A stretch of DNA of 64,000 nucleotides from assembly GCA_019973575.1 (NCBI GenBank), contig BPUI01000002.1, forward strand, positions 992,001 to 1,056,000, in the 5' to 3' direction. This document shows positions 1 to 64,000 of the stretch, one piece after another. The translations under genes and the position numbers were made by a program. Under the pieces are notes generated by a model that was not told the DNA's origin, ran no database searches, and saw only the letters and a program-made list of their open reading frames with translations. Numbering within the stretch: the first letter of the stretch is position 1; each line of letters starts with the position of its first letter. Origin of the DNA: Gemmatimonadetes bacterium T265 (GTDB taxonomy: Bacteria; Gemmatimonadota; Gemmatimonadetes; Gemmatimonadales; Gemmatimonadaceae).

Positions 1-2
1 TC

Positions 3-3257
<3,255 letters not shown>

Positions 3258-3286
3258 GCGCGCGCGAGCGCGGCGCGAGCGCGGCG

Positions 3287-3329
3287 CGCGCACGGCCCGG
3301 CCCTCGGCGGAGGCGCCGGGCTGTGCGCG
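3287..3329 (+). terminator. Hairpin terminator after secA
   Basis: Bases 3287-3301 pair with 3315-3329 in a 15-bp stem with a single G-T wobble and a 13-base loop. It lies 30 bases past the secA stop. No T-run follows, so it would be an imperfect intrinsic terminator or a 3'-end stabiliser. Confidence 0.6.
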
Positions 3330-3413
3330 GGTCGGCCGCGTGTTAGGCGTGCGCTCGCAACGAAACGCACCAGTCGGCAACGAATCGTCGCTGCGCCGCG
3401 CGCCGGGCGCGTG

Positions 3414-3419
3414 TAGGAT
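3414..3419 (+). promoter_or_regulatory. Possible -10 box for radC
   Basis: TAGGAT fits the TANNNT pattern seen before other genes in this window and lies 65 bases before the most upstream radC start. No convincing -35 element is visible. Confidence 0.3.
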
Positions 3420-3484
3420 CGCGACGTCGTCGCTCGTGCGCGTCCGCGCCGCGGCGCCCCCGAACTCGCCTCCGCGCTCCGGTC

Positions 3485-4306
3485 ATGACGCCCGCCCTGC
3501 TGCCTTCGCCCGCGCCGTCGGCCCGCCGCCATCGTCGCGGCACCGTCCGACCGGACTCACCACGGGGCTCGGCGGCGCCCTCGGGCGTCGTGCGGCGTGA
3601 TGACACCGACGAGGTCGCGGCGTTCACCGCCCGGATCCGCGAGATGCCGCGCACCGAGCGTCCGCGGGAACGACTCCGGACGCACGGACCGCACGCGCTG
3701 AGTGCCGCCGAGTTGCTCGCCGTGGTCGTCGGCTCGGGGACGGGGGGCGGGTCGGCGCTGCAGGTCGCGCAGTCCGTGCTCGGTCGCTACGAAGGGTCAC
3801 TCCGGCGGCTCGCGGGGCAGCCGGTCGCCGCACTCACGGCGGTCCGCGGGGTGGGCCCCGCGCGCGCGGTCGCGATCCACGCGGCGCTCGAACTCGGGCG
3901 GCGACTGGCCGCGGAGGCGCTCGAGGAGGGCGCGCCGATCCGTACGCCGCGCGACGTCTACGACCTCTACGCGCCGAGGTTGCAGGACCTGCCGGTCGAG
4001 GAGTTTCACGTCGCCGTCCTCGACGCGCAGCACCGCCTCGAGCGCGACGTCCTCGTGACGCGCGGGATCCTCAACTCCTCGCTCGTGCACCCGCGGGAAG
4101 TGTTTCGCGAGGCGATCGCGGAGCGTGCGGCGGCGCTCGTCCTGGTGCACAACCACCCGAGCGGCGACCCGTCGCCGAGCGTGGACGACCGGGCGGTGAC
4201 CGACCAACTCGTGGCGGCGGGGCGGCTGCTCGACATCCCGGTGCACGACCACATCATCATCGGCCGCGGTCGGTACGCGAGCTTCGCCGAATCGGGGCTG
4301 CTCTGA
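3485..4306 (+). CDS. radC: RadC family JAB-domain protein
   Basis: RadC-family protein, historically named for DNA repair; its biochemical role is not settled. An N-terminal helix-hairpin-helix-like part (LTAVRGVGPARAVAIHAALELG) precedes the MPN/JAB metal-binding domain. That domain carries the full signature VHNHPSGDPSPS followed by DHIIIG, so the metal site looks intact. The length of 273 aa from ATG 3485 is longer than the usual 220-230 aa. The first 50 residues are low-complexity Arg/Pro/Ser, and the family-typical start region (MPRTERPRERL) begins at codon 54 (ATG 3644). GTG 3590 or ATG 3644 may therefore be the real start. It stands alone between secA and rel. Confidence 0.9.
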   Translation: MTPALLPSPAPSARRHRRGTVRPDSPRGSAAPSGVVRRDDTDEVAAFTARIREMPRTERPRERLRTHGPHALSAAELLAVVVGSGTGGGSALQVAQSVLGRYEGSLRRLAGQPVAALTAVRGVGPARAVAIHAALELGRRLAAEALEEGAPIRTPRDVYDLYAPRLQDLPVEEFHVAVLDAQHRLERDVLVTRGILNSSLVHPREVFREAIAERAAALVLVHNHPSGDPSPSVDDRAVTDQLVAAGRLLDIPVHDHIIIGRGRYASFAESGLL

Positions 4307-4425
4307 CCCCCGACGGGGCGGGACTCCGGAGCGGGCGCGGAATTTTTGGCGCTTCGTATCTTGCAGGGTGTAGCGGAATCGGAGCCCGCGCGCGGCGGGC
4401 GGAGGCGAGCCTGGAGGGGCGACAC

Positions 4426-6600
4426 GTGAGCACGACGGTCCTGAGCGAAGTCATCCCCGGGTGGGACGGGATCCCCGAGTCGGCGCGGGAGCGCCTCGAC
4501 CCGGAGCTGCTGTCGCGCGCATACCGCTTTAGCGAGCGGGCGCACGAGGGGCAGACGCGCTCGTCGGGCGAGCCGTACGTGACGCACTGCATCGAGGTCG
4601 CGAAGATCCTCGCCGACCTGCAGCTCGACACGGTGACCGTCGCCGCCGGGCTGCTGCACGACGTCGTCGAGGACACGCCGACGACGGTGGCGGACATCGA
4701 GCGCGAGTTCGGCGACGAGGTGGCGCAGATCGTCGACGGGCTGACGAAGATCGGCAACCTGCCGATGCACTCGAAGGAGGAGCGCCAGGTCGAGAACTAC
4801 CGCAAGCTGCTGCTCTCGGTCGCAAAGGACGCGCGCGTGATCCTCATCAAGCTCGCCGACCGGCTGCACAACATGCGCACGCTGGACTACGTGCCGCCGG
4901 AAAAGCGGAGGCGCATCGCGCAGGAGACGCGCGACCTGTACGCGCCGCTCGCGCACCGGTTCGGCATGGCGCGACTCCGGTGGGAATTGGAGGACCTCGC
5001 CTTCAAGCACCTCGAGCCCGAGGAGTACAAGGCGCTCGCCCGGCTCGTCGCGACCAAGCGGGGCGAGCGCGAGGCGCTCATCGCACAGCTGCGCGAGCCG
5101 CTGGAGCGGCAGCTCCGCGCGGCGGGGATCGACGTCGTCGAGGTCACGGGACGGCCGAAGCACCTCTGGTCGATCCACAAGAAGATGGCGAAGCGCGACA
5201 AGCCGTACGAGGACATCTACGACCTGCTCGCGATCCGCGTGCTCGTCACGTCGGTGCCCGAGTGCTACCACGCGTTAGGCGTCATCCACGAGTGGTGGAC
5301 GCCGCTGCAGGAGCGCATCAAGGACTACATCGCGCAGCCGAAGTCGAACGGCTACCAGTCGCTGCACACGACGGTGTTCGGGCCGGGGCGGCAGCTGTTC
5401 GAGGTCCAGATCCGCACGCGCGAGATGCACCGCACGGCGGACTACGGGATCGCGGCCCACTGGCTGTACAAGGAGAGCGGCGCGCGCGACGACCTCGACC
5501 GGCAGCTCGCGTGGTTCCGCCAAGTGCTGGAGCTGCAGCTCGATGCGGAGGACCCGAAGGAGTTCCTCGAGTTCCTGAAGCTCGACCTGTACCAGGACGA
5601 AATTTTCGTCTTCACGCCGACCGGCGACGTCATCCAGCTCCCCAAGGGCGCGACGCCGATCGACTTCGCCTTCGCGGTGCACACCGAGGTCGGGCTGCAC
5701 TGCGCGGGTGCGAAGGTGAACGGGCGTATCACGCCGCTCGCCCGGCATCTGAAGAACTCCGAGACGGTCGAGATCCTCACGGCCCCGGTCGCGAAGCCGA
5801 GCCGGGACTGGCTGGCGCACGTGCGGACGAGCCGCGCGCGCCACAAAATCCGTGGCTGGCTCAAGCAGGAGGAGCAGAAGACGGCCGCGATCGTCGGGCG
5901 CGAGATCCTCGACCGGGAGGTGCGCCGCCGCAAGCTGCCGAAGCCGGACGACGGCCAGCTCGCCGCGATCGCGAAGCAGTTCAAGCTGACCGACGCCGCC
6001 CACGTGATCGCCTCGCTCGGGCAGGGCGATGTGCCGGTGCTCCAGGTGCTGCGCGCGCTCTACCCGGAGCTCGAGCAGGCGCCGGAGGCCAAGCCGGCCG
6101 GCACGCTCGAACGCCTCGTCGACCGGGTGCGCGGGACCGGCAAGGGCGTGCGCATCCAGGGCGCGGACGGCCTCATGGTCCGCTACGCCCAGTGTTGTCA
6201 GCCGGTGCCGGGCGACCCCGTCGTCGGTTACGTGACGAAAGGGCGTGGCGTGAGCATTCACCGGGCCGACTGCCCGAACCTGCTCACCGTCGTACACGAG
6301 CCCGAGCGCCGCCTCGAGATCGACTGGCAGCAGATGGCCGGCGAGCGGTTCACGGTACGGCTGACGATGGAAGGGTTCGATCGCCGTGGCCTGTACGCAG
6401 ACGTCGCGTCGGCGGTGACGGCCACGGGGACCGACATCCGCCACATGGAGCTCCACACGTCCGACGGGCGCGCGACGGGTTCGATCGTCGTCGAAGTCGA
6501 GAACCTCGACCACCTGCAGAAGATCATGCGCGCGGCGCGGCGGATCAAAGGGATCCACGACGTGTCGCGCCGCGAACGGATGGACGTCGCCGATGAGTGA
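4426..6600 (+). CDS. rel: Bifunctional (p)ppGpp synthetase/hydrolase (Rel/SpoT family)
   Basis: Makes and degrades the stringent-response alarmone (p)ppGpp. The 724 aa show the full family layout: an N-terminal HD hydrolase domain (HD at about 78-79 and ED at 82-83 in LLHDVVEDT), the RelA/SpoT synthetase domain (YIAQPKSNGYQSLHT around residues 300-318), a TGS domain (IFVFTPTGDVIQLPKGATPIDFAFAVH written in the protein near 395-420), and a C-terminal ACT domain. The intact HD residues argue for a bifunctional enzyme rather than a synthetase-only RelA. The GTG start at 4426 has a GGAGGGG ribosome site about 8 bases upstream. A TANNNT-type box TATCTT at 4357-4362 may be its -10 element. Its 3' end overlaps the next small gene by 8 bases. 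Confidence 0.97.
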   Translation: MSTTVLSEVIPGWDGIPESARERLDPELLSRAYRFSERAHEGQTRSSGEPYVTHCIEVAKILADLQLDTVTVAAGLLHDVVEDTPTTVADIEREFGDEVAQIVDGLTKIGNLPMHSKEERQVENYRKLLLSVAKDARVILIKLADRLHNMRTLDYVPPEKRRRIAQETRDLYAPLAHRFGMARLRWELEDLAFKHLEPEEYKALARLVATKRGEREALIAQLREPLERQLRAAGIDVVEVTGRPKHLWSIHKKMAKRDKPYEDIYDLLAIRVLVTSVPECYHALGVIHEWWTPLQERIKDYIAQPKSNGYQSLHTTVFGPGRQLFEVQIRTREMHRTADYGIAAHWLYKESGARDDLDRQLAWFRQVLELQLDAEDPKEFLEFLKLDLYQDEIFVFTPTGDVIQLPKGATPIDFAFAVHTEVGLHCAGAKVNGRITPLARHLKNSETVEILTAPVAKPSRDWLAHVRTSRARHKIRGWLKQEEQKTAAIVGREILDREVRRRKLPKPDDGQLAAIAKQFKLTDAAHVIASLGQGDVPVLQVLRALYPELEQAPEAKPAGTLERLVDRVRGTGKGVRIQGADGLMVRYAQCCQPVPGDPVVGYVTKGRGVSIHRADCPNLLTVVHEPERRLEIDWQQMAGERFTVRLTMEGFDRRGLYADVASAVTATGTDIRHMELHTSDGRATGSIVVEVENLDHLQKIMRAARRIKGIHDVSRRERMDVADE

Positions 6601-6805
6601 CGCCGCGAACGGGAGGCGCGCCCTCGTCGCGCTCGGCGTCGCCGCGGTCGGCACGGTCGCGTTCGTCGTCGGCCTCCGGTCGGCGCTGCGGCGGCTGCCG
6701 CCCGAGCGGCGGGGCGACGCGCCCGCCGTGGTCGACACGTCCCGCACACGGCGCTTCGCCCCGCCGGCGCCGAACCAGCCCGACGAGTACCCACGGCTGC
6801 GCTGA
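6593..6805 (+). CDS. Small single-span membrane protein, unknown
   Basis: A 70-aa gene starting inside the last codons of rel (ATG 6593; rel stop 6598-6600), so translation is probably coupled. One hydrophobic stretch (residues about 9-27, LVALGVAAVGTVAFVVGL) followed by RSALRR predicts a single transmembrane helix, with an Arg/Pro-rich tail of about 40 residues. I do not recognise a family. The overlap, the clear helix and the continued high-GC coding pattern support a real gene, but it could be lineage-restricted. Confidence 0.6.
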   Translation: MSDAANGRRALVALGVAAVGTVAFVVGLRSALRRLPPERRGDAPAVVDTSRTRRFAPPAPNQPDEYPRLR

Positions 6806-6820
6806 GGCGGGTAGCGCGAC

Positions 6821-6851
6821 GCAGGCGAGCAGCGCGAGGCAGGCGAGCAGC
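6821..6851 (+). repeat. 13-bp direct repeat upstream of uvrB
   Basis: GCAGGCGAGCAGC occurs at 6821-6833 and again at 6839-6851, an 18-base period, in the gap just upstream of the uvrB -10 box. It could be a regulator site or a chance local duplication. Confidence 0.5.
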
Positions 6852-6875
6852 CCCAAAGACAGGCCGAAAACCGGT

Positions 6876-6881
6876 TAGATT
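6876..6881 (+). promoter_or_regulatory. -10 box of uvrB, leaderless-type
   Basis: TAGATT ends 6 bases before the uvrB ATG at 6888, so transcription would begin at or next to the start codon. The flanking CCGGTTAGATT closely resembles CCGGATTAGATT before alaS. There is no ribosome-binding site between box and ATG and no evident -35 element. Confidence 0.6.
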
Positions 6882-6887
6882 CCGGGT

Positions 6888-9113
<2,226 letters not shown>

Positions 9114-9117
9114 GCCG

Positions 9118-9567
9118 GTGGAGCACGTGCGCGTGCCCCCCGCGGCCGCGCGGTCGCGCATCGCGCTCACGCGCGACGAACTCGTCGCCTGGGGCGAGGC
9201 GTTCGGCCGTGCGGCCACCGCCCCGCTCGTCGTCGCGTTAGGCGGCGAGCTCGGCGCGGGCAAGACGACGCTGGTCCAGGCGATCTGCCGGGGCTACGGC
9301 GTCGTCGAGCCGGTCACGAGTCCGACGTTCGCCCTCGTGCACGAGTACGACTCGCCGCGCGGGGGCGTGTGGCACGCCGACTTGTACCGGCTCCGCGGGC
9401 CCGACGAACTCGACACGCTGGCCTGGGACGAACTCGTCGCGTCGGACCGGCTCGGGTTGATCGAATGGCCGGGGCGCGCCGGGGCACGCCTCCCGTCCGG
9501 GACCGTGCCGATCGACCTCGAGCACGTGCCGGACGACCCCGACCGCCGCATCCTGCTCGCCGGATGA
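9118..9567 (+). CDS. tsaE: tRNA t6A biosynthesis ATPase TsaE
   Basis: P-loop ATPase that activates the TsaB-TsaD complex in making N6-threonylcarbamoyl-adenosine on ANN-decoding tRNAs. The 149 aa contain Walker A GGELGAGKTTL, the PTSPTFALVHEY motif and HADLYRL, all typical of TsaE. GTG 9118 begins just after the uvrB stop; another GTG at 9127 is possible. The frame is open further upstream, but that part only shadows the UvrB C-terminus. Its stop overlaps the tsaB start by 4 bases. Confidence 0.93.
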   Translation: MEHVRVPPAAARSRIALTRDELVAWGEAFGRAATAPLVVALGGELGAGKTTLVQAICRGYGVVEPVTSPTFALVHEYDSPRGGVWHADLYRLRGPDELDTLAWDELVASDRLGLIEWPGRAGARLPSGTVPIDLEHVPDDPDRRILLAG

Positions 9568-10298
9568 CGAAGGCGGCGCGACACGCCGGCGCGCTGGTCG
9601 CGCTCGACGCGGCGCCCGGGGTGGGGTCGGTCGCGCTTGTCCTCGGCGGCGTCGTGGTCGACGCGCGCGTGGTCGCGATGCGGACGGCGCCGTCCGGGCA
9701 CTCGGCCGGCAGCTCCGACGACGATCGGCTCATGCCTGCCGTTGCGGACTTGCTGAGCGCGCACGACCTCGCGCCGCGTGATCTCGCGGGCGTCGCCTGC
9801 GGGGCTGGCCCGGGCGGGTTCACGAGTTTGCGCATCTCGGCGGCGATCGCGAAAGGACTCGCGCACGCCGCGTGGTGTCCGCTACTCGCCGCGCCGTCGC
9901 TCGCCTGGGCCGCGGCGGTGCGGGCACCGGGGCCGGGCGCGTGGCTCGTCACCCTCGACGCGCTGCGGGGCGAGCGGTACGTCGCTCGTGTGGAGCTCCT
10001 CCCCGAGCCCGGCGTCGTCAACGACGGCGCGCCGCACGGCGGCTGGCCTGTCGCGCGGTACGACTATCTGGGCACTCGCGCGTCAGAGGGGGTCGGAGCA
10101 CTCGTCGCGTTACAACGGGCGCGCGGTCTGCTCGAGATCGACGCCGATCCCACAGCGACGCCGATCGCGACGGGCGTCGCGGCGCTCCCGCCTGCCCCGG
10201 TCGACCTCGCCTCGTGGGAGCCCGCGTACGGCCGGCTCGCGGAAGCGCAGGTCCGATGGGAAGCCGAGCACGGGGCCCTCGTGGACGCGACGCGGTGA
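9564..10298 (+). CDS. tsaB: tRNA t6A biosynthesis protein TsaB
   Basis: Inactive ASKHA-fold partner of TsaD in t6A tRNA modification. The 244 aa carry the family marks LVALDAAPG at the N-terminus and GVACGAGPGGFTSLRISAAIAKGLA in the middle, followed by a variable C-terminal domain. The ATG at 9564 overlaps the tsaE stop (ATGA). The order tsaE-tsaB-rimI is a widely conserved arrangement, which supports all three assignments. The tsaD gene is not in the window. Confidence 0.93.
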   Translation: MTKAARHAGALVALDAAPGVGSVALVLGGVVVDARVVAMRTAPSGHSAGSSDDDRLMPAVADLLSAHDLAPRDLAGVACGAGPGGFTSLRISAAIAKGLAHAAWCPLLAAPSLAWAAAVRAPGPGAWLVTLDALRGERYVARVELLPEPGVVNDGAPHGGWPVARYDYLGTRASEGVGALVALQRARGLLEIDADPTATPIATGVAALPPAPVDLASWEPAYGRLAEAQVRWEAEHGALVDATR

Positions 10299-10320
10299 CG
10301 CGGGTGAGCGGGGTGCGCGG

Positions 10321-10806
10321 TTGACGTCTCCCCGCAACGTGGTCGTACGCGCGGCGAGCGCCCGCGACATCGACGAGGTCGCGGCACTCGAACAGGTCGC
10401 GTTCTCCGACCCGTGGAGCCGGACCGCGTTCGCGCAACTCGTTGCAAACCCGGCCGTCCTCTTCCTCGTCGCGCGGCAGCTCGACCCGGGCGGGCCCGAT
10501 CCACTCCTCGGGTATGTGGCCGCGTGGTTCGCCGCCGACGAATCGGAAATCGCCAATCTCGCGGTCGCGCCGACCGCACGAGGCCGCGGGGTCGGCGCGA
10601 CACTCCTCGACGCGGCGCTCGCGGAGGTGATCCGCCGGAACGCGGCGATGACGTACCTCGAGGTGCGTGAGTCGAACGTCGTCGCCCGGCGCCTCTACGC
10701 ATCGCGCGGCTTCACCGAGCTCGGCCGTCGGCGCAAGTACTACCAGCGCCCGATCGAAGACGCACTCGTCCTCGGTCGTCCGACGACCGTCGCTACACCG
10801 GCGTAG
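10321..10806 (+). CDS. rimI: GNAT acetyltransferase, RimI-like (ribosomal protein S18 N-acetylation)
   Basis: GNAT fold enzyme using acetyl-CoA; the RimI branch acetylates the N-terminal alanine of ribosomal protein S18. The acetyl-CoA loop is NLAVAPTARGRGVGATLL, and LEVRESNVVARRLYASRGF with RRKYY near the end is typical of RimI. The length of 161 aa fits. No ATG is available; TTG 10321 or GTG 10339 starts the protein just before the conserved VVVRAAS strand. It follows tsaB by 22 bases. The substrate is inferred from family and neighbourhood. Confidence 0.85.
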   Translation: MTSPRNVVVRAASARDIDEVAALEQVAFSDPWSRTAFAQLVANPAVLFLVARQLDPGGPDPLLGYVAAWFAADESEIANLAVAPTARGRGVGATLLDAALAEVIRRNAAMTYLEVRESNVVARRLYASRGFTELGRRRKYYQRPIEDALVLGRPTTVATPA

Positions 10807-10828
10807 AATCAGCCCACCCTGCGTAGAT
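10804..10828 (+). promoter_or_regulatory. Two -10-like boxes upstream of ssb
   Basis: TAGAAT (10804-10809) and TAGATT (10823-10828) lie in the 141-base gap before ssb. Each fits the TANNNT pattern of this window; either could drive a leadered ssb transcript of about 120 bases 5' UTR. No -35 element is evident. Confidence 0.35.
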
Positions 10829-10947
10829 TCGATGCGGGCGGAATATCCGACCCGTGCTAAGCTGCCCGGCGTGGTCGCGCGACTGCGGCCGCCGGATCCC
10901 GGGTCGCCGCACGACACCTGGACTGGACCCTTTCGGACGGAGGACGT

Positions 10948-11490
10948 ATGAGTCGGAGCCTGAACAAAGTCACCCTGATCGGCAACCTCGGTAGCGACCC
11001 GGAAATCCGGTCGACCCCCGGCGGCGGTCGCGTCGCGCAATTTTCCCTCGCGACTAGCCGGACCTGGAACGACCAGAACGGCGGCAAGCAGGAGAAAACC
11101 GAGTGGCACCGCTGCGTCGTCTGGAACAGCAAGGGCTCGCAGCTCGCCGACATAGTCGAGAAGTACGTGAAAAAGGGCGACAAGCTGTACCTCGAAGGCC
11201 GCATCGAGTACCGCCAGTGGCAGGACAAGGACGGCCAGACCAAGTACTCGACCGAGATCAACGTCCGCGAACTGATCCTCCTCGGCGGCAAGCGCGACGG
11301 GATGGACGCGGAGATGGATGTAGGCGCGTCGTACGGATCGAACGGCGGTGGTGGAGGCGGGCAGCGCCGCAGCGCGGCGCCGCCCGCCCGTGCCAAGCAG
11401 CCGGCCGGCGCCAACAACGCGGGCGGCAACGAGGACTTCGAAGACTTCCCCGGCGCCCTCGCGGACGACGACGACGACCTGCCCTTCTGA
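10948..11490 (+). CDS. ssb: Single-stranded DNA-binding protein SSB
   Basis: Coats single-stranded DNA in replication, recombination and repair. The 180 aa consist of an N-terminal OB fold (starting SLNKVTLIGNLGSDPEIR, with WHRCVVW and YLEGRIEYR), a Gly/Ala/Arg-rich linker from about residue 125, and the acidic C-terminal tip ending DDDDDLPF that recruits partner proteins. The ATG has a clear GGAGG site 6 bases upstream, in contrast with the leaderless-type genes nearby. It is probably transcribed on its own or with the epimerase behind it. Confidence 0.97.
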   Translation: MSRSLNKVTLIGNLGSDPEIRSTPGGGRVAQFSLATSRTWNDQNGGKQEKTEWHRCVVWNSKGSQLADIVEKYVKKGDKLYLEGRIEYRQWQDKDGQTKYSTEINVRELILLGGKRDGMDAEMDVGASYGSNGGGGGGQRRSAAPPARAKQPAGANNAGGNEDFEDFPGALADDDDDLPF

Positions 11491-11565
11491 TCTTTGTAGA
11501 TTTGCCGGCTCGCCCGCGCCCGGGATCCGCCCGGGCCGCGGCGATCCGTACCGCTTACCGCTGCG

Positions 11566-12552
11566 ATGGCCACACGCGCGCTCGTCACCGGCGGAGCCGG
11601 CTTCATCGGTTCCCACGTCGCCGACCTCTGCCTCTCGAATGGCTGCGAGGTCACCGTGCTGGACAACTTCGCCACGGGACGCCGCGAGAACGTCCCGTCC
11701 GCGGCGACCCTCCACGAGGCGAGCGTGACCGACGCGGCCGCGCGCGCACTCGTCCGGGACGGCAACTTCGACGTCGTCTTCCACCTCGCCGCACAGATCG
11801 ACGTCCGCAAGAGCGTCACCGATCCGGTGTTCGACGCGACGCAAAACGTCCTCGGCTCGCTGAACGTGCTCGAGGGCGTCCGCGACGCGAAGGCGAACAC
11901 GGGACGGGCCCCGCGAGTCGTCTTCGCGAGCACGGGCGGCGCGCTCTACGGCGACTTCGTCACGCCGCCCAACGTCGAGACGTACGCCAAGGATCCTGAA
12001 TCGCCGTACGGCATCGCGAAGCTCAGCGTCGAGCTGTACATGGGCTACTACGCCCGCCAGCACGGACTCGACTGCGTCGCACTCCGCTACGCGAACGTCT
12101 ACGGCCCGCGGCAGGACCCGCACGGCGAGGCCGGCGTCGTCGCGATCTTCTGCGACCGCATCCTCGACGGCCGCGCGATGACGACGTTCGGCGACGGCTC
12201 GCAGACGCGAGACTACGTGTTCGTCAAGGACGTCGCGCGCGCGAACTGGCGCGCCGCGACGATCGCGCTCCCGCCGGTCGGACCGCTCGACGCGCGCGCG
12301 TTCAACATCGGGACGGGCATCGAAACGTCGGTCAACGACCTCGCGCAACAGCTCAAGGCCGCCGCCGGCAGCGAGACCCCGGTCGAACACGCGCCGGCCC
12401 GCGCGGGCGAGATCCAGCGCAGCGCGCTCGTCATCGACAAGGCGCGCGACGTCCTCGGCTGGACCCCGCAGGTCGCACTGCACGACGGACTCCGCGAGAC
12501 GTTCGAGTTCTTTGCGGCCCGGCGCGCCGCCCCCGCAACGGCGGCTGCCTAA
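11566..12552 (+). CDS. NAD-dependent sugar-nucleotide epimerase/dehydratase (GalE-like)
   Basis: Extended SDR enzyme acting on a nucleotide-sugar, most likely a C4 epimerase for envelope polysaccharide precursors. The 328 aa show the NAD motif TGGAGFIGSH at the N-terminus, DNFATGRRENVP, the catalytic YGIAK (Tyr-x-x-x-Lys) near residue 145, and the substrate region RYANVYGPRQ. GalE versus a UDP-glucuronate or GlcNAc epimerase cannot be told apart by reading, so no symbol is given. The stop is followed after 10 bases by tolQ, so it may share that operon. Confidence 0.9.
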   Translation: MATRALVTGGAGFIGSHVADLCLSNGCEVTVLDNFATGRRENVPSAATLHEASVTDAAARALVRDGNFDVVFHLAAQIDVRKSVTDPVFDATQNVLGSLNVLEGVRDAKANTGRAPRVVFASTGGALYGDFVTPPNVETYAKDPESPYGIAKLSVELYMGYYARQHGLDCVALRYANVYGPRQDPHGEAGVVAIFCDRILDGRAMTTFGDGSQTRDYVFVKDVARANWRAATIALPPVGPLDARAFNIGTGIETSVNDLAQQLKAAAGSETPVEHAPARAGEIQRSALVIDKARDVLGWTPQVALHDGLRETFEFFAARRAAPATAAA

Positions 12553-12562
12553 CGACGCGCGC

Positions 12563-13246
12563 ATGTCCGGCAGTGTCGTCGACCTCGTGCTGGCCGGCTC
12601 GCCGGCCACGCGCGCGGTGCTGGTCCTCCTGCTCGTACTGTCCCTGCTCAGTTGGGGCGTGATGTTCGCGAAGACGGTCGAGTTCCGCCGCGTCGAGGCG
12701 GCCGGGCGCGCCTTCGTGCGCTCGGTCGAAGCCGCGTCGTCGCTCGCCGGTGCGGAAGACGCGGCGTCGCGCGCGACGCCGACGCCGTTCACCGACGTGT
12801 TCGGCCGCGCCCGCCGCTTCCTCGCCGAAACTCGCCCGGCCCTGGGCGGCACGGCGGAGCGCGCGCCGCGCCTCAGCCAGTCTCAGGTCGAGGCGCTCCG
12901 ACTCGTCCTCGACGCCGAAGCCGACCTCGGCCGCGACCGGCTCGGCCGCTTCGTGGGCTGGCTCGCGACGATCGGTTCGGTGAGCCCGCTCATCGGCCTC
13001 TTCGGCACCGTACTCGGCGTCATCTCGGCGTTCGCCGGCATCGCGCGCCAGGGCTCGGGCAACCTCGCCGCCGTCGCGCCCGGCGTGGCCGAAGCGCTCG
13101 TCGCGACCGCGGCGGCGCTCGCCGTCGCGATCCCGGCGGTGTTCGCGTACAACGTGTTCGCCTCGCGCCTCAACCGCGTCGCCGGCGAACTCGACGGCTT
13201 CGGGTCCGAACTCGTCGCCCTCCTCGTGCGCGAAGAGCGCATCTGA
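12563..13246 (+). CDS. tolQ: TolQ/ExbB family proton channel protein
   Basis: Inner-membrane proton-channel subunit that energises TolA during outer-membrane constriction. The 227 aa have the family layout: one helix near the N-terminus (residues about 13-33, rich in Leu/Val), a cytoplasmic loop, then two helices in the conserved MotA/TolQ/ExbB region (GWLATIGSVSPLIGLFGTVLGVISAF and the ATAAALAVAIPAVFAYN segment). ATG 12563 is chosen because earlier codons shadow the epimerase end. The following tolR, tolA, tolB and pal make TolQ more likely than ExbB. Confidence 0.93.
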   Translation: MSGSVVDLVLAGSPATRAVLVLLLVLSLLSWGVMFAKTVEFRRVEAAGRAFVRSVEAASSLAGAEDAASRATPTPFTDVFGRARRFLAETRPALGGTAERAPRLSQSQVEALRLVLDAEADLGRDRLGRFVGWLATIGSVSPLIGLFGTVLGVISAFAGIARQGSGNLAAVAPGVAEALVATAAALAVAIPAVFAYNVFASRLNRVAGELDGFGSELVALLVREERI

Positions 13247-13273
13247 CCCGCCGCGCACCCGGTACTCGCGAAC

Positions 13274-13684
13274 GTGGCAGCGCGACGACGGCGCGAGCGG
13301 GCGCCGCTCAACGCAGACATCAACGTCGTCAGCCTCATCGACGTCATGATGCTGCTGATGATCATCTTCATGCTCACGGCGCCCATGATGCAGGGCGGGG
13401 TCGACGTCGCACTGCCACGCGCCGCCGCGCGACCGCTCACGACACGCTCCGGCGTGACCGTGACGCTCGCGCGCGACGGCCGCAGTTACGTCGACGACGC
13501 CCCGGTCGCCCCCGACCGCCTCGCGCCAACCCTCGCGGCACGCGCCGACGCGCGCCAGGGCGGCGTGTTCCTACGCGCCGACAGCGGCGTGTCATACGGT
13601 GCCGTCGTGCGCGTCCTCGCGGGACTGCGCGCGGCAGGCCTCGAGAACGTCGGACTGGTCGCGACGACCGACCCGGGCTCGTGA
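13274..13684 (+). CDS. tolR: TolR/ExbD family protein
   Basis: Bitopic inner-membrane partner of TolQ. The 136 aa begin at GTG 13274. A single transmembrane helix (about residues 19-38) carries the conserved, proton-conducting aspartate at about position 23 (SLIDVMMLLM). A periplasmic ExbD-type domain follows. The stop overlaps the next start by 4 bases. Confidence 0.93.
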   Translation: MAARRRRERAPLNADINVVSLIDVMMLLMIIFMLTAPMMQGGVDVALPRAAARPLTTRSGVTVTLARDGRSYVDDAPVAPDRLAPTLAARADARQGGVFLRADSGVSYGAVVRVLAGLRAAGLENVGLVATTDPGS

Positions 13685-14832
13685 GCGGGGCGGTCGCGCC
13701 GCCGTCGCACGCGTCGGTCGCCGCTGCCGCCCGCGCACGGCGCGCCGGTCGCGCTAGCCCGATCGGCCGCGGCATCTCCGCGTCCGTCGCCGCCCACGCA
13801 CTCGCGATCGTCGCGATCCTGCTCGTCGCGCGCGACCGGTCGCGCCCGACCGCGCCGCCGGTGTACCGCGTCACGTTAGTCGCCGCCCCCGCGGGATCGT
13901 CGGTTCAGCCGACGACCGCCGCGCCCGACGTCGGCACGCGCGTATCGCCGAGCCCAGCCCCGACGTCGGACGCGGCGCCGCCGGCGCCGGCCATGTCCGC
14001 GCCTCGTGTGCTGCCGGTGCCGCGAGCAGTACCCCCGCACGTGGCGACGTCGGACGGCGGACCTCACGCGTTGATCGCACCGCCCGTGCGTGCGCCGTTG
14101 CGCGCGACGCCGCGTCCGACGGCACCGGCCGTTGCGACGCATCACGCGTCGCCGCCGAGTCCGATCATACCGAGCAGCGCGCCCAAGCGCTCGGTGCTCG
14201 CCGCGGCCAACACCGCGACGACGCCACGCCGGCCAGTGCCCCCATCACACGCGGCCGACGCGCCGGCAGCCAAGCGCAGTGTTACGAGCGCCGTCGCGAG
14301 TCACCCGACGTCGCCGGAGCCAGTGGCGTCCAAGCATCCCACGCGTACCGCGTCGACGTCGAACGCAGCTCCCCCGAACGCGTCCGCGGCCCCGACGCGC
14401 GCTTCGGCCGATTCCCGTCGTCCCGGTCAGCCGGCCTCGCAACACGCGCCGTCCAAGGCGACCGCCGCGGTCAAGGGCGCGACCGGGACGACCGCCGCGA
14501 GAGGGCACGACGTCGCCGACGTGCGCGTCGTCGGGCTCGAATTCCCATACCCGGGATACCTCGACAATCTCGTCCGGCAGGTCCGCCTGCGGTTCGAGCC
14601 GACGCAGGCGAGCGCGGGCCTGCATGCCGATCTCGCGTTCGTCGTCGGCCGCGACGGCGCGGTGACGGGATTGCGCGTCGTGCGCGGCTCCGGTAGCTAC
14701 GCGTTCGACCTCGAGGCGCAGGGGGCCGTCGAAGCGGCGGGCGCCGCGCGCGCGTTCGGCCCGCTTCCCGACAGGTTCCACGCCCCGGCGTTGCCGGTGA
14801 CGTTCAGCTTCGACCCACGCGCCACACCGTGA
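13681..14832 (+). CDS. tolA: TolA/TonB-like energy transducer with Pro/Ala/Thr-rich spacer
   Basis: By position and architecture this is the TolA of the Tol-Pal system, linking TolQR to the outer membrane. The 383 aa start at GTG 13681, overlapping tolR. A transmembrane helix (about residues 32-50, SVAAHALAIVAILLVA) is followed by about 210 residues rich in Pro, Ala, Ser and Thr, and then a C-terminal TonB/TolA-like domain (EFPYPGYLDNLVRQVRLRF... GAVTGLRVVRGSG). Classical TolA has a long Ala/Lys helical stalk; here the spacer looks disordered and TonB-like. A TonB cannot be fully excluded, but tolB and pal directly downstream favour TolA. Confidence 0.8.
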   Translation: MSGAVAPPSHASVAAAARARRAGRASPIGRGISASVAAHALAIVAILLVARDRSRPTAPPVYRVTLVAAPAGSSVQPTTAAPDVGTRVSPSPAPTSDAAPPAPAMSAPRVLPVPRAVPPHVATSDGGPHALIAPPVRAPLRATPRPTAPAVATHHASPPSPIIPSSAPKRSVLAAANTATTPRRPVPPSHAADAPAAKRSVTSAVASHPTSPEPVASKHPTRTASTSNAAPPNASAAPTRASADSRRPGQPASQHAPSKATAAVKGATGTTAARGHDVADVRVVGLEFPYPGYLDNLVRQVRLRFEPTQASAGLHADLAFVVGRDGAVTGLRVVRGSGSYAFDLEAQGAVEAAGAARAFGPLPDRFHAPALPVTFSFDPRATP

Positions 14833-16148
14833 GAACCAACGTTGCTGCGGTCGTGCCGCGTTCGCTGAGCCGCGCGCTCGTCGCGCTGACCGTCTGTACG
14901 CTGCCGGGCGCGGTGCGTCTCGCCGCGCAGGACACGACGCGCGCCGGCGTCAGCGTGCGACTCGCGTACGACACGCGCACGCGCCCGACGCTGCTCGTGC
15001 CGCCCGTTCCCGGACCGTTCGGGGATTCGGTGACCGCAATCCTGCGCCGCGATCTCGACTTCGGCGACCGTGTGACCGTCGGCGACGCGATCGCGGCAGA
15101 CGCGGTCGTCGCCGGCGGCAACGTCGATTACAGCGCGGCCGCCCGCGCCGGCGCGGCGGGCGTCGTGCGCGCGACGGTGACTGGCAACACGCTCCACCTG
15201 GCGCTCTACGACGTGAGCGCGCGTCGGACCACCGCCACGCGTGACGTCACGCTCCCGGCGACCGCGCCGGGCCCCGCGTGGCGCCTAACGGTTCACGCGG
15301 CCGCGGACGAAGCCGAACGTTGGGCGACCGGCGTCCGCGGCATCTCGGCGACGCGCGTCCTCTTCGTCCGCGACGGACGGATCTGGAGCGCCGACAGCGA
15401 CGGCGAGAATGTCCGCGCACTCACCGGCGCCGGGGCGTTGTCGCCCGCGTGGCTCCCCGACGTCCGCGGCGTGGTCTACAGCACACTCGACGCCGACGGC
15501 GCGCAGCGGATCGTGATCCGGACGTACGACGGCGGGCTCCCCGGTCCGGCGCGGACGATCGCGGCCGGGGGAGTCCTCAACCTCACACCCGCGGTGTCGC
15601 CCGACGGGCAGACCGTCGCGTACGCGCACGGCGAGGAGGACGGAACGGACCTGTACGCCGTTCCGATGGACGGCGGTACGCCGCGCCGGATGACCGTCGG
15701 GCGTGGGACGGATAACGTCTCGCCGGCGTTCGCGCCCGACGGGCGTCGCGTCGTCTTCACCTCCGGCCGCTCGGGTCACCCCGAGGTGTATATTGCCGAC
15801 GCCGACGGCACGAACGCGGAGCTCCTCACGGACTTCGAGTTCTCGTCGCGCAATTACCGCTCCAACCCGAGCTGGTCGCCCGACGGCCGACTCGTGGCGT
15901 TCCAGTCGCTCGTGGGCGGCCGGTTCCAGCTCTGCACGATCGAGGTGCGTGGGCGGACGGCCCGCTGCCTGTCCACGCCGGAACGCACCGAGGACCCGTC
16001 GTGGGCGCCCGACTCACGCCACCTTGTTGCCACCGCCACCCGCGGCGCGGCGCGTCTCGTCGTCCTCGACGCCGAGACCGGTCGCGCACGCACGCTCGTC
16101 GCCGGGCGCGCGCCGCGAATGCCGGCGTGGTCGCCGCCGCTGCGCTGA
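14829..16148 (+). CDS. tolB: Tol-Pal system beta-propeller protein TolB
   Basis: Periplasmic protein that binds Pal and TolA. The 439 aa begin at GTG 14829, overlapping tolA by 4 bases. A signal peptide ends around the AQDTT sequence near residue 33. An N-terminal domain (about residues 35-160) precedes a beta-propeller built from repeated WD40-like units with the pattern SPDG/APDGR (for example AVSPDGQTVAYAHGEEDG, SPAFAPDGRRVVFTSGRSG, NPSWSPDGRLVAFQS). Length and architecture match TolB. Confidence 0.95.
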   Translation: MRTNVAAVVPRSLSRALVALTVCTLPGAVRLAAQDTTRAGVSVRLAYDTRTRPTLLVPPVPGPFGDSVTAILRRDLDFGDRVTVGDAIAADAVVAGGNVDYSAAARAGAAGVVRATVTGNTLHLALYDVSARRTTATRDVTLPATAPGPAWRLTVHAAADEAERWATGVRGISATRVLFVRDGRIWSADSDGENVRALTGAGALSPAWLPDVRGVVYSTLDADGAQRIVIRTYDGGLPGPARTIAAGGVLNLTPAVSPDGQTVAYAHGEEDGTDLYAVPMDGGTPRRMTVGRGTDNVSPAFAPDGRRVVFTSGRSGHPEVYIADADGTNAELLTDFEFSSRNYRSNPSWSPDGRLVAFQSLVGGRFQLCTIEVRGRTARCLSTPERTEDPSWAPDSRHLVATATRGAARLVVLDAETGRARTLVAGRAPRMPAWSPPLR

Positions 16149-16203
16149 CCACCGCGCCGGCGCGGCTTCGTCCGTGGCGACGCGCCCGCCCCCAACCGCC
16201 CGC

Positions 16204-16851
16204 ATGACCACGTTTCACGCGCGGCCGCGCGTCGCGCCGCTGCTGCTCGCCCTGACTCTTGCGGCGGCGTCCGCCTGCCGCCGCGCGCGGCCCGCGGGCG
16301 CGCCGACGCCGACCGCCGGCGCCAACGACCAGGCTCGCCTCGACAGCATCGCGCGCGCGCGGACCCGCGACTCGCTGGACGCCGCCCAGCGCGCCCGCGC
16401 GCTCCGCGATTCCGCCGCGCTCGCCGACGCGCAACGCGCGGCGCGCGCCGGCCGGGGCGCGCGCGACAGCGCCGTCACCTCGGCGCGCGCGGTGCTCGTC
16501 GTCCCCGTCTACTTCGACTACGACCAGTCGGAGCTGCGCGACGACACGCGCGCCGCGCTCGAGGCGAAGCTCGCCATCCTCGCGCGGTATCCGGCGCTCC
16601 GCGTGCGCGTCGCCGGGCACACCGACGACCGCGGCGCCGACGAGTACAACCTCGCGTTGGGCGGACGCCGCGCCGCCGCCGTGAAGCGGTATTTCGCGGA
16701 GCGCGGCGTCGACGCCGACCGCATCGACGTCGTGAGCTTCGGCAAGGAGCGCCCGACCTGCGAGGCCGAGGACGAGTCGTGCTGGGGCCGGAACCGCCGC
16801 GCCGAGTTCGCCGTCGTGCGGGGCGGCGAAACGTTAGGCAGCGCTCCGTGA
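16204..16851 (+). CDS. pal: Peptidoglycan-associated lipoprotein Pal (OmpA-C domain)
   Basis: Outer-membrane lipoprotein that anchors the membrane to peptidoglycan and binds TolB. The 215 aa start at ATG 16204. The signal peptide ends with ASAC, a slightly loose lipobox, putting the acylated Cys at about residue 25. A charged Arg/Ala/Asp-rich linker follows, then the OmpA-like domain from about residue 100 with YFDYDQSELRDDTR, GHTDDRGADEYN and GRRAAAVKRYF, the peptidoglycan-binding residues included. Overlaps cpoB by 4 bases. Confidence 0.94.
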   Translation: MTTFHARPRVAPLLLALTLAAASACRRARPAGAPTPTAGANDQARLDSIARARTRDSLDAAQRARALRDSAALADAQRAARAGRGARDSAVTSARAVLVVPVYFDYDQSELRDDTRAALEAKLAILARYPALRVRVAGHTDDRGADEYNLALGGRRAAAVKRYFAERGVDADRIDVVSFGKERPTCEAEDESCWGRNRRAEFAVVRGGETLGSAP

Positions 16852-17711
16852 CGCGGCGCGGCGCCGGACGCCGGCTCGTCCGGGTCGCGGCGGCGGCGCT
16901 GGTCGCGGGCGCGGGCAGCGGATGCCTCGCGACGCACAACGACGTGCTGGCGCTGCAGCTCGACCTCGCGAACGCGCGGCGCGAGGCGCTCCGCGCCGAT
17001 TCCGCCCGCGCCGCGTCGGTCGACGCGAGGCTGAGCGCACTCGAAGCCGCGATCCGCGCCCTCGCGGACACCGTGGCCGGGGCGGGGCAGCGCGCCTCGC
17101 ATTTCGAGGGTGACGCGCGCGAGCAGTTGCGCGCCGTGCGCGAGCAGCTGATTCAGGTGCAGGAACTCACGGGCCAGAGTCAGCGACGGCTTCAGGACCT
17201 GCGTGCGTCTCTCGACGCGCGCACCGACGCGGTCGCGCCGTCCCCGGCGCCCGCCACGCCTCCGCCGCCGGCGCGTTCGGTCGCGGTCGCGTCCGACAGC
17301 CCGCCGCCCGCGCGACTGGCGCCCGGGGCCGCGGAGCTGTATCGCGTCGCGACGCAACAACTGCGTCGGGGGAGTTACGGCACGGCCCGCGTCGCGCTCA
17401 CGGACCTGCTCCGCCGCTACCCGGATTCGGAGCTCGCACCGGACGCCGAGTACGCGCTCGCCGAGTCGTACGCGGGCGAACGGAACACTGGGGCCGCTGA
17501 CTCGGTGTACAACGCGGTCGTGACGCGATACCCGGAGTCTCCGCGCGCCGCCACGGCGTTGTACAAGCGCGCGCGCGCGCGGCAGGACGCCGGGCGGCGC
17601 GCGGACGCGAGGGCGATCTACGACGAACTGCTGCGCCGCTATCCGCACGCGGACGAGGCGACGCTCGCCCGCGACGCGATCCGCGCCATGACACCCCGGA
17701 GAGGTCCGTGA
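16848..17711 (+). CDS. cpoB: CpoB/YbgF-like TPR lipoprotein of the Tol-Pal operon
   Basis: Periplasmic coordinator associated with Tol-Pal and septal peptidoglycan synthesis in model bacteria. The 287 aa start at GTG 16848, overlapping pal. A short signal ends at the lipobox GSGC (Cys at about residue 25), so unlike E. coli CpoB this copy appears lipid-anchored. A coiled-coil region (about 30-135) rich in Ala/Arg/Leu precedes a Pro-rich linker and then TPR repeats (ELYRVATQQLRRGSYGTARVAL, DAEYALAESYAGERNTGAADSVY, ATALYKRARARQDAG), the layout of YbgF/CpoB. It overlaps tatC by 4 bases. Confidence 0.9.
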   Translation: MTRRGAGRRLVRVAAAALVAGAGSGCLATHNDVLALQLDLANARREALRADSARAASVDARLSALEAAIRALADTVAGAGQRASHFEGDAREQLRAVREQLIQVQELTGQSQRRLQDLRASLDARTDAVAPSPAPATPPPPARSVAVASDSPPPARLAPGAAELYRVATQQLRRGSYGTARVALTDLLRRYPDSELAPDAEYALAESYAGERNTGAADSVYNAVVTRYPESPRAATALYKRARARQDAGRRADARAIYDELLRRYPHADEATLARDAIRAMTPRRGP

Positions 17712-18640
17712 CCGCGCCGGCCCCACGCCGCACGACCGCCGGCGAGATGCCGTTCCTCGAACACCTGGAGGAGCTGCGGTGGCGTCTCGTCTGGTCACTC
17801 GGCGCCCTCGGGGCCGGCTTCCTCGTCGCGTTCGCGGTGGTCTCGAAGGTCGACATCATCCGCATGCTCGAGCGTCCCGTGCTGCCGTACCTGCACGGGC
17901 ACAAGCTCGTCTATACGCACCCGGGCGACCCGTTCACGATCGTCCTGAACGCCGCGCTCGTCCTCGGCGTGCTGATCGCGTCGCCAATCATCGCGTATCA
18001 GGTGTGGGCGTTCATCTCGCCCGCGCTGCACCGTCACGAGAAGCGGGTCGTCGTGCCGGTCATGGTCGGCGCCGCGGCGCTGTTCGCGGCGGGCGTCTCG
18101 CTCGCCTTCTTTGCGGTCCTGCCGTTCACGCTCGGCTTTTTGCTCAACTTTCAAACGGCGTCGCTCGACCCGATGCTGACGGCGAGCGAGTACTTCGGGT
18201 TCGCGATCAACCTCGCCCTCGCGTTCGGCGTCGTCTTCGAGCTCCCGATCCTGATCCTCGCGCTCACGGCGCTCGGACTGGTCACGCCGGCGACGCTCAA
18301 GAAGTTCCGGCGCCACGCGCTCGTCCTCTGCGTGATCGGGGCGGCGTTCGTGACCCCCGGCGCCGATCCGACGTCGCTCTTCGCGCTCTCGGTGCCGTTG
18401 TACCTGCTTTACGAGGTCAGCATTCTCCTCTCGATCGTCGTGTTTCGGCGCCGCGAGCGGCGCGCCGCCGCGGCGGCGCGGGCCGAGGCGCTCGCGCCGG
18501 GGTATGCCGCGCCTGCGGTGTTCAGCCCCGAGGCGAGTCCCGACGGCCCAGCCTCGGTCGGTGCGCCCCGCTCGCTCGTCACGGCGGGCACGACGGCCGC
18601 CAGCGCGGGCCCGGTTCGACTCGATCAGGACGAGACGTGA
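17708..18640 (+). CDS. tatC: Sec-independent translocase subunit TatC
   Basis: Polytopic receptor of the twin-arginine pathway, which exports folded proteins. The 310 aa begin at GTG 17708. The N-terminal signature MPFLEHLEELRWRLVWS is diagnostic, and six hydrophobic helices follow, including the FISPALHRHEKR loop and the FEFPI-type segment (here FELPILIL). About 60 residues of Ala/Pro-rich extension follow the last helix. The single tatA-type gene is 8 kb away at 26258. Tight overlap with cpoB and lptD places tatC inside the envelope operon. Confidence 0.97.
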   Translation: MTAPAPRRTTAGEMPFLEHLEELRWRLVWSLGALGAGFLVAFAVVSKVDIIRMLERPVLPYLHGHKLVYTHPGDPFTIVLNAALVLGVLIASPIIAYQVWAFISPALHRHEKRVVVPVMVGAAALFAAGVSLAFFAVLPFTLGFLLNFQTASLDPMLTASEYFGFAINLALAFGVVFELPILILALTALGLVTPATLKKFRRHALVLCVIGAAFVTPGADPTSLFALSVPLYLLYEVSILLSIVVFRRRERRAAAAARAEALAPGYAAPAVFSPEASPDGPASVGAPRSLVTAGTTAASAGPVRLDQDET

Positions 18641-21600
18641 ACGTCACGCGTCGCGGTGATTTGTCAGAGCGCGGCGGCGCGCGCGCGCTCCTCGTGGAGC
18701 CGGGTACCGGCGTCGTCGTCGCGGTCCTGCTCGCCTGCGCCGCGCTTCCGAGCGCGACCGCCGCGCAGGTACCGGCCGCGCCACGGCCGGCGCCGCGCGA
18801 CACGACGGCGCCCCGCCCCACGCGCGCCGACACGACCGTCCGCAACACGACGCAACGCGACACGACGCCGCGCGATACGGTCCGGCGTGAGACGACCCGT
18901 CGCGACACCACCGCCCGGGACACCACCGCGCGCGCGCGCCGCGACAGCACGCGGCGCGACTCGGCGCTCTTCGTCTTCGCGCCCGAAGACTCGCTGATGC
19001 AGGCGCTCCGCGCCCGGCGCAACTACGACGTCGTGCGCTACCAGGGCGATACGGTCAAGTTCGGCGCGCGCGACCGGGTCCTGACCCTGCGCGGGAAGCC
19101 GAGCGCGGTACAGCGCGATTCGGCCATCCTCGTCGGGCCGACGATCCGCTACGACGACTCGCTGCAGGTCGTGACCGCGAGCGTCGCCGGGGGCGCGAAG
19201 GACAGCGTCGTCCTGCGCGACCCGTCGCAGGGGTCCGACGTCGTCGTGCGCGACGCGGTGCGGTACAACCTCGCCGAGCGCCGCGGCGTCGTCCGCGGGT
19301 TCAGCACGTCGGCCACGCAGGGCGAGACGTGGTACGTCCAGGGCGGCCGCGCGGCGTTCGCCGCCGCCGACAGCCTCACGACGCCTAACGTGCCGAAGGG
19401 CGCCGAGGGACAGCGCGTGTTCTACGCGCACGACGCCTCGGTCACGAGCTGCAACGAGGAGGTGCCGCACTACCACTTCGTCGCACACGACGTGAAGATG
19501 GTCAGCAAGCGGCTGCTCGTAATCCGGCCCGCGACGCTCTACATCGGCGACGTGCCGGTGCTCTGGCTGCCGTTCGTGTACCAGGACACGCGCCCCGGCC
19601 GCCGGAGCGGCTTGCTCCGCCCCGTCTTCGGCCCCGCCGAGTTGCTCCGCAACAGCCCGACCTACCAGCGCTCGGTGCGGCACTTCGGGTACTACACGAA
19701 CCTCGGCGACTACGCCGACGCGAGCGCGTGGATCGACTACCGCAGCGGCGCGCGCCCCGGCGGCTACTACGGGTACGGCGAGTTCACCACCACCGTCGAG
19801 ACGCGGTACCGCTCGATCGACCGCCAGCTCAGCGGCGACCTCGCGGTCAAGCGCACCTCGCTGACGAGCGGGCTCCGCAGCCTCGACGTCTCGTTCGACC
19901 ACGCGCAGCAGTTCACGCAGGACCGGAGCCTGCGCGCGAACATCAATTATTCGCAGAATACCACCGTTCAGCGGATCAACACGTTCGACCCGAACCAGGT
20001 GCTCGGGACGATCCGCTCGAACGCGGCGTACACGGACCGGTACGGCCCCGTGTCCGCGTCGCTCAGCGGGGCGGCGACCGAGTACGCCGGGCGCCCCGAC
20101 CGGACGCTCGACTTCCCGCAGCTCACGCTCAACTCGCGCACGATCAGCGTCACCCCGTGGCTCGACTGGACTCCGACGCTCTCGCTGACGAACTCGCAGT
20201 CGTTCCGGCTCACGCAGGCTACCCAGTTCAGCTACCTGTATCACCTCAACGCCGCAGGCAACGTCGACAGCACGCGCGTCAACGCCTCGACGCGGCAGAC
20301 GACGCTCGCGTTCGGCACGCCGATCAAGGTGTTCGGCTTCTCGATCGGCCTGCCCGTCAACTTCACCGAGAACGTCACGAACGCCCCGCAGCGACTCCCG
20401 GTGTTCGCGAACATCAACGACTCGACGACGCGCCAGTACCGCGTCTTCAACCAGACCTTCACGTCGTCGTTCGACGTCTCGCCGAGCATCTCGCTGCCCT
20501 CGCTGTTTCAGGGCACGTGGAATTTGTCGCCGAACGTGAACCTGGTGAACGTCGACCAGGGCGGGCTCCTGTTCCGGTCGCAGTACAGCGGCGGCAAGTA
20601 CGTCACGGCGGCCAAGCGGCTGACCTACGGCCTGACCGCGGCGCCAACCCTCTACGCGTTCATCCACGGGTTCGGCGCGGTCGAGCGGTTCCGGAACTCG
20701 ATCAACCCGACCCTCACGTACTCGTTCTCGCCGAAGGCGACGGTGAGCGACGAGTACCTGCGCGCGACCGGCGCGACGCGCCAGGGGTACCTCGGCGCGC
20801 TGAAGCAGAACCGCATCACGCTCGGCTTCTCGACCAACCTCGAAGCCAAGCTGCGCGCGCGCCCCGCCAAGCCCGCCGCCGGCGACACCGCCGCGGGATT
20901 TGCGACGACGGGCCGCTCGGCGGGCGCATCGCCGACGTCGCCGCTGCCGCCCGACAGCACGACGCGACTCGCCGCCTTCCCGGGCCCGCAGGTCCCGAAC
21001 GCGCCGATCCTCTCGACCGGTGGCGGCTCGACGAACGACGAGCGTCGCGTCCTCAAGGTGGTCTCGCTGAACTTTTCGTCGCTCAGCTACGACTTCGTGC
21101 GCAAGGACAGCACCGGGCGCGGGTTCGTCGATCCGACGTTCAGCTACTCGGCGACGTCCGATCTGCTCCCCGGCTTCAGCCTGCGGTCCGACTACTCGCT
21201 CTACCTCGGCGACCCGACGAGCGACACCGCGCGATTCAAACCGTACCGCACAGGCACGAGCGTCACCTTCCAGCTCGACCGCAACAGCGGACTGTTCGGC
21301 GTCCTCTCGCGGCTGTTCGGCATCAAGAACGGCCGCAACACGACCCCGACGCCGTCCCCGACGCAAACGGCGCCGGGGGACGTCGCGGGCGGCGACCCGG
21401 AGTTCGCGCGCCAGGCGGCCGCGTCGCGGGTCGCCGGGAGCCGCGGGTACGACGCGCGGAACGCCATCGTTCCACAACAGTTCACGCTCGGCGTCACGTA
21501 CACCGAGTCGCGGCAGCGCCCGGACATCCGCGGTGGGACGACGATCGCGAACCCGTACACACAATGCTCGGGCTTCGCCGCGGGCCAGGAGTTCTTGCAG

Positions 21601-21960
21601 TCGCTGTGCATCGCGCAGGCGCAGACCACCGGCCTCGGCAACACGACGCAGCTCACCTCGTCGGTCCGCGGGTCGGCGATCTACATCACCCCGCCGCAAC
21701 AGTCGCTGAGCGTGAACTCGGCGTTCCACATCACCCAGAAGTGGGGCGCGGGGTGGAACACGATCTACGACGTGTACCGCAAGCAGTTCGCGAGCAACAG
21801 CGTGCAGCTGCAGCGCGAGCTACACGACTGGCGCGCGAACTTCAACTTCACGCAATCGCCCAACGGCAACTTCGCGTTCTCGTTCGCGATCGCGCTCAAG
21901 GCGGAGCCGGACCTCAAGTTCGACTACAACCGGCAGACGGTGCGCTCGGCGCAACCCTGA
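18637..21960 (+). CDS. lptD: LPS-assembly outer-membrane protein LptD
   Basis: Outer-membrane barrel that inserts LPS into the outer leaflet. The 1107 aa start at GTG 18637, overlapping tatC by 4 bases; the frame is open further upstream only as a shadow of tatC. A signal peptide ends near residue 43. Residues 54-108 are a low-complexity Arg-Asp-Thr-Thr repeat. The OstA/LptA-like jellyroll domain follows (about 110-330, with VRYQGDTVKFGARDRVLTLRG), then the LptD barrel region, whose start is marked by VPVLWLPFVYQDTRPGRRSGLLRP. Many alternating beta-strands run to the C-terminus. Only two cysteine regions are visible, so the E. coli disulphide pattern may not apply. Confidence 0.92.
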   Translation: MNVTRRGDLSERGGARALLVEPGTGVVVAVLLACAALPSATAAQVPAAPRPAPRDTTAPRPTRADTTVRNTTQRDTTPRDTVRRETTRRDTTARDTTARARRDSTRRDSALFVFAPEDSLMQALRARRNYDVVRYQGDTVKFGARDRVLTLRGKPSAVQRDSAILVGPTIRYDDSLQVVTASVAGGAKDSVVLRDPSQGSDVVVRDAVRYNLAERRGVVRGFSTSATQGETWYVQGGRAAFAAADSLTTPNVPKGAEGQRVFYAHDASVTSCNEEVPHYHFVAHDVKMVSKRLLVIRPATLYIGDVPVLWLPFVYQDTRPGRRSGLLRPVFGPAELLRNSPTYQRSVRHFGYYTNLGDYADASAWIDYRSGARPGGYYGYGEFTTTVETRYRSIDRQLSGDLAVKRTSLTSGLRSLDVSFDHAQQFTQDRSLRANINYSQNTTVQRINTFDPNQVLGTIRSNAAYTDRYGPVSASLSGAATEYAGRPDRTLDFPQLTLNSRTISVTPWLDWTPTLSLTNSQSFRLTQATQFSYLYHLNAAGNVDSTRVNASTRQTTLAFGTPIKVFGFSIGLPVNFTENVTNAPQRLPVFANINDSTTRQYRVFNQTFTSSFDVSPSISLPSLFQGTWNLSPNVNLVNVDQGGLLFRSQYSGGKYVTAAKRLTYGLTAAPTLYAFIHGFGAVERFRNSINPTLTYSFSPKATVSDEYLRATGATRQGYLGALKQNRITLGFSTNLEAKLRARPAKPAAGDTAAGFATTGRSAGASPTSPLPPDSTTRLAAFPGPQVPNAPILSTGGGSTNDERRVLKVVSLNFSSLSYDFVRKDSTGRGFVDPTFSYSATSDLLPGFSLRSDYSLYLGDPTSDTARFKPYRTGTSVTFQLDRNSGLFGVLSRLFGIKNGRNTTPTPSPTQTAPGDVAGGDPEFARQAAASRVAGSRGYDARNAIVPQQFTLGVTYTESRQRPDIRGGTTIANPYTQCSGFAAGQEFLQSLCIAQAQTTGLGNTTQLTSSVRGSAIYITPPQQSLSVNSAFHITQKWGAGWNTIYDVYRKQFASNSVQLQRELHDWRANFNFTQSPNGNFAFSFAIALKAEPDLKFDYNRQTVRSAQP
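18796..18960 (+). repeat. Coding low-complexity repeat in lptD (Arg-Asp-Thr-Thr)
   Basis: About ten imperfect copies of a 12-21 base unit around CGCGACACGACG encode [R/A]DTT or variants (RDTT, ADTT, RDTV, RETT, RDST) between the LptD signal peptide and its first domain. Such a run is prone to slippage and probably forms a flexible periplasmic linker. Confidence 0.75.
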
Positions 21961-21992
21961 CATAGGGCGGCGCGTCGGGACGACGCCTCGAC

Positions 21993-21998
21993 TACACT
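21993..21998 (+). promoter_or_regulatory. -10 box of the radical SAM gene, leaderless-type
   Basis: TACACT ends 7 bases before the ATG at 22006, with no ribosome site between. It gives the radical SAM gene its own promoter only 33 bases after the lptD stop. Confidence 0.5.
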
Positions 21999-22005
21999 GC
22001 GCCGC

Positions 22006-22995
22006 ATGCTTTCGGCCCGCTTCAAGCCGCACCACGTTCCGCTCTTCCTCGCGAAGTACGCGTATCTCAAGGCCCGCCGCCGCCCCGTCCTCGTCCACTT
22101 CGAGGTCACGGAGCGGTGCAACGCGCGGTGCGGCTTCTGCGACTACTGGAAGACGCCGGCCGACGCCCGCGCGCACGAACTCGCGAGTTTCGTCGACGCC
22201 GCGCGCGCGTTCAACCCGATGCTCGTGACCTGGACCGGCGGCGAGCCGCTGCTCCGCCGCGATCTCGAGTCGCTCGTCGCCGGCGTGAGTGCGGCCGTCC
22301 GCCTCAAGTACGTCACCCTCATCACGCACGGCGGCCTGCTCACCGTCGAACGCGCGCGCTCGCTCTGGAACGCCGGCGTCCACCAGTTCAACATCTCGCT
22401 CGACTACCTCGACGAGCGGCACGACCGCGCACGTGGAATTCCTGGGCTCTCGGCGAAGATCCTTAGCACCGTGCCCGCGTTGCGCGCCGCCGGGATCGAC
22501 AACGTCCGCTTCAACACCGTCATCAAGGACGACAACCTCGGCGAGATTCTACCGATCGTTCGGACGGCCGAGGCGCTCGGGTGTGGGGTCAACCTGAGCG
22601 TCTACACCGACGCGAAGAACGGAAACCGCGCGCATCTCGTCCCGCACGACCGCTACGAAGCGGTGGACGCACTCGCCGTCGAGTTGTTGGCGTTCAAACG
22701 GCGGCGCCGCGGCGTGATCACCAACTCCGATCATTATCTCGAACAGCTGCCGCGGTACGTGCGCGGTGAGATGACCGAACCGTGCCGGTCCGGCCGCGAC
22801 ACCATCCATATCAACCCGACGGGCCACGTCCGCCGCTGTCCGGACTTCCCGGCAGACGGGCACTGGTCGACGTACCGCGGTTACGAGCCGATCGCGTGCA
22901 ACGCGTGCTACTACGCGTGTCGCGGCGAGGCGCAGGCGCCCCTTCGGCTGTCGCGGATCGCGGACGTCATGGGAACGACGGCGCGCCCAGTGTGA
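22006..22995 (+). CDS. Radical SAM protein with SPASM-like C-terminus
   Basis: The 329-aa enzyme has the radical SAM cluster motif C-x3-C-x2-C at residues 38, 42 and 45 (ERCNARCGFC), followed by the TGGEPLLR motif, so it should bind a 4Fe-4S cluster and S-adenosylmethionine. Five or more cysteines near the C-terminus (CRSGRD, RRCPDFP, CNACYYACRG) look like an auxiliary-cluster SPASM or twitch region. The substrate cannot be told from sequence. The gene has its own promoter, and no obvious peptide precursor gene is next to it. A housekeeping rather than peptide-modifying role is possible. Confidence 0.85.
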   Translation: MLSARFKPHHVPLFLAKYAYLKARRRPVLVHFEVTERCNARCGFCDYWKTPADARAHELASFVDAARAFNPMLVTWTGGEPLLRRDLESLVAGVSAAVRLKYVTLITHGGLLTVERARSLWNAGVHQFNISLDYLDERHDRARGIPGLSAKILSTVPALRAAGIDNVRFNTVIKDDNLGEILPIVRTAEALGCGVNLSVYTDAKNGNRAHLVPHDRYEAVDALAVELLAFKRRRRGVITNSDHYLEQLPRYVRGEMTEPCRSGRDTIHINPTGHVRRCPDFPADGHWSTYRGYEPIACNACYYACRGEAQAPLRLSRIADVMGTTARPV

Positions 22996-23282
22996 CGGGC
23001 GCGCGGATCGCGGCGCTGATCGTGCGGCGCGCCCCACGTGGTGACCCGGCCACAGCACGGCGCGCTGACGTTTTCCCACGCAGCGCGTCCTCCCGAGGAC
23101 GGGCGTGTGAGGCCGCGCGGGAACGACGGCCGCGCTGTCGGCGCTCATCCCGTGCCGCGCGACGTCGGTGGCGGGCGGAGTCCCGGGGCGACTCGCTTGT
23201 CCGTGATTTCTGCGAGGGGTAGTATTCGCGGCGCCCGCCCCCGACGCCGCGGTGCCCCTCCTCCCTCGGAGCTCCGCACCCG
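22996..23282 (+). promoter_or_regulatory. Intergenic region with hairpin and a good sigma70-type promoter
   Basis: No gene is seen in these 287 bases. A small hairpin (23086-23101, stem CGTCCT/AGGACG) may end the radical SAM transcript. TTGTCC at 23197-23202 and TAGTAT at 23220-23225, separated by 17 bases, form the second-clearest classical promoter in the window and would give the TPR gene a 5' UTR of about 55 bases. Confidence 0.55.
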
Positions 23283-23285
23283 GTG

Positions 23286-24884
23286 ATGTCCGCTCTCGCG
23301 AAGATCAAGAAGACTGCGGCCCAGCACGAACACGACCGGCAGTACGACAAGGCGCTGGCGCAGTACGCCCGCCTGCTCGACGGCGGTACGGGTTCGGACG
23401 AGGAGGTCGACGTCACCCTTTATAACCGTGCGGGCGACCTCGCGTTGCGGGCCGGCGACGTACCGCGGGCGGTCACCTACTTCGAGCGGGCGATCGATCT
23501 GTACGCGGCGGGCGGATTCCTCAACAACGCCGTCGCGCTCGCCGTGAAGGTGCTGCGCCACGCGCCGGGGCACCTCGCCGCCCATCACACGCTCGGCGTG
23601 CTGTACGGCCGGAAGGGGTTCCGGGCCGAAGCGCGGCAACACCTGGCCGACTACGCCGCGCAGATGCAGCGCGCCCGACGCGACGAGGAGGTCCGCCGAA
23701 CGCTGACCGAACTGGCGGCGCTCGGCACCGCGCACGACGACGTGATCGCGGTGCGCGAGTTGCTGACCGCCCGCGCCGCCGGTCCGGACGACGCGGGCGC
23801 CCTGGTTCGTGTGTTCGACGACGTGCTCGGGCCTGCGGCGGACGATCGCGTGGCAACTGAGGTCGACGCGCGCGCGACGCCGGCAAGTGCCGCCCTTCCC
23901 CTGTCGGAGCTGATCGAGTTCGAGGTGCGCGGGCCGCGGTTTGCCCCGATCGCGGCGGATACCGCGCCCGCGATCGTGCGCTGGACGACTGCGTTGCCGG
24001 GCGACCCGTCCCCGCTGCGCGTGTCCGCGCTCGGCGGATCGATTCCCGCGCCGATCTCCGAATTCGACCTGGTCGCGCCCGAGCCGGCCGGCGCCGAACT
24101 CCGCTTCACGAGCACCGAGGTGCTCGACAGCCCGTCATTCGAGGTCTCGACCGTCGACCTCGCCGATCCCGCCGTCGACCTCGCCCACCTCGACATCCCG
24201 ACCTTCGAGCTGCCGGCCGTCGACGACACCGCGTTCGAGGTGCCCACGTTTGTCCTGCCGGCGCCCGACCATGCGGTTGTCCAACGGCCCGTGATGCCGG
24301 CCGCAGAGCTCGCAACGTCGATGCGTGCCGACGACGAACCGACCGACCTCGGCGAATGGCTGCGTGCGACCGAGGTGCCGTCGTCGACTCGCCTCGTCAC
24401 GCCCGCGCCGCGCGAGAGCGGCGACGAACAGGCGGACTTCGACGCCGCGCTGCACGCGTTCACGGCCGGGATCGCGCGGTCGGTCGACGTGGGGGACCGC
24501 GAGAGTCATTACGACCTGGGCGTCGCGTTCCGCGAGATGGGGCTGCTCAGCGACGCCGTGCGCGAGTTTCAACGCGCGCTCGGTGCGCCCGGCAGCGGAC
24601 TGCGCGAGCGCGAGGCGTTGGCGCAGTGCTTCTTAGACCTCGGCCGTCCGGAGTTGGCGCTCGTAACGCTCGAGGTCGCGGCGTCGGCCGCGCTCGCGTC
24701 CGGCACTGCGAGCGAGACCCTCGTCGGCGTGCATTACGTCCTCGCCGAAGCGGCTCGTGCGGTCCGGCGTACGGACGACGCGCGCACGTGGTACGCGCGG
24801 GTGCTCGCCGCCGATTACACGTTCCGCGACGCGGCCCGCCAGCTCGCGGCGCTGCCGCCGCCCCGCGCGTCCGCGAGCCCATGA
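23286..24884 (+). CDS. TPR-repeat protein, function unknown
   Basis: The 532-aa protein has three parts. The N-terminal third (about 1-150) is made of TPR helices (QYDKALAQYARLL, GDLALRAGDVPRAVTYFERAIDLY, HHTLGVLYGRKGFRAEARQHL). A central 200 residues are acidic and low-complexity, with recurring P-[ST]-F-[EV]-[VL]-P motifs. The C-terminus again carries TPRs (HYDLGVAFREMGLLSDAVREFQRAL and others). No signal peptide is seen, so it is probably cytosolic and acts as a scaffold. GTG 23283 is an alternative start directly before the ATG. Its stop overlaps the prenyl synthase start, suggesting co-expression. Confidence 0.85.
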   Translation: MSALAKIKKTAAQHEHDRQYDKALAQYARLLDGGTGSDEEVDVTLYNRAGDLALRAGDVPRAVTYFERAIDLYAAGGFLNNAVALAVKVLRHAPGHLAAHHTLGVLYGRKGFRAEARQHLADYAAQMQRARRDEEVRRTLTELAALGTAHDDVIAVRELLTARAAGPDDAGALVRVFDDVLGPAADDRVATEVDARATPASAALPLSELIEFEVRGPRFAPIAADTAPAIVRWTTALPGDPSPLRVSALGGSIPAPISEFDLVAPEPAGAELRFTSTEVLDSPSFEVSTVDLADPAVDLAHLDIPTFELPAVDDTAFEVPTFVLPAPDHAVVQRPVMPAAELATSMRADDEPTDLGEWLRATEVPSSTRLVTPAPRESGDEQADFDAALHAFTAGIARSVDVGDRESHYDLGVAFREMGLLSDAVREFQRALGAPGSGLREREALAQCFLDLGRPELALVTLEVAASAALASGTASETLVGVHYVLAEAARAVRRTDDARTWYARVLAADYTFRDAARQLAALPPPRASASP

Positions 24885-25897
24885 CGCCGAGTGCGACCAC
24901 GCCGAGCCGCCCGTCGCGCGCCCCGGTCGTGACGTTGCAGGACGTGCAGGCCCCCGTCCGCATGTCCCTCGACCGCGTCGTCGACGAGCTCGGCCGCATT
25001 CTCGCGAGCGACGACATGTTCGCCGCCGAGGTGACGGCCCACCTGGCGGCGATGCGCGGAAAACTCTTCCGCCCGACGTTGCTCTTATTGGCGAGCGCGA
25101 CCGGCGGCCGGCCCGAAGCGCGGGCTGTCTCGGTCGCGGCGGCGCTCGAAGTCCTGCACCTCGCGAGCCTCGTCCACGACGACGCCGTCGACCATTCGGT
25201 CATGCGTCGCGGGATGCCGACAATCAACGCGCTCTTCAGTCACCAGACGGCGGTACTGACGGGCGACTTGCTGTACGCGCGTTCGCTCGCCGAACTCGTG
25301 CGGCTCGGCGACTGGGACGTGGCGCAGGTGTTCGCCGAGGCATCGACGCGCATGACGGTGGGCGAGCTCCGTCAGTTGGCGCTCGCCGATGCACTCGCAT
25401 TCAGCGAGACCGACTACGACCAACTCATCCGCGCGAAGACGGCGTCGCTGTTTCGCGCGGCATGCGAGCTCGGCGCGCTGTGCGGCGCGGCCACGTTCCG
25501 CGCGCCGCTTTCGCGTTACGGCGAGCGTCTGGGCATGTTGTTCCAGGTCATCGACGACGTGCTCGATTACACCGAGGTGCAGGAGGTCACGGGGAAGCCG
25601 AGCGGGCTGGACCTGCGCGAGCACAAGGTGACGCTTCCGCTCATCGCGGTACTGCCCACGTTGAGTCGCGCGGAGCGTCGGCGCGTGGACGAGCTGTTCG
25701 CGTCCGCCGACCCGGACGACGCACTCGTCGCCGAGGTCGTCGCCCTCGTCGCGTCCTACGGCGGCCTCGAATACGCGCGCCGGCGCGTCGAGCACCTCGC
25801 CGCGGAAGCGGACGACGCGCTATCGAGGTTACCCGACACGCCGGCGCGCACCGCGCTCCGCGACGCGATCGCGTACGCGCAGGACCGGCGCTCTTGA
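24881..25897 (+). CDS. Polyprenyl diphosphate synthase (IspB/octaprenyl type)
   Basis: Trans-prenyltransferase that lengthens farnesyl or geranyl diphosphate with isopentenyl diphosphate, typically for the menaquinone or ubiquinone side chain. The 338 aa contain both aspartate-rich motifs: the first DDAVD (in LVHDDAVDHS) and the second DDVLD (FQVIDDVLDYT), with the following GKPSGLDLREHKVTLPLI typical of long-chain synthases. ATG 24881 overlaps the TPR gene by 4 bases. Chain length cannot be predicted with certainty. Confidence 0.93.
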   Translation: MTPSATTPSRPSRAPVVTLQDVQAPVRMSLDRVVDELGRILASDDMFAAEVTAHLAAMRGKLFRPTLLLLASATGGRPEARAVSVAAALEVLHLASLVHDDAVDHSVMRRGMPTINALFSHQTAVLTGDLLYARSLAELVRLGDWDVAQVFAEASTRMTVGELRQLALADALAFSETDYDQLIRAKTASLFRAACELGALCGAATFRAPLSRYGERLGMLFQVIDDVLDYTEVQEVTGKPSGLDLREHKVTLPLIAVLPTLSRAERRRVDELFASADPDDALVAEVVALVASYGGLEYARRRVEHLAAEADDALSRLPDTPARTALRDAIAYAQDRRS

Positions 25898-25930
25898 GCG
25901 CCCGGCGCCGTTAGCCCGCGTCACCCGTCC

Positions 25931-26209
25931 ATGTCGCCGCGCACATCGTCCCGGCCGCCGCGTTTCTACGTAATCGTTCTCGCCACGGGCTTCATCGTCG
26001 GCGGACTGCTCACCCAGGTCGCCCGGGGCTTCATGCCCCCGGGCGCGGTGAAGCAGTTTTTGACGACCGGGGTGACGCCGTCCGTGGGCCCGCTACCGAT
26101 CGACCTCGTTATCTTGCGCTTCGCCGTCGGGCCCGTCGCGCTCGACGTCTCGCTGCTGAGCCTCGTCGGCGTGCTGCTCGCGTACCTGATCGCGCGGTCG
26201 TTGTTCTGA
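25931..26209 (+). CDS. Small two-helix membrane protein resembling DUF4321
   Basis: The 92-aa protein has two hydrophobic helices (residues about 12-33 and 72-90) joined by a loop with GPLPIDLVILRFAVGPVALDVS. Length, helix positions and the final LVGVLLAYLIARSLF resemble the DUF4321 family of small membrane proteins. Function unknown. It sits 48 bases before tatA on the same strand, so the two may be co-transcribed. Confidence 0.75.
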   Translation: MSPRTSSRPPRFYVIVLATGFIVGGLLTQVARGFMPPGAVKQFLTTGVTPSVGPLPIDLVILRFAVGPVALDVSLLSLVGVLLAYLIARSLF

Positions 26210-26257
26210 CCGCGGCGTGGCCGCGGGCCGGCGGGGCCTGATCACCGGCGGAGGAAC

Positions 26258-26584
26258 ATGTTAGGCAACTTGGGGCTCGGCGAGATCCTCATTATTCTCG
26301 TGCTGATCCTCGTCCTGTTCGGGCCGCAGAAGATTCCGGAGCTGGCGGGGACGGTCGGGCGTTACATCAACCAGTTCCGGCGTCAGATGGAGGAGGCCCA
26401 GCGCGCGGTGATCGACCCGATCCGCTCGGACCTCAACCTGCCGCCTGCCGCGCCGCCGCCCTACGGCACGCCGCCCGCGGACGCGCCCCACGCGCCGCCG
26501 CCGCCGCCGCCGCAGTACGGGTATGCGCCGCCCCTGACCGACGAGGAAGAGCGCGCGCGTCAGCCGAAGCGGTTGCTCGACTGA
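26258..26584 (+). CDS. tatA: Twin-arginine translocase subunit TatA/E/B
   Basis: Forms the Tat pore or membrane-thinning assembly with TatC. The 108 aa have the N-terminal transmembrane helix (LGEILIILVLILVLFGPQKIPELA, with the FGP hinge) followed by an amphipathic helix (about 28-50) and a tail very rich in Pro, Ala and Tyr. The ATG has a GGAGG site 5 bases upstream. TatA and TatB cannot be separated by reading. It converges with the minus-strand foldase gene with only 16 bases between. Confidence 0.93.
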   Translation: MLGNLGLGEILIILVLILVLFGPQKIPELAGTVGRYINQFRRQMEEAQRAVIDPIRSDLNLPPAAPPPYGTPPADAPHAPPPPPPQYGYAPPLTDEEERARQPKRLLD

Positions 26585-26600
26585 CGCGGCGCCGGTTCGG

Positions 26601-28436
26601 CTAGCTCGTCGCCTGACGCCGTTGGGCGGCCTGCACCTCGGCGCGGCGGTCGTCGATCTTCGCCGTCGCCCGGAGGTCGGAGAGGAACTCGCGGACGCGC
26701 GCCTGCCGGAGTGCCTGCGCGACCTGCGCGCGCTGCGCGGCCTTCTGCGCCTGCCACGCGCCCTTGTCGGCCGCCACGCGCCGGTCGACGCGGAGCACGT
26801 AGACGCCGTCGCGCGAGACCACGGGCGCGGTGAGTGAGCCCTGGGGCACGCCGAACGCGGCGCCCACTGCCTCGGTGTACTGCCCGAGCCCCGGGACGAG
26901 CATGCCGCGCGTGAACGGGCCCGCGTGCTGCACCGGGAGCTGCTGCGCGGCGGCGGCCTGCTCGAGCGACGAGCCCGCCGCGGCCTGCTCCAGCTGGCGC
27001 GCGCGCGGGACCAGCGCCTGCAGCTTTTTCTCCGTCACGAGACGCTGGCGGATCTCGCCGCGGACCTCCGCGAGCGGTTGCGGACCCCCCGGCGTGAGCG
27101 AGTCCAACCGCGCCAGGTAATACGCGGCCGGTGCGTCGAACAGCTCGCTCGTCTCTCCCGTGCGGACGCCGCCGAAGGCCCACGCACTCACGCTCGGCAC
27201 GGTACGTCCCGCGATCGTGAGCGGCTGGTTCTCGAACACCAATACCCGACTCGGAGTCAAGCCGAACCGGCGCGCGGCAGCGTCGAACTTGCGCGGATCG
27301 TCGCTCGACGCGGCCGCCGCCGCGAGCGCGTCGGCCTGCCGATCGACGCGCGCCGCGCTCGAGTCGCTCTGCGCGATCGGGACGAGGACGTGTCGCAGCG
27401 AGAGCGTGTCGCCTTTCCGTTCGTCGACGCGAATGATGTGATAACCGAACTGGGTCGCGACCGGCTCAGAAACCTCTCCCGGCCGGAGCGCGTACGCCGC
27501 CCGTTCGAACTCCGGGACGAAGCGGCCGCGTCCGCCGCGGCCGAGTGCGCCGCCCTGCGCCGCCGAACCGGAGTCGGCGCTCTCGCGCTTCGCGACGTCC
27601 TCGAACTTCGCGCCGCCGACGATCTCGGCGCGGATGCGGACGGCGCGATCACGCGCCGCGGCGCTGTCGGCCGGGGTGATCGTCCGCGGCAGCGTCAAGA
27701 GGGCGACAACCGCCCGGCCCGGGCGTTCGAACGTCTTCCGGTGCGCGTCGTAGTACGCCTGGACGTCCGCGTCGCTCACGGACACCGCGTTGTCCGGCAC
27801 GAGGTCGGGGCGAAACACGACGTACGACACCTGCGCCGAGTCGTGCTCGTCCTGGTAGAGCTGCCAGAGCCGCGCGTCGGACGGGTAGACGCCGCTCGCG
27901 ACCTGGTCGAACAGCTTCTCGCGCGGGAGCGCGTTGCGGTAGTATGCCTCGAGTTGCTGCAGCAACCCGCTGTTCCGGGTCGACGGACTGCTCAGGAAGC
28001 GGCGGTACTTCTCGGGGTCGAACTGGCCGTTGGTCTGCAGTTCGGGGCTGTCGCGCAGCTCGGGTGGCGGCTGCGTCTGCGCGGCCGCGCGGATCTCGTC
28101 GTCGGTGACGCCGATGTGGCGGCGCGCGATCTCCTGCCCGACCAGCCGATCCCCGACGATCTGATCGAACGTCCCCTGGTCGAGTTCGCGCCGCTCGTCA
28201 AGCGTGAGCGGACGCCCGAGCCGCTGGCTTTCCTGCTGCGCGCGTCCGTCCGCCGCGCGGATGTACTCCGTGGCGAGCACCTCGTCGCCGTTCACCTTCG
28301 CGACCGCAGTGTTCGGCGTGAGGCGGGCCTCCCGGCCGAGGAGTCCGGAGGTTTGGCCGAAGAGGAACACGGCGACGAAGGCGGCGGCCATGATGACGAC
28401 GAAGTACTTGCCGCTGCTTCGCATCTGTTGCAACAC
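26601..28436 (-). CDS. Membrane-anchored peptidyl-prolyl isomerase/chaperone (PpiD/SurA-like)
   Basis: Periplasmic foldase. The 611 aa start with a short cytosolic stretch and one transmembrane anchor (residues about 11-27, FVVIMAAAFVAVFLFG), followed by a SurA_N-like helical region, a parvulin-type PPIase domain (about 240-350, ending in ATQFGYHIIRVDERKG) and a second, more diverged PPIase-like segment. Single-anchor architecture matches PpiD more than soluble SurA. GTG 28436 is preferred because GAGGA lies about 10 bases upstream; ATG 28424 is the alternative. It is one of only two minus-strand genes. In an envelope-rich neighbourhood it probably folds outer-membrane or exported proteins. 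Confidence 0.9.
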   Translation of the reverse strand: MLQQMRSSGKYFVVIMAAAFVAVFLFGQTSGLLGREARLTPNTAVAKVNGDEVLATEYIRAADGRAQQESQRLGRPLTLDERRELDQGTFDQIVGDRLVGQEIARRHIGVTDDEIRAAAQTQPPPELRDSPELQTNGQFDPEKYRRFLSSPSTRNSGLLQQLEAYYRNALPREKLFDQVASGVYPSDARLWQLYQDEHDSAQVSYVVFRPDLVPDNAVSVSDADVQAYYDAHRKTFERPGRAVVALLTLPRTITPADSAAARDRAVRIRAEIVGGAKFEDVAKRESADSGSAAQGGALGRGGRGRFVPEFERAAYALRPGEVSEPVATQFGYHIIRVDERKGDTLSLRHVLVPIAQSDSSAARVDRQADALAAAAASSDDPRKFDAAARRFGLTPSRVLVFENQPLTIAGRTVPSVSAWAFGGVRTGETSELFDAPAAYYLARLDSLTPGGPQPLAEVRGEIRQRLVTEKKLQALVPRARQLEQAAAGSSLEQAAAAQQLPVQHAGPFTRGMLVPGLGQYTEAVGAAFGVPQGSLTAPVVSRDGVYVLRVDRRVAADKGAWQAQKAAQRAQVAQALRQARVREFLSDLRATAKIDDRRAEVQAAQRRQATS

Positions 28437-28734
28437 GGGTCGGGATTCCTCGCGGGGGAAGTAGGGCGGACCACGCCGGCGGATTGTTGGGCACGACGCG
28501 TACGGCGCGCCGACGGCAGGAAGGGACCGTGGCGCGCCGGAACGGGTGGTGTCCGGCCTGGAACCTACGGATCGCCGCGCGCTAAAGGCAAGGGAACGCG
28601 AGACTTCGGCGCTCGCCGCCAGGCGGGTCGCGCGTTGACGCGTTTGTTCACGCCGCGGTATCTTGCCGCGTTATTTCTCGCCGCGTCACGCTCCGGCCGT
28701 CGCGCGCTTCGCGCGAAGGCGTTCTCCGTTCCTC
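28437..28734 (+). promoter_or_regulatory. Divergent intergenic region with a consensus-like promoter
   Basis: The 298 bases between two divergent genes hold no gene I can support. TTGACG at 28635-28640 and TATCTT at 28659-28664, 18 bases apart, form the best -35/-10 pair in the window and drive the downstream TPR gene with a 5' UTR of about 64 bases. The promoter of the minus-strand foldase must also lie here, but I could not identify it. Confidence 0.6.
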
Positions 28735-29895
28735 ATGGCCGCTACTGCCCGGATCGACGAGTTGCGGCGCCGCTATGCGGCGCAGCCGCGGCGGTACCTC
28801 GCGCCGCTCGCGAACGTGTTGCGCCAGTCGGGCGCGATCGATGAGGCAGTGACGATGCTGCGGGCGCAGCTCGCGGCGTACCCGGAGCATCTCACCGGTC
28901 ACGTCGTGCTCGGCCAGGCGCTCTTCGACACGGGCGCGCTCGCCGACGCGCGGGGCGCGTTCGAGGCCGCCCGCGCGTTGGACCCGGGGAACCGCGTCGT
29001 CCTGCGTTACTTAGGGGAGATCGCGAGTCTCGGCGGGGATCAAGCTGCGGCGCGGCGGTGGTTCGGGCGCCTGCGCGCCGCCGACCCGTACGCGGACGAC
29101 GTCGCGGCGCAGTTAGGCGGTGGTCCGACCGAGCCGCCCGACGCCGACGACGACGACGTCCCCGGCGCCGGCCCGGCCGTGACGCGGGACGTGCAGGAGG
29201 TGCGCGGCAGCGACGAATTCGAGCGGCTGGATTTCGATCCCGTTTCGGACGCGGCCGCCGACGTGGCGGCCGCCATCCCGGATCGGAGCACGCCGCCGGA
29301 CGGCCCCGCGTTGGACCCGGTCGTCGGGTTGGACGTTGCACCCTCGGCGTCGCCCCCCGAGCTCGACGCCGCGTTCGACGCGGCTGGATCGTCACAGCAC
29401 TCGGCGCACGGCGCGGAGCGGACCGACGAGTTCGCCGAACCCGAGCCCGACGAGGCCGCACCCGGGGCGTTCGAGCACATCACCGCGGGGCCGTTCGCGA
29501 CCGAGACGATGGCTGGGTTGCTGGCCACGCAAGGACACACCGAGCAGGCGATCGCGCTCTACGAACGCCTGACCGCCGAGCGGCCGGGCGACGTCGCGCT
29601 GCGCACCCGTCTCGACGCGCTGCGTGGCACGCGAGGGTCGGCCAACGCGGCTTCTCTCGAGGCGAGCGAGCGCTACACGTCGTCCGCGACGGACGCGGAG
29701 CGCGGCGCGCTGCTCGCGGCCGCGTTCGCCGACCTGTCGGCGCGGGGCGTCGCTCGCCCGCGTTTCGCGGAGCCTGTCGCCGGTTCGGGGGCCGGAGCGC
29801 CGCGCGAAGACGGGATCCGGACTGAAGCGGCAGTTCCGGAGCCCGACGCGGATCTCGCGCGTTTCGACGAGTGGCTGCGCGACCTCGCCGCGTGA
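28735..29895 (+). CDS. TPR-repeat protein with acidic linker, function unknown
   Basis: The 386-aa protein resembles the TPR protein at 23286 in plan. The N-terminus has TPRs (YLAPLANVLRQSGAIDEAVTML, GHVVLGQALFDTGALADARGAFEAA, VVLRYLGEIASLGGDQAAARRWF). A long acidic, Pro/Asp/Glu-rich linker follows (about 135-260), then at least one more TPR (MAGLLATQGHTEQAIALYERL). No signal peptide is seen. ATG 28735 is chosen because the repeat domain starts right after it; codons further upstream overlap the promoter. It precedes aroQ by 13 bases. Confidence 0.85.
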   Translation: MAATARIDELRRRYAAQPRRYLAPLANVLRQSGAIDEAVTMLRAQLAAYPEHLTGHVVLGQALFDTGALADARGAFEAARALDPGNRVVLRYLGEIASLGGDQAAARRWFGRLRAADPYADDVAAQLGGGPTEPPDADDDDVPGAGPAVTRDVQEVRGSDEFERLDFDPVSDAAADVAAAIPDRSTPPDGPALDPVVGLDVAPSASPPELDAAFDAAGSSQHSAHGAERTDEFAEPEPDEAAPGAFEHITAGPFATETMAGLLATQGHTEQAIALYERLTAERPGDVALRTRLDALRGTRGSANAASLEASERYTSSATDAERGALLAAAFADLSARGVARPRFAEPVAGSGAGAPREDGIRTEAAVPEPDADLARFDEWLRDLAA

Positions 29896-29908
29896 GCGAG
29901 TCCGCGCC

Positions 29909-30400
29909 GTGACGACCGCCGCCGGCACCCCGTGGCGCGTGGCCGTGCTCAACGGGCCCAACCTCAACCTCCTCGGCACGCGCGAGCCGGCGCTGTACGG
30001 GCGCGACACGCTCGCCGACGTCGAGCGCCGGATGCGCGCGCTCGGCGCGGAGTTAGGCGCAGAACTGTCGTTCGTCCAGCGGAACGGCGAGGGCGAGCTG
30101 ATCGACGCCGTGCACGCCCTCGCTGGCGCGGCCGACGGCGCCGTCGTCAACGCCGGCGCGTACGGCCACACCAGCCTCGCGCTCCGCGACGCGCTCGTCG
30201 GCGTCGCGGTCCCGTTCGTGGAGGTGCACGTGAGCAACGTCCACGCGCGCGAGCCGGAGCGCCACCGGTCGGCGCTCGCGGCCGCGGCCGTCGGGACCGT
30301 CGTCGGCTTCGGCGCACTCAGCTACGAACTGGGGCTGCGCGGTCTCGTCGCCGCGCTCGCGCGACGCGGCCCCGCGACCGCGGCGGCGACCGGCGCGTGA
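29909..30400 (+). CDS. aroQ: 3-dehydroquinate dehydratase, type II
   Basis: Third step of the shikimate pathway: 3-dehydroquinate to 3-dehydroshikimate. The 163 aa show the family opening NGPNLNLLGTREPALYG with the active-site tyrosine, the NAGAYGHTS segment and the catalytic-His region VEVHVSNVHAREPERH. GTG 29909 starts the protein just before the first strand. It overlaps the M24 peptidase gene by 4 bases. Confidence 0.95.
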   Translation: MTTAAGTPWRVAVLNGPNLNLLGTREPALYGRDTLADVERRMRALGAELGAELSFVQRNGEGELIDAVHALAGAADGAVVNAGAYGHTSLALRDALVGVAVPFVEVHVSNVHAREPERHRSALAAAAVGTVVGFGALSYELGLRGLVAALARRGPATAAATGA

Positions 30401-31488
30401 CTGACCACCGTCCCGCGCGCCTCGCCGCGCTCGTCGCGCAGCTCGAGCTCGCGCATCTCGACGCGGTCCTGCTCACCGGGCTCGCGAACGTGCGCTACCT
30501 GACCGGGTTCGCCGGGACGAGCGCGCTCGCCGTCGTCACGCGCCGCGCCGAAGTGTTGCTGATCACGGACTTTCGCTACCAGACGCAGGCCGCGGAGCAG
30601 GTCGGCGGGGCGGCGCGCGTCGTCATCGAGCAGGCGAGCCTGTGGGCGGGCCTGTGGCAGCAGCTGCCGCAGATCGCGTACACCGAAGTCGTCGGGTTCG
30701 AGAGCGCGCACCTGCTGCACCGCGACTTCCAGCGGCTGCTCGAGGCGGGGTCGCGGTGGTCGTGGCGCCCGACGACGGACCTCGTCGAGGCGCTCCGGGA
30801 GCGCAAGGACGCCGACGAGGTGTCGTGCATCCGGGCCGCGGGCGAGGTCGCGACGCGCGCGCTCGCCCGCACGCTCGACGCGGTTCGCCGCGGGATGACG
30901 GAGCTCGCCGTCGCCGGCCTTCTCGAGGGCAACCTGCGGGCCGCGGGCAGCGAAGGGTTTCCGTTCGAGACGATCGTCGCGAGTGGTCCGCGCGCGGCGC
31001 TCCCGCACGCGCGGGCGTCGGATCGGGTGCTGGCGCGCGGCGACCTGCTGCTCCTCGACTTCGGTGCGGTCGTCGCCGGTTATTGCGCCGACGTCACCCG
31101 CACGGTCGTCCTGGGGCCCCCGGACGAACGGCAGCGCGAGGTCTACGACGTCGTGCGCACGGCCAACGAGCGCGCCGCTGCGGCGGTCCGGCCCGGGATG
31201 AGCGGACGACAGGCGGACGCGATCGCACGCGACCTGATCGCCGCGCGCGGCTTCGGCGACGCGTTCGGGCACTCGCTCGGGCACGGGCTCGGCTTGGAAG
31301 TGCACGAGGCCCCGCGCCTGGCGCGTACGGCGGACGCCGTCCTCCCACCCCGGGCCGTCGTGACGATCGAGCCGGGCGTGTACCTCCCGGGCTGGGGCGG
31401 CGTGCGCATCGAAGACGACGTGCACCTCGCGCCGGACGGTCCGGCCGTGCTGACCGACTTTTCCCGCGAGTTGCTCCAGATCGGCTGA
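30397..31488 (+). CDS. M24 family metallopeptidase (Xaa-Pro aminopeptidase type)
   Basis: Pita-bread-fold dimetal aminopeptidase that removes N-terminal residues before proline. The 363 aa comprise a creatinase N-domain (VRYLTGFAGTSALAVV) and the catalytic domain with the five metal ligands visible in context: LLLLDFGAV (Asp), DVTRTV (Asp), GHSLGHGLGLEVHE (His), TIEPGVY (Glu) and RIEDDV (Glu). The order aroQ, M24 peptidase, accB, accC is like the Bacillus yqhS-yqhT-efp-accB-accC cluster, but here no efp gene lies between. Confidence 0.93.
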   Translation: MTDHRPARLAALVAQLELAHLDAVLLTGLANVRYLTGFAGTSALAVVTRRAEVLLITDFRYQTQAAEQVGGAARVVIEQASLWAGLWQQLPQIAYTEVVGFESAHLLHRDFQRLLEAGSRWSWRPTTDLVEALRERKDADEVSCIRAAGEVATRALARTLDAVRRGMTELAVAGLLEGNLRAAGSEGFPFETIVASGPRAALPHARASDRVLARGDLLLLDFGAVVAGYCADVTRTVVLGPPDERQREVYDVVRTANERAAAAVRPGMSGRQADAIARDLIAARGFGDAFGHSLGHGLGLEVHEAPRLARTADAVLPPRAVVTIEPGVYLPGWGGVRIEDDVHLAPDGPAVLTDFSRELLQIG

Positions 31489-31620
31489 GTGCGCGCGCGC
31501 CTCCGCGAACGGCTGCGCGGGCGCTCCCGCCGGACGGTCCGGGGTGCTACCCTCCCCGGGCTTCTACCTGTCGGCTCGGTTTCGGCGCCGCGGCGCGTCG
31601 CGCTTCCTTCCTCGCTCCTG

Positions 31621-32157
31621 ATGATCGATCTCCGCTACGTCAAGAAGCTCATCGAGATGCTGGACGCGTCGTCCGTCGACTCGATCGAGATTTCGTCCGA
31701 CAAGGGGATGAAGCTCCGCATCGCGAAGACCCCACAGCAGCGCGGCGGGGCGCTCGTCGCCGCGCCGCTTCCGACGATCCCGACGATGCTCGCCGGCGGC
31801 GTTGCCGTGTCCGGGGCGATCGGCGCCGGAATGCCGGCGCCGGCCGAGGCGGCGCCGGCGGCGGCCGCCGCGCTGACCGCCGTCGCCGCACCGTCGCCGC
31901 CGCCCGCCGCCAAAGGCGTGGAGATCACGTCGCCGATGGTCGGGACCTTCTACGGCGCGCCCGAGCCTGGGGCCCCGCCGTACGTCACCGTCGGCCAGCG
32001 CGTCGCGAAAGGGCAGGTGGTCTGCATCATCGAAGCGATGAAGATCATGAACGAGATCGAGAGCGAACACGAGGGCGTGGTAACCGCGGTGCTCGCCGAG
32101 AACTCGCACCCGGTCGAGTACGGCCAGGCGTTGTACCGCATTGATCCGAATGGCTGA
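31621..32157 (+). CDS. accB: Biotin carboxyl carrier protein of acetyl-CoA carboxylase
   Basis: Carries the biotin that shuttles carboxyl groups in malonyl-CoA formation. The 178 aa consist of a short N-terminal helical region (MIDLRYVKKLIEML), an Ala/Pro-rich linker of about 45 residues, and the biotinyl domain with EAMKIMNEIE, whose lysine at about residue 141 is the attachment site. ATG 31621 is chosen over more upstream codons because the family starts with this helix. accC follows after 77 bases. Confidence 0.95.
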   Translation: MIDLRYVKKLIEMLDASSVDSIEISSDKGMKLRIAKTPQQRGGALVAAPLPTIPTMLAGGVAVSGAIGAGMPAPAEAAPAAAAALTAVAAPSPPPAAKGVEITSPMVGTFYGAPEPGAPPYVTVGQRVAKGQVVCIIEAMKIMNEIESEHEGVVTAVLAENSHPVEYGQALYRIDPNG

Positions 32158-32234
32158 CGCGCGACGCGACGTGATCGTCGGCGACGTGTTCGACGGGATT
32201 TCGCTCGCCACGCGAGTGCCCGTGGTACGGTCGC

Positions 32235-33659
32235 ATGTTTAACAAGGTCCTGATCGCGAACCGCGGTGAGATCGCGTTGCGCGTGATCCGCGCGTGCCGG
32301 GAGCTCGGCGTCGAGACGGTCGCCGTGTACTCGGAAGCGGACCGCGAGTCTCTCCACGTGCGGTTTGCCGACGACGACGTCTGCATCGGCCCGCCGCCCG
32401 GGCGCGAGTCGTACCGCAACATCCCGCGCCTGATCGCGGCCGCGGAGATCACCGGCGCCGACGCGATCCACCCGGGGTACGGGTTTCTGGCGGAGAACGC
32501 CGAGTTCGCGGAGACGTGCGCGGCGAGTGGGATCGCGTTCATCGGGCCGACGCCGGAGCAGATCCGTACGATGGGCGACAAGTCGGCGGCGCGCCGCGCG
32601 ATGGCCGACGTCGGCGTGCCGATCGTCCCGGGCTCGCCCGGTCCCGTGGAGGATCCCGCGCAGGCGGTCGCGTTCGCCGAGTCGATCGGCTTTCCCGTGA
32701 TCATTAAGGCGGCCGCCGGCGGGGGCGGGAAGGGGATGCGCGTGTCGTACGACGCCGACGACTTCCTGCGCGCGTTCCAGCTCGCCCGTTCCGAAGCGTT
32801 AGGCGCGTTCGGCAACGCCGACGTGTACATCGAGAAGTATCTCGAGCGCCCGCGCCACGTCGAGTTCCAGGTGCTCGGCGACCAGTTCGGCCACGTGATC
32901 CACCTCGGCGAGCGCGACTGCTCGGTGCAGCGGCGTCACCAGAAGCTCGTCGAGGAGGCGCCGTCGCCCGCGATGACGCCCGAGCTGCGCGCCGCCATGG
33001 GCGACGCGGCCGTGCGCGGCGCGAAGGCGATCGAGTACGTCGGCGCGGGGACGATCGAGATGCTCCTCAACGCCGACGGCGCGTTCTACTTCATGGAAAT
33101 GAACACGCGCATCCAGGTCGAGCATCCGGTGACGGAGATGCTCACCGGCGTCGACCTCGTGAAGGAGCAGATCCGCGTCGCCGCGGGCGAGCCGCTCTCG
33201 GTGCGCGAACTGCCGCCGCTCCGCGGCCACGTGATCGAGTGCCGCGTGAACGCGGAAGACCCCGCGCGCAACTTCCAGCCGTCGCCGGGGACGATTACGA
33301 CGTTCCACCCGCCGGGCGGCCCGGGCGTGCGCCTGGACACGCACGTCTACGCGGGCTATACCGTCCCGCCGTATTACGACTCGCTCATCGCCAAGCTGAT
33401 CGTGCAGGGCGGCGACCGCGAGGAAGCGCTTCGGCGGATGCAGCTCGCGCTCGAAACGTTTATCATCGAGGGGGTCGCGACGACGATGCCGTTCCTCGCG
33501 GTCGTGATGCAGGATCCGCAGTTCCGCGCCGGCGACGTCGACACGAAGTGGCTCGAGCGGAACTTCGACCGCCTGCGCGACGAGCTCGCGCACGCCGAGC
33601 AGGAGCGCGCGGATGCGGCGCGCGTCGAGCCCCGCGCGCTGACGCACGCCGCACGCTAA
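32235..33659 (+). CDS. accC: Biotin carboxylase subunit of acetyl-CoA carboxylase
   Basis: ATP-dependent carboxylation of biotin on AccB. The 474 aa begin [25 protein letters not shown], the typical start. The ATP-grasp domain shows [13 protein letters not shown] and the [21 protein letters not shown] and [16 protein letters not shown] motifs. The C-terminal 25 residues are an extra Ala/Arg-rich tail. There is no good ribosome site; a possible TACGGT box 3 bases before the ATG is noted but is too close to be convincing. Confidence 0.97.
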
Positions 33660-33744
33660 CCAGGCGCGCACCCGCCGGTGGCGTCCGCGGCCGGGGCGCC
33701 GCGATGGTACATTCGGACCCTACGACGTCGCACACACGAGGGTG

Positions 33745-36264
33745 ATGACGCGCTTCCGGGCATTCTGGGCCGCCGCGGTCGGGGGCGGGCTGACGTCGCA
33801 ACCGGCCGCCCTCACGCCGGAACGCGCCGAGCGTCGCGCCTACCAGCGTTCCGAACTCGCCGGGCTCGCCTGGCTCGCGCTCGGCCTCTTCCTCGCCTGC
33901 TCGCTCCTGGCCGCGGGCGGTGCCCGTCTGCTCGGGCGCGGTGACGCCAACATCTTCGGGCCGCTCGGCGCGGTGGTCGCGAACGGACTGCTCGCGCTTC
34001 TCGGGTGGAGCGGTGCCGCGATCGTGCCGCTCGCGCCGCTCGCGCACGCCCTCCGCGGCTTCGGCCGCCTCGCGCCGGCCGAGGACCGTCGATGGCTCGC
34101 GCTGCTCGGCGGCGCCGCGCTGCTCGCGCCGATGGTGACGGCGCTCGCGACCGGCGCCGGCCGGGGGGAGCGGAGTGCGGCCGCGGGGCTGTGGGGCGCG
34201 TTCGCCGCATTCTCCGCCGTGCAGGTGTTCGGGCTCGGCGCGTGGCTGCTCGTCGTGTTCCTCGCGTCCGCGTTGCTCGTCTGCACGGTCGCGTGGAATC
34301 CTGTGCGCGCGCTGCTCGCGCCGCGGGATCGTGCGGCCGGTGCGCTGACCCACGCGGAGGTCCTCGGCGATGGCGCTTCGGGCGCGAGCGCGACGCGGAA
34401 GGGCCGGCGCGCCGCGGGCTTGGTCCTGCCGTTAGACATCGCGCGCGCGCTCGAGCCCGCGCCCGAGCAAATGCCGGGGGCCGACCCTGTCATGCTCGCC
34501 GCGTCGAAGCGGGCCCTCGCCGCGGGGAGTGTTGCGGGCGACGATCTGGCCGGGACCGCGAGCGCCGAGCTGGACGGGGCGCGCCGGCGGCGCAAGGAGC
34601 GTGGCGCCGCCCCCGCGGCCGAGCCGGTGATCGACAGGATCCGCACGGACGTCGCGGCGGAGGCGGACGGCGCCGGGCCGCTCGCCGAGCTGCCGTCGCG
34701 CGAGCTGCTCGACCGCGCGCCCGCGCGGAACGCGGAGGTGAGCCGCCGCGAGCTCGACGCCGCGGCCGCGCGCCTCGAAGACGTCCTGCGCACGTTCCGC
34801 ATCGAAGGGCACGTCACCGGGCGTACGGTCGGGCCGACGGTGACGCAGTTCGAATACACGCCCGCCGCGGGCGTGAAGGTGCGCCAGATCGCGTCCCTCG
34901 CCGACGACCTCGCGCTCGCGATGCGCGCGCCGAGCATCCGCATCGTCGCGCCGATCCCGGGGAAGGGCGCGGTCGGCATCGAGGTGCCCAACGCGACGCG
35001 CGAGATGGTCGCGTTCCGCGACCTCGTCGAGAGCCGCGAGTTCCAGGAGGCGAAGGCCGCGCTTCCGATCGCGTTGGGCAAGGACCTCGAGGGGCGCGTG
35101 GTCGTCGGCGACCTCGCGAAGATGCCGCACCTGCTGATCGCGGGCGCGACCGGCGCGGGCAAGAGCGTGTGCGTGAACACGATCATCACGTCGCTCGTCT
35201 ACCGCCACACGCCCGAGACGCTGCGCTTTCTCATGGTCGACCCGAAAATGGTCGAGCTGTCGGTCTACAACGACCTGCCGCACATGCGGCACAAGGTGAT
35301 CACCGACAGCAAGGACGCGGCGGCGGTGCTCAAGTGGGCCCTGATGGAGATGGAGGACCGGTACGCGCTCCTCGCCGAGAACGGCTGCCGCAACGTCCAG
35401 GACTTCAACCGGCGGGTGCGGCAGCACGCCGTGGGCGACGGGCCCCCGCTCAAGGCCAAGGTCCCGTCCGACACCGGCTTCCTCTACAACGAGTACACGA
35501 ACGGCGAACTGTACTACGTCGTCGTCGTCATCGACGAGATGGCGGACCTCATGATGACGGTCCAGGGCGAGGTCGAGACCCCGATCGCGCGCCTCGCGCA
35601 GAAGGCGCGGGCGATCGGCATCCACCTCATCATCGCGACGCAGCGCCCGAGCGTGAACGTGATCACGGGGCTCATCAAGGCCAACTTCCCGAGCCGCATC
35701 GCGTTCCGCGTCGCGTCGCAGATCGACAGCCGGACGATCATCGACGGCGGCGGGGCCGAGATGTTGTTAGGCAACGGGGACCTCCTGTTCGTTCCGCCGG
35801 GGAGCAGCGAGCCGTCGCGCATCCAGGGCGCGTACCTCTCGAGCGAAGAGACGGAGCGTCTGATGGGCTGGTACCGCGACCGCGCGGCCGGCACGTCGGC
35901 CGACGCGCGCGCCCTCGCGGCCGGCGTCGACGCGGACCTCGCCGCGCGGGCCGCGGCGGAGGAGGACATCCTGGAGGTCGTGCGCCGGCGCGAGGCGCTC
36001 GACTCGGGCGGCGCGGCGGACGAGGAGCCCGAGGCGGGCGAACGCGACAAGCTGTTCTACGAGGCCGCGGAGGTGTGTATCCAGCACCAGGGCGGGTCGA
36101 CGTCGCTGCTCCAGCGGCGGCTCAAGATCGGCTACGGACGCGCGGCCCGCATCATCGACCAGCTCAACGCGGCCGGCGTGCTCGGGCCGCCGGACGGGTC
36201 GAAGCCGCGCGACGTCCTGGTCGGCATCGACGAGCTGCACCGGCTTCCCGCGGCGCGCGACTGA
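33745..36264 (+). CDS. ftsK: DNA translocase FtsK/SpoIIIE
   Basis: Septum-located motor that pumps chromosome ends toward dif during division. The 839 aa have four or so N-terminal transmembrane helices (residues about 30-190), a linker, the RecA-like motor with Walker A GATGAGKSV near residue 470 and Walker B VVVIDEMADLMM, and the C-terminal winged-helix gamma domain (EAAEVCIQHQGGSTSLLQRRLKIGYGRAARIIDQL) that reads polar DNA signals. GTG 33742 is an alternative start one codon upstream. TACATT at 33707-33712 may be its -10 box. Confidence 0.96.
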   Translation: MTRFRAFWAAAVGGGLTSQPAALTPERAERRAYQRSELAGLAWLALGLFLACSLLAAGGARLLGRGDANIFGPLGAVVANGLLALLGWSGAAIVPLAPLAHALRGFGRLAPAEDRRWLALLGGAALLAPMVTALATGAGRGERSAAAGLWGAFAAFSAVQVFGLGAWLLVVFLASALLVCTVAWNPVRALLAPRDRAAGALTHAEVLGDGASGASATRKGRRAAGLVLPLDIARALEPAPEQMPGADPVMLAASKRALAAGSVAGDDLAGTASAELDGARRRRKERGAAPAAEPVIDRIRTDVAAEADGAGPLAELPSRELLDRAPARNAEVSRRELDAAAARLEDVLRTFRIEGHVTGRTVGPTVTQFEYTPAAGVKVRQIASLADDLALAMRAPSIRIVAPIPGKGAVGIEVPNATREMVAFRDLVESREFQEAKAALPIALGKDLEGRVVVGDLAKMPHLLIAGATGAGKSVCVNTIITSLVYRHTPETLRFLMVDPKMVELSVYNDLPHMRHKVITDSKDAAAVLKWALMEMEDRYALLAENGCRNVQDFNRRVRQHAVGDGPPLKAKVPSDTGFLYNEYTNGELYYVVVVIDEMADLMMTVQGEVETPIARLAQKARAIGIHLIIATQRPSVNVITGLIKANFPSRIAFRVASQIDSRTIIDGGGAEMLLGNGDLLFVPPGSSEPSRIQGAYLSSEETERLMGWYRDRAAGTSADARALAAGVDADLAARAAAEEDILEVVRRREALDSGGAADEEPEAGERDKLFYEAAEVCIQHQGGSTSLLQRRLKIGYGRAARIIDQLNAAGVLGPPDGSKPRDVLVGIDELHRLPAARD

Positions 36265-36297
36265 GCGCGGCGTGGCCCGTCCATTCGGAACCGCGCC

Positions 36298-37086
36298 GTG
36301 ATCCTGCTCGACCCGGACGCGCGCCTCGTGATCGCCCACCGCGGCGACTCGGCGCACGCGCCCGAGAACACGATCGAGAGTTTCACGCGCGCCGTCGCCG
36401 CGGGCGTGCACGCGCTCGAGTTCGACTGCCGCGCCTCGTCGGACGGCGTCGCCGTCGTCATCCACGACGCCGCCCTCGACCGGACGACGGATGCGCGCGG
36501 GCCGGTGCGGGCGCGTTCGGCGGCCGCGTTAGGCGAGATCGATGCGGGGGCGGCGTTCAGCGCGGACGGCGGCCGCACCCGCCCGTACGCGGGGCGGGGG
36601 ATCGGGATCCCGACGCTCGGCGCCGTCCTCGACGGGTTTCCGGAAGTGCCCGTGCTCATCGAGGTGAAGGAGTACGCCGCGTGCGACGCGGTCCGCGCCA
36701 CGCTCGACCGGCACGCGGCCCTCGGGCGGGCCGTGGTCGCGTCGTTTCTCGATAACGTGATGGGGTACTTCCGCGCGACGCCGTACCCGACCGCGGCCGC
36801 GCAGACCGACGTCGCGCGTCTGCTGCGCGCGGCCGTGATCGGCGGTCGCGTCGAGCCCTCGTACCGTGCGGCGTCCGTGCCGCCGACGTACCGCGGCCTG
36901 CCACTACCGCTCGGGCGATTCGCCCGGCTCCTGCGTCCGTCGGGCGTGCCCGTCCATGTTTGGACGGTCGACGACCCGCGCACGGCGACCCGGCTCTGGA
37001 ACGTCGGCGTGAGCGGGATGGTCTCGAATGACCCCGCGCGCGTACTCGGCGCGCTGTCGTCGGCGGGCGTCCGCGGCAACGTTTGA
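36298..37086 (+). CDS. Glycerophosphodiester phosphodiesterase
   Basis: Hydrolyses glycerophosphodiesters to glycerol-3-phosphate and an alcohol. The 262 aa carry the GDPD signature: IAHRGDSAHAPENTIESF at the N-terminus with the catalytic His and Arg, the following EFDCRASSDGVAVVIHD with the metal-binding acids and second His, and VLIEVKEY. The C-terminal PVHVWTVDD segment is also typical. No signal peptide, so cytosolic. GTG 36298 follows ftsK by 33 bases. Confidence 0.93.
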   Translation: MILLDPDARLVIAHRGDSAHAPENTIESFTRAVAAGVHALEFDCRASSDGVAVVIHDAALDRTTDARGPVRARSAAALGEIDAGAAFSADGGRTRPYAGRGIGIPTLGAVLDGFPEVPVLIEVKEYAACDAVRATLDRHAALGRAVVASFLDNVMGYFRATPYPTAAAQTDVARLLRAAVIGGRVEPSYRAASVPPTYRGLPLPLGRFARLLRPSGVPVHVWTVDDPRTATRLWNVGVSGMVSNDPARVLGALSSAGVRGNV

Positions 37087-37132
37087 GGCCGGTCGGCGAT
37101 GTTTCGATGCGGTCGTTCCGCCGCACGTGCTT

Positions 37133-37138
37133 TACGAT
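37133..37138 (+). promoter_or_regulatory. -10 box of the YraN-like gene, leaderless-type
   Basis: TACGAT ends 6 bases before the GTG at 37145, giving a leaderless arrangement and supporting that start over more upstream codons. Confidence 0.4.
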
Positions 37139-37144
37139 GCGCGC

Positions 37145-37564
37145 GTGGCCGATCCAGCAATCTCTCCCCGCGCGCCCGCGACGGCGCGCGACGCTCGACA
37201 CGCGCTCGGCGTCTACGGCGAGCGCGTCGCCGAGCGGTGGCTACTCGCGCGCGGCTGGCGAGTTCTCGCGCGGCGCTTTCGCTCGGGCCATCGCGACGTG
37301 GACCTCGTCGTGGGGCGGCCGGGGCTCGTCGCCTTTGTCGAAGTCAAGACGCGGCGCGGCCCGGCGTTCGGCGGCCCGCTCGAGGCGGTCCACTGGCGCA
37401 AGCGTCGCGAACTGGTGCGAAGCGCCGAGGTCTGGATCGCGCGCCACGGCGCGCGCGCGACCGCGTATCGGTTCGACGTCATCGGCGTCGCGGTCGGGTC
37501 GGGAACGCCGCCGGCGATTCGCGTCCGTCACATCGCCGATGCCTTCCAAGTTCCGGCGTTGTAA
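37145..37564 (+). CDS. UPF0102/YraN family nuclease-like protein
   Basis: The 139 aa match the YraN/UPF0102 family, which has a Holliday-junction-resolvase-like nuclease fold but no proven role. Visible are the opening GVYGERVAERWLLARGWRVLARRFR and the core HRDVDLVVGRPGLVAFVEVKTRRG, with the D, E-x-K residues of the PD-(D/E)XK site present. GTG 37145 is chosen because conserved sequence begins about 20 residues later and a -10 box lies right before it. It sits upstream of recA. Confidence 0.9.
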   Translation: MADPAISPRAPATARDARHALGVYGERVAERWLLARGWRVLARRFRSGHRDVDLVVGRPGLVAFVEVKTRRGPAFGGPLEAVHWRKRRELVRSAEVWIARHGARATAYRFDVIGVAVGSGTPPAIRVRHIADAFQVPAL

Positions 37565-37576
37565 CGAGTTAGCTGG

Positions 37577-37617
37577 TATGCTCGCCGCTTGCGCTCGGGC
37601 GGAGGGCTTCGTAGTTT
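37577..37617 (+). promoter_or_regulatory. Candidate -10 boxes for recA
   Basis: TATGCT (37577-37582) and TAGTTT (37612-37617) lie in the 143-base gap before recA and match the local TANNNT pattern. I saw no sequence resembling the known E. coli or Bacillus LexA boxes, so damage control cannot be shown. Confidence 0.3.
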
Positions 37618-37707
37618 GTTCGGTGGCTCGCGCGTCTTCCTTGCCGTCCGGCGAGGGACGTGGGTGGGGCACGTATGGCCAGGACCCTTCAACGATTTGA
37701 GGCGAGC

Positions 37708-38742
37708 ATGGCGACGACGGTAGCAGGCGAAGACAAGAAGAAGGCGTTGAACCTGGCCATCGCGCAGATCGAAAAGAACTGCGGCAAGGGCTCGATCATG
37801 CGCATGGGGACCGACACCAAGGTCAAGGTGGAGTCGATTCCGACGGGCGCGATCAACCTCGACGCGGCGATCGGGATCGGTGGCGTGCCGCGCGGTCGCA
37901 TCACGGAGATTTACGGGCCGGAGTCGTCGGGCAAGACGACGCTCTGCTTGCACGTCGTCGCGAACGCGCAGCGGATGGGCGGCGTCGCGGCCTACATCGA
38001 CGCGGAGCACGCGCTCGACATGGAGTACGCACGCAAGCTCGGCGTCGACGTCGAGGCGCTGCTCATCTCGCAGCCCGACACGGGCGAGCAGGCGCTCGAG
38101 ATTTGTGACATCCTCGTCCGCTCCGGCGCGGTCGACGTCATCGTGATCGACTCCGTCGCGGCGCTCGTCCCGAAAGCGGAGATCGAGGGTGACATGGGCG
38201 ACAGCCACGTCGGCCTGCAGGCGCGGCTGATGAGTCAGGCGCTCCGGAAGCTGACGGGCGCGATCTCGCGGTCGAAGACGTCGGTGGTCTTCATCAACCA
38301 GCTGCGCGAGAAGATCGGCGTCATGTTCGGGAATCCCGAGACGACGACGGGCGGGAAGGCGCTGAAGTTCTACGCGTCGGTGCGGATGGACATCCGGCGC
38401 ATCGGGCCGGTGAAGGACAAGGAAGACGTGGTCGGTTCGCATGTCCGGGTCAAGGTCGTCAAGAACAAGGTCGCGCCGCCGTTCCGGCAGGCGGAGTTCG
38501 ACATCATGTACGCCGAAGGGATCAGCCACGCATCGCTGGTGCTCGACATCGCGAGCGAGGCCGCCATCATCGAGAAGTCGGGCGCGTGGTACAGCTACAA
38601 CGGCCAGCGGATCGGCCAGGGGCGCGAGAACGCGAAGATGTTCCTGAAGGACAACCCGGCCCTCATGGCGGAAGTCGAGGAGAAGGTGAAGGGCATCCTC
38701 GGCATCACGGGCGAGGTCGTCGGCGAGGCTCCCGAGGAGTGA
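37708..38742 (+). CDS. recA: Recombinase RecA
   Basis: Strand-exchange and SOS co-protease. The 344 aa contain Walker [10 protein letters not shown] at residues 70-78, the DAEHALD segment, [25 protein letters not shown], loop L2 region ([22 protein letters not shown]) and a short acidic C-terminus. ATG 37708 begins the family-typical start; ATG 37675 in frame would add 11 residues. The recX start overlaps the stop as TGATG, so the two are coupled. Confidence 0.98.
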
Positions 38743-39494
38743 TGCGTCGAGGGCCGGCGCGCGCCGACGTGCCGGCCGAACCCGCCGTCCGCCCGGGCGT
38801 GATCACCGAACTCACGGCGGTGAGCCGGCGCCCGGGTCGCTGGGACGTCGTGATCGACGGTCGGTCGGTCGGCCGCGTGTCGCTCGACCTCGTCGAGCGC
38901 CTCGCGCTGCGGGTCGGGCGGGACGTCGACGCCGACCTCGCGGGGCGGCTGGCCGCCGGCGTCGACGAGGTCGCGGTCTTCGACCGTGCGCTCGGCATGT
39001 TGGCGGCGTGCGCGCGCTCGGCGCGCGATCTGCGCCAGCGACTCGTGCGTGTCGGCGCGTCGCCCGCGCACGCGGACGCGGCGATCGCGCGACTTCGGGA
39101 GTCGGGTGTCCTCGACGACGCGTCGTACGCGCGCCAGGTCGTCCGCGGGCGGGTCGCCACGCGTGGCGACTCCCGGCGCCGGGTGTCGCAAGTGCTCGCA
39201 CAGGCCGGCGTCGCACGGACCACGGCGGACGAGGCGGTCGCCGACGTGTTCGAGGAGGAAGCGGTCGACGAGGTCGCACTTGTGGAGCAGGCCGCGCGCA
39301 AGCGGCTGCGCACGCTCGGCGATCTGGAGGTCGTCGTCCGGCGTCGTCGGTTGTTCGCGTATCTCGCGCGCCGGGGCCACGACGCGGCGGTCATCCGGAG
39401 CGTCGTCGACCGCCTGCTCGGCGCTGACGCCGCCGGAGATACGGATCTCGACGACGTCGATCTACCGGCCGGTGACGTCGCGATCGACGCGTAA
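38742..39494 (+). CDS. recX: Regulatory protein RecX
   Basis: Small helical protein that inhibits or modulates RecA filaments. The 250 aa have three-helix RecX repeats (ALGMLAACARSARDLRQRLVRVG, IARLRESGVLDDASYARQVV, RRVSQVLAQAGV and VVRRRRLFAYLARRGHD). It is longer than the E. coli protein because of an N-terminal domain of about 80 residues (VITELTAVSRRPGRWDVVIDG), common in many phyla. Position directly after recA confirms the call. Confidence 0.93.
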   Translation: MRRGPARADVPAEPAVRPGVITELTAVSRRPGRWDVVIDGRSVGRVSLDLVERLALRVGRDVDADLAGRLAAGVDEVAVFDRALGMLAACARSARDLRQRLVRVGASPAHADAAIARLRESGVLDDASYARQVVRGRVATRGDSRRRVSQVLAQAGVARTTADEAVADVFEEEAVDEVALVEQAARKRLRTLGDLEVVVRRRRLFAYLARRGHDAAVIRSVVDRLLGADAAGDTDLDDVDLPAGDVAIDA

Positions 39495-39677
39495 GAACGT
39501 ACGGTTGCTGTCGAGGCTCCGGCGGCGCGTTAAAAAGGGAATGTTTTCAACTCATAGCAATCATTTCCAATTCGACCGAACCGCAAAGCGAACGCAATTG
39601 CGCAAATCGCGTCGCGGTGCCTTGCTCCACCGACGTTCGCGTCGACGGCCGGCCTATCTCGCTCGCCAGTTCAGATC
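39495..39677 (+). promoter_or_regulatory. A+T-rich island between recX and the tandem-HTH gene
   Basis: About 90 bases (39528-39606) are close to 45% G+C in a window near 70%, with the runs TTAAAAAGGG and TTTTCAACTCATAG. Two overlapping palindromes, GCAATTGC (39594-39601) and TTGCGCAA (39598-39605), end the island. No gene is seen. It may be a promoter/operator for the downstream DNA-binding protein or a remnant of inserted DNA. Confidence 0.45.
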
Positions 39678-40400
39678 ATGTCCTCCTCCATGACTCGTCG
39701 GTTCGGCGGCCACCCGACGCCGGACGACTTGCCCGAGCGCACCGGGTCGACGCACGTCGAGCGACTTGCCGTGCAGACGGTCGCGCGCGAGGTCGCGGCG
39801 ATGCCCGCCTCGCTCGTCGTCCAACTCGCCCTCTGGCCGGACGAACTCGCACGCTGGGCCCGGCACACCCGGACGGACGCGTCGGTCGTGTACAACGCGC
39901 TCGCCGCCCGCAAGCCGTACCGCGCCGTGCGCGAGCGCCTCGCGCAACGCCTGGACGTCAGCCCCGGCGTGCTCGGGCACCTCATTGAGGCGCGACGGCC
40001 GCTGCCGACGGCGCAACGCGATCCGGACGCAGCGGACACGACACCCGAAGCGCCGGTCGAGTGGACGACGCCGCCGTACCCCGCGCACCGCACCGGAACG
40101 AACCCGATCGAGCGTCGTGCCGCGGCGACCGTCGCCCGCGAGATCGCCGCCTTCCCCGCGAGCACCGTCGTCGGACTCGCGCTCTGGCCCGAGACGCTCG
40201 CCGCCTGGTCGCGCGAGCGGCGGCTCCCGGCGTCCGTCGTCTGGGCCGTGCTGGCCGGTGCGCCGAGCGCGCCGGTGCGCGACATGGTCGCCCGGCGACT
40301 CGGCGTCTCCGTGCGTGAACTCGGACTGTTGATCGACGCGCGCCGGCAGGAGCCCGCCGTCCTGCGCGCTGCCGCATCCGTCGACGAAACGGATTTCTGA
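39678..40400 (+). CDS. Putative DNA-binding protein with two tandem HTH-like domains
   Basis: The 240-aa protein is an internal duplication: residues 23-110 and 140-226 align with one gap and about half identical positions (both contain VERL/IERR, TVARE[VI]AA, L[AW]LWP..LA.W, ASVV and R.[LV]A.RL.VS...L..LI[DE]AR). The last half of each unit, ASVVYNALAARKPYRAVRERLAQRLDVS, resembles a Cro/CI-type helix-turn-helix. I do not recognise the family. It interrupts the common recA-recX-alaS order. ATG 39690 is an alternative start. Confidence 0.75.
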   Translation: MSSSMTRRFGGHPTPDDLPERTGSTHVERLAVQTVAREVAAMPASLVVQLALWPDELARWARHTRTDASVVYNALAARKPYRAVRERLAQRLDVSPGVLGHLIEARRPLPTAQRDPDAADTTPEAPVEWTTPPYPAHRTGTNPIERRAAATVAREIAAFPASTVVGLALWPETLAAWSRERRLPASVVWAVLAGAPSAPVRDMVARRLGVSVRELGLLIDARRQEPAVLRAAASVDETDF

Positions 40401-40445
40401 GTGGGACCCTCGTCGTCGCGGTCGGGACGGCGGCGCGGGCCGGAT

Positions 40446-40451
40446 TAGATT
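40446..40451 (+). promoter_or_regulatory. -10 box of alaS, leaderless-type
   Basis: TAGATT ends 8 bases before the alaS ATG at 40460. It shares the CCGG[AT]TTAGATT-like context with the uvrB promoter. GCAGGACC between box and ATG holds only a weak AGGA, which is possible but close. Confidence 0.55.
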
Positions 40452-40459
40452 GCAGGACC

Positions 40460-43204
40460 ATGCAAGCCGCCGAGATCCGCTCCCGCTTCCTCGACTTTTT
40501 CGCGCGCCAGCAGCACGCCGTGCGCCCGAGCGCGTCGCTCGTGCCCGCGGACGACCCGACCCTGCTGTTCACGAACGCCGGCATGGTCCCGTTCAAGCGC
40601 GTCTTCCTTGGGCAGGAGGAGCCGCCGACGCCGGCGCGACGGGCGACGACGGCGCAGAAGTGCGTGCGGGCCGGCGGGAAGCACAACGACCTCGAACAGG
40701 TGGGGCACACCGCCCGGCACCACACCTTCTTCGAGATGCTCGGCAACTTCTCGTTCGGCGACTATTTCAAGCGCGACGCGATCCGCTTCGCCTGGGAGTT
40801 CGTCACCGCCGACCTCGGGATCGCGCGCGAACACCTGCGCGTCAGCGTGTTCCACGAGGACGACGAGGCGCGCGCGCTCTGGCGCGAGATCGCCGGCCTG
40901 CCGGACTCGCGCATCTACGGCCTCGGCGCGAAGGACAACTTCTGGCAGATGGCCGACACGGGCCCGTGCGGGCCGTGCACGGAGATCTACGTCGACCTCG
41001 CGGCCGTCGCGCGCGATTACCGGCTGCCGGAAGGCGCGTTGGGCGAGTGGACCGAACTCGACCGCGGCGAGTTCTCGGTCGATGCGTTCGCCGAGGGCGC
41101 CGAGGCCGGGCGGTTCCTCGAGATCTGGAACCTCGTCTTCATGCAGTACGATCGGCAGGCGGACGGGACGCTCGTTCCGCTGCCGCGGCCGAGCGTCGAC
41201 ACCGGCGCGGGCCTCGAGCGGATCGCGGCGGTGATGCAAGGCGTGACCAACAACTTCCACACCGACCTCTTCGCGCCGTTGCTCGGGGCGGTCGAGGCGG
41301 CTGTGGGGAAGCCCTACCGCGGCCGCGAGTCGGGCGAGATCGTCGACGGCGTCGACCCGGCGTCGTTCCGAGTGCTCGCGGACCACGCGCGTGCGGTCGC
41401 GTTCCTCCTCGCCGACGGCGTGTTCCCGTCCAACGAGGGGCGAGGCTACGTGCTACGCCGCATCCTGCGCCGCGCGGTGCGCCACGCCTACCTGTTAGGC
41501 CGCACCTCGGAGCCCACGCTGTACCGCGTCGTCGAGACGGTGATCGCGACGATGGGCGACGTCTACCCCGAGCTGCGCATGCGCTCGGAGCATCTCGTGA
41601 CGACGACGCGGGCCGAAGAGGAACGTTTTCTCGCGACGATCGCCGGCGGGCTGGCGCGCTTCGACGAGCTCGCGCCGGTGCACTCGACGCAGGGCTCGAC
41701 CGCGTTGCGCGGCGAGATCGACGGCGAGGAGGCGTTCCGGCTGTACGACACGTTCGGCTTCCCGATCGACCTGACCGAGCTGATGGCCAACGAGCGCGGC
41801 TACCGGGTCGACGTGGCCGGGTTCGAGCGCGCGCTCGGCCGGCAGCGGACGCAGTCGCAGGACGAGCGCCGCTCGCGCAAGCTGGCCGTCTCGGGCGACG
41901 CGCTCGGCAACCTCGCGACCTGGGAGCGCGACGGCGTGCCGCTCGACGAGGCGGGGCAGTTCGTCGGCTACCAGGCGGTGAGCGTGCAGACGCAGGTCGC
42001 CGCGCTGCGCGACCTCGGCGGCGGGCGCGTCGCGGTGCTGCTCCGCGAGTCGCCGTTCTACGCCGAGAGCGGCGGGCAGGTGAGCGACCGGGGCGAGATC
42101 GTCGGCGACGGCTGGCGCGTCGACGTCGACGAGGTGCGGAAGGTCGACGGGCGCGTCGTGGCGTTAGGCACCGCGCGGGGTACGCCCGGCTTCGGGGCGG
42201 TGCTCGCGCGCGTGCCGACCGACCGGCGTCGCGACACGGAGCGCAACCACACCGCGACGCACCTGCTGCACGCCGCGCTGCGCGAGGTGCTCGGCGAGCA
42301 CGTGCACCAGGCCGGGTCGGTCGTCGAGCCCGACCGGCTCCGCTTCGACTTCACGCACCACGGCCCGGTCCGCCCCGACCAGCTCGACGAGGTCGAGGCG
42401 ATCGTGAACCGCGGCATCTGGGCCGACGCGCCCGTCCAGATCACCGAAAAGCCGTACGCCGAGGCCGTCGCCCAGGGCGCGATGGCGCTCTTCGGCGAGA
42501 AGTACGGCGACGTCGTCCGCGTGGTCGACATTCCCGCGCTCTCGACCGAGCTGTGCGGCGGCACGCACGTGCGGCACACCGGAGAGATCGGCCTGTTCCG
42601 GATTACGCAGGAGACCGGCGTCGCGGCGGGCGTGCGGCGGATCGTGGCGCTCACCGGGCCGCGCGCCTACGAGCACCTGCGCGCGCGCGAGCGCACGCTC
42701 GACGAGGTCGCCGGCGTGCTCAAGGCCGCGCCGGATCAGGCCGTCCGCCGCGCGCAGGCGCTCGTCGACGAGCGGCGCCAGTTGGAGCGCCGCCTCGAAG
42801 AGGCGCAGCGCGGCGGCGGGGCGACGCAGGTGCAGACGCTCGCGGCCGCGGCCGTCCCGCTCGGCGACGGCGTGCGGCTCGTCGCGCGCGAGGTTCAGGC
42901 GCCCGACGCCGACGCGCTGAAGACGTTAGGCGACGCGGTGCGCGAGCAGCTCCCCGACGCGGTCGGCGTGCTCGGGGCGCGCACCGACGACGGGAAGGCG
43001 ATGCTCCTCGTCGTCGTCGGCGACGTGCTACGCGAGCGCGGCGTGCGGGCGGACGAGGCGGTCCGCCGTGTTGCGGCGTCGGTCGGGGGGCGCGGGGGCG
43101 GGAAGCCGCACATGGCGCAGGCCGGGATCCCGGACGCGGGCCGGTTGAGCGACGCGATCGCCGGCGCCGAGTCGGCCGTGCGCCCGCTCATCGGCGTGCG
43201 CTGA
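40460..43204 (+). CDS. alaS: Alanyl-tRNA synthetase
   Basis: Charges tRNA-Ala. The 914 aa begin with the class II catalytic core (IRSRFLDFFARQQHAVRPSASLVP, LLFTNAGMVPFK, TARHHTFFEMLGNFSFGDYFK). The editing domain carries HTATHLLHAALR and CGGTHVRHTGEIG, the zinc-binding His/Cys set. A C-terminal C-Ala-type domain follows with a Gly-rich GGRGGGKPHMAQAG segment. Length and motif order match the family. Confidence 0.98.
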   Translation: MQAAEIRSRFLDFFARQQHAVRPSASLVPADDPTLLFTNAGMVPFKRVFLGQEEPPTPARRATTAQKCVRAGGKHNDLEQVGHTARHHTFFEMLGNFSFGDYFKRDAIRFAWEFVTADLGIAREHLRVSVFHEDDEARALWREIAGLPDSRIYGLGAKDNFWQMADTGPCGPCTEIYVDLAAVARDYRLPEGALGEWTELDRGEFSVDAFAEGAEAGRFLEIWNLVFMQYDRQADGTLVPLPRPSVDTGAGLERIAAVMQGVTNNFHTDLFAPLLGAVEAAVGKPYRGRESGEIVDGVDPASFRVLADHARAVAFLLADGVFPSNEGRGYVLRRILRRAVRHAYLLGRTSEPTLYRVVETVIATMGDVYPELRMRSEHLVTTTRAEEERFLATIAGGLARFDELAPVHSTQGSTALRGEIDGEEAFRLYDTFGFPIDLTELMANERGYRVDVAGFERALGRQRTQSQDERRSRKLAVSGDALGNLATWERDGVPLDEAGQFVGYQAVSVQTQVAALRDLGGGRVAVLLRESPFYAESGGQVSDRGEIVGDGWRVDVDEVRKVDGRVVALGTARGTPGFGAVLARVPTDRRRDTERNHTATHLLHAALREVLGEHVHQAGSVVEPDRLRFDFTHHGPVRPDQLDEVEAIVNRGIWADAPVQITEKPYAEAVAQGAMALFGEKYGDVVRVVDIPALSTELCGGTHVRHTGEIGLFRITQETGVAAGVRRIVALTGPRAYEHLRARERTLDEVAGVLKAAPDQAVRRAQALVDERRQLERRLEEAQRGGGATQVQTLAAAAVPLGDGVRLVAREVQAPDADALKTLGDAVREQLPDAVGVLGARTDDGKAMLLVVVGDVLRERGVRADEAVRRVAASVGGRGGGKPHMAQAGIPDAGRLSDAIAGAESAVRPLIGVR

Positions 43205-43208
43205 CGCG

Positions 43209-43574
43209 GTGACGTCGAAGGACGCCGGCGACCTTCCGGTCGCGATGGACGCGCCGGCACCCCTCGCGCGCCGCGTCGCCGAGCTACTCGACGACGGCGC
43301 GCCGGAGGGCGACGCCGTCGAACGCCACCTCGCGGCGGCGGAGCGGGTCGTTGCGCGACTGCTCCGCGAACAGTCGACCTCCCGGACGTCGGCGCTCGAC
43401 CTCCTCGCGGCGGACGCCCTCGCGACCTACGCGTTCGAACTCGCGGCCGACCGGCCCGACGACATCCCCCAACTCGCCGAGCGCGCGATGGCGCGCTTCG
43501 CCGCGCTCGCCGCGTCCGCGCCGTCTGACGCTGATGGAGCGAGCCCTCCCGACCTCGATTTTTCGCGACGATGA
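43209..43574 (+). CDS. Small helical protein, unknown
   Basis: A 121-aa gene from GTG 43209 directly after alaS, ending in a 4-base overlap with gmhA. It is almost entirely alpha-helical by composition (Ala/Leu/Arg/Glu-rich, for example PLARRVAELLDDG and AAERVVARLLREQS), with an acidic middle and a Pro/Asp tail. There is no signal peptide or transmembrane segment. I do not recognise a family. Tight packing between two real genes supports its reality. Confidence 0.65.
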   Translation: MTSKDAGDLPVAMDAPAPLARRVAELLDDGAPEGDAVERHLAAAERVVARLLREQSTSRTSALDLLAADALATYAFELAADRPDDIPQLAERAMARFAALAASAPSDADGASPPDLDFSRR

Positions 43575-44176
43575 CTCAGACCAGTTCTGCTCCCGCGCCG
43601 GCGTCGCCGGTCGCCGCCTCCGACGTGACCGACGCGCTGCGCGAGCTGGCCGAGGTGGCGGCGCGCACGGCCGACCAGATTGCCGACGACGTCGCCGCCG
43701 CGGCGACGCTCGTGCGCGACACCGTGCGGGCCGGCGGCACCCTGTTCTTTTGCGGCAACGGCGGGAGCGCGGCCGACGCGCAACACATGGCGACCGAGTA
43801 CGTCGTGCGGTACCGCCGGAACCGGCGCGCGTACCCGGCGGTCGCGCTCACCACGGACACATCGCTCCTGACGGCGTGTGGGAACGACTTCGGCTTCGAC
43901 CAGGTGTTCTCGCGCCAGGTCGAAGCGCTGTGCGGGCCGGGCGACCTCCTCGTCATCCACTCGACGAGCGGTAACTCGCCTAACGTGTTGCTCGCGGCGA
44001 AGGCGGCGCGCGAGGCGGGCACGCGCGTGCTCGCGCTCTCCGCGCGCGACGGCGGCGCGCTCCGCGAGCTCGCCGATCACAACGTGATCGTGCCGACCGA
44101 CCGCACCGACCGCGCCCAAGAGCTGCACCTGTGCATCCAGCACCTGATCTGCGACCTCGTGGAGGCCGAGCTCTGA
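43571..44176 (+). CDS. gmhA: Sedoheptulose 7-phosphate isomerase GmhA
   Basis: First step in ADP- or GDP-heptose synthesis for LPS core or surface glycans. The 201-aa SIS-domain protein shows FFCGNGGSAADAQHMATEYVVRY, LTTDTSLLTACGNDFGFDQVFSRQVEA, HSTSGNSPNVLLAAK and DNVIVPT-like endings, which are specific to GmhA among SIS proteins. It is the first heptose gene here; gmhB, hldE or hdd genes are not next to it. Confidence 0.93.
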   Translation: MTQTSSAPAPASPVAASDVTDALRELAEVAARTADQIADDVAAAATLVRDTVRAGGTLFFCGNGGSAADAQHMATEYVVRYRRNRRAYPAVALTTDTSLLTACGNDFGFDQVFSRQVEALCGPGDLLVIHSTSGNSPNVLLAAKAAREAGTRVLALSARDGGALRELADHNVIVPTDRTDRAQELHLCIQHLICDLVEAEL

Positions 44177-44928
44177 TCGACCTCCGCGGGCGCCGCGCGG
44201 TCGTCAGCGGCGGGTCGCGCGGGATCGGCGCCGCCGCGGCCCGTCTGTTCGCGACCGCGGGCGCGGACGTGGTCGTCGGCTACCGCGCGCGCGCGGCCGA
44301 CGCGGACGCGTTGGTCGCCGAGATACGACGTGGCGGCGGCCGTGCAGTCGCGTGCGGCGCGGACCTCGACACCCCGGTTGGGTGCGACGCGCTCGTGCGG
44401 GCGGCGGTGGACGCGTTTGGCGGGGTCGAGATCGTCGTCATCAACCACGGCATCTGGCCGGCGGAGGAGGTCCCGGTGGCCGCGATGGACGACGCGCGGT
44501 GGTCGCGGACGATGCGCGCCGACCTCGACTCGGTGTTCTGGCTCAGCCGGGCCGCGGCGGGCGCACTCGGACCCGGCGGGCGGCTAATCCTCGTCTCCAG
44601 CACCGCGGGCCAGCGCGGCGAGGCCTACCACGCCGACTACGCCGCGGCGAAGGGCGCGATGATCAGCTTCGTGAAGTCGCTCGCCGTGGAACTCGCGCCG
44701 CGCGACGTGACGGTCAACTGCGTCGCGCCGGGGTGGGTGGACACGGAGATGACCGACCCGGCGATGCGCGACGGCGGACGCGCGCGCATCGCGGCGACGA
44801 TCCCCATTGGTCGCGTCGCGACGGCGGAAGACGTGGCCGGGCCGATCCTCTTTCTCGCGTCGCCGCTCGCGCGGCACGTGACGGGCGAGGTGCTCAACGT
44901 GAACGGCGGCAGCGTGCTGTGCGGGTGA
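44173..44928 (+). CDS. SDR family oxidoreductase (start codon not ordinary)
   Basis: Classical short-chain dehydrogenase/reductase, about 250 aa. NAD(P) motif SGGSRGIG, NHG (residues near 90), the catalytic Ser (VSSTAG) and YAAAKGA (Tyr-x-x-x-Lys), then APGWVDTEMTD; all active-site residues are present. The substrate is unknown. The family normally starts one or two residues before DLRGRRAVVSGG, which here coincides with CTG 44173, overlapping the gmhA stop as CTGA, with GGAGG 7 bases upstream; ATC 44176 is also possible. The only upstream ordinary start is GTG 44131, deep in gmhA. The stop overlaps asparaginase by 4 bases. Confidence 0.85.
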   Translation: MIDLRGRRAVVSGGSRGIGAAAARLFATAGADVVVGYRARAADADALVAEIRRGGGRAVACGADLDTPVGCDALVRAAVDAFGGVEIVVINHGIWPAEEVPVAAMDDARWSRTMRADLDSVFWLSRAAAGALGPGGRLILVSSTAGQRGEAYHADYAAAKGAMISFVKSLAVELAPRDVTVNCVAPGWVDTEMTDPAMRDGGRARIAATIPIGRVATAEDVAGPILFLASPLARHVTGEVLNVNGGSVLCG

Positions 44929-45920
44929 GCGCGGTCGCCGGCCGCGCGACCGCGGTCGTGTTGTTCACCGGCGGAACGATCTCGATGCGCGTCGACGCCG
45001 CGGCCGGCGGCGCGGTGCCTGCGCTCTCGGCCGAGGAGATCCTCGCGTCGGCGCGCGGCCTCGACGAGATCGCCGACGTGCGTCCCGAAACGTGGGGCCG
45101 GTATCCGGGCCCGCACATGGACGTCGCGCGCCAGTGGGCGCTGCGGAACCGCATCGTCGAGTTGGTGGCCGACCCGGAGGTCGCCGGCGTCGTCGTCACG
45201 CACGGCACCGACACGCTCGAGGAGACGGCGTACCTCGTCGCGCGTTCGGTGCGGGCGACGAAGCCCGTCGTGTTCACCGGCGCGATGCGCTCGGCCAGCG
45301 ACCTGGGGTGGGACGGTCCGCAGAACTTGTTAGACGCGGTCCGCGTCGCCGCCGCGCCCGACGCGGCGGAGCAGGGGACGCTCGTGGTCATGGGGAGCCG
45401 GATCTTCGCCGCGCTCGAGGACACGAAGGAGCACACGCACCAGCTCGACGCGTTCGCGGCGCCCGGGCTCGGGCCGTTAGGCGCGGTCGACGACGGGCGC
45501 GTGTTCTTCCGCCGCCGCCTGGTGAACGTGCCGGCGCCGCTCACGCCGCCGGCGCTGGCCGAGCCGGTGGACGTCGTCGCGACGTGGGCCGGGTGCGACG
45601 CGCGGCTGCTCGACGCGTCGCGCGAGAGCGGCGCGCTCGGCGTCGTCGTGGCGGCGATGGGGCGCGGGAACGTGCCCCCGGCGATGGTCCCGGGCGTCGT
45701 GCGGTGGATCGAGTGCGGGCGGCCGCTGGTCGTCGCGTCGCGCGCCCCGCGCGGGCGCGTGGGGCAGACCTACGCGTACCCGGGCGGCGGTCGACGCCTC
45801 TCCGACGCCGGCGCCCTGTTCGCCGGCGCGCGGCGCCCCGCGCAGGCCCGCGTCGACCTCATGCTCGCGTTAGGCGCTGGGTACGACGCGGCGGCGCTGG
45901 CCGCGCTCTTCGACGGGTGA
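44925..45920 (+). CDS. L-asparaginase (type I/II fold)
   Basis: Hydrolyses asparagine to aspartate and ammonia. The 331 aa have both catalytic signatures: FTGGTISM with the first Thr, and VVTHGTDTLEETAYL with the second Thr-Asp-Lys region (FTGAMR follows). GTG 44925 overlaps the SDR stop by 4 bases. No signal peptide is visible, so cytosolic. A glutamyl-tRNA amidotransferase-like GatD role is unlikely without its partner nearby. Confidence 0.92.
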   Translation: MSAVAGRATAVVLFTGGTISMRVDAAAGGAVPALSAEEILASARGLDEIADVRPETWGRYPGPHMDVARQWALRNRIVELVADPEVAGVVVTHGTDTLEETAYLVARSVRATKPVVFTGAMRSASDLGWDGPQNLLDAVRVAAAPDAAEQGTLVVMGSRIFAALEDTKEHTHQLDAFAAPGLGPLGAVDDGRVFFRRRLVNVPAPLTPPALAEPVDVVATWAGCDARLLDASRESGALGVVVAAMGRGNVPPAMVPGVVRWIECGRPLVVASRAPRGRVGQTYAYPGGGRRLSDAGALFAGARRPAQARVDLMLALGAGYDAAALAALFDG

Positions 45921-47275
45921 GCGACGCGGCGGCGCGCGCCGCCCTCGCCGGACGTCTGCGACCGCCGCAGGGCGTGCTGGAGATCGCCGCACGGCTCGAG
46001 CGCGAAGGGTACGAAGCGTGGTGCGTCGGCGGCGCGGTGCGCGACGCGCTGCTCGGCGAGCCGTCGCTCGACTGGGACCTCGCGACGTCGGCGACGCCGG
46101 ACGTCGTGCAGCAACTCTTCCGGCGCACCGTCCCAAAGGGGGTCGAGTTCGGGACGGTGGGCGTGTTCGACCGAGCCGGCGTGCTGCACGAGGTGACGAC
46201 GTTTCGCCGCGACGTGCGGACGGACGGCCGGCACGCCGTGGTCGAGTTCGGCGCCTCGCTCGAGGACGACCTCGCGCGACGCGATTTCACGATCAACGCG
46301 ATCGCGTTCCGCCCGTCGACGGGCGTCGTCGCGGACCCGTTCGACGGCGCCGGTGACGCGGCCCGGCGGCTGATCCGCGCGGTCGGCGACCCCGCGACGC
46401 GCATGCGCGAGGACCGGCTACGCGCGCTGCGTGCGATCCGGTTCGCTTCCCGCTTTGATTTCGCGATCGACCCGGCGACCTGGGCGGCGATCGTGGAAAG
46501 TGCGCCGCACATGACGCGGCTCTCGCCGGAACGCGTGCGCGAGGAGATCGAGAAGGCCATGCGCCAGGTGCGCTGCCCGTCGGAGGCGCTCGAGCGCTGG
46601 CGCGCGTCGGGCGCGCTGGCGGTGCTCGTGCCGCCGCTGGCCGCGCAGCCGCCGGTCGCGTTCACGACCGCGGACTACTTGCCGCGGCCGACGCTCGCGT
46701 CGCGTCCGCAGCGGCTCCTCAACCGGCTCGCGGCGCCGTGGCTCGGCGTGCCGCGCGCGGAGGTCGAGCGAGGGTTGCGTGCGCTGCGCTGCAGCAATCA
46801 CGAGGTCCGCTGGACGACCGATCTTACGGACCGGGCCGGCGCCCTGCTCGAGGTGGCGCGCACTGCGTTGACCGGTTCCGCGTCCGGCGAGACTGCGCGG
46901 CCGAGCGACGCCGACCTGCGTCGGTGGGCGGCGACGTGCGGGCGGACGCGCGCGGCGCCCGTTCTCCGCCTGCTCGCGGCGCGGTTCGCCGCCGAACGCG
47001 CGCTGATCCGCGCGGGCGACGACGCCGGTGCCGTCCCGAGTGGGCGGGCTGTACGCTCCGCCTACCGCCGCCTCGTCCGGATCGCGTACCATGACCCGAT
47101 CGAAATCACTGACCTCGCGGTCTCCGGCGCTGATCTGGCGGAGGTCGGCATGCGCCCCGGGCCGCTCGTAGGCGCTACGTTGCGGCAGTTGCTGGACGCC
47201 GTCGTCGCGGACCCGTCCCGCAACACCCGGGCGTGGTTGCTCGCCGAGGCCGCCGCGCTCGCGGCGCACGCCTGA
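45917..47275 (+). CDS. cca: CCA tRNA nucleotidyltransferase / poly(A) polymerase family
   Basis: Adds or repairs the 3' CCA of tRNAs. The 452-aa class II nucleotidyltransferase shows VGGAVRDALLGEPSLDWDLAT with the DxD metal site, RRDFTINAIAF, DPFDGAGDAARRLIRAVGDP and REDRLRALRAIRFASRF, the full family core. The C-terminal helical part is diverged and carries no HD phosphohydrolase motif. A dedicated A-adding or CC-adding enzyme cannot be ruled out, since split enzymes are known. GTG 45917 overlaps the asparaginase stop. Confidence 0.92.
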   Translation: MSDAAARAALAGRLRPPQGVLEIAARLEREGYEAWCVGGAVRDALLGEPSLDWDLATSATPDVVQQLFRRTVPKGVEFGTVGVFDRAGVLHEVTTFRRDVRTDGRHAVVEFGASLEDDLARRDFTINAIAFRPSTGVVADPFDGAGDAARRLIRAVGDPATRMREDRLRALRAIRFASRFDFAIDPATWAAIVESAPHMTRLSPERVREEIEKAMRQVRCPSEALERWRASGALAVLVPPLAAQPPVAFTTADYLPRPTLASRPQRLLNRLAAPWLGVPRAEVERGLRALRCSNHEVRWTTDLTDRAGALLEVARTALTGSASGETARPSDADLRRWAATCGRTRAAPVLRLLAARFAAERALIRAGDDAGAVPSGRAVRSAYRRLVRIAYHDPIEITDLAVSGADLAEVGMRPGPLVGATLRQLLDAVVADPSRNTRAWLLAEAAALAAHA

Positions 47276-47297
47276 CTCCACCATCCTCGCTCGCGCG

Positions 47298-47897
47298 ATG
47301 CTCTTCCGTGGTCGCCAGCCTGCCGCCAGCGTGTGGCGCCGATTCCGATCGGACGCTGACGAGTTCACCGTCGTCGCGGACGACGCGTACGTCGAGGTGC
47401 GTGTCGCGGCGAACGCCGAGCGCGCGGTCGACCTGCTGTACGCGCTGAGCGAGCAGCTGCCGCCCGCGGTCGACGTCTGGATCGAGGACGTGCGGGCGCA
47501 CGCCGCATGGCGCGGCGTCAACGTTCCCCTGCCCGACGTTCGCGAAGCGATCGCCCGACTCAAGGTTCCGCTCGCCGCCTACGGTGGCGTCGAGTTCGCG
47601 GTCTATAACGCCGACGACCAGCTGACGCTCGCCCCCGACCTGACGCTGTACGTCTACGCGCGGAGCGACCGGTGGATCTACGTCCTCCAAAGCTTCGGCC
47701 TGATCGAATCGAGCACGCTGGCGGGCGACGGCTACCAACTCGCGCCCGACGAACTCGGGGACGCGCCCGAGCTGGCCGACGCGCTCGTGAGCGTCGCGGA
47801 ACGGCTGGGGCTCGTCGGCGCGGGGAGTGCCGGATCGCTCGCGGCGGCGAACATCACGGCGTCCAGCGCCGGACGACCCGCGCCGGGGCGCGCGTGA
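47298..47897 (+). CDS. Conserved-looking hypothetical protein
   Basis: A 199-aa protein between cca and rarA, whose start it overlaps by 4 bases. The first 155 residues look like a mixed alpha/beta fold ([50 protein letters not shown]) with no signal peptide; the end is an Ala/Ser-rich tail. I do not recognise the family or any catalytic motif. Coupling to rarA hints at co-expression. Confidence 0.75.
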
Positions 47898-49285
47898 CGC
47901 GGCAACGCAACGCCGCGGCGGCCGGGCCGTCGCTCTTTGCCGACGCGCACGCGTCGGCGGCGCCGCTCGCCGCGCGGATGCGCCCGCGGACGCTCGATGA
48001 GTTCGTCGGTCAACGCGATCTCCTCGCACCGGGCCGGCCACTCGGCGACGCGATCCGAAGCGGCCAGGTCCGCTCGATGATCCTCTGGGGACCGCCCGGG
48101 ACCGGGAAGACGACGCTCGCGCGGTTGATCGCCGGCTACACCGACCGGGCGTTCGTGCCGTTCTCCGCGGTGACCGAGGGCGTGCCGCGTGTGCGCGAGA
48201 TCGTCGCGGAGGCGGGCGTGCGGTGGACGACCGAAGGGCGCGGTACGATCCTGTTCGTCGACGAGATCCACCGGTTCAACCGCGGCCAGCAGGACGCGTT
48301 TCTGCCCCATGTCGAAAGCGGGACCGTGACGCTGGTCGGCGCGACGACGGAAAACCCGTCGTTCGAGCTCGTCGGCGCGTTGCTCTCGCGCGCGCGGGTG
48401 TTCGTGCTCCAGCCGCTCGCACCGGACGACCTCGTCGCGCTGATCCGTCGCGCGATCGACGACACGGACCGGGGACTCGGCCGCCTGGGACTGGTGGCCG
48501 GCGACGAGGCGGTCGCGTTGCTCGCGGAGATGGCCGACGGCGACGCCCGGCGGGCGCTCACCGCGCTGGAGGCGGCCGCCGATCTCGCGGGACCCGGCGG
48601 CACGCTCACCCGCGATCTCGTGCGCGACGCGCTCCAGCGGCGCGTCCCGCGCTACGACAAGAGCGGCGAGGAGCACTACAACATCATCTCCGCGTACCAC
48701 AAGGCGCTCCGCGGGAGTGACCCACAGGGCGCGCTGTACTGGCTCGCGCGGATGATCGAGGGCGGGGAAGACCCGATGTACATCGCCCGTCGCACGGTCC
48801 GTTTCGCGGCGGAGGACGTCGGGCTGGCCGACCCCGACGCGCTCCGGCTTGCGCTCGCCGCACGCGACGCGTACGACTTCCTCGGCTCTCCGGAGGGCGA
48901 CCTCGCGCTCGCGGAGGCGGCCGTGTACCTGGCAAGCGCGCCGAAGTCGAACCGGGTGCACGTGGCGTGGAAGGCGGCGCTCGGCGCCGCGCGCGAAACG
49001 CCGGCCGAGCCGGTCCCGCACCACATTCGCAACGCGCCGACCGGGCTCATGCGCGAACTCGGCTACGGAGCGGGGTATGAGTACGCGCACGACACGCCGG
49101 AGGGCTACACCGCGCAGGAGTACCTGCCCGAGCGGCTGCGCGGACAAACGTTCTACACGCCCGGGCCGCACGGCTTCGAGCGCGACGTGACGCGCCGCCT
49201 CGCGTGGTGGGCGGAGTTGAAAGCCCGCGCGACCGCGAATACTCCTAACCCCGAGTCGGACCGCCGGAACGGCGAGGAGACGTAG
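47894..49285 (+). CDS. rarA: Replication-associated recombination protein RarA (MgsA)
   Basis: AAA+ ATPase of the WRNIP1/RarA family acting at stalled replication forks. The 463 aa show [14 protein letters not shown] at the N-terminus, Walker [10 protein letters not shown], Walker [21 protein letters not shown], the sensor [10 protein letters not shown], and a C-terminal domain with the RarA-specific [27 protein letters not shown] and [19 protein letters not shown] 47894 overlaps the preceding gene. The stop TAG shares one base with the next start. Confidence 0.95.
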
Positions 49286-49770
49286 TGAGACACAGGACGC
49301 GTGTGACCGGAGCGCTTGCCGCGGCAGCGCTCGGGACTGCGGCGATCGCCGGGTGCGCGACGCTCGGCCGCCAAGTGTTCAACACCCCGATCGTGTCGTT
49401 CAAGGACGTGCGACTCAACGGCGTCGGACTGCAGGGCGGGAGCGTGGACGTCGTCCTGAACGTGTACAACCCCAACCATTACGGGCTGAGTGCGCAACGC
49501 CTCGACTACCAGGTGCTCGTGGATTCCGTGCCGCTCGGCAACGGGGCGATCACGCGCAGCTTCGGCGTCCGCGGGAGCGACTCGACCGAGGTCAGTCTGC
49601 CCGTGACGTTCAGCTACGCCGGGCTCGGCAGTGCGGGGCGGGCGCTCCTCGCGCGCGGCGTCGTCAACTACCGCGTACTCGGTAACATCACCGTGGGCAC
49701 GCCGCTCGGGAACTTCACGCGCCCGTTCGACCGCACCGCTCAGTTCAACAGTCTTGGCGGCGTTCGTTAG
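49285..49770 (+). CDS. LEA type 2 (WHy-domain) lipoprotein
   Basis: A 161-aa predicted lipoprotein. The signal peptide ends with the lipobox IAGC (Cys at residue 24). The rest is a single LEA14/WHy-like beta-domain (FKDVRLNGVGLQGGSVDVVLNVYNPNHYGL, followed by YQVLVDSVPLGNG and VSLPVTFSY). Proteins of this type are associated with desiccation tolerance or surface adhesion, but no function is proven here. GTG 49285 is the start. Its TAG stop lies in frame with hflX. Confidence 0.88.
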   Translation: MRHRTRVTGALAAAALGTAAIAGCATLGRQVFNTPIVSFKDVRLNGVGLQGGSVDVVLNVYNPNHYGLSAQRLDYQVLVDSVPLGNGAITRSFGVRGSDSTEVSLPVTFSYAGLGSAGRALLARGVVNYRVLGNITVGTPLGNFTRPFDRTAQFNSLGGVR

Positions 49771-49800
49771 TCGCCCGTCCGCCACCGCAGAGGCGTTCCC

Positions 49801-51090
49801 ATCGCACGCGACCTGATCACCCTCGCCCCGCCCGAAGAGCGCGCGCTGCTCGTCGGCGCGCCGCTCAAGCGTTCCCACGACCGACACCAAGTCGAGGAGC
49901 ACCTCGAAGAGCTCGGGCGGCTCGCCGACACGGCCGGCGCGTCGGTCGTCGGCTCGCTTACGCAGCAGCTCGACCGCCCGCACCCGGCCACGTACCTGGG
50001 CTCGGGCAAACTCGACGCGTTGCGCGAGCGCGCGACCGCGCTCGACGCGTCGCTCGTGCTGTTCGACGACGAGCTGTCGCCCGCGCAGGGCAAGAACGTC
50101 GAGCAGGCGATCGGCGTGCGCGTGATGGACCGCGCGGAGCTGATCCTCGACATCTTCGCGACGCGCGCGCGGACCAACGAGGCCAAGCTGCAGGTCGAGC
50201 TCGCGCAGCTCGAATACATGCTGCCGCGCCTCACGCGCATGTGGACGCACCTCGAGCGCACGCAGGGCGGCATCGGCACGCGCGGGCCCGGCGAGACGCA
50301 GCTCGAGACCGACCGCCGGCTCATCGGGCACCGGATCCGCGTGCTCAAGGACCGCCTCGCGGGCGTGCAGCGCTCGCGCGAGGTGCAGCGCGCCGGGCGC
50401 CGCGACGCGTTCCGCGCGGCGCTCGTCGGCTACACGAACGCGGGCAAGTCGTCCATTCTGCGCGGGCTTTCGGGTGCGGACGACGTGTTCGTCGAGGACC
50501 GACTGTTCGCGACGCTCGACCCGCTCACGCGCGAGGTGCGCGTCGGCCCGCAGTCGCGCGTGCTCGTGACCGACACGGTCGGGTTCATCCGCAAGCTCCC
50601 GCACCACCTCGTCGCGTCGTTCCGCGCGACGCTCGAGGAGACGCGCGAGGCCGACCTGCTGCTGCACGTCATCGACGCGAGCCACCCGGGGTGGGAGGAG
50701 CAGCGCGCCGTCGTCGAGGACGTACTCGCCGACATCGGCGCGCGCGACACGCCGGTGCTGTACGTCTTCAACAAGATCGACGCGCTCGAGCCCGACGTCC
50801 TGGCCGCGATGCGCGCGCGCGAGGACGCCGCGGACGTGTGCGCGGTCTACGTGTCGGCGGTCGCGCCTGACGGCCTCGCGCCGCTCGTGCGTGCGCTCGC
50901 GGCCCGCGAGCAGCAGCGGTATCGTGTCGTCGAGCTGACGCTCGACGCGAGCGACGGGCGGGAACTCGCGGCGCTGTACCGCGACGCCGAGGTCCTCGAG
51001 CAACGCGAAGACGACGGCGCCGTCGTCGTCCGCGCGCGCGTCGGCGACCGCGTGTTCGGTCAGCTGCGGGAACGCGGCCTGATACATTAG
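49801..51090 (+). CDS. hflX: GTPase HflX (start codon not ordinary)
   Basis: Ribosome-associated GTPase that splits stalled ribosomes. The 429 aa from 49801 match the usual length. The N-terminal domain (ERALLVGAPLKRSHDRHQVEEHL, HPATYLGSGKLD) and glycine-rich linker (GGIGTRGPGETQLETDRR) precede the G domain with G1 GYTNAGKSS, G3 DTVGFI and G4 NKID. The first ordinary start codon in frame, TTG 50020, lies inside the conserved N-domain and would delete about 73 residues. ATC 49801 has AGAGG 7 bases upstream; CTG 49813 is another option. The frame also continues from the LEA gene's TAG stop. Confidence 0.9.
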   Translation: MARDLITLAPPEERALLVGAPLKRSHDRHQVEEHLEELGRLADTAGASVVGSLTQQLDRPHPATYLGSGKLDALRERATALDASLVLFDDELSPAQGKNVEQAIGVRVMDRAELILDIFATRARTNEAKLQVELAQLEYMLPRLTRMWTHLERTQGGIGTRGPGETQLETDRRLIGHRIRVLKDRLAGVQRSREVQRAGRRDAFRAALVGYTNAGKSSILRGLSGADDVFVEDRLFATLDPLTREVRVGPQSRVLVTDTVGFIRKLPHHLVASFRATLEETREADLLLHVIDASHPGWEEQRAVVEDVLADIGARDTPVLYVFNKIDALEPDVLAAMRAREDAADVCAVYVSAVAPDGLAPLVRALAAREQQRYRVVELTLDASDGRELAALYRDAEVLEQREDDGAVVVRARVGDRVFGQLRERGLIH

Positions 51091-51117
51091 GCCCGCGGCG
51101 CGGCGTACGACGGTTAC

Positions 51118-51141
51118 GCGCCGGGCGGACGAGCCCGGCGC
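51118..51141 (+). terminator. Hairpin terminator after hflX
   Basis: A perfect 9-bp stem (GCGCCGGGC at 51118-51126 with GCCCGGCGC at 51133-51141) and 6-base loop lie 28 bases past the hflX stop, followed by the pyrimidine-rich CTTCCGTTTCC. It separates the hflX operon from the polysaccharide locus. Confidence 0.7.
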
Positions 51142-51264
51142 GCTTCCGTTTCCGCGGTGAACCCTCACATTTGGGGCGGTATTGCGTGGCCGGACGCCCG
51201 GCGCGCCCGCCCACGCCCGTCCACGTGCGTGCCGCGCGGGCGGTGGATCCTCGCGAGGAGTTTA

Positions 51265-53028
51265 GTGACGGTAGGGAGTCAAAGACGCGCGGCCCGCGCG
51301 CGCGGGCCGCGAGCCGGTTCGCGCGCGACGCGGTGCGTGACGGCCGCGGTTGGCACGCTGGCGGCGCTGGCAGGTGGCGCGCCCGTGTCGGTGGCGGCGC
51401 AGACGACGCGGCCGGCCGTGGTCGCCCCGGCCCCCGTGCCGCCGCTCGGTGCGGCCGGGACGACGGGCGTGTCGGGCTCGTCGCCCGCAGCTGCACCGGT
51501 GGTGACCGGCGGCCCCCTGCTCGACGCGCCGGTCAGCCGCACGCAGTACCGCGTCGGCCCCGGCGACATCCTCGACGTTGCACTCCTCGGCGACCTGACG
51601 CGCGTCTCTCCGGTGTCGGTCGCGCCGGAGGGCACGGTCCTCATCCCCGGCGTCGGGCTCGTGCGCGTGCTCGGGCTCAACATCGACGAGGCGGAGCGCC
51701 GCATCCGCGACGCCGTGCTCCGGTATTACCGCAACGTCGACGTGCGCATCTCACTCGCGCAGGTGCGTACGTTCAAGGTCTTCGTCGTCGGCGACGTGGT
51801 GTCGCCCGGCGTCCGCACGGCCACCGCGGCGACGCGGGTGAGCGAGGTCGTTCCGGACGCCCCGCTCACCCCCGACGGCGCGACGCCGAACGCCGCGGCG
51901 GCGGGGGCTGGCCCCACGACGGTGCGGCACCGGAACGTGATCCTCCGGCGCGCGTCGGGCGATACGCTCTCGATCGACCTGCTGCGCTTCCGGCAGACGG
52001 GTGACCTGAGCGCGAATCCCACGCTGCGCGAGGGGGACGCGATCGTCGTCCCGATCGTCGACCAGACGGTGCAGGTGTACGGGCGCGTCGCCTTCCCGGG
52101 CCAGTACGAGTACCGTCGTGGTGAAACGTTGGCCGATCTGCTCTCGATCGCCAACGGTGCAGGCCCGTTCCCCGCCGACGCCGCCGACACGGTCCGCCTG
52201 GCCCGGTTTACCGGACCTGAACAGCGCGAGGTACGCGAGTACTCGCGCGCGCAGGCACGCGGGGCGGAGGGCGCGCAGGTGGTGCTCAGCCCCGCCGACG
52301 CGATCTTCGTCCCGCGGGTCGCGAACTACAAGGTCCAGAAGACGGCCGCGATCGTGGGGCAGGTGCTGCGGCCGGGCACCTACCCGATCCGGCCCGAGAC
52401 GACGACCGTGCGCGAACTCGTCGCACTCGCGGGCGGCTTCACGACCGACGCGTCGCTCGCCGACGCGTCGCTTCGGCGCCTGCCGCCGGCCGCGGAGGTA
52501 CAGGGAGCGCAACGCCTCGCGAGCACGCCGCCAGAGCTGCTGTCGAGCGACGAACGGCGCGTGTTGCAGGCGCGGTCGCAGTCCGATCCGACGCGGGTCG
52601 TCGTGGATTTTCCGGCGCTCTTTAACGGCGGTCGGGACGCGCTCGACCAGACGCTCGAAGCGGGTGACTCGCTCACCGTGCCCGTCCGCCGGAACGGCGT
52701 CTCCGTCCTTGGCGCGGTGCTGAACCCGGGGATCGTCCCGTACGCCCCGGGTCGGAGCGTGGGCCAGTACGTGCAACTCGCCGGGGGGTACGCCCGGCGC
52801 GCCGACCGCGGCGGACAGGCCGTTCTCAAGGCGCGGTTCGGCGGGCGTGGCGATGCGCAGGATCCCCGCGACGTGCGGAGCATCGACGCGGGCGACCAGA
52901 TCGTCGTCCCCTTTCGCGACCGGTCGCGATTCCTGCAGAACCTGCAGACCGTCACGTCGGTGGTCGGCGCGGTGACGGGGACGCTCCTGTCGCTGTACAC
53001 GATCCGCCAACTCGCGCGAGGGCGATGA
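51265..53028 (+). CDS. Polysaccharide export outer-membrane protein (Wza-like, multi-SLBB)
   Basis: Probable outer-membrane channel component for surface polysaccharide. The 587 aa have a signal peptide (hydrophobic run about 28-45, ending near VSVAAQ), the Poly_export domain (YRVGPGDILDVALLGD, GLNIDEAERRIRDAVLRYYRN), then several SLBB-type beta-grasp repeats, recognisable by their G-x-V-x-x-P-G pattern (VFVVGDVVSPGVR, QVYGRVAFPGQYEYRRG, AIVGQVLRPGTYPI, SVLGAVLNPGIVPY). GTG 51265 has GAGGAG 4 bases upstream; GTG 51157 would add 36 residues without a ribosome site. It overlaps the Wzz-like gene by 4 bases. Confidence 0.9.
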   Translation: MTVGSQRRAARARGPRAGSRATRCVTAAVGTLAALAGGAPVSVAAQTTRPAVVAPAPVPPLGAAGTTGVSGSSPAAAPVVTGGPLLDAPVSRTQYRVGPGDILDVALLGDLTRVSPVSVAPEGTVLIPGVGLVRVLGLNIDEAERRIRDAVLRYYRNVDVRISLAQVRTFKVFVVGDVVSPGVRTATAATRVSEVVPDAPLTPDGATPNAAAAGAGPTTVRHRNVILRRASGDTLSIDLLRFRQTGDLSANPTLREGDAIVVPIVDQTVQVYGRVAFPGQYEYRRGETLADLLSIANGAGPFPADAADTVRLARFTGPEQREVREYSRAQARGAEGAQVVLSPADAIFVPRVANYKVQKTAAIVGQVLRPGTYPIRPETTTVRELVALAGGFTTDASLADASLRRLPPAAEVQGAQRLASTPPELLSSDERRVLQARSQSDPTRVVVDFPALFNGGRDALDQTLEAGDSLTVPVRRNGVSVLGAVLNPGIVPYAPGRSVGQYVQLAGGYARRADRGGQAVLKARFGGRGDAQDPRDVRSIDAGDQIVVPFRDRSRFLQNLQTVTSVVGAVTGTLLSLYTIRQLARGR

Positions 53029-54266
53029 CCATTCCGATTGCGCGCCCGACCGGCGACGCGCCGGTCGCGGCATCGTACGATCCGCGTGGCGCCGAGCCGC
53101 CGGGCAGCCTCCTTCTGCATGCGGCGGCGACGCTCGCGCGGCGATGGCGGCTCGTCGCAGGCGCCGCGTTCCTGACGATGGTCGTCGGGACGCTCGCCGC
53201 GCTGCTGCTCCCCAAGACATACCTCTCCGGGACACTGCTCGTCCCGTTCGCCGGCTCGGCGTCGCGCAGTTCGATCGCGCTCGGAAACCTGCCGTCCGGC
53301 ATCGCGGGGCTCGTTAGCGGGAGCATCGGCGGCGGGTCGCCGGCCGAGCGGATCCTCGCGCCGGTGCTCGGGTCCGCGACGCTGAACGACACGATCGTGC
53401 ACCGGGTCGCGCGTGGGTCGGACGAGGAACTCATCGTACGCAAGGTGCTCCGCAACGGCGTGCGCGTCGCGCGCAACCCTGACGGCTCGATCCTCGTGCA
53501 GGTCCGCGCCCCCAACCCCGAACTTGCGGCGCGCGTCGCGAACGCGTACCCGGGGGCGGTGAACCACATCCTGATCCAGGTGAGCGCCGAGGGCGCGGTC
53601 GTAAAGCAGGCGTTTCTCCGCAACCAGATCGACTCCGCGGGGGCGCGGCTCTCGGAGTCCGAGCGCAAGCTGATCGACTTCGCCCAGCGGCGCTCGGCGC
53701 CCGCGGCCGAACAGCAGGCGCAGCGGACGATCGACGCCGCGGCGTCGCTGCAGCAGCGCATCTTCGAGCAGGAACTCGCGGTCGCCCAGCTGCGCCGGAC
53801 CTCGACGCCCGACAACCCGGAGTTGCGCGCCGCGGAAGCGCTGCTCGCGTCGGAGCGGGAGCAGCTCCGTCAGCTGACGAGCGGTACGCGTGACCGCTCC
53901 GTCTTCGTGCCGTTCGAGCGCGGGGCGGAACTGCGGGTCGCGTCGACCCGCGTCGAACGCGATTACCAGCAGGACCAACGCGTCTACTCGTCGCTGGTGG
54001 CGGCGCTCACCGACGCGCAGATCGACGCGAACAACTCGCTCCCGGTCCTGAGCGTGCTCGACCCGGCGTACCCGCCCGCCGATCCGACGACGTCCGTACC
54101 GGAAGCCGCGGTGCTGAGCCTGGGCGTCGGGGCGGTGCTCGGCGTCCTGCTGGCGCTCGGCACCGAGTCGCTCGCGCGGACCCGCCGTGACCCGGCGAAC
54201 GCCGCGCACTACGCCGTACTCGACGGGTTGCGTCGCAACGGCCGGCGCCCGGCCGACGCGGGATAA
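53025..54266 (+). CDS. Polysaccharide chain-length/co-polymerase protein (Wzz/GumC-like)
   Basis: Inner-membrane polysaccharide co-polymerase. The 413 aa have an N-terminal helix (about 40-62, LVAGAAFLTMVVGTLAALLLP) with the typical YLSGTLLVPF strand after it, a long periplasmic part with coiled-coil (SESERKLIDFAQRRSAPAAEQQAQR), and a second helix near residues 365-385 preceded by the Pro-rich DPAYPPADPTT motif. No kinase domain is attached, so it is a class 1/2 type. It should act with the export protein upstream. Confidence 0.88.
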   Translation: MTIPIARPTGDAPVAASYDPRGAEPPGSLLLHAAATLARRWRLVAGAAFLTMVVGTLAALLLPKTYLSGTLLVPFAGSASRSSIALGNLPSGIAGLVSGSIGGGSPAERILAPVLGSATLNDTIVHRVARGSDEELIVRKVLRNGVRVARNPDGSILVQVRAPNPELAARVANAYPGAVNHILIQVSAEGAVVKQAFLRNQIDSAGARLSESERKLIDFAQRRSAPAAEQQAQRTIDAAASLQQRIFEQELAVAQLRRTSTPDNPELRAAEALLASEREQLRQLTSGTRDRSVFVPFERGAELRVASTRVERDYQQDQRVYSSLVAALTDAQIDANNSLPVLSVLDPAYPPADPTTSVPEAAVLSLGVGAVLGVLLALGTESLARTRRDPANAAHYAVLDGLRRNGRRPADAG

Positions 54267-54271
54267 CGGGT

Positions 54272-56803
54272 GTGATCAAGCGCATCATCGTCACCCCGAC
54301 GTTCCGGCCGCACTTCCCGTTCAACCGCGAGTTCCTGGGGTCGTTCGCCGAGCACGTCGCGGACGCCGGCGACGTCCCGATCCATTTCGTCAGCACGCGC
54401 GACGAAATCGCGGACTTGCGGGCGCTGCTCGCGGACTTCCCGGCGCTGACGGTGCACGCGCACGCGTTCGAGGACCTGCTCGCCGCCGCCGGCGAGCCCG
54501 CCGCGCCGGACGCGTTGCTGCGCGAACTCGGCAAGTTTGCCTACCAGTCGCTCAAGAAGCTGTACGCGCTCAAGGTGCTCGAGTACGACCAGGCGCTCGT
54601 GCTCGACTCCGAGGCACTGGTGCTCAAGCCGGTGCGCGTCGCCGAGGTGTTCGACGAGTACTTCGCCGACCCGTACATCCTGTGCTCCGACATGCGGCAC
54701 CGCCACACCGAGTGGTTCGGTGGGCTGTCGGACGCGGCCGTCAGGAACGCGGCGCGGCTGCTGCGCGTGCCGTACCCCGGGATGTACTTCATGGAGTACT
54801 ACGGGTGGTTCTACGACCGACGGATCGTGCACGACCTGTTCGCGTCGTTCCCGGAGGGGCTCCTCGCGGCGATCCGCGCACGCCTGCGAGACGACACGCG
54901 GCTGTTCGAGATTCAGCTGTTCTACGGGTTCATCCTGGCGCACCGCGAGCGGTACCCGTACCGGTTCGTCGTCGTGCAGGACCTGCTCCGCGAGTACCTC
55001 GGCGACGCGACGTACGCCGCGTACATGCGGACGTTCGAAGGAAACGGCGAACAGTTCGGTGTGTTCGAGATGGCATCGCGCGCGGCGAGCGAGCGGAACC
55101 TGCCGGGCCTGGTCCGCCTCTTCAACGACCGGCGGTTCCGCTTCTACCGTTTCGAGCTCGTCAACCTCAACGAAGACGTTCAGCGCGAGCTGATCGCGCG
55201 GACGCCGGTCACGTTCCTCGTCTCGTCGGAGGGGTACCGCCGCACGCGCGAGCGCGTCGCCGTCTGCTTGAGCGGGATGCCGCGGAACCCGCGCCAGAAC
55301 CTGCACTTCCTGCGGAGTTTCCTCGACGGGCGCGACGTCGACGTGTTCTACCACATGTGGGAGAGCGCCGACGCGGATTACGTCGCACGCGTGCTCCGTC
55401 CGGCGGCCCACGTCGTCGAGCCGCCGAGCGCCGCGCCGCGGCCGCCGGAGTTCAAACACGCCGAGAAGCTGATTCCGGCCAAGCGGCGCCCCGACGTGAC
55501 GTCGATGTTCTACAGCATGAAGCGCGCGAACGACCTCAAGCGTGCGTACGAGGTCGAGCACGACTTCCGGTACGACATCGTCGTCCGGCTCCGCCTCGAC
55601 TTCTTCACCACCACGCCCCTCGCCGCGGTCGTGGAGCACATCCGCGACCGGCAGGACGGCTGGGACGGCACGCTGTACGTGCCCGACATGGCCCACTCGT
55701 CGGGGATCAACGACCAGCTCGCGCTCGGCTCGTCGGGGGCGATGGACGTTTACTCGACCGTGTTCGACGTGCTGCACGAGTTCGCCGAGACGGAGTACTT
55801 CAACCCGGAGTACCTGGTGCTCCGTCGCGTCCTGAACGCCGGGCTGCGCATCCGCACCTTCCCGTTCGAGTACGTGCTGCTGCGCAACGACCGCGTCGCG
55901 ACGTTCGACCTCGCCGAGCACGTCGCCCGCACGCAGCAGACGTGGTGGTCGGCGCAGCTACCGCCGATCCCGTTAGACCGCCTCAACGAGTACTTCGGGG
56001 CGAAGGCGGAGTCGGTCGTCCGCGTCCAGGCGCTCGACCTCGAGTTCGCGCGGGTGTTTCGTCTCAAGCTCGGGACGCGCGGGTACCTGCGGTACGACGC
56101 CGCCGGGCGCAAGCTCGGCTTCGTCGCCGACGCGGCCGCGGCGGGGCTGTTCTACCTGATCGTCGCGGGCGACGACGACCGGACGGCGATCAACGTGCGG
56201 CCGCGTGAGCTGGTCGTCGGTGCGACGCGCGCGCGGCGGGCGGCCGCGTCGAACTTCTACCCCGACGGGGACGGCGACATCCGCCCGGACGGGCCGGCGG
56301 ACGACGACAGCGCGTTCTTTTTGATCCCGCGCGGCGACGGGTACGTGTTCGAGTGGCGGCCGGGTTTCTGGAAGACGCCCGCCGATCCGCGCGGCGTCGA
56401 GATGCGGAGCGCTGGCGGCGGCCGGCCCGCGCTGACTCGGTTTCCCGCGACGCTGCGGCGGCTCGCGCTGCATCCGTCGCCGCGCGGCGGCCTTATGCTC
56501 GCGCCGCTCACCCCCGAGACCGAGCCGTTCGTCGTCGAGTACGTGCACGACCCGGCGGCCGAGGCGGTCGAGCTCGGGTTAGACCCCAACGCGTCCGACC
56601 GCGTGCGCGTGTTGCACGACCCGCTCCCGCTCCGCCTCTGGTACCTGTCGTACCTCGCCGCGCGGACCGTGCACCAGCGCGGCGCGCGCGCCGCGAAGGG
56701 CCTCGTCAGCAGCTACATCCGGCGCCGCGCGCACCGCGCCGAGCAGACGAACGCGCGCGGGGTGCTGGCGCGGCTCACCCGCGAGCTCGCGAAGCGCGTA
56801 TGA
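54272..56803 (+). CDS. Large multi-domain putative glycosyltransferase
   Basis: An 843-aa protein with at least three parts. Residues about 1-320 look like a glycosyltransferase-A-type domain (IIVTPTFRPHFPFNREFL, LKVLEYDQALVLDSEALVLKP with a D-x-E-like motif). Residues about 325-580 form a second unit starting VAVCLSGMPRNPRQNLHFLRSF with VDVFYHMWE and YDIVVRLRLDFF, similar to uncharacterised domains in capsule loci. The remainder (about 585-800) has beta-rich sequence of unknown type, possibly carbohydrate-binding. No transmembrane helices. I do not recognise the full-length family. Its stop overlaps the next gene. Confidence 0.75.
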   Translation: MIKRIIVTPTFRPHFPFNREFLGSFAEHVADAGDVPIHFVSTRDEIADLRALLADFPALTVHAHAFEDLLAAAGEPAAPDALLRELGKFAYQSLKKLYALKVLEYDQALVLDSEALVLKPVRVAEVFDEYFADPYILCSDMRHRHTEWFGGLSDAAVRNAARLLRVPYPGMYFMEYYGWFYDRRIVHDLFASFPEGLLAAIRARLRDDTRLFEIQLFYGFILAHRERYPYRFVVVQDLLREYLGDATYAAYMRTFEGNGEQFGVFEMASRAASERNLPGLVRLFNDRRFRFYRFELVNLNEDVQRELIARTPVTFLVSSEGYRRTRERVAVCLSGMPRNPRQNLHFLRSFLDGRDVDVFYHMWESADADYVARVLRPAAHVVEPPSAAPRPPEFKHAEKLIPAKRRPDVTSMFYSMKRANDLKRAYEVEHDFRYDIVVRLRLDFFTTTPLAAVVEHIRDRQDGWDGTLYVPDMAHSSGINDQLALGSSGAMDVYSTVFDVLHEFAETEYFNPEYLVLRRVLNAGLRIRTFPFEYVLLRNDRVATFDLAEHVARTQQTWWSAQLPPIPLDRLNEYFGAKAESVVRVQALDLEFARVFRLKLGTRGYLRYDAAGRKLGFVADAAAAGLFYLIVAGDDDRTAINVRPRELVVGATRARRAAASNFYPDGDGDIRPDGPADDDSAFFLIPRGDGYVFEWRPGFWKTPADPRGVEMRSAGGGRPALTRFPATLRRLALHPSPRGGLMLAPLTPETEPFVVEYVHDPAAEAVELGLDPNASDRVRVLHDPLPLRLWYLSYLAARTVHQRGARAAKGLVSSYIRRRAHRAEQTNARGVLARLTRELAKRV

Positions 56804-58434
56804 GCGCGCCGCGACCGGCCGACGCGACGATCGTGCTGTCGAGCGGGCCGCTCACGAGCGCCGAGCTGCCCACGGGGCTCAACCACGCGAGCGGGATGGC
56901 GCCGATCAACGGCAAGCCGGTGATCGGTTGGGTGCTCGACGAGCTGCTGTTCAAGAACGTCCGGCGGGTCACGCTCGTCATGCGGGACCAGAACCTCGCG
57001 CTGCGGCGGTTCGTCGACCGGTTCTACGCCGACCGGATGGAGCTGACGCGCGTCGCGCTGCGCGACGAGGGCACGATCGTGCAGTCGCTCGTCGCCGGGC
57101 TCGAGCGCACGCCGGGCGACGGCGTCGTGCGCGTGCTCCTCGGGGACACGCTCATCCGCGACACATTCGAGGGAGACCGCGACTTCGTCTACCTCGGCGC
57201 GGTCGACGACTCGCGCCGCTGGTGCGTCGCGCGCACCGGGCCGCTCGGCGAAGTCGTCGACCTCGTCGACAAGCAGGAGCTGCAGGACCCGCCGTTCGAG
57301 GTGCTCGCCGGCTACTACCACTTCCGCCACGGCGCGGCGCTCCGCGCGCACGCCGCGGCCGCGCTCGGTGCGGGCGAGCGGGAGCTGAGCGACGTGCTCC
57401 GCCGCTACATGCGCGAGCACCCGCTGCGCGCCGAGCCGGCGCGCGAGTGGTTCGACTTCGGGCACGTCGACAACATCGTGAGCGCGCGCCGGCGGCTGCT
57501 ACAGCCGCGGCACTTCAACGCGCTGACGATCAACCCGGTGTTGAACACGATCACGAAGGTGAGCCAGCACACGGCCAAGCTCGAGCAGGAGCTGGCGTGG
57601 TTCGAGCTGCTGCCGGAGGAGTTGAAGGTGCTGACGCCGCGCCTGATCGTGACGCGCGACGGCGACGGCAACGTCCAGGTCAGCCAGGAGTTCTACGGGT
57701 ACCCGACGCTCGCCGAGCTGTACACGTACGGCGACCTGCCGGTCGACGTGTGGCGGTCGGTGCTCCGGCACGTGCTCCGCATCCACCAGGAGTTCCGGCG
57801 CTATCCCGGGCACCTCGAGCCGCGCCACGTCGCGTCGATGTACGCCGACAAGACGTGGGCGCGGCTCGACGCGTTGCGGGCGCAGGACGAGCGTTGGGCC
57901 GCGCTGCTCGCGCGCGAGACGGTCTCGTTCCAGCGGCGCGAGCTGCGGAACGTGTACGCGCTCGCGGACGCGATCAACGCGCGCGCGGCGGCGCTCGTCG
58001 AGTCCGCGCCGGTCAGCGTCATCCACGGCGACTTCTGCTTTTCGAACATCCTGTTCGATCTGAACAACCAGATCGTCCGGCTGATCGACCCGCGGGGTAG
58101 CTTCGGCGCGCCCGGGATTTACGGCGACGCGCGGTACGACGTCGCGAAGCTGCGTCACAGCGTGAGCGGCCTCTACGACTTCGTGATGGCCGACCTGTTC
58201 GACCTCAGCGTCGACGACGAGGGCTTCCAGGCCGACGTGTACGCCGACAACCGGACCGTCGCGATCGCCCAGGAGTTCGACCGGATGGTCGCCGCGCTCG
58301 GCTACGACGTGAACGAGATCCGGCTCATCGAGGGGCTGCTCTTCGTCTCGATGGTGCCGTACCACCGGGGACACCCGCACCGGCAGCAGATGCTCTACCT
58401 CACGGGGCTGTCGCTCCTCAACGACGTGCTGTGA
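56800..58434 (+). CDS. Nucleotidyltransferase-like / aminoglycoside-phosphotransferase-like fusion
   Basis: A 544-aa two-domain protein. Residues about 1-240 resemble sugar-phosphate nucleotidyltransferases (INGKPVIGWVLDEL, VLLGDTLI) but the usual N-terminal G-x-G-x-R loop is missing, so this half may be diverged or regulatory. The C-terminal half is an APH/choline-kinase-type phosphotransferase with the catalytic loop VIHGDFCFSNILFD and the Asp of LIDPRGSFG. The likely role is phosphorylating and perhaps activating a small sugar or polyol for the polysaccharide. ATG 56800 overlaps the upstream gene; the HAD gene follows with the same overlap. Confidence 0.8.
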   Translation: MSAPRPADATIVLSSGPLTSAELPTGLNHASGMAPINGKPVIGWVLDELLFKNVRRVTLVMRDQNLALRRFVDRFYADRMELTRVALRDEGTIVQSLVAGLERTPGDGVVRVLLGDTLIRDTFEGDRDFVYLGAVDDSRRWCVARTGPLGEVVDLVDKQELQDPPFEVLAGYYHFRHGAALRAHAAAALGAGERELSDVLRRYMREHPLRAEPAREWFDFGHVDNIVSARRRLLQPRHFNALTINPVLNTITKVSQHTAKLEQELAWFELLPEELKVLTPRLIVTRDGDGNVQVSQEFYGYPTLAELYTYGDLPVDVWRSVLRHVLRIHQEFRRYPGHLEPRHVASMYADKTWARLDALRAQDERWAALLARETVSFQRRELRNVYALADAINARAAALVESAPVSVIHGDFCFSNILFDLNNQIVRLIDPRGSFGAPGIYGDARYDVAKLRHSVSGLYDFVMADLFDLSVDDEGFQADVYADNRTVAIAQEFDRMVAALGYDVNEIRLIEGLLFVSMVPYHRGHPHRQQMLYLTGLSLLNDVL

Positions 58435-58814
58435 CGATGGCCGACACGCCGCTCCGCATCGCCGTCGACCTCGACGGCACGATCTGCGCGCTCCGGCGCC
58501 CGGGCGAGTCGTACGCCGACGTCGCGCCGATGCCCGGGGCCGCGGACCGCCTGCGCGAGCTGCGCGCAGCGGGGCATTACGTCATCATCATCACCGCGCG
58601 CAACATGGCGACGTGCGAGGGCAACCTCGGCCGGGTGATGAAGAACGTCGGCCGCCTCACGCTCGAGTGGCTCGACCGGCACGGGATCGAGTACGACGAG
58701 ATCTACTTCGGGAAGGCGAACGCGCACGTCTACATCGACGACCGCGCGCACCGCTTCTCGTCGTGGGACGCGGTCACGCCCGAGATGTTAGGCCGCGAGG
58801 CGCGCGCGCGGTGA
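58431..58814 (+). CDS. HAD-family phosphatase (capsule-locus type)
   Basis: A 127-aa HAD hydrolase with motif I VDLDGTIC, motif II-like IIITARNM and the motif III/IV segment YFGKANAHVYIDDRAHRF, so the catalytic Asp pair and Lys are present. No cap domain, pointing to a small phosphosugar or protein-like substrate. It is sandwiched between two nucleotidyltransferase genes by 4-base overlaps on both sides and probably works in the same pathway. It does not resemble GmhB. ATG 58437 is an alternative start. Confidence 0.85.
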   Translation: MTMADTPLRIAVDLDGTICALRRPGESYADVAPMPGAADRLRELRAAGHYVIIITARNMATCEGNLGRVMKNVGRLTLEWLDRHGIEYDEIYFGKANAHVYIDDRAHRFSSWDAVTPEMLGREARAR

Positions 58815-59545
58815 TCGTCGTGGTCCCGATGGCCGGGCGCGGGTCGCGGTTCGCGGACCACGGCGTGCAGACCCCCAAGCCCCTGATCGAGGTGCGCGGG
58901 CGCCCGATGGTCGCGTGGGCGCTCGACGGCCTCGGCGACGTGCTCGCCGCCGCCCGGCGCGTGGTGTTCGTCGCGCTCCGCGAGCACGACGAGCGGTTCG
59001 GGCTCCGGACGCTGCTGCCGTCGCTCACCGGTCCGCGTACCGACGTCGTGTCGCTCGACGCGGTCACCGACGGACAGCTGCGTACCGTGCTCGCGGCCGA
59101 GGCGCTCTTCCGGCCGGACGACGACGTGCTGGTCGCGAGCTGCGACACGTACGTCGCGCCGGGGATCGCGCGCGACGTCGCCGCGCGTCGCCCCGACTGT
59201 CACGGGATCATCTCGGTCGTCCGCGCCCCGGGGGACCGCTGGAGCTTCGCGCGGACGGACGAGACGGGCCGCGTCGTCGAGGTCGCGGAGAAGCGGCGCA
59301 TCTCGGACCTCGCGAGCACCGGACTGTATTACTTCTCGCGCGCCGACGAACTCGTCGAGGTCGCGCGCGGGATGTTCGCGCGCGGCGAGACGACGCGCGG
59401 CGAGTACTACGTGATTCCGGTCTACGAGCGGTACATCGCGCGGGGGTGGCGCGTCGACGTCTCGGAGGCGCCCGGGATGCACGACATGGGGACGCCGGAC
59501 GCACTGCGGGCCTTTCTGGCGGCCGGCGCGCGGCCGGATCGTTAG
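58811..59545 (+). CDS. Sugar nucleotidyltransferase (NTP_transferase family)
   Basis: A 244-aa enzyme that should join a sugar-1-phosphate to an NTP. The N-terminal VVVPMAGRGSRFADHGVQTPKPLIEV has the full G-x-G-x-R...PKP active-site loop, and VLVASCDTY supplies the metal-binding Asp. Substrate (dTTP, CTP, UTP) is not predictable. GTG 58811 overlaps the HAD gene. Its TAG stop overlaps the stop of the convergent GT9 gene inside TTAG. Confidence 0.9.
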   Translation: MIVVVPMAGRGSRFADHGVQTPKPLIEVRGRPMVAWALDGLGDVLAAARRVVFVALREHDERFGLRTLLPSLTGPRTDVVSLDAVTDGQLRTVLAAEALFRPDDDVLVASCDTYVAPGIARDVAARRPDCHGIISVVRAPGDRWSFARTDETGRVVEVAEKRRISDLASTGLYYFSRADELVEVARGMFARGETTRGEYYVIPVYERYIARGWRVDVSEAPGMHDMGTPDALRAFLAAGARPDR

Positions 59546-60756
59546 GCAACGCTCCGCCCGCGCGCGACGCGCCCGGCGTCGGGCCGCGGCTCGCGGGGGA
59601 ACTTCGCGTCGATCTCGCGCGCCGCGCCGAAGACGTTCACGACCGTGGCCAGCCGCCGCCCGCCGGGCCCGGTCCGGACGGGCACGTCGTCGGTCGTGAT
59701 GACGTCCGTGTCGACCGCGAGCGGTTCGCCGTGCCGCGCGACCTGCCGCCGCACCGCGCGGACGACGTCGTCCGGCGTGATCTCGTCCATGCACGCCATG
59801 TCGTGGCCGCACGTGTTGAGCTTCCAGCACGGCGAGCAGAACACCGGGCGGTAGAGGTTCTCGTTGCACGAGTAGCCGCTCTGCGTCGGCAGTTCGCGCC
59901 CGCCGTATACGATCACCCCGCGGCAGTCGACCGCGCGCGCGAGGTGCATGAGCATCCCGACCTGCCCGACGAACGCGAGCGAGCGGGACAAGATCGCGGC
60001 GGTCTCGCGCACCGACGTCTTCCCGCGCAGGTCGAGCGCGCCGTCGAGCGGCGGGTCCGACCTGGCGCCGACCTGCACGAAGTTGAAGTCGTTGCCGAGC
60101 GCCGAAACGACGGCCTGGAAGCGTTCGGGGAACCACTGCTTCGTCTTCATCGCGAAGCGGGCGTGCATGCCGGCGCTCTGGACGGCGATCTGGTTCGGGA
60201 CGCGCCGGCCGCGCTCGCGCTCGTCGTCGTCGAGCTCGAGCAGGGGTTTGAGGGTGACAGGGCCCAGAACTCCGGCCTTCTCACACATCGTCGTCAGGAT
60301 GTGTCGCTGCGGCGGGATGTCGCGGTCTTCGCCGGGGACCATGTGGCTGTACCACGGCATCACGAAGTCCCAGCCGAAGGCGCGCATCCAGAACTCGTAT
60401 CGGCGGTCCGACCGCAGCACGAGTTCGGGATCGTCGTTGTATCGAAACAGGTCGGGGTATTCGCTGATGATCCAGACGCCGCCGTAGTTGCGGCGGCGGA
60501 GCTCGCGCAGCACGACCGTCATAAGCAGGTCGTCGCCGATCCCGCCGGCGTACGCGAGCACGAGGCGCGGCGCGGTGTGCCGCATTCGCAACCCGATCGC
60601 CCGCGGCGCGACGGACGCCGATCGGACGTGGCGCGCGAACGACTCGTAGCCGGGCACCGCGCGCAGGTTGTTCTCGACCGCGCGGACGAGCGCGCCGGAG
60701 CCCTCCTCGCGGGCGACGCGCCGGAACGTGGCGAGCTTGCGGGTGATGATGGACAT
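59542..60756 (-). CDS. Glycosyltransferase family 9 (heptosyltransferase-like)
   Basis: The 404-aa protein on the minus strand resembles GT9 ADP-heptose:LPS heptosyltransferases: an N-terminal half with AYAGGIGDDLLMTVVLRELRRR, and a C-terminal nucleotide-sugar half with AAILSRSLAFVGQVGMLMHLARAVDCRGVIVYGG and the family cysteine cluster FCSPCWKLNTCGHDMACMDEI. The start MSIITRKLATF at 60756 is chosen; the frame is open further but reads Arg-rich shadow sequence. A TACAAT box (minus strand, 60881-60876) may be its promoter. Heptose would fit the presence of gmhA in the window. Confidence 0.88.
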   Translation of the reverse strand: MSIITRKLATFRRVAREEGSGALVRAVENNLRAVPGYESFARHVRSASVAPRAIGLRMRHTAPRLVLAYAGGIGDDLLMTVVLRELRRRNYGGVWIISEYPDLFRYNDDPELVLRSDRRYEFWMRAFGWDFVMPWYSHMVPGEDRDIPPQRHILTTMCEKAGVLGPVTLKPLLELDDDERERGRRVPNQIAVQSAGMHARFAMKTKQWFPERFQAVVSALGNDFNFVQVGARSDPPLDGALDLRGKTSVRETAAILSRSLAFVGQVGMLMHLARAVDCRGVIVYGGRELPTQSGYSCNENLYRPVFCSPCWKLNTCGHDMACMDEITPDDVVRAVRRQVARHGEPLAVDTDVITTDDVPVRTGPGGRRLATVVNVFGAAREIDAKFPREPRPDAGRVARGRSVA

Positions 60757-60875
60757 GAGTCGGTCGGCGATGCCGCGTCGCGCGCGGTGCGGCGCCGGAA
60801 TGCGCCGGCCCGCAGCCCCGCGGGCGCGACGGCATTCGAGAGACCACCCGGAAGGTACACCGCCGCCGTTGGTCG

Positions 60876-60881
60876 ATTGTA
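60876..60881 (-). promoter_or_regulatory. -10 box of the GT9 gene (minus strand)
   Basis: TACAAT on the minus strand would give the GT9 gene a leader of about 110 bases. It lies in the 175-base divergent gap shared with the WavE-like gene. Confidence 0.4.
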
Positions 60882-60918
60882 CCCGGTCGCGACGTGGCTG
60901 ATGACCTGCGGGGCGGGG

Positions 60919-60924
60919 TATCTT
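60919..60924 (+). promoter_or_regulatory. -10 box of the WavE-like gene, leaderless-type
   Basis: TATCTT ends 7 bases before the ATG at 60932, with no ribosome site between, as seen for uvrB, alaS and the radical SAM gene. Confidence 0.5.
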
Positions 60925-60931
60925 CCGGCGC

Positions 60932-62044
60932 ATGACGCGCCTTCCGAGAGTCGCCGCGACCGACATCAGCGTCGTCGTTCAAGGCCCGGTCGTCGGCGAC
61001 CCGGGCGACGCGGCGGGAGCGCGATTGACGTGTCGCGTGCTGGAGAGCGTGCGTCGCCACCTCCCGGGTGCGGAGCTCGTGCTGTCCACGTGGCGCGGCG
61101 CGGACGTCACCGGCCTTCCGTTCGACGTGCTGGTCGAGAGCGACGATCCGGGCGGGCTGCGTTGCGACGGGTGGCCGGACACGCGCTCGCCCGCGCCGCT
61201 TCCCTACAACGCCAACCGGCAGATCGTCTCGTCGCGCAACGGATTGCGGGCGGCGTCACGTCCGTACGCGATGAAGCTCCGCTCGGACATGATGCTGACC
61301 GGGACCGGGTTCTTGGACTACGTCGGGCGATACCCGGCGCGGAGCCCCGAGTGGCGCGTCCTCCGCGAGCGCGTGATCGTGCCGAACTGGTGGTCGCAAA
61401 ACCCGCGCGGCCGGAGCCGGAAGCCGTTCCACCCGAGCGACTGGTTCCACTTCGGCCGGCGTGAGGACGTGCTCGACGTGTGGGACGTCCCGCTCGCAGA
61501 TGAACGGATGTCGCTGTGGTACGCCACGCGACCGCACCCGCCGGAGTACCGCGACACTCACGTATCGTACCGCTACACGGTCGAGCAATACACCTGGCTT
61601 GCGTTCCTGCGCAAGTACGGCGACGTCGCGCTCGAGCACGCGTTCGACGCGCGCGCGGAAATGCTGTCGCTCTCGGAGCTGACGCTCGCCAACAACCTGG
61701 TCGTCGTCGACGTGGCCGCGCTCGGGCTCCGGTTCCTCAAATACCGGAACGCCCGCGCGTACTGGGGATCGCTCTATACACACGGCGAGTGGCAAGAGCT
61801 CTACCGCCTTTACTGTGACCCCGGCTACGTCTGTCCGCCGGACCCGGTCCGGTGGCGTAAGGAGTTGTACGCCCGCTGGGTCGAGCCGTGGCACCGCGTG
61901 CTGACGGAGCCGCGTAGCGCGGCCGTCGTACGCCGCGCGAGCACGGCCTGGGAGGCGCGCGCCCCGCGGTCGTTCCGCGCGACGAGGGCGGCGTACCTGT
62001 CGGGCCTGTCCGCCCTCTCGCGTGCGCCGTGGCGTCGGGCCTGA
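60932..62044 (+). CDS. WavE-family LPS glycosyltransferase-like protein
   Basis: The 370 aa match the WavE lipopolysaccharide-synthesis family: an N-terminal ISVVVQGPVVGD, then LESVRRHLPGAELVLSTWRG, LVESDDPGG, NRQIVSSRNGL and YAMKLRSDM. WavE proteins are required for LPS core assembly in Vibrio cholerae and are presumed glycosyltransferases. No transmembrane helices are seen. The GT2 gene follows 6 bases after the stop. The exact sugar added is unknown. Confidence 0.88.
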   Translation: MTRLPRVAATDISVVVQGPVVGDPGDAAGARLTCRVLESVRRHLPGAELVLSTWRGADVTGLPFDVLVESDDPGGLRCDGWPDTRSPAPLPYNANRQIVSSRNGLRAASRPYAMKLRSDMMLTGTGFLDYVGRYPARSPEWRVLRERVIVPNWWSQNPRGRSRKPFHPSDWFHFGRREDVLDVWDVPLADERMSLWYATRPHPPEYRDTHVSYRYTVEQYTWLAFLRKYGDVALEHAFDARAEMLSLSELTLANNLVVVDVAALGLRFLKYRNARAYWGSLYTHGEWQELYRLYCDPGYVCPPDPVRWRKELYARWVEPWHRVLTEPRSAAVVRRASTAWEARAPRSFRATRAAYLSGLSALSRAPWRRA

Positions 62045-62050
62045 GGCGCC

Positions 62051-63148
62051 GTGGTACCGCTCGTCACCCCGGAGACGCTCGAAGGCTCGACGCTTACCCG
62101 CTCGCCGCAACCGACGACCGGGCTACCGCTGGTCTCGGTGCTCATCACCGCGCACAACCGACCCGACGAGCTCCGGGCGACCCTTCGCGCTTTGAAGTCG
62201 CAGGATTACGCCCCGCTCGAACTACTGATCATCGACGATGCATCCGCCGTCGAGCTCGGGGCGGTGGTGCGCGACGAGTGGCCGGCCGCGCGGTTCTGGC
62301 GCAATCCGCGCAACCTCGGTCTGATCGCGAGCCGGACGCTGGGGATGGGTCGGGCGTCCGGCAGGTACGTGCTGACCCTGGACGACGACTCGCATCCCGT
62401 CGACGCGGCCGCGATCTCGCGCGCCGTCGCCCGGTTCGAACGCGAGCCGCAGTTAGGCGTGATCGCGTTTCGCGTCCACGAAGGCGTCGAGCCGCCGCGG
62501 GCCGAGCCGGGGGCGCCGGAGCCGTACTACACGCACTCGTTCCTCGGTTGCGGCGAGATGATGCGGACGGCGGTGGCGCGCGAGCTCGGCGCGTACCGCG
62601 ACTTCTTCGTCTACTACGCCGAGGAGTCAGAATTCTCGCTGCGAGCGATCGGGCGCGGGTGGCGCATCCTCCACGATCCCGGGCTCGTCGTGCTGCACCG
62701 TGCGTCTCCGATCGGGCGCTCGAACGCGAAGATCGTCGCGTACAGCTTCCGCAACATGGCATGGACGACGCTGCTGGACCTGCCGTTCCCCCGGGCGCTG
62801 GTCGATCTCGCGTGGAAGCTCGCGACCGGCGGCGTCGAGGTGGTGCGGCAGGGCGACGCACGATGGATGGTTTGGGCGCTGTGGTCCTTTCTGCGGGGAC
62901 TGCCACGGGTCGCGCGCGAGCGGACGCCGATCTCGCGCGAGGCCCTGCGCGTGTACGACGCGCTCCGGTTCCGGCGCGTGCTCACGCCCGAGGCGCTGGA
63001 ATCGCCCGCGGCGATCACCTGGCGCGAGCGGTGGACGTGGTTCAACGGCGCATTCCGTAACCGTCGGCGCGCGCCCGCGGCGTGGGACCGGCGCGGCCGT
63101 CCGATCGGCGACGGTGCCTGGACGACGCCGGGCTCGGCGGGGCCGTGA
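62051..63148 (+). CDS. Family 2 glycosyltransferase
   Basis: The 365-aa inverting GT-A enzyme shows VSVLITAHNRPDELRATLRAL, LELLIIDDAS, GLIASRTLGMGRASGRYVLTLDDDSHP with the metal-binding DDD, and YAEESEFSLRAIGRG in the acceptor region. No membrane helices. GTG 62051 is the only sensible start. Acceptor and sugar are unknown. It overlaps the last gene by 4 bases and forms the WavE-GT2-GT4 operon. Confidence 0.92.
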   Translation: MVPLVTPETLEGSTLTRSPQPTTGLPLVSVLITAHNRPDELRATLRALKSQDYAPLELLIIDDASAVELGAVVRDEWPAARFWRNPRNLGLIASRTLGMGRASGRYVLTLDDDSHPVDAAAISRAVARFEREPQLGVIAFRVHEGVEPPRAEPGAPEPYYTHSFLGCGEMMRTAVARELGAYRDFFVYYAEESEFSLRAIGRGWRILHDPGLVVLHRASPIGRSNAKIVAYSFRNMAWTTLLDLPFPRALVDLAWKLATGGVEVVRQGDARWMVWALWSFLRGLPRVARERTPISREALRVYDALRFRRVLTPEALESPAAITWRERWTWFNGAFRNRRRAPAAWDRRGRPIGDGAWTTPGSAGP

Positions 63149-64000
63149 CGCCCTCGAGTCGGCCGCGGTCGTTCGTGACGGTGTTCAACGGCGCGCGGGA
63201 CGGGTATCAAGTCCCGCTCGCGCTGGCCGAGGCAGGGCGGCTCGAAGCACTCGTGACGGACTGGTACTCGCCGCTGGACCGACGCGGGTTCGCGCGCGCG
63301 CTGGCGTTCGCGCCGGAGCGCGTACGATCCGCGCTCGCGCGACGTCGTCACGCGGACCTGCCGTCGCGACTCGTCCGCACGATGCCGTGGCAGGCCGTGC
63401 GTCAGCGCGTGCGGCCGGACACGCTCTCCGACGTCGACGCGCGACTCGGCGGCGCCGCGGGCGAACTCGCGCGCGCGCGCGGCGCCGGGCTGCTCGCGTA
63501 CAGCTACTACGCGCATGCGGCGTTCGCGGCGCTCGGGACTGCGGCGGGCGCGCGGGTGCTGTTCCAAGTGCAGGCGCACCCGGCGGCGCTCCGCCGGGTG
63601 TTCGTCGACGAGGCGAGTCCCGACGATTACGACGCCGGCTCGGGCGCGGACGGCGCGCCGCGACCGCTCGCGGAATGGCCGCGTCGCGTGGGACTCGCGG
63701 ACGAGCCGTTCATGGCCGACCGGTGTGTCGCGCCGTCGACCTACGTGCGCACGACGCTCGTCGACGCGGGCGTGGCACCGGACCGCGTGTCGGTGGTGCC
63801 GTACGGCGTCGATCTGGACACGTTCAATCCGTCGGCGCCGTCGACCGTGCGGCGGCCGTTCCGGGTCGTCTACGCCGGCCAGCTGTTACGACGCAAAGGG
63901 TTACAATATCTGCTCGCCGCGTGGAAGCGTCTCGCGCTGCCGAACGCCGAGCTGCTGCTCGTCGGGCGCGGGGCGTCGGACGGGCCGCTGCTGCGCGCCT
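63145..64000 (+). CDS. Family 4 glycosyltransferase (3' end cut by window edge)
   Basis: GTG 63145 overlaps the GT2 stop; 285 codons are visible before the edge. The N-terminal domain is diverged (TVFNGARDGYQVPLALAEAGRLEALVTDWYSP). The GT4 core then appears: DRCVAPSTYVRTTLVDAGVAPDRVSVVPYGVDLDTF and VVYAGQLLRRKGLQYLLAAWKRL, the usual start of the donor-binding half. The bases at 63885-63912 use rare TTA, CGA, AAA, CAA and TAT codons, unlike the rest of the window, a weak hint of transfer. Confidence 0.88.
   Translation, partial: MTPSSRPRSFVTVFNGARDGYQVPLALAEAGRLEALVTDWYSPLDRRGFARALAFAPERVRSALARRRHADLPSRLVRTMPWQAVRQRVRPDTLSDVDARLGGAAGELARARGAGLLAYSYYAHAAFAALGTAAGARVLFQVQAHPAALRRVFVDEASPDDYDAGSGADGAPRPLAEWPRRVGLADEPFMADRCVAPSTYVRTTLVDAGVAPDRVSVVPYGVDLDTFNPSAPSTVRRPFRVVYAGQLLRRKGLQYLLAAWKRLALPNAELLLVGRGASDGPLLRA

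Follow-up and report, generated by a model that had tools for sequence, protein, structure and literature searches.

The stretch of DNA analyzed here, referred to as the window, comprises 64,000 nucleotides (C2:992001-1056000) of the 5.63 Mb genome of Gemmatimonadetes bacterium T265. It encodes a predicted ribosome-splitting GTPase HflX (49801-51090, forward strand) of 429 aa, counted from a putative AUC start to the stop codon. The gene is preceded on the same strand by a gene for a LEA_2-domain protein (49285-49770; PF03168, 61.4 bits) and, second upstream, by a rarA/mgsA-type AAA+ ATPase (47888-49285; PF12002, PF16193 and PF00004). Clustered with rarA and the LEA gene is a poly(A) polymerase/CCA-type nucleotidyltransferase gene (around 45977-46561, forward strand) about 4 kb upstream of hflX, whose TIGR01942 match falls below the cut-off. 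A spacing of a few kb between the nucleotidyltransferase gene and hflX recurs in several relatives (e.g., G013 and G014), and all matches to pcnB-type genes among the relatives were below the cut-off of that family.

The window HflX passes the curated model TIGR03156 (448.2 bits against a cut-off of 216.75) and shows the HflX domain order of GTP-bdg_N (PF13167), GTP-bdg_M (PF16360) and the G domain MMR_HSR1 (PF01926). The genome contains no second full-length match, the two others being weak (22-23 bits). HflX splits 70S ribosomes, and E. coli hflX is under a heat-sensitive promoter (PMC4770234).

The hflX frame is open from the TAG stop of the LEA gene (49768-49770) through to the stop codon at 51088-51090. 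We confirmed from the open reading frames (49285-49770, then open to 51090) that hflX is in frame with this TAG, and that no ATG, GTG or TTG occurs between it and a TTG at 50020-50022 within the conserved N domain. The preliminary description had the conserved N-domain beginning just after the TAG. The frame is indeed open there, but homology in the relatives begins at about the ATC codon at 49801-49803, and the 10 codons between TAG 49768 and ATC 49801 are unconserved. This ATC, the candidate near-cognate start, follows an AGAGG Shine-Dalgarno motif (49789-49793) with 7 bases between the two.

The start region was compared across relatives. hflX was found in 261 of 298 genomes of the phylum (E ≤ 1e-60). 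The loci sample, which includes 100 selected regions and 30 selected genomes, was picked for spread over genera and is non-random. In a first set, 158 of 159 loci could be placed (L024 begins inside the gene), and removal of 10 loci from repeat genomes left 148. The start column holds ATC in 75 of these, ATT in 34, ATA in 8, GTG in 15, ATG in 7, TTG in 3 and ACG in 3, with 3 unassigned, so that ATC, ATT or ATA (ATH) occurs in 117/148. A widened set, with identical stretches removed, comprises 184 loci of the class, 6 of the other class of the phylum and 58 in a Bacteroidota set. Gemmatimonadota loci L252-L273 are the nearest relatives (L264 is labelled Deltaproteobacteria), followed by the Bacteroidota set L274-L331, which includes L283, labelled Sphingomonadales, and L326, labelled 'bacterium P3'.

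Among the 184 distinct class loci, the start place holds ATC in 95, ATT in 39, ATA in 9, GTG in 18, ATG in 8, TTG in 5 and another codon in 10. These assignments were made by selection from the ATH and canonical codons in four neighboring columns, and the placement of L211, L212, L216 and L221 is unsure. The raw column 15, without this choice, reads ATC 67, ATT 26, ATA 8, GTG 14, ATG 5, TTG 3, GTC 3 and GTT 1 over the same loci. We called loci strict if the frame is free of ATG, GTG and TTG from the upstream stop up to a point 9 codons ahead of the conserved LLVGAP motif. The 143 ATH loci include 106 strict ones; in the remaining 37, either a canonical codon occurs within that stretch or a stop was not observed. 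Five further loci have neither an ATH nor a canonical codon, and several unassigned loci carry ACG at the start place or adjoining it. A canonical codon occupies the start place in 31/184, indicating that the near-cognate start is replaceable. Five loci with a canonical GTG (L018, L105, L106, L118 and L264) share TAG-ATT-NNN-NNN-GTG just upstream, in the spacing as printed, and either the ATT or the GTG may be used in them.

By composition, the mixture at the start column comes close to that expected of an Ile codon. The start codons are distributed differently from the Ile codons of the gene body (ATC 66%, ATT 27%, ATA 6% vs 82/16/3%; p 3e-5). At the internal Ile column (column 10), replacements include CTG, CAC, CTC and GTT, with a single GTG and no ATG; at the start place, the codons other than ATH are mostly GTG, ATG or TTG. 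Among the 106 strict loci, 55 have an in-frame stop no more than 12 codons upstream, and in L008 the stop immediately precedes the ATC. A Shine-Dalgarno 4-mer occurs at -15 to -4 of the start in 88/106 strict loci and is absent in 18, compared with 6/106 at the internal Ile codon and 12/106 at about 30 codons upstream. Its first base peaks at -14 to -9. A canonical codon follows four codons downstream in 19 loci; the motif is placed to suit the ATH in 18 of them and that canonical codon in none. The in-frame stops, the Shine-Dalgarno motifs and the replacement pattern thus disfavor an internal isoleucine. We conclude that hflX is very probably translated from the near-cognate AUC at 49801.

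Other accounts of the missing canonical start fare less well. The loss of an ATG or GTG through a sequencing or assembly error is extremely improbable, since the strict pattern recurs in 105 further loci from other assemblies; the case named in the preliminary description as a refutation of the unusual start, an ATG or GTG in relatives together with a local error, fails for most relatives.

Readthrough of TAG 49768 would give the LEA-HflX fusion that had been suggested, and the two genes do share a frame with no start codon in between. The stops of the relatives vary in kind (TGA 63, TAG 29 and TAA 14 among the 106 strict loci) and in distance, from 1 to more than 200 codons. The upstream gene is a different one or in another frame, and no conserved sequence was seen between the stop and the ATH in the aligned relatives. 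We rejected programmed readthrough, for which the stop lacks conservation in kind, frame and context, and consider the fusion hardly credible.

Initiation at TTG 50020, the first canonical codon in frame, would yield a protein of 356 aa (50020-51090). This codon corresponds to residue 84 of the frame, within GTP-bdg_N (residues 42-130), so a start there would remove about half of the domain, and the coding signal extends upstream of it. In the relatives, the first canonical codons are spread over 3-103 codons past the ATH; the best column is canonical in 61/148 loci, and no downstream column is canonical in half of them. A shortened HflX as the main product is accordingly very unlikely. CTG 49813-49815, also raised as an option, was rejected as a start. 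It lies 19 bases from the Shine-Dalgarno motif, and its column is CTG in 44/148 loci only and otherwise CTC, CCG, ATC or others. The ATC at 49801 was the other option offered, and it is the one borne out, by an ATH codon at this place in 143/184 distinct class loci and by its own Shine-Dalgarno motif.

How rare this arrangement is was gauged by a scan for coding signal that precedes the first canonical start. Three of the 32 kept ORFs in the window have such signal: hflX, with a gain of 19.5, one ORF truncated by the left end of the window and a weak antisense ORF with a gain of 7.3. Across 1.264 Mb of contig C2 (1046 kept ORFs) the gain exceeds 5 in 15 ORFs, and hflX ranks third. It is thus among very few genes in the window, and in these 1.264 Mb of the contig, with coding signal before the first canonical start. 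The scan undercounts, as it missed infC (rank 899) because of a canonical codon upstream in frame.

Among the other top candidates of the scan, only some of which were inspected, no conserved near-cognate start was demonstrated. A BPD_transp_2 permease appears cut at its 5' end, and the comparison for a KDO-transferase ORF spoke neither for nor against such a start. An AAA_28 (NadR-like) ORF (G000 C2:1121054-1121668, reverse strand; L375) lacks a canonical start ahead of its P-loop. The motif was located in 5 of 14 loci of relatives, and these have GTG or ATG upstream of it; the ORF perhaps has an ACG start or a local defect. Several ORFs with displaced starts also cluster at around 628000-690000 of the same contig, and these may be decayed or frameshifted genes.

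infC, which encodes initiation factor IF3, is the textbook gene with a near-cognate start. It has one in 30/30 loci (ATT, ATC or ATA in 21 and CTG in 9, counted by eye), with ATT in the genome of the window. The nine CTG loci belong to one family of the order, f2 (L033-L038, L042, L045 and L056), where the codon of infC has changed and is still non-canonical; hflX in the same family mostly uses ATC or ATT. The gene of another ribosome GTPase, der, starts with ATG or GTG in 29/30 loci, L248 being outside the 29. Together with the window scan, this canonical start of der argues against a general tolerance of odd starts in the phylum, and we rejected that explanation.

The six loci from the other class of the phylum have TTG or ATG at the start place. 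In the Bacteroidota set, no locus out of 58 is near-cognate by the strict criterion, and ATG stands at these columns in 30. Canonical starts in both groups indicate that a near-cognate start is unneeded for hflX function. As judged from the start columns, near-cognate hflX is, in the loci examined from these two phyla, a trait of one Gemmatimonadota class.

The history of the start codon was followed on a FastTree tree of HflX proteins that used 246 of 248 sequences (two were too short), left out the start columns and was rooted on Bacteroidota. The tree is a quick one with long-branch warnings, and 45 rows with uncertain starts were excluded from the strict count of changes. There are 8 changes between near-cognate and canonical starts (11 if lenient loci count as near-cognate) and at least 29 among ATC, ATT and ATA. 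The simplest history would be a single origin close to the base of the class followed by several returns to canonical codons.

A start at AUC 49801 means that HflX synthesis is probably limited by IF3, as it is for infC. According to PMC5472188, IF3 represses noncanonical starts, for example those of infC and of Streptomyces sigR, and PMC8266586 covers the kinetics of IF3 with an AUU mRNA. In hflX, AGAGG would position the ribosome at the AUC, and initiator tRNA-fMet would presumably be used. As IF3 destabilizes initiation on such near-cognate codons, hflX translation would be kept low and would rise when IF3 is scarce or initiation fidelity is lower. A fall in IF3 activity per 30S subunit would then increase HflX synthesis and, with it, ribosome splitting. 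HflX supply would then answer to the signal that also controls infC, itself near-cognate in these genomes.

hflX has two features of near-cognate genes of the IF3 type: the absence of a canonical start before the conserved protein, seen in the window and in 106/184 loci, and a near-cognate codon that is both conserved (143/184) and served by a Shine-Dalgarno motif (88/106). The conservation of AUC or AUU suggests that HflX production is tied to start-codon proofreading. Whether IF3-dependent control is the purpose of the AUC start is, on this comparative evidence, an evenly balanced question.

The main rival to IF3 control fits the same start site. The AUC may merely set hflX expression suitably low, any regulation by IF3 being incidental, and we regard this as a serious possibility that falls short of being probable. 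Where the start is canonical, a Shine-Dalgarno motif is mostly missing: it was found in only 7 of 30 such loci (one of the 31 lies too near a contig end to be counted) vs 88 of 106 strict loci. Among the canonical codons, GTG (18) is commoner than ATG (8). It is as if the total initiation strength were low in these loci too. For low expression alone, however, AUG with a weak Shine-Dalgarno motif would suffice, yet the 29 changes among ATH codons contrast with 8-11 changes involving canonical ones.

IF3 control of hflX would have precedents of several kinds. infC, with its IF3-autoregulated AUU or AUC start, resembles hflX in combining a near-cognate codon with a Shine-Dalgarno motif and in encoding a product that acts on ribosomal subunits, in the same genomes. 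It differs in encoding IF3 itself, whereas hflX would be a target in trans. The start of sigR is GTC in 32 of 34 Streptomyces species and GTT in 2, as given in PMC5472188. It is likewise a conserved noncanonical start outside infC, but in another gene, codon and phylum and in one genus rather than a class, and IF3 control is demonstrated for sigR, whereas for hflX it is inferred. E. coli pcnB has an AUU start that limits its expression (Binns and Masters 2002, cited in PMC1780047); it is an unrelated gene and encodes no ribosome factor. PMC1780047 states that full-length lepA of Borrelia burgdorferi and Bacillus licheniformis needs an AUU start. LepA is, like HflX, a ribosome GTPase, but the lepA text concerns two isolated genomes and does not, in that part, describe class-wide conservation. 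In Listeria, hflXr is controlled by transcription attenuation with a leader peptide (PMC6310831), which similarly ties the supply of an HflX-type protein to the state of the ribosome, by attenuation rather than by the start codon. We found no report of a near-cognate hflX start, or of hflX or infC starts in Gemmatimonadota, in the open-licence full texts searched, with papers that pair hflX with an initiation codon judged by their titles; earlier notice elsewhere is possible.

For most genomes of the class, gene callers restricted to ATG, GTG and TTG can be expected to cut HflX short or misplace it. To our knowledge, near-cognate starts of known role are very few (infC, pcnB and sigR). We tentatively propose a class-wide homeostatic circuit in which IF3 and HflX would both be made from codons that IF3 rejects, so that a loss of free IF3 or of initiation fidelity would raise splitting, with one basal origin and several losses. 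If true, such a case, spanning a class and concerning a ribosome-splitting factor, would turn the IF3 regulon into a general idea that extends beyond infC and would offer a natural test of the wiring between ribosome splitting and initiation fidelity.
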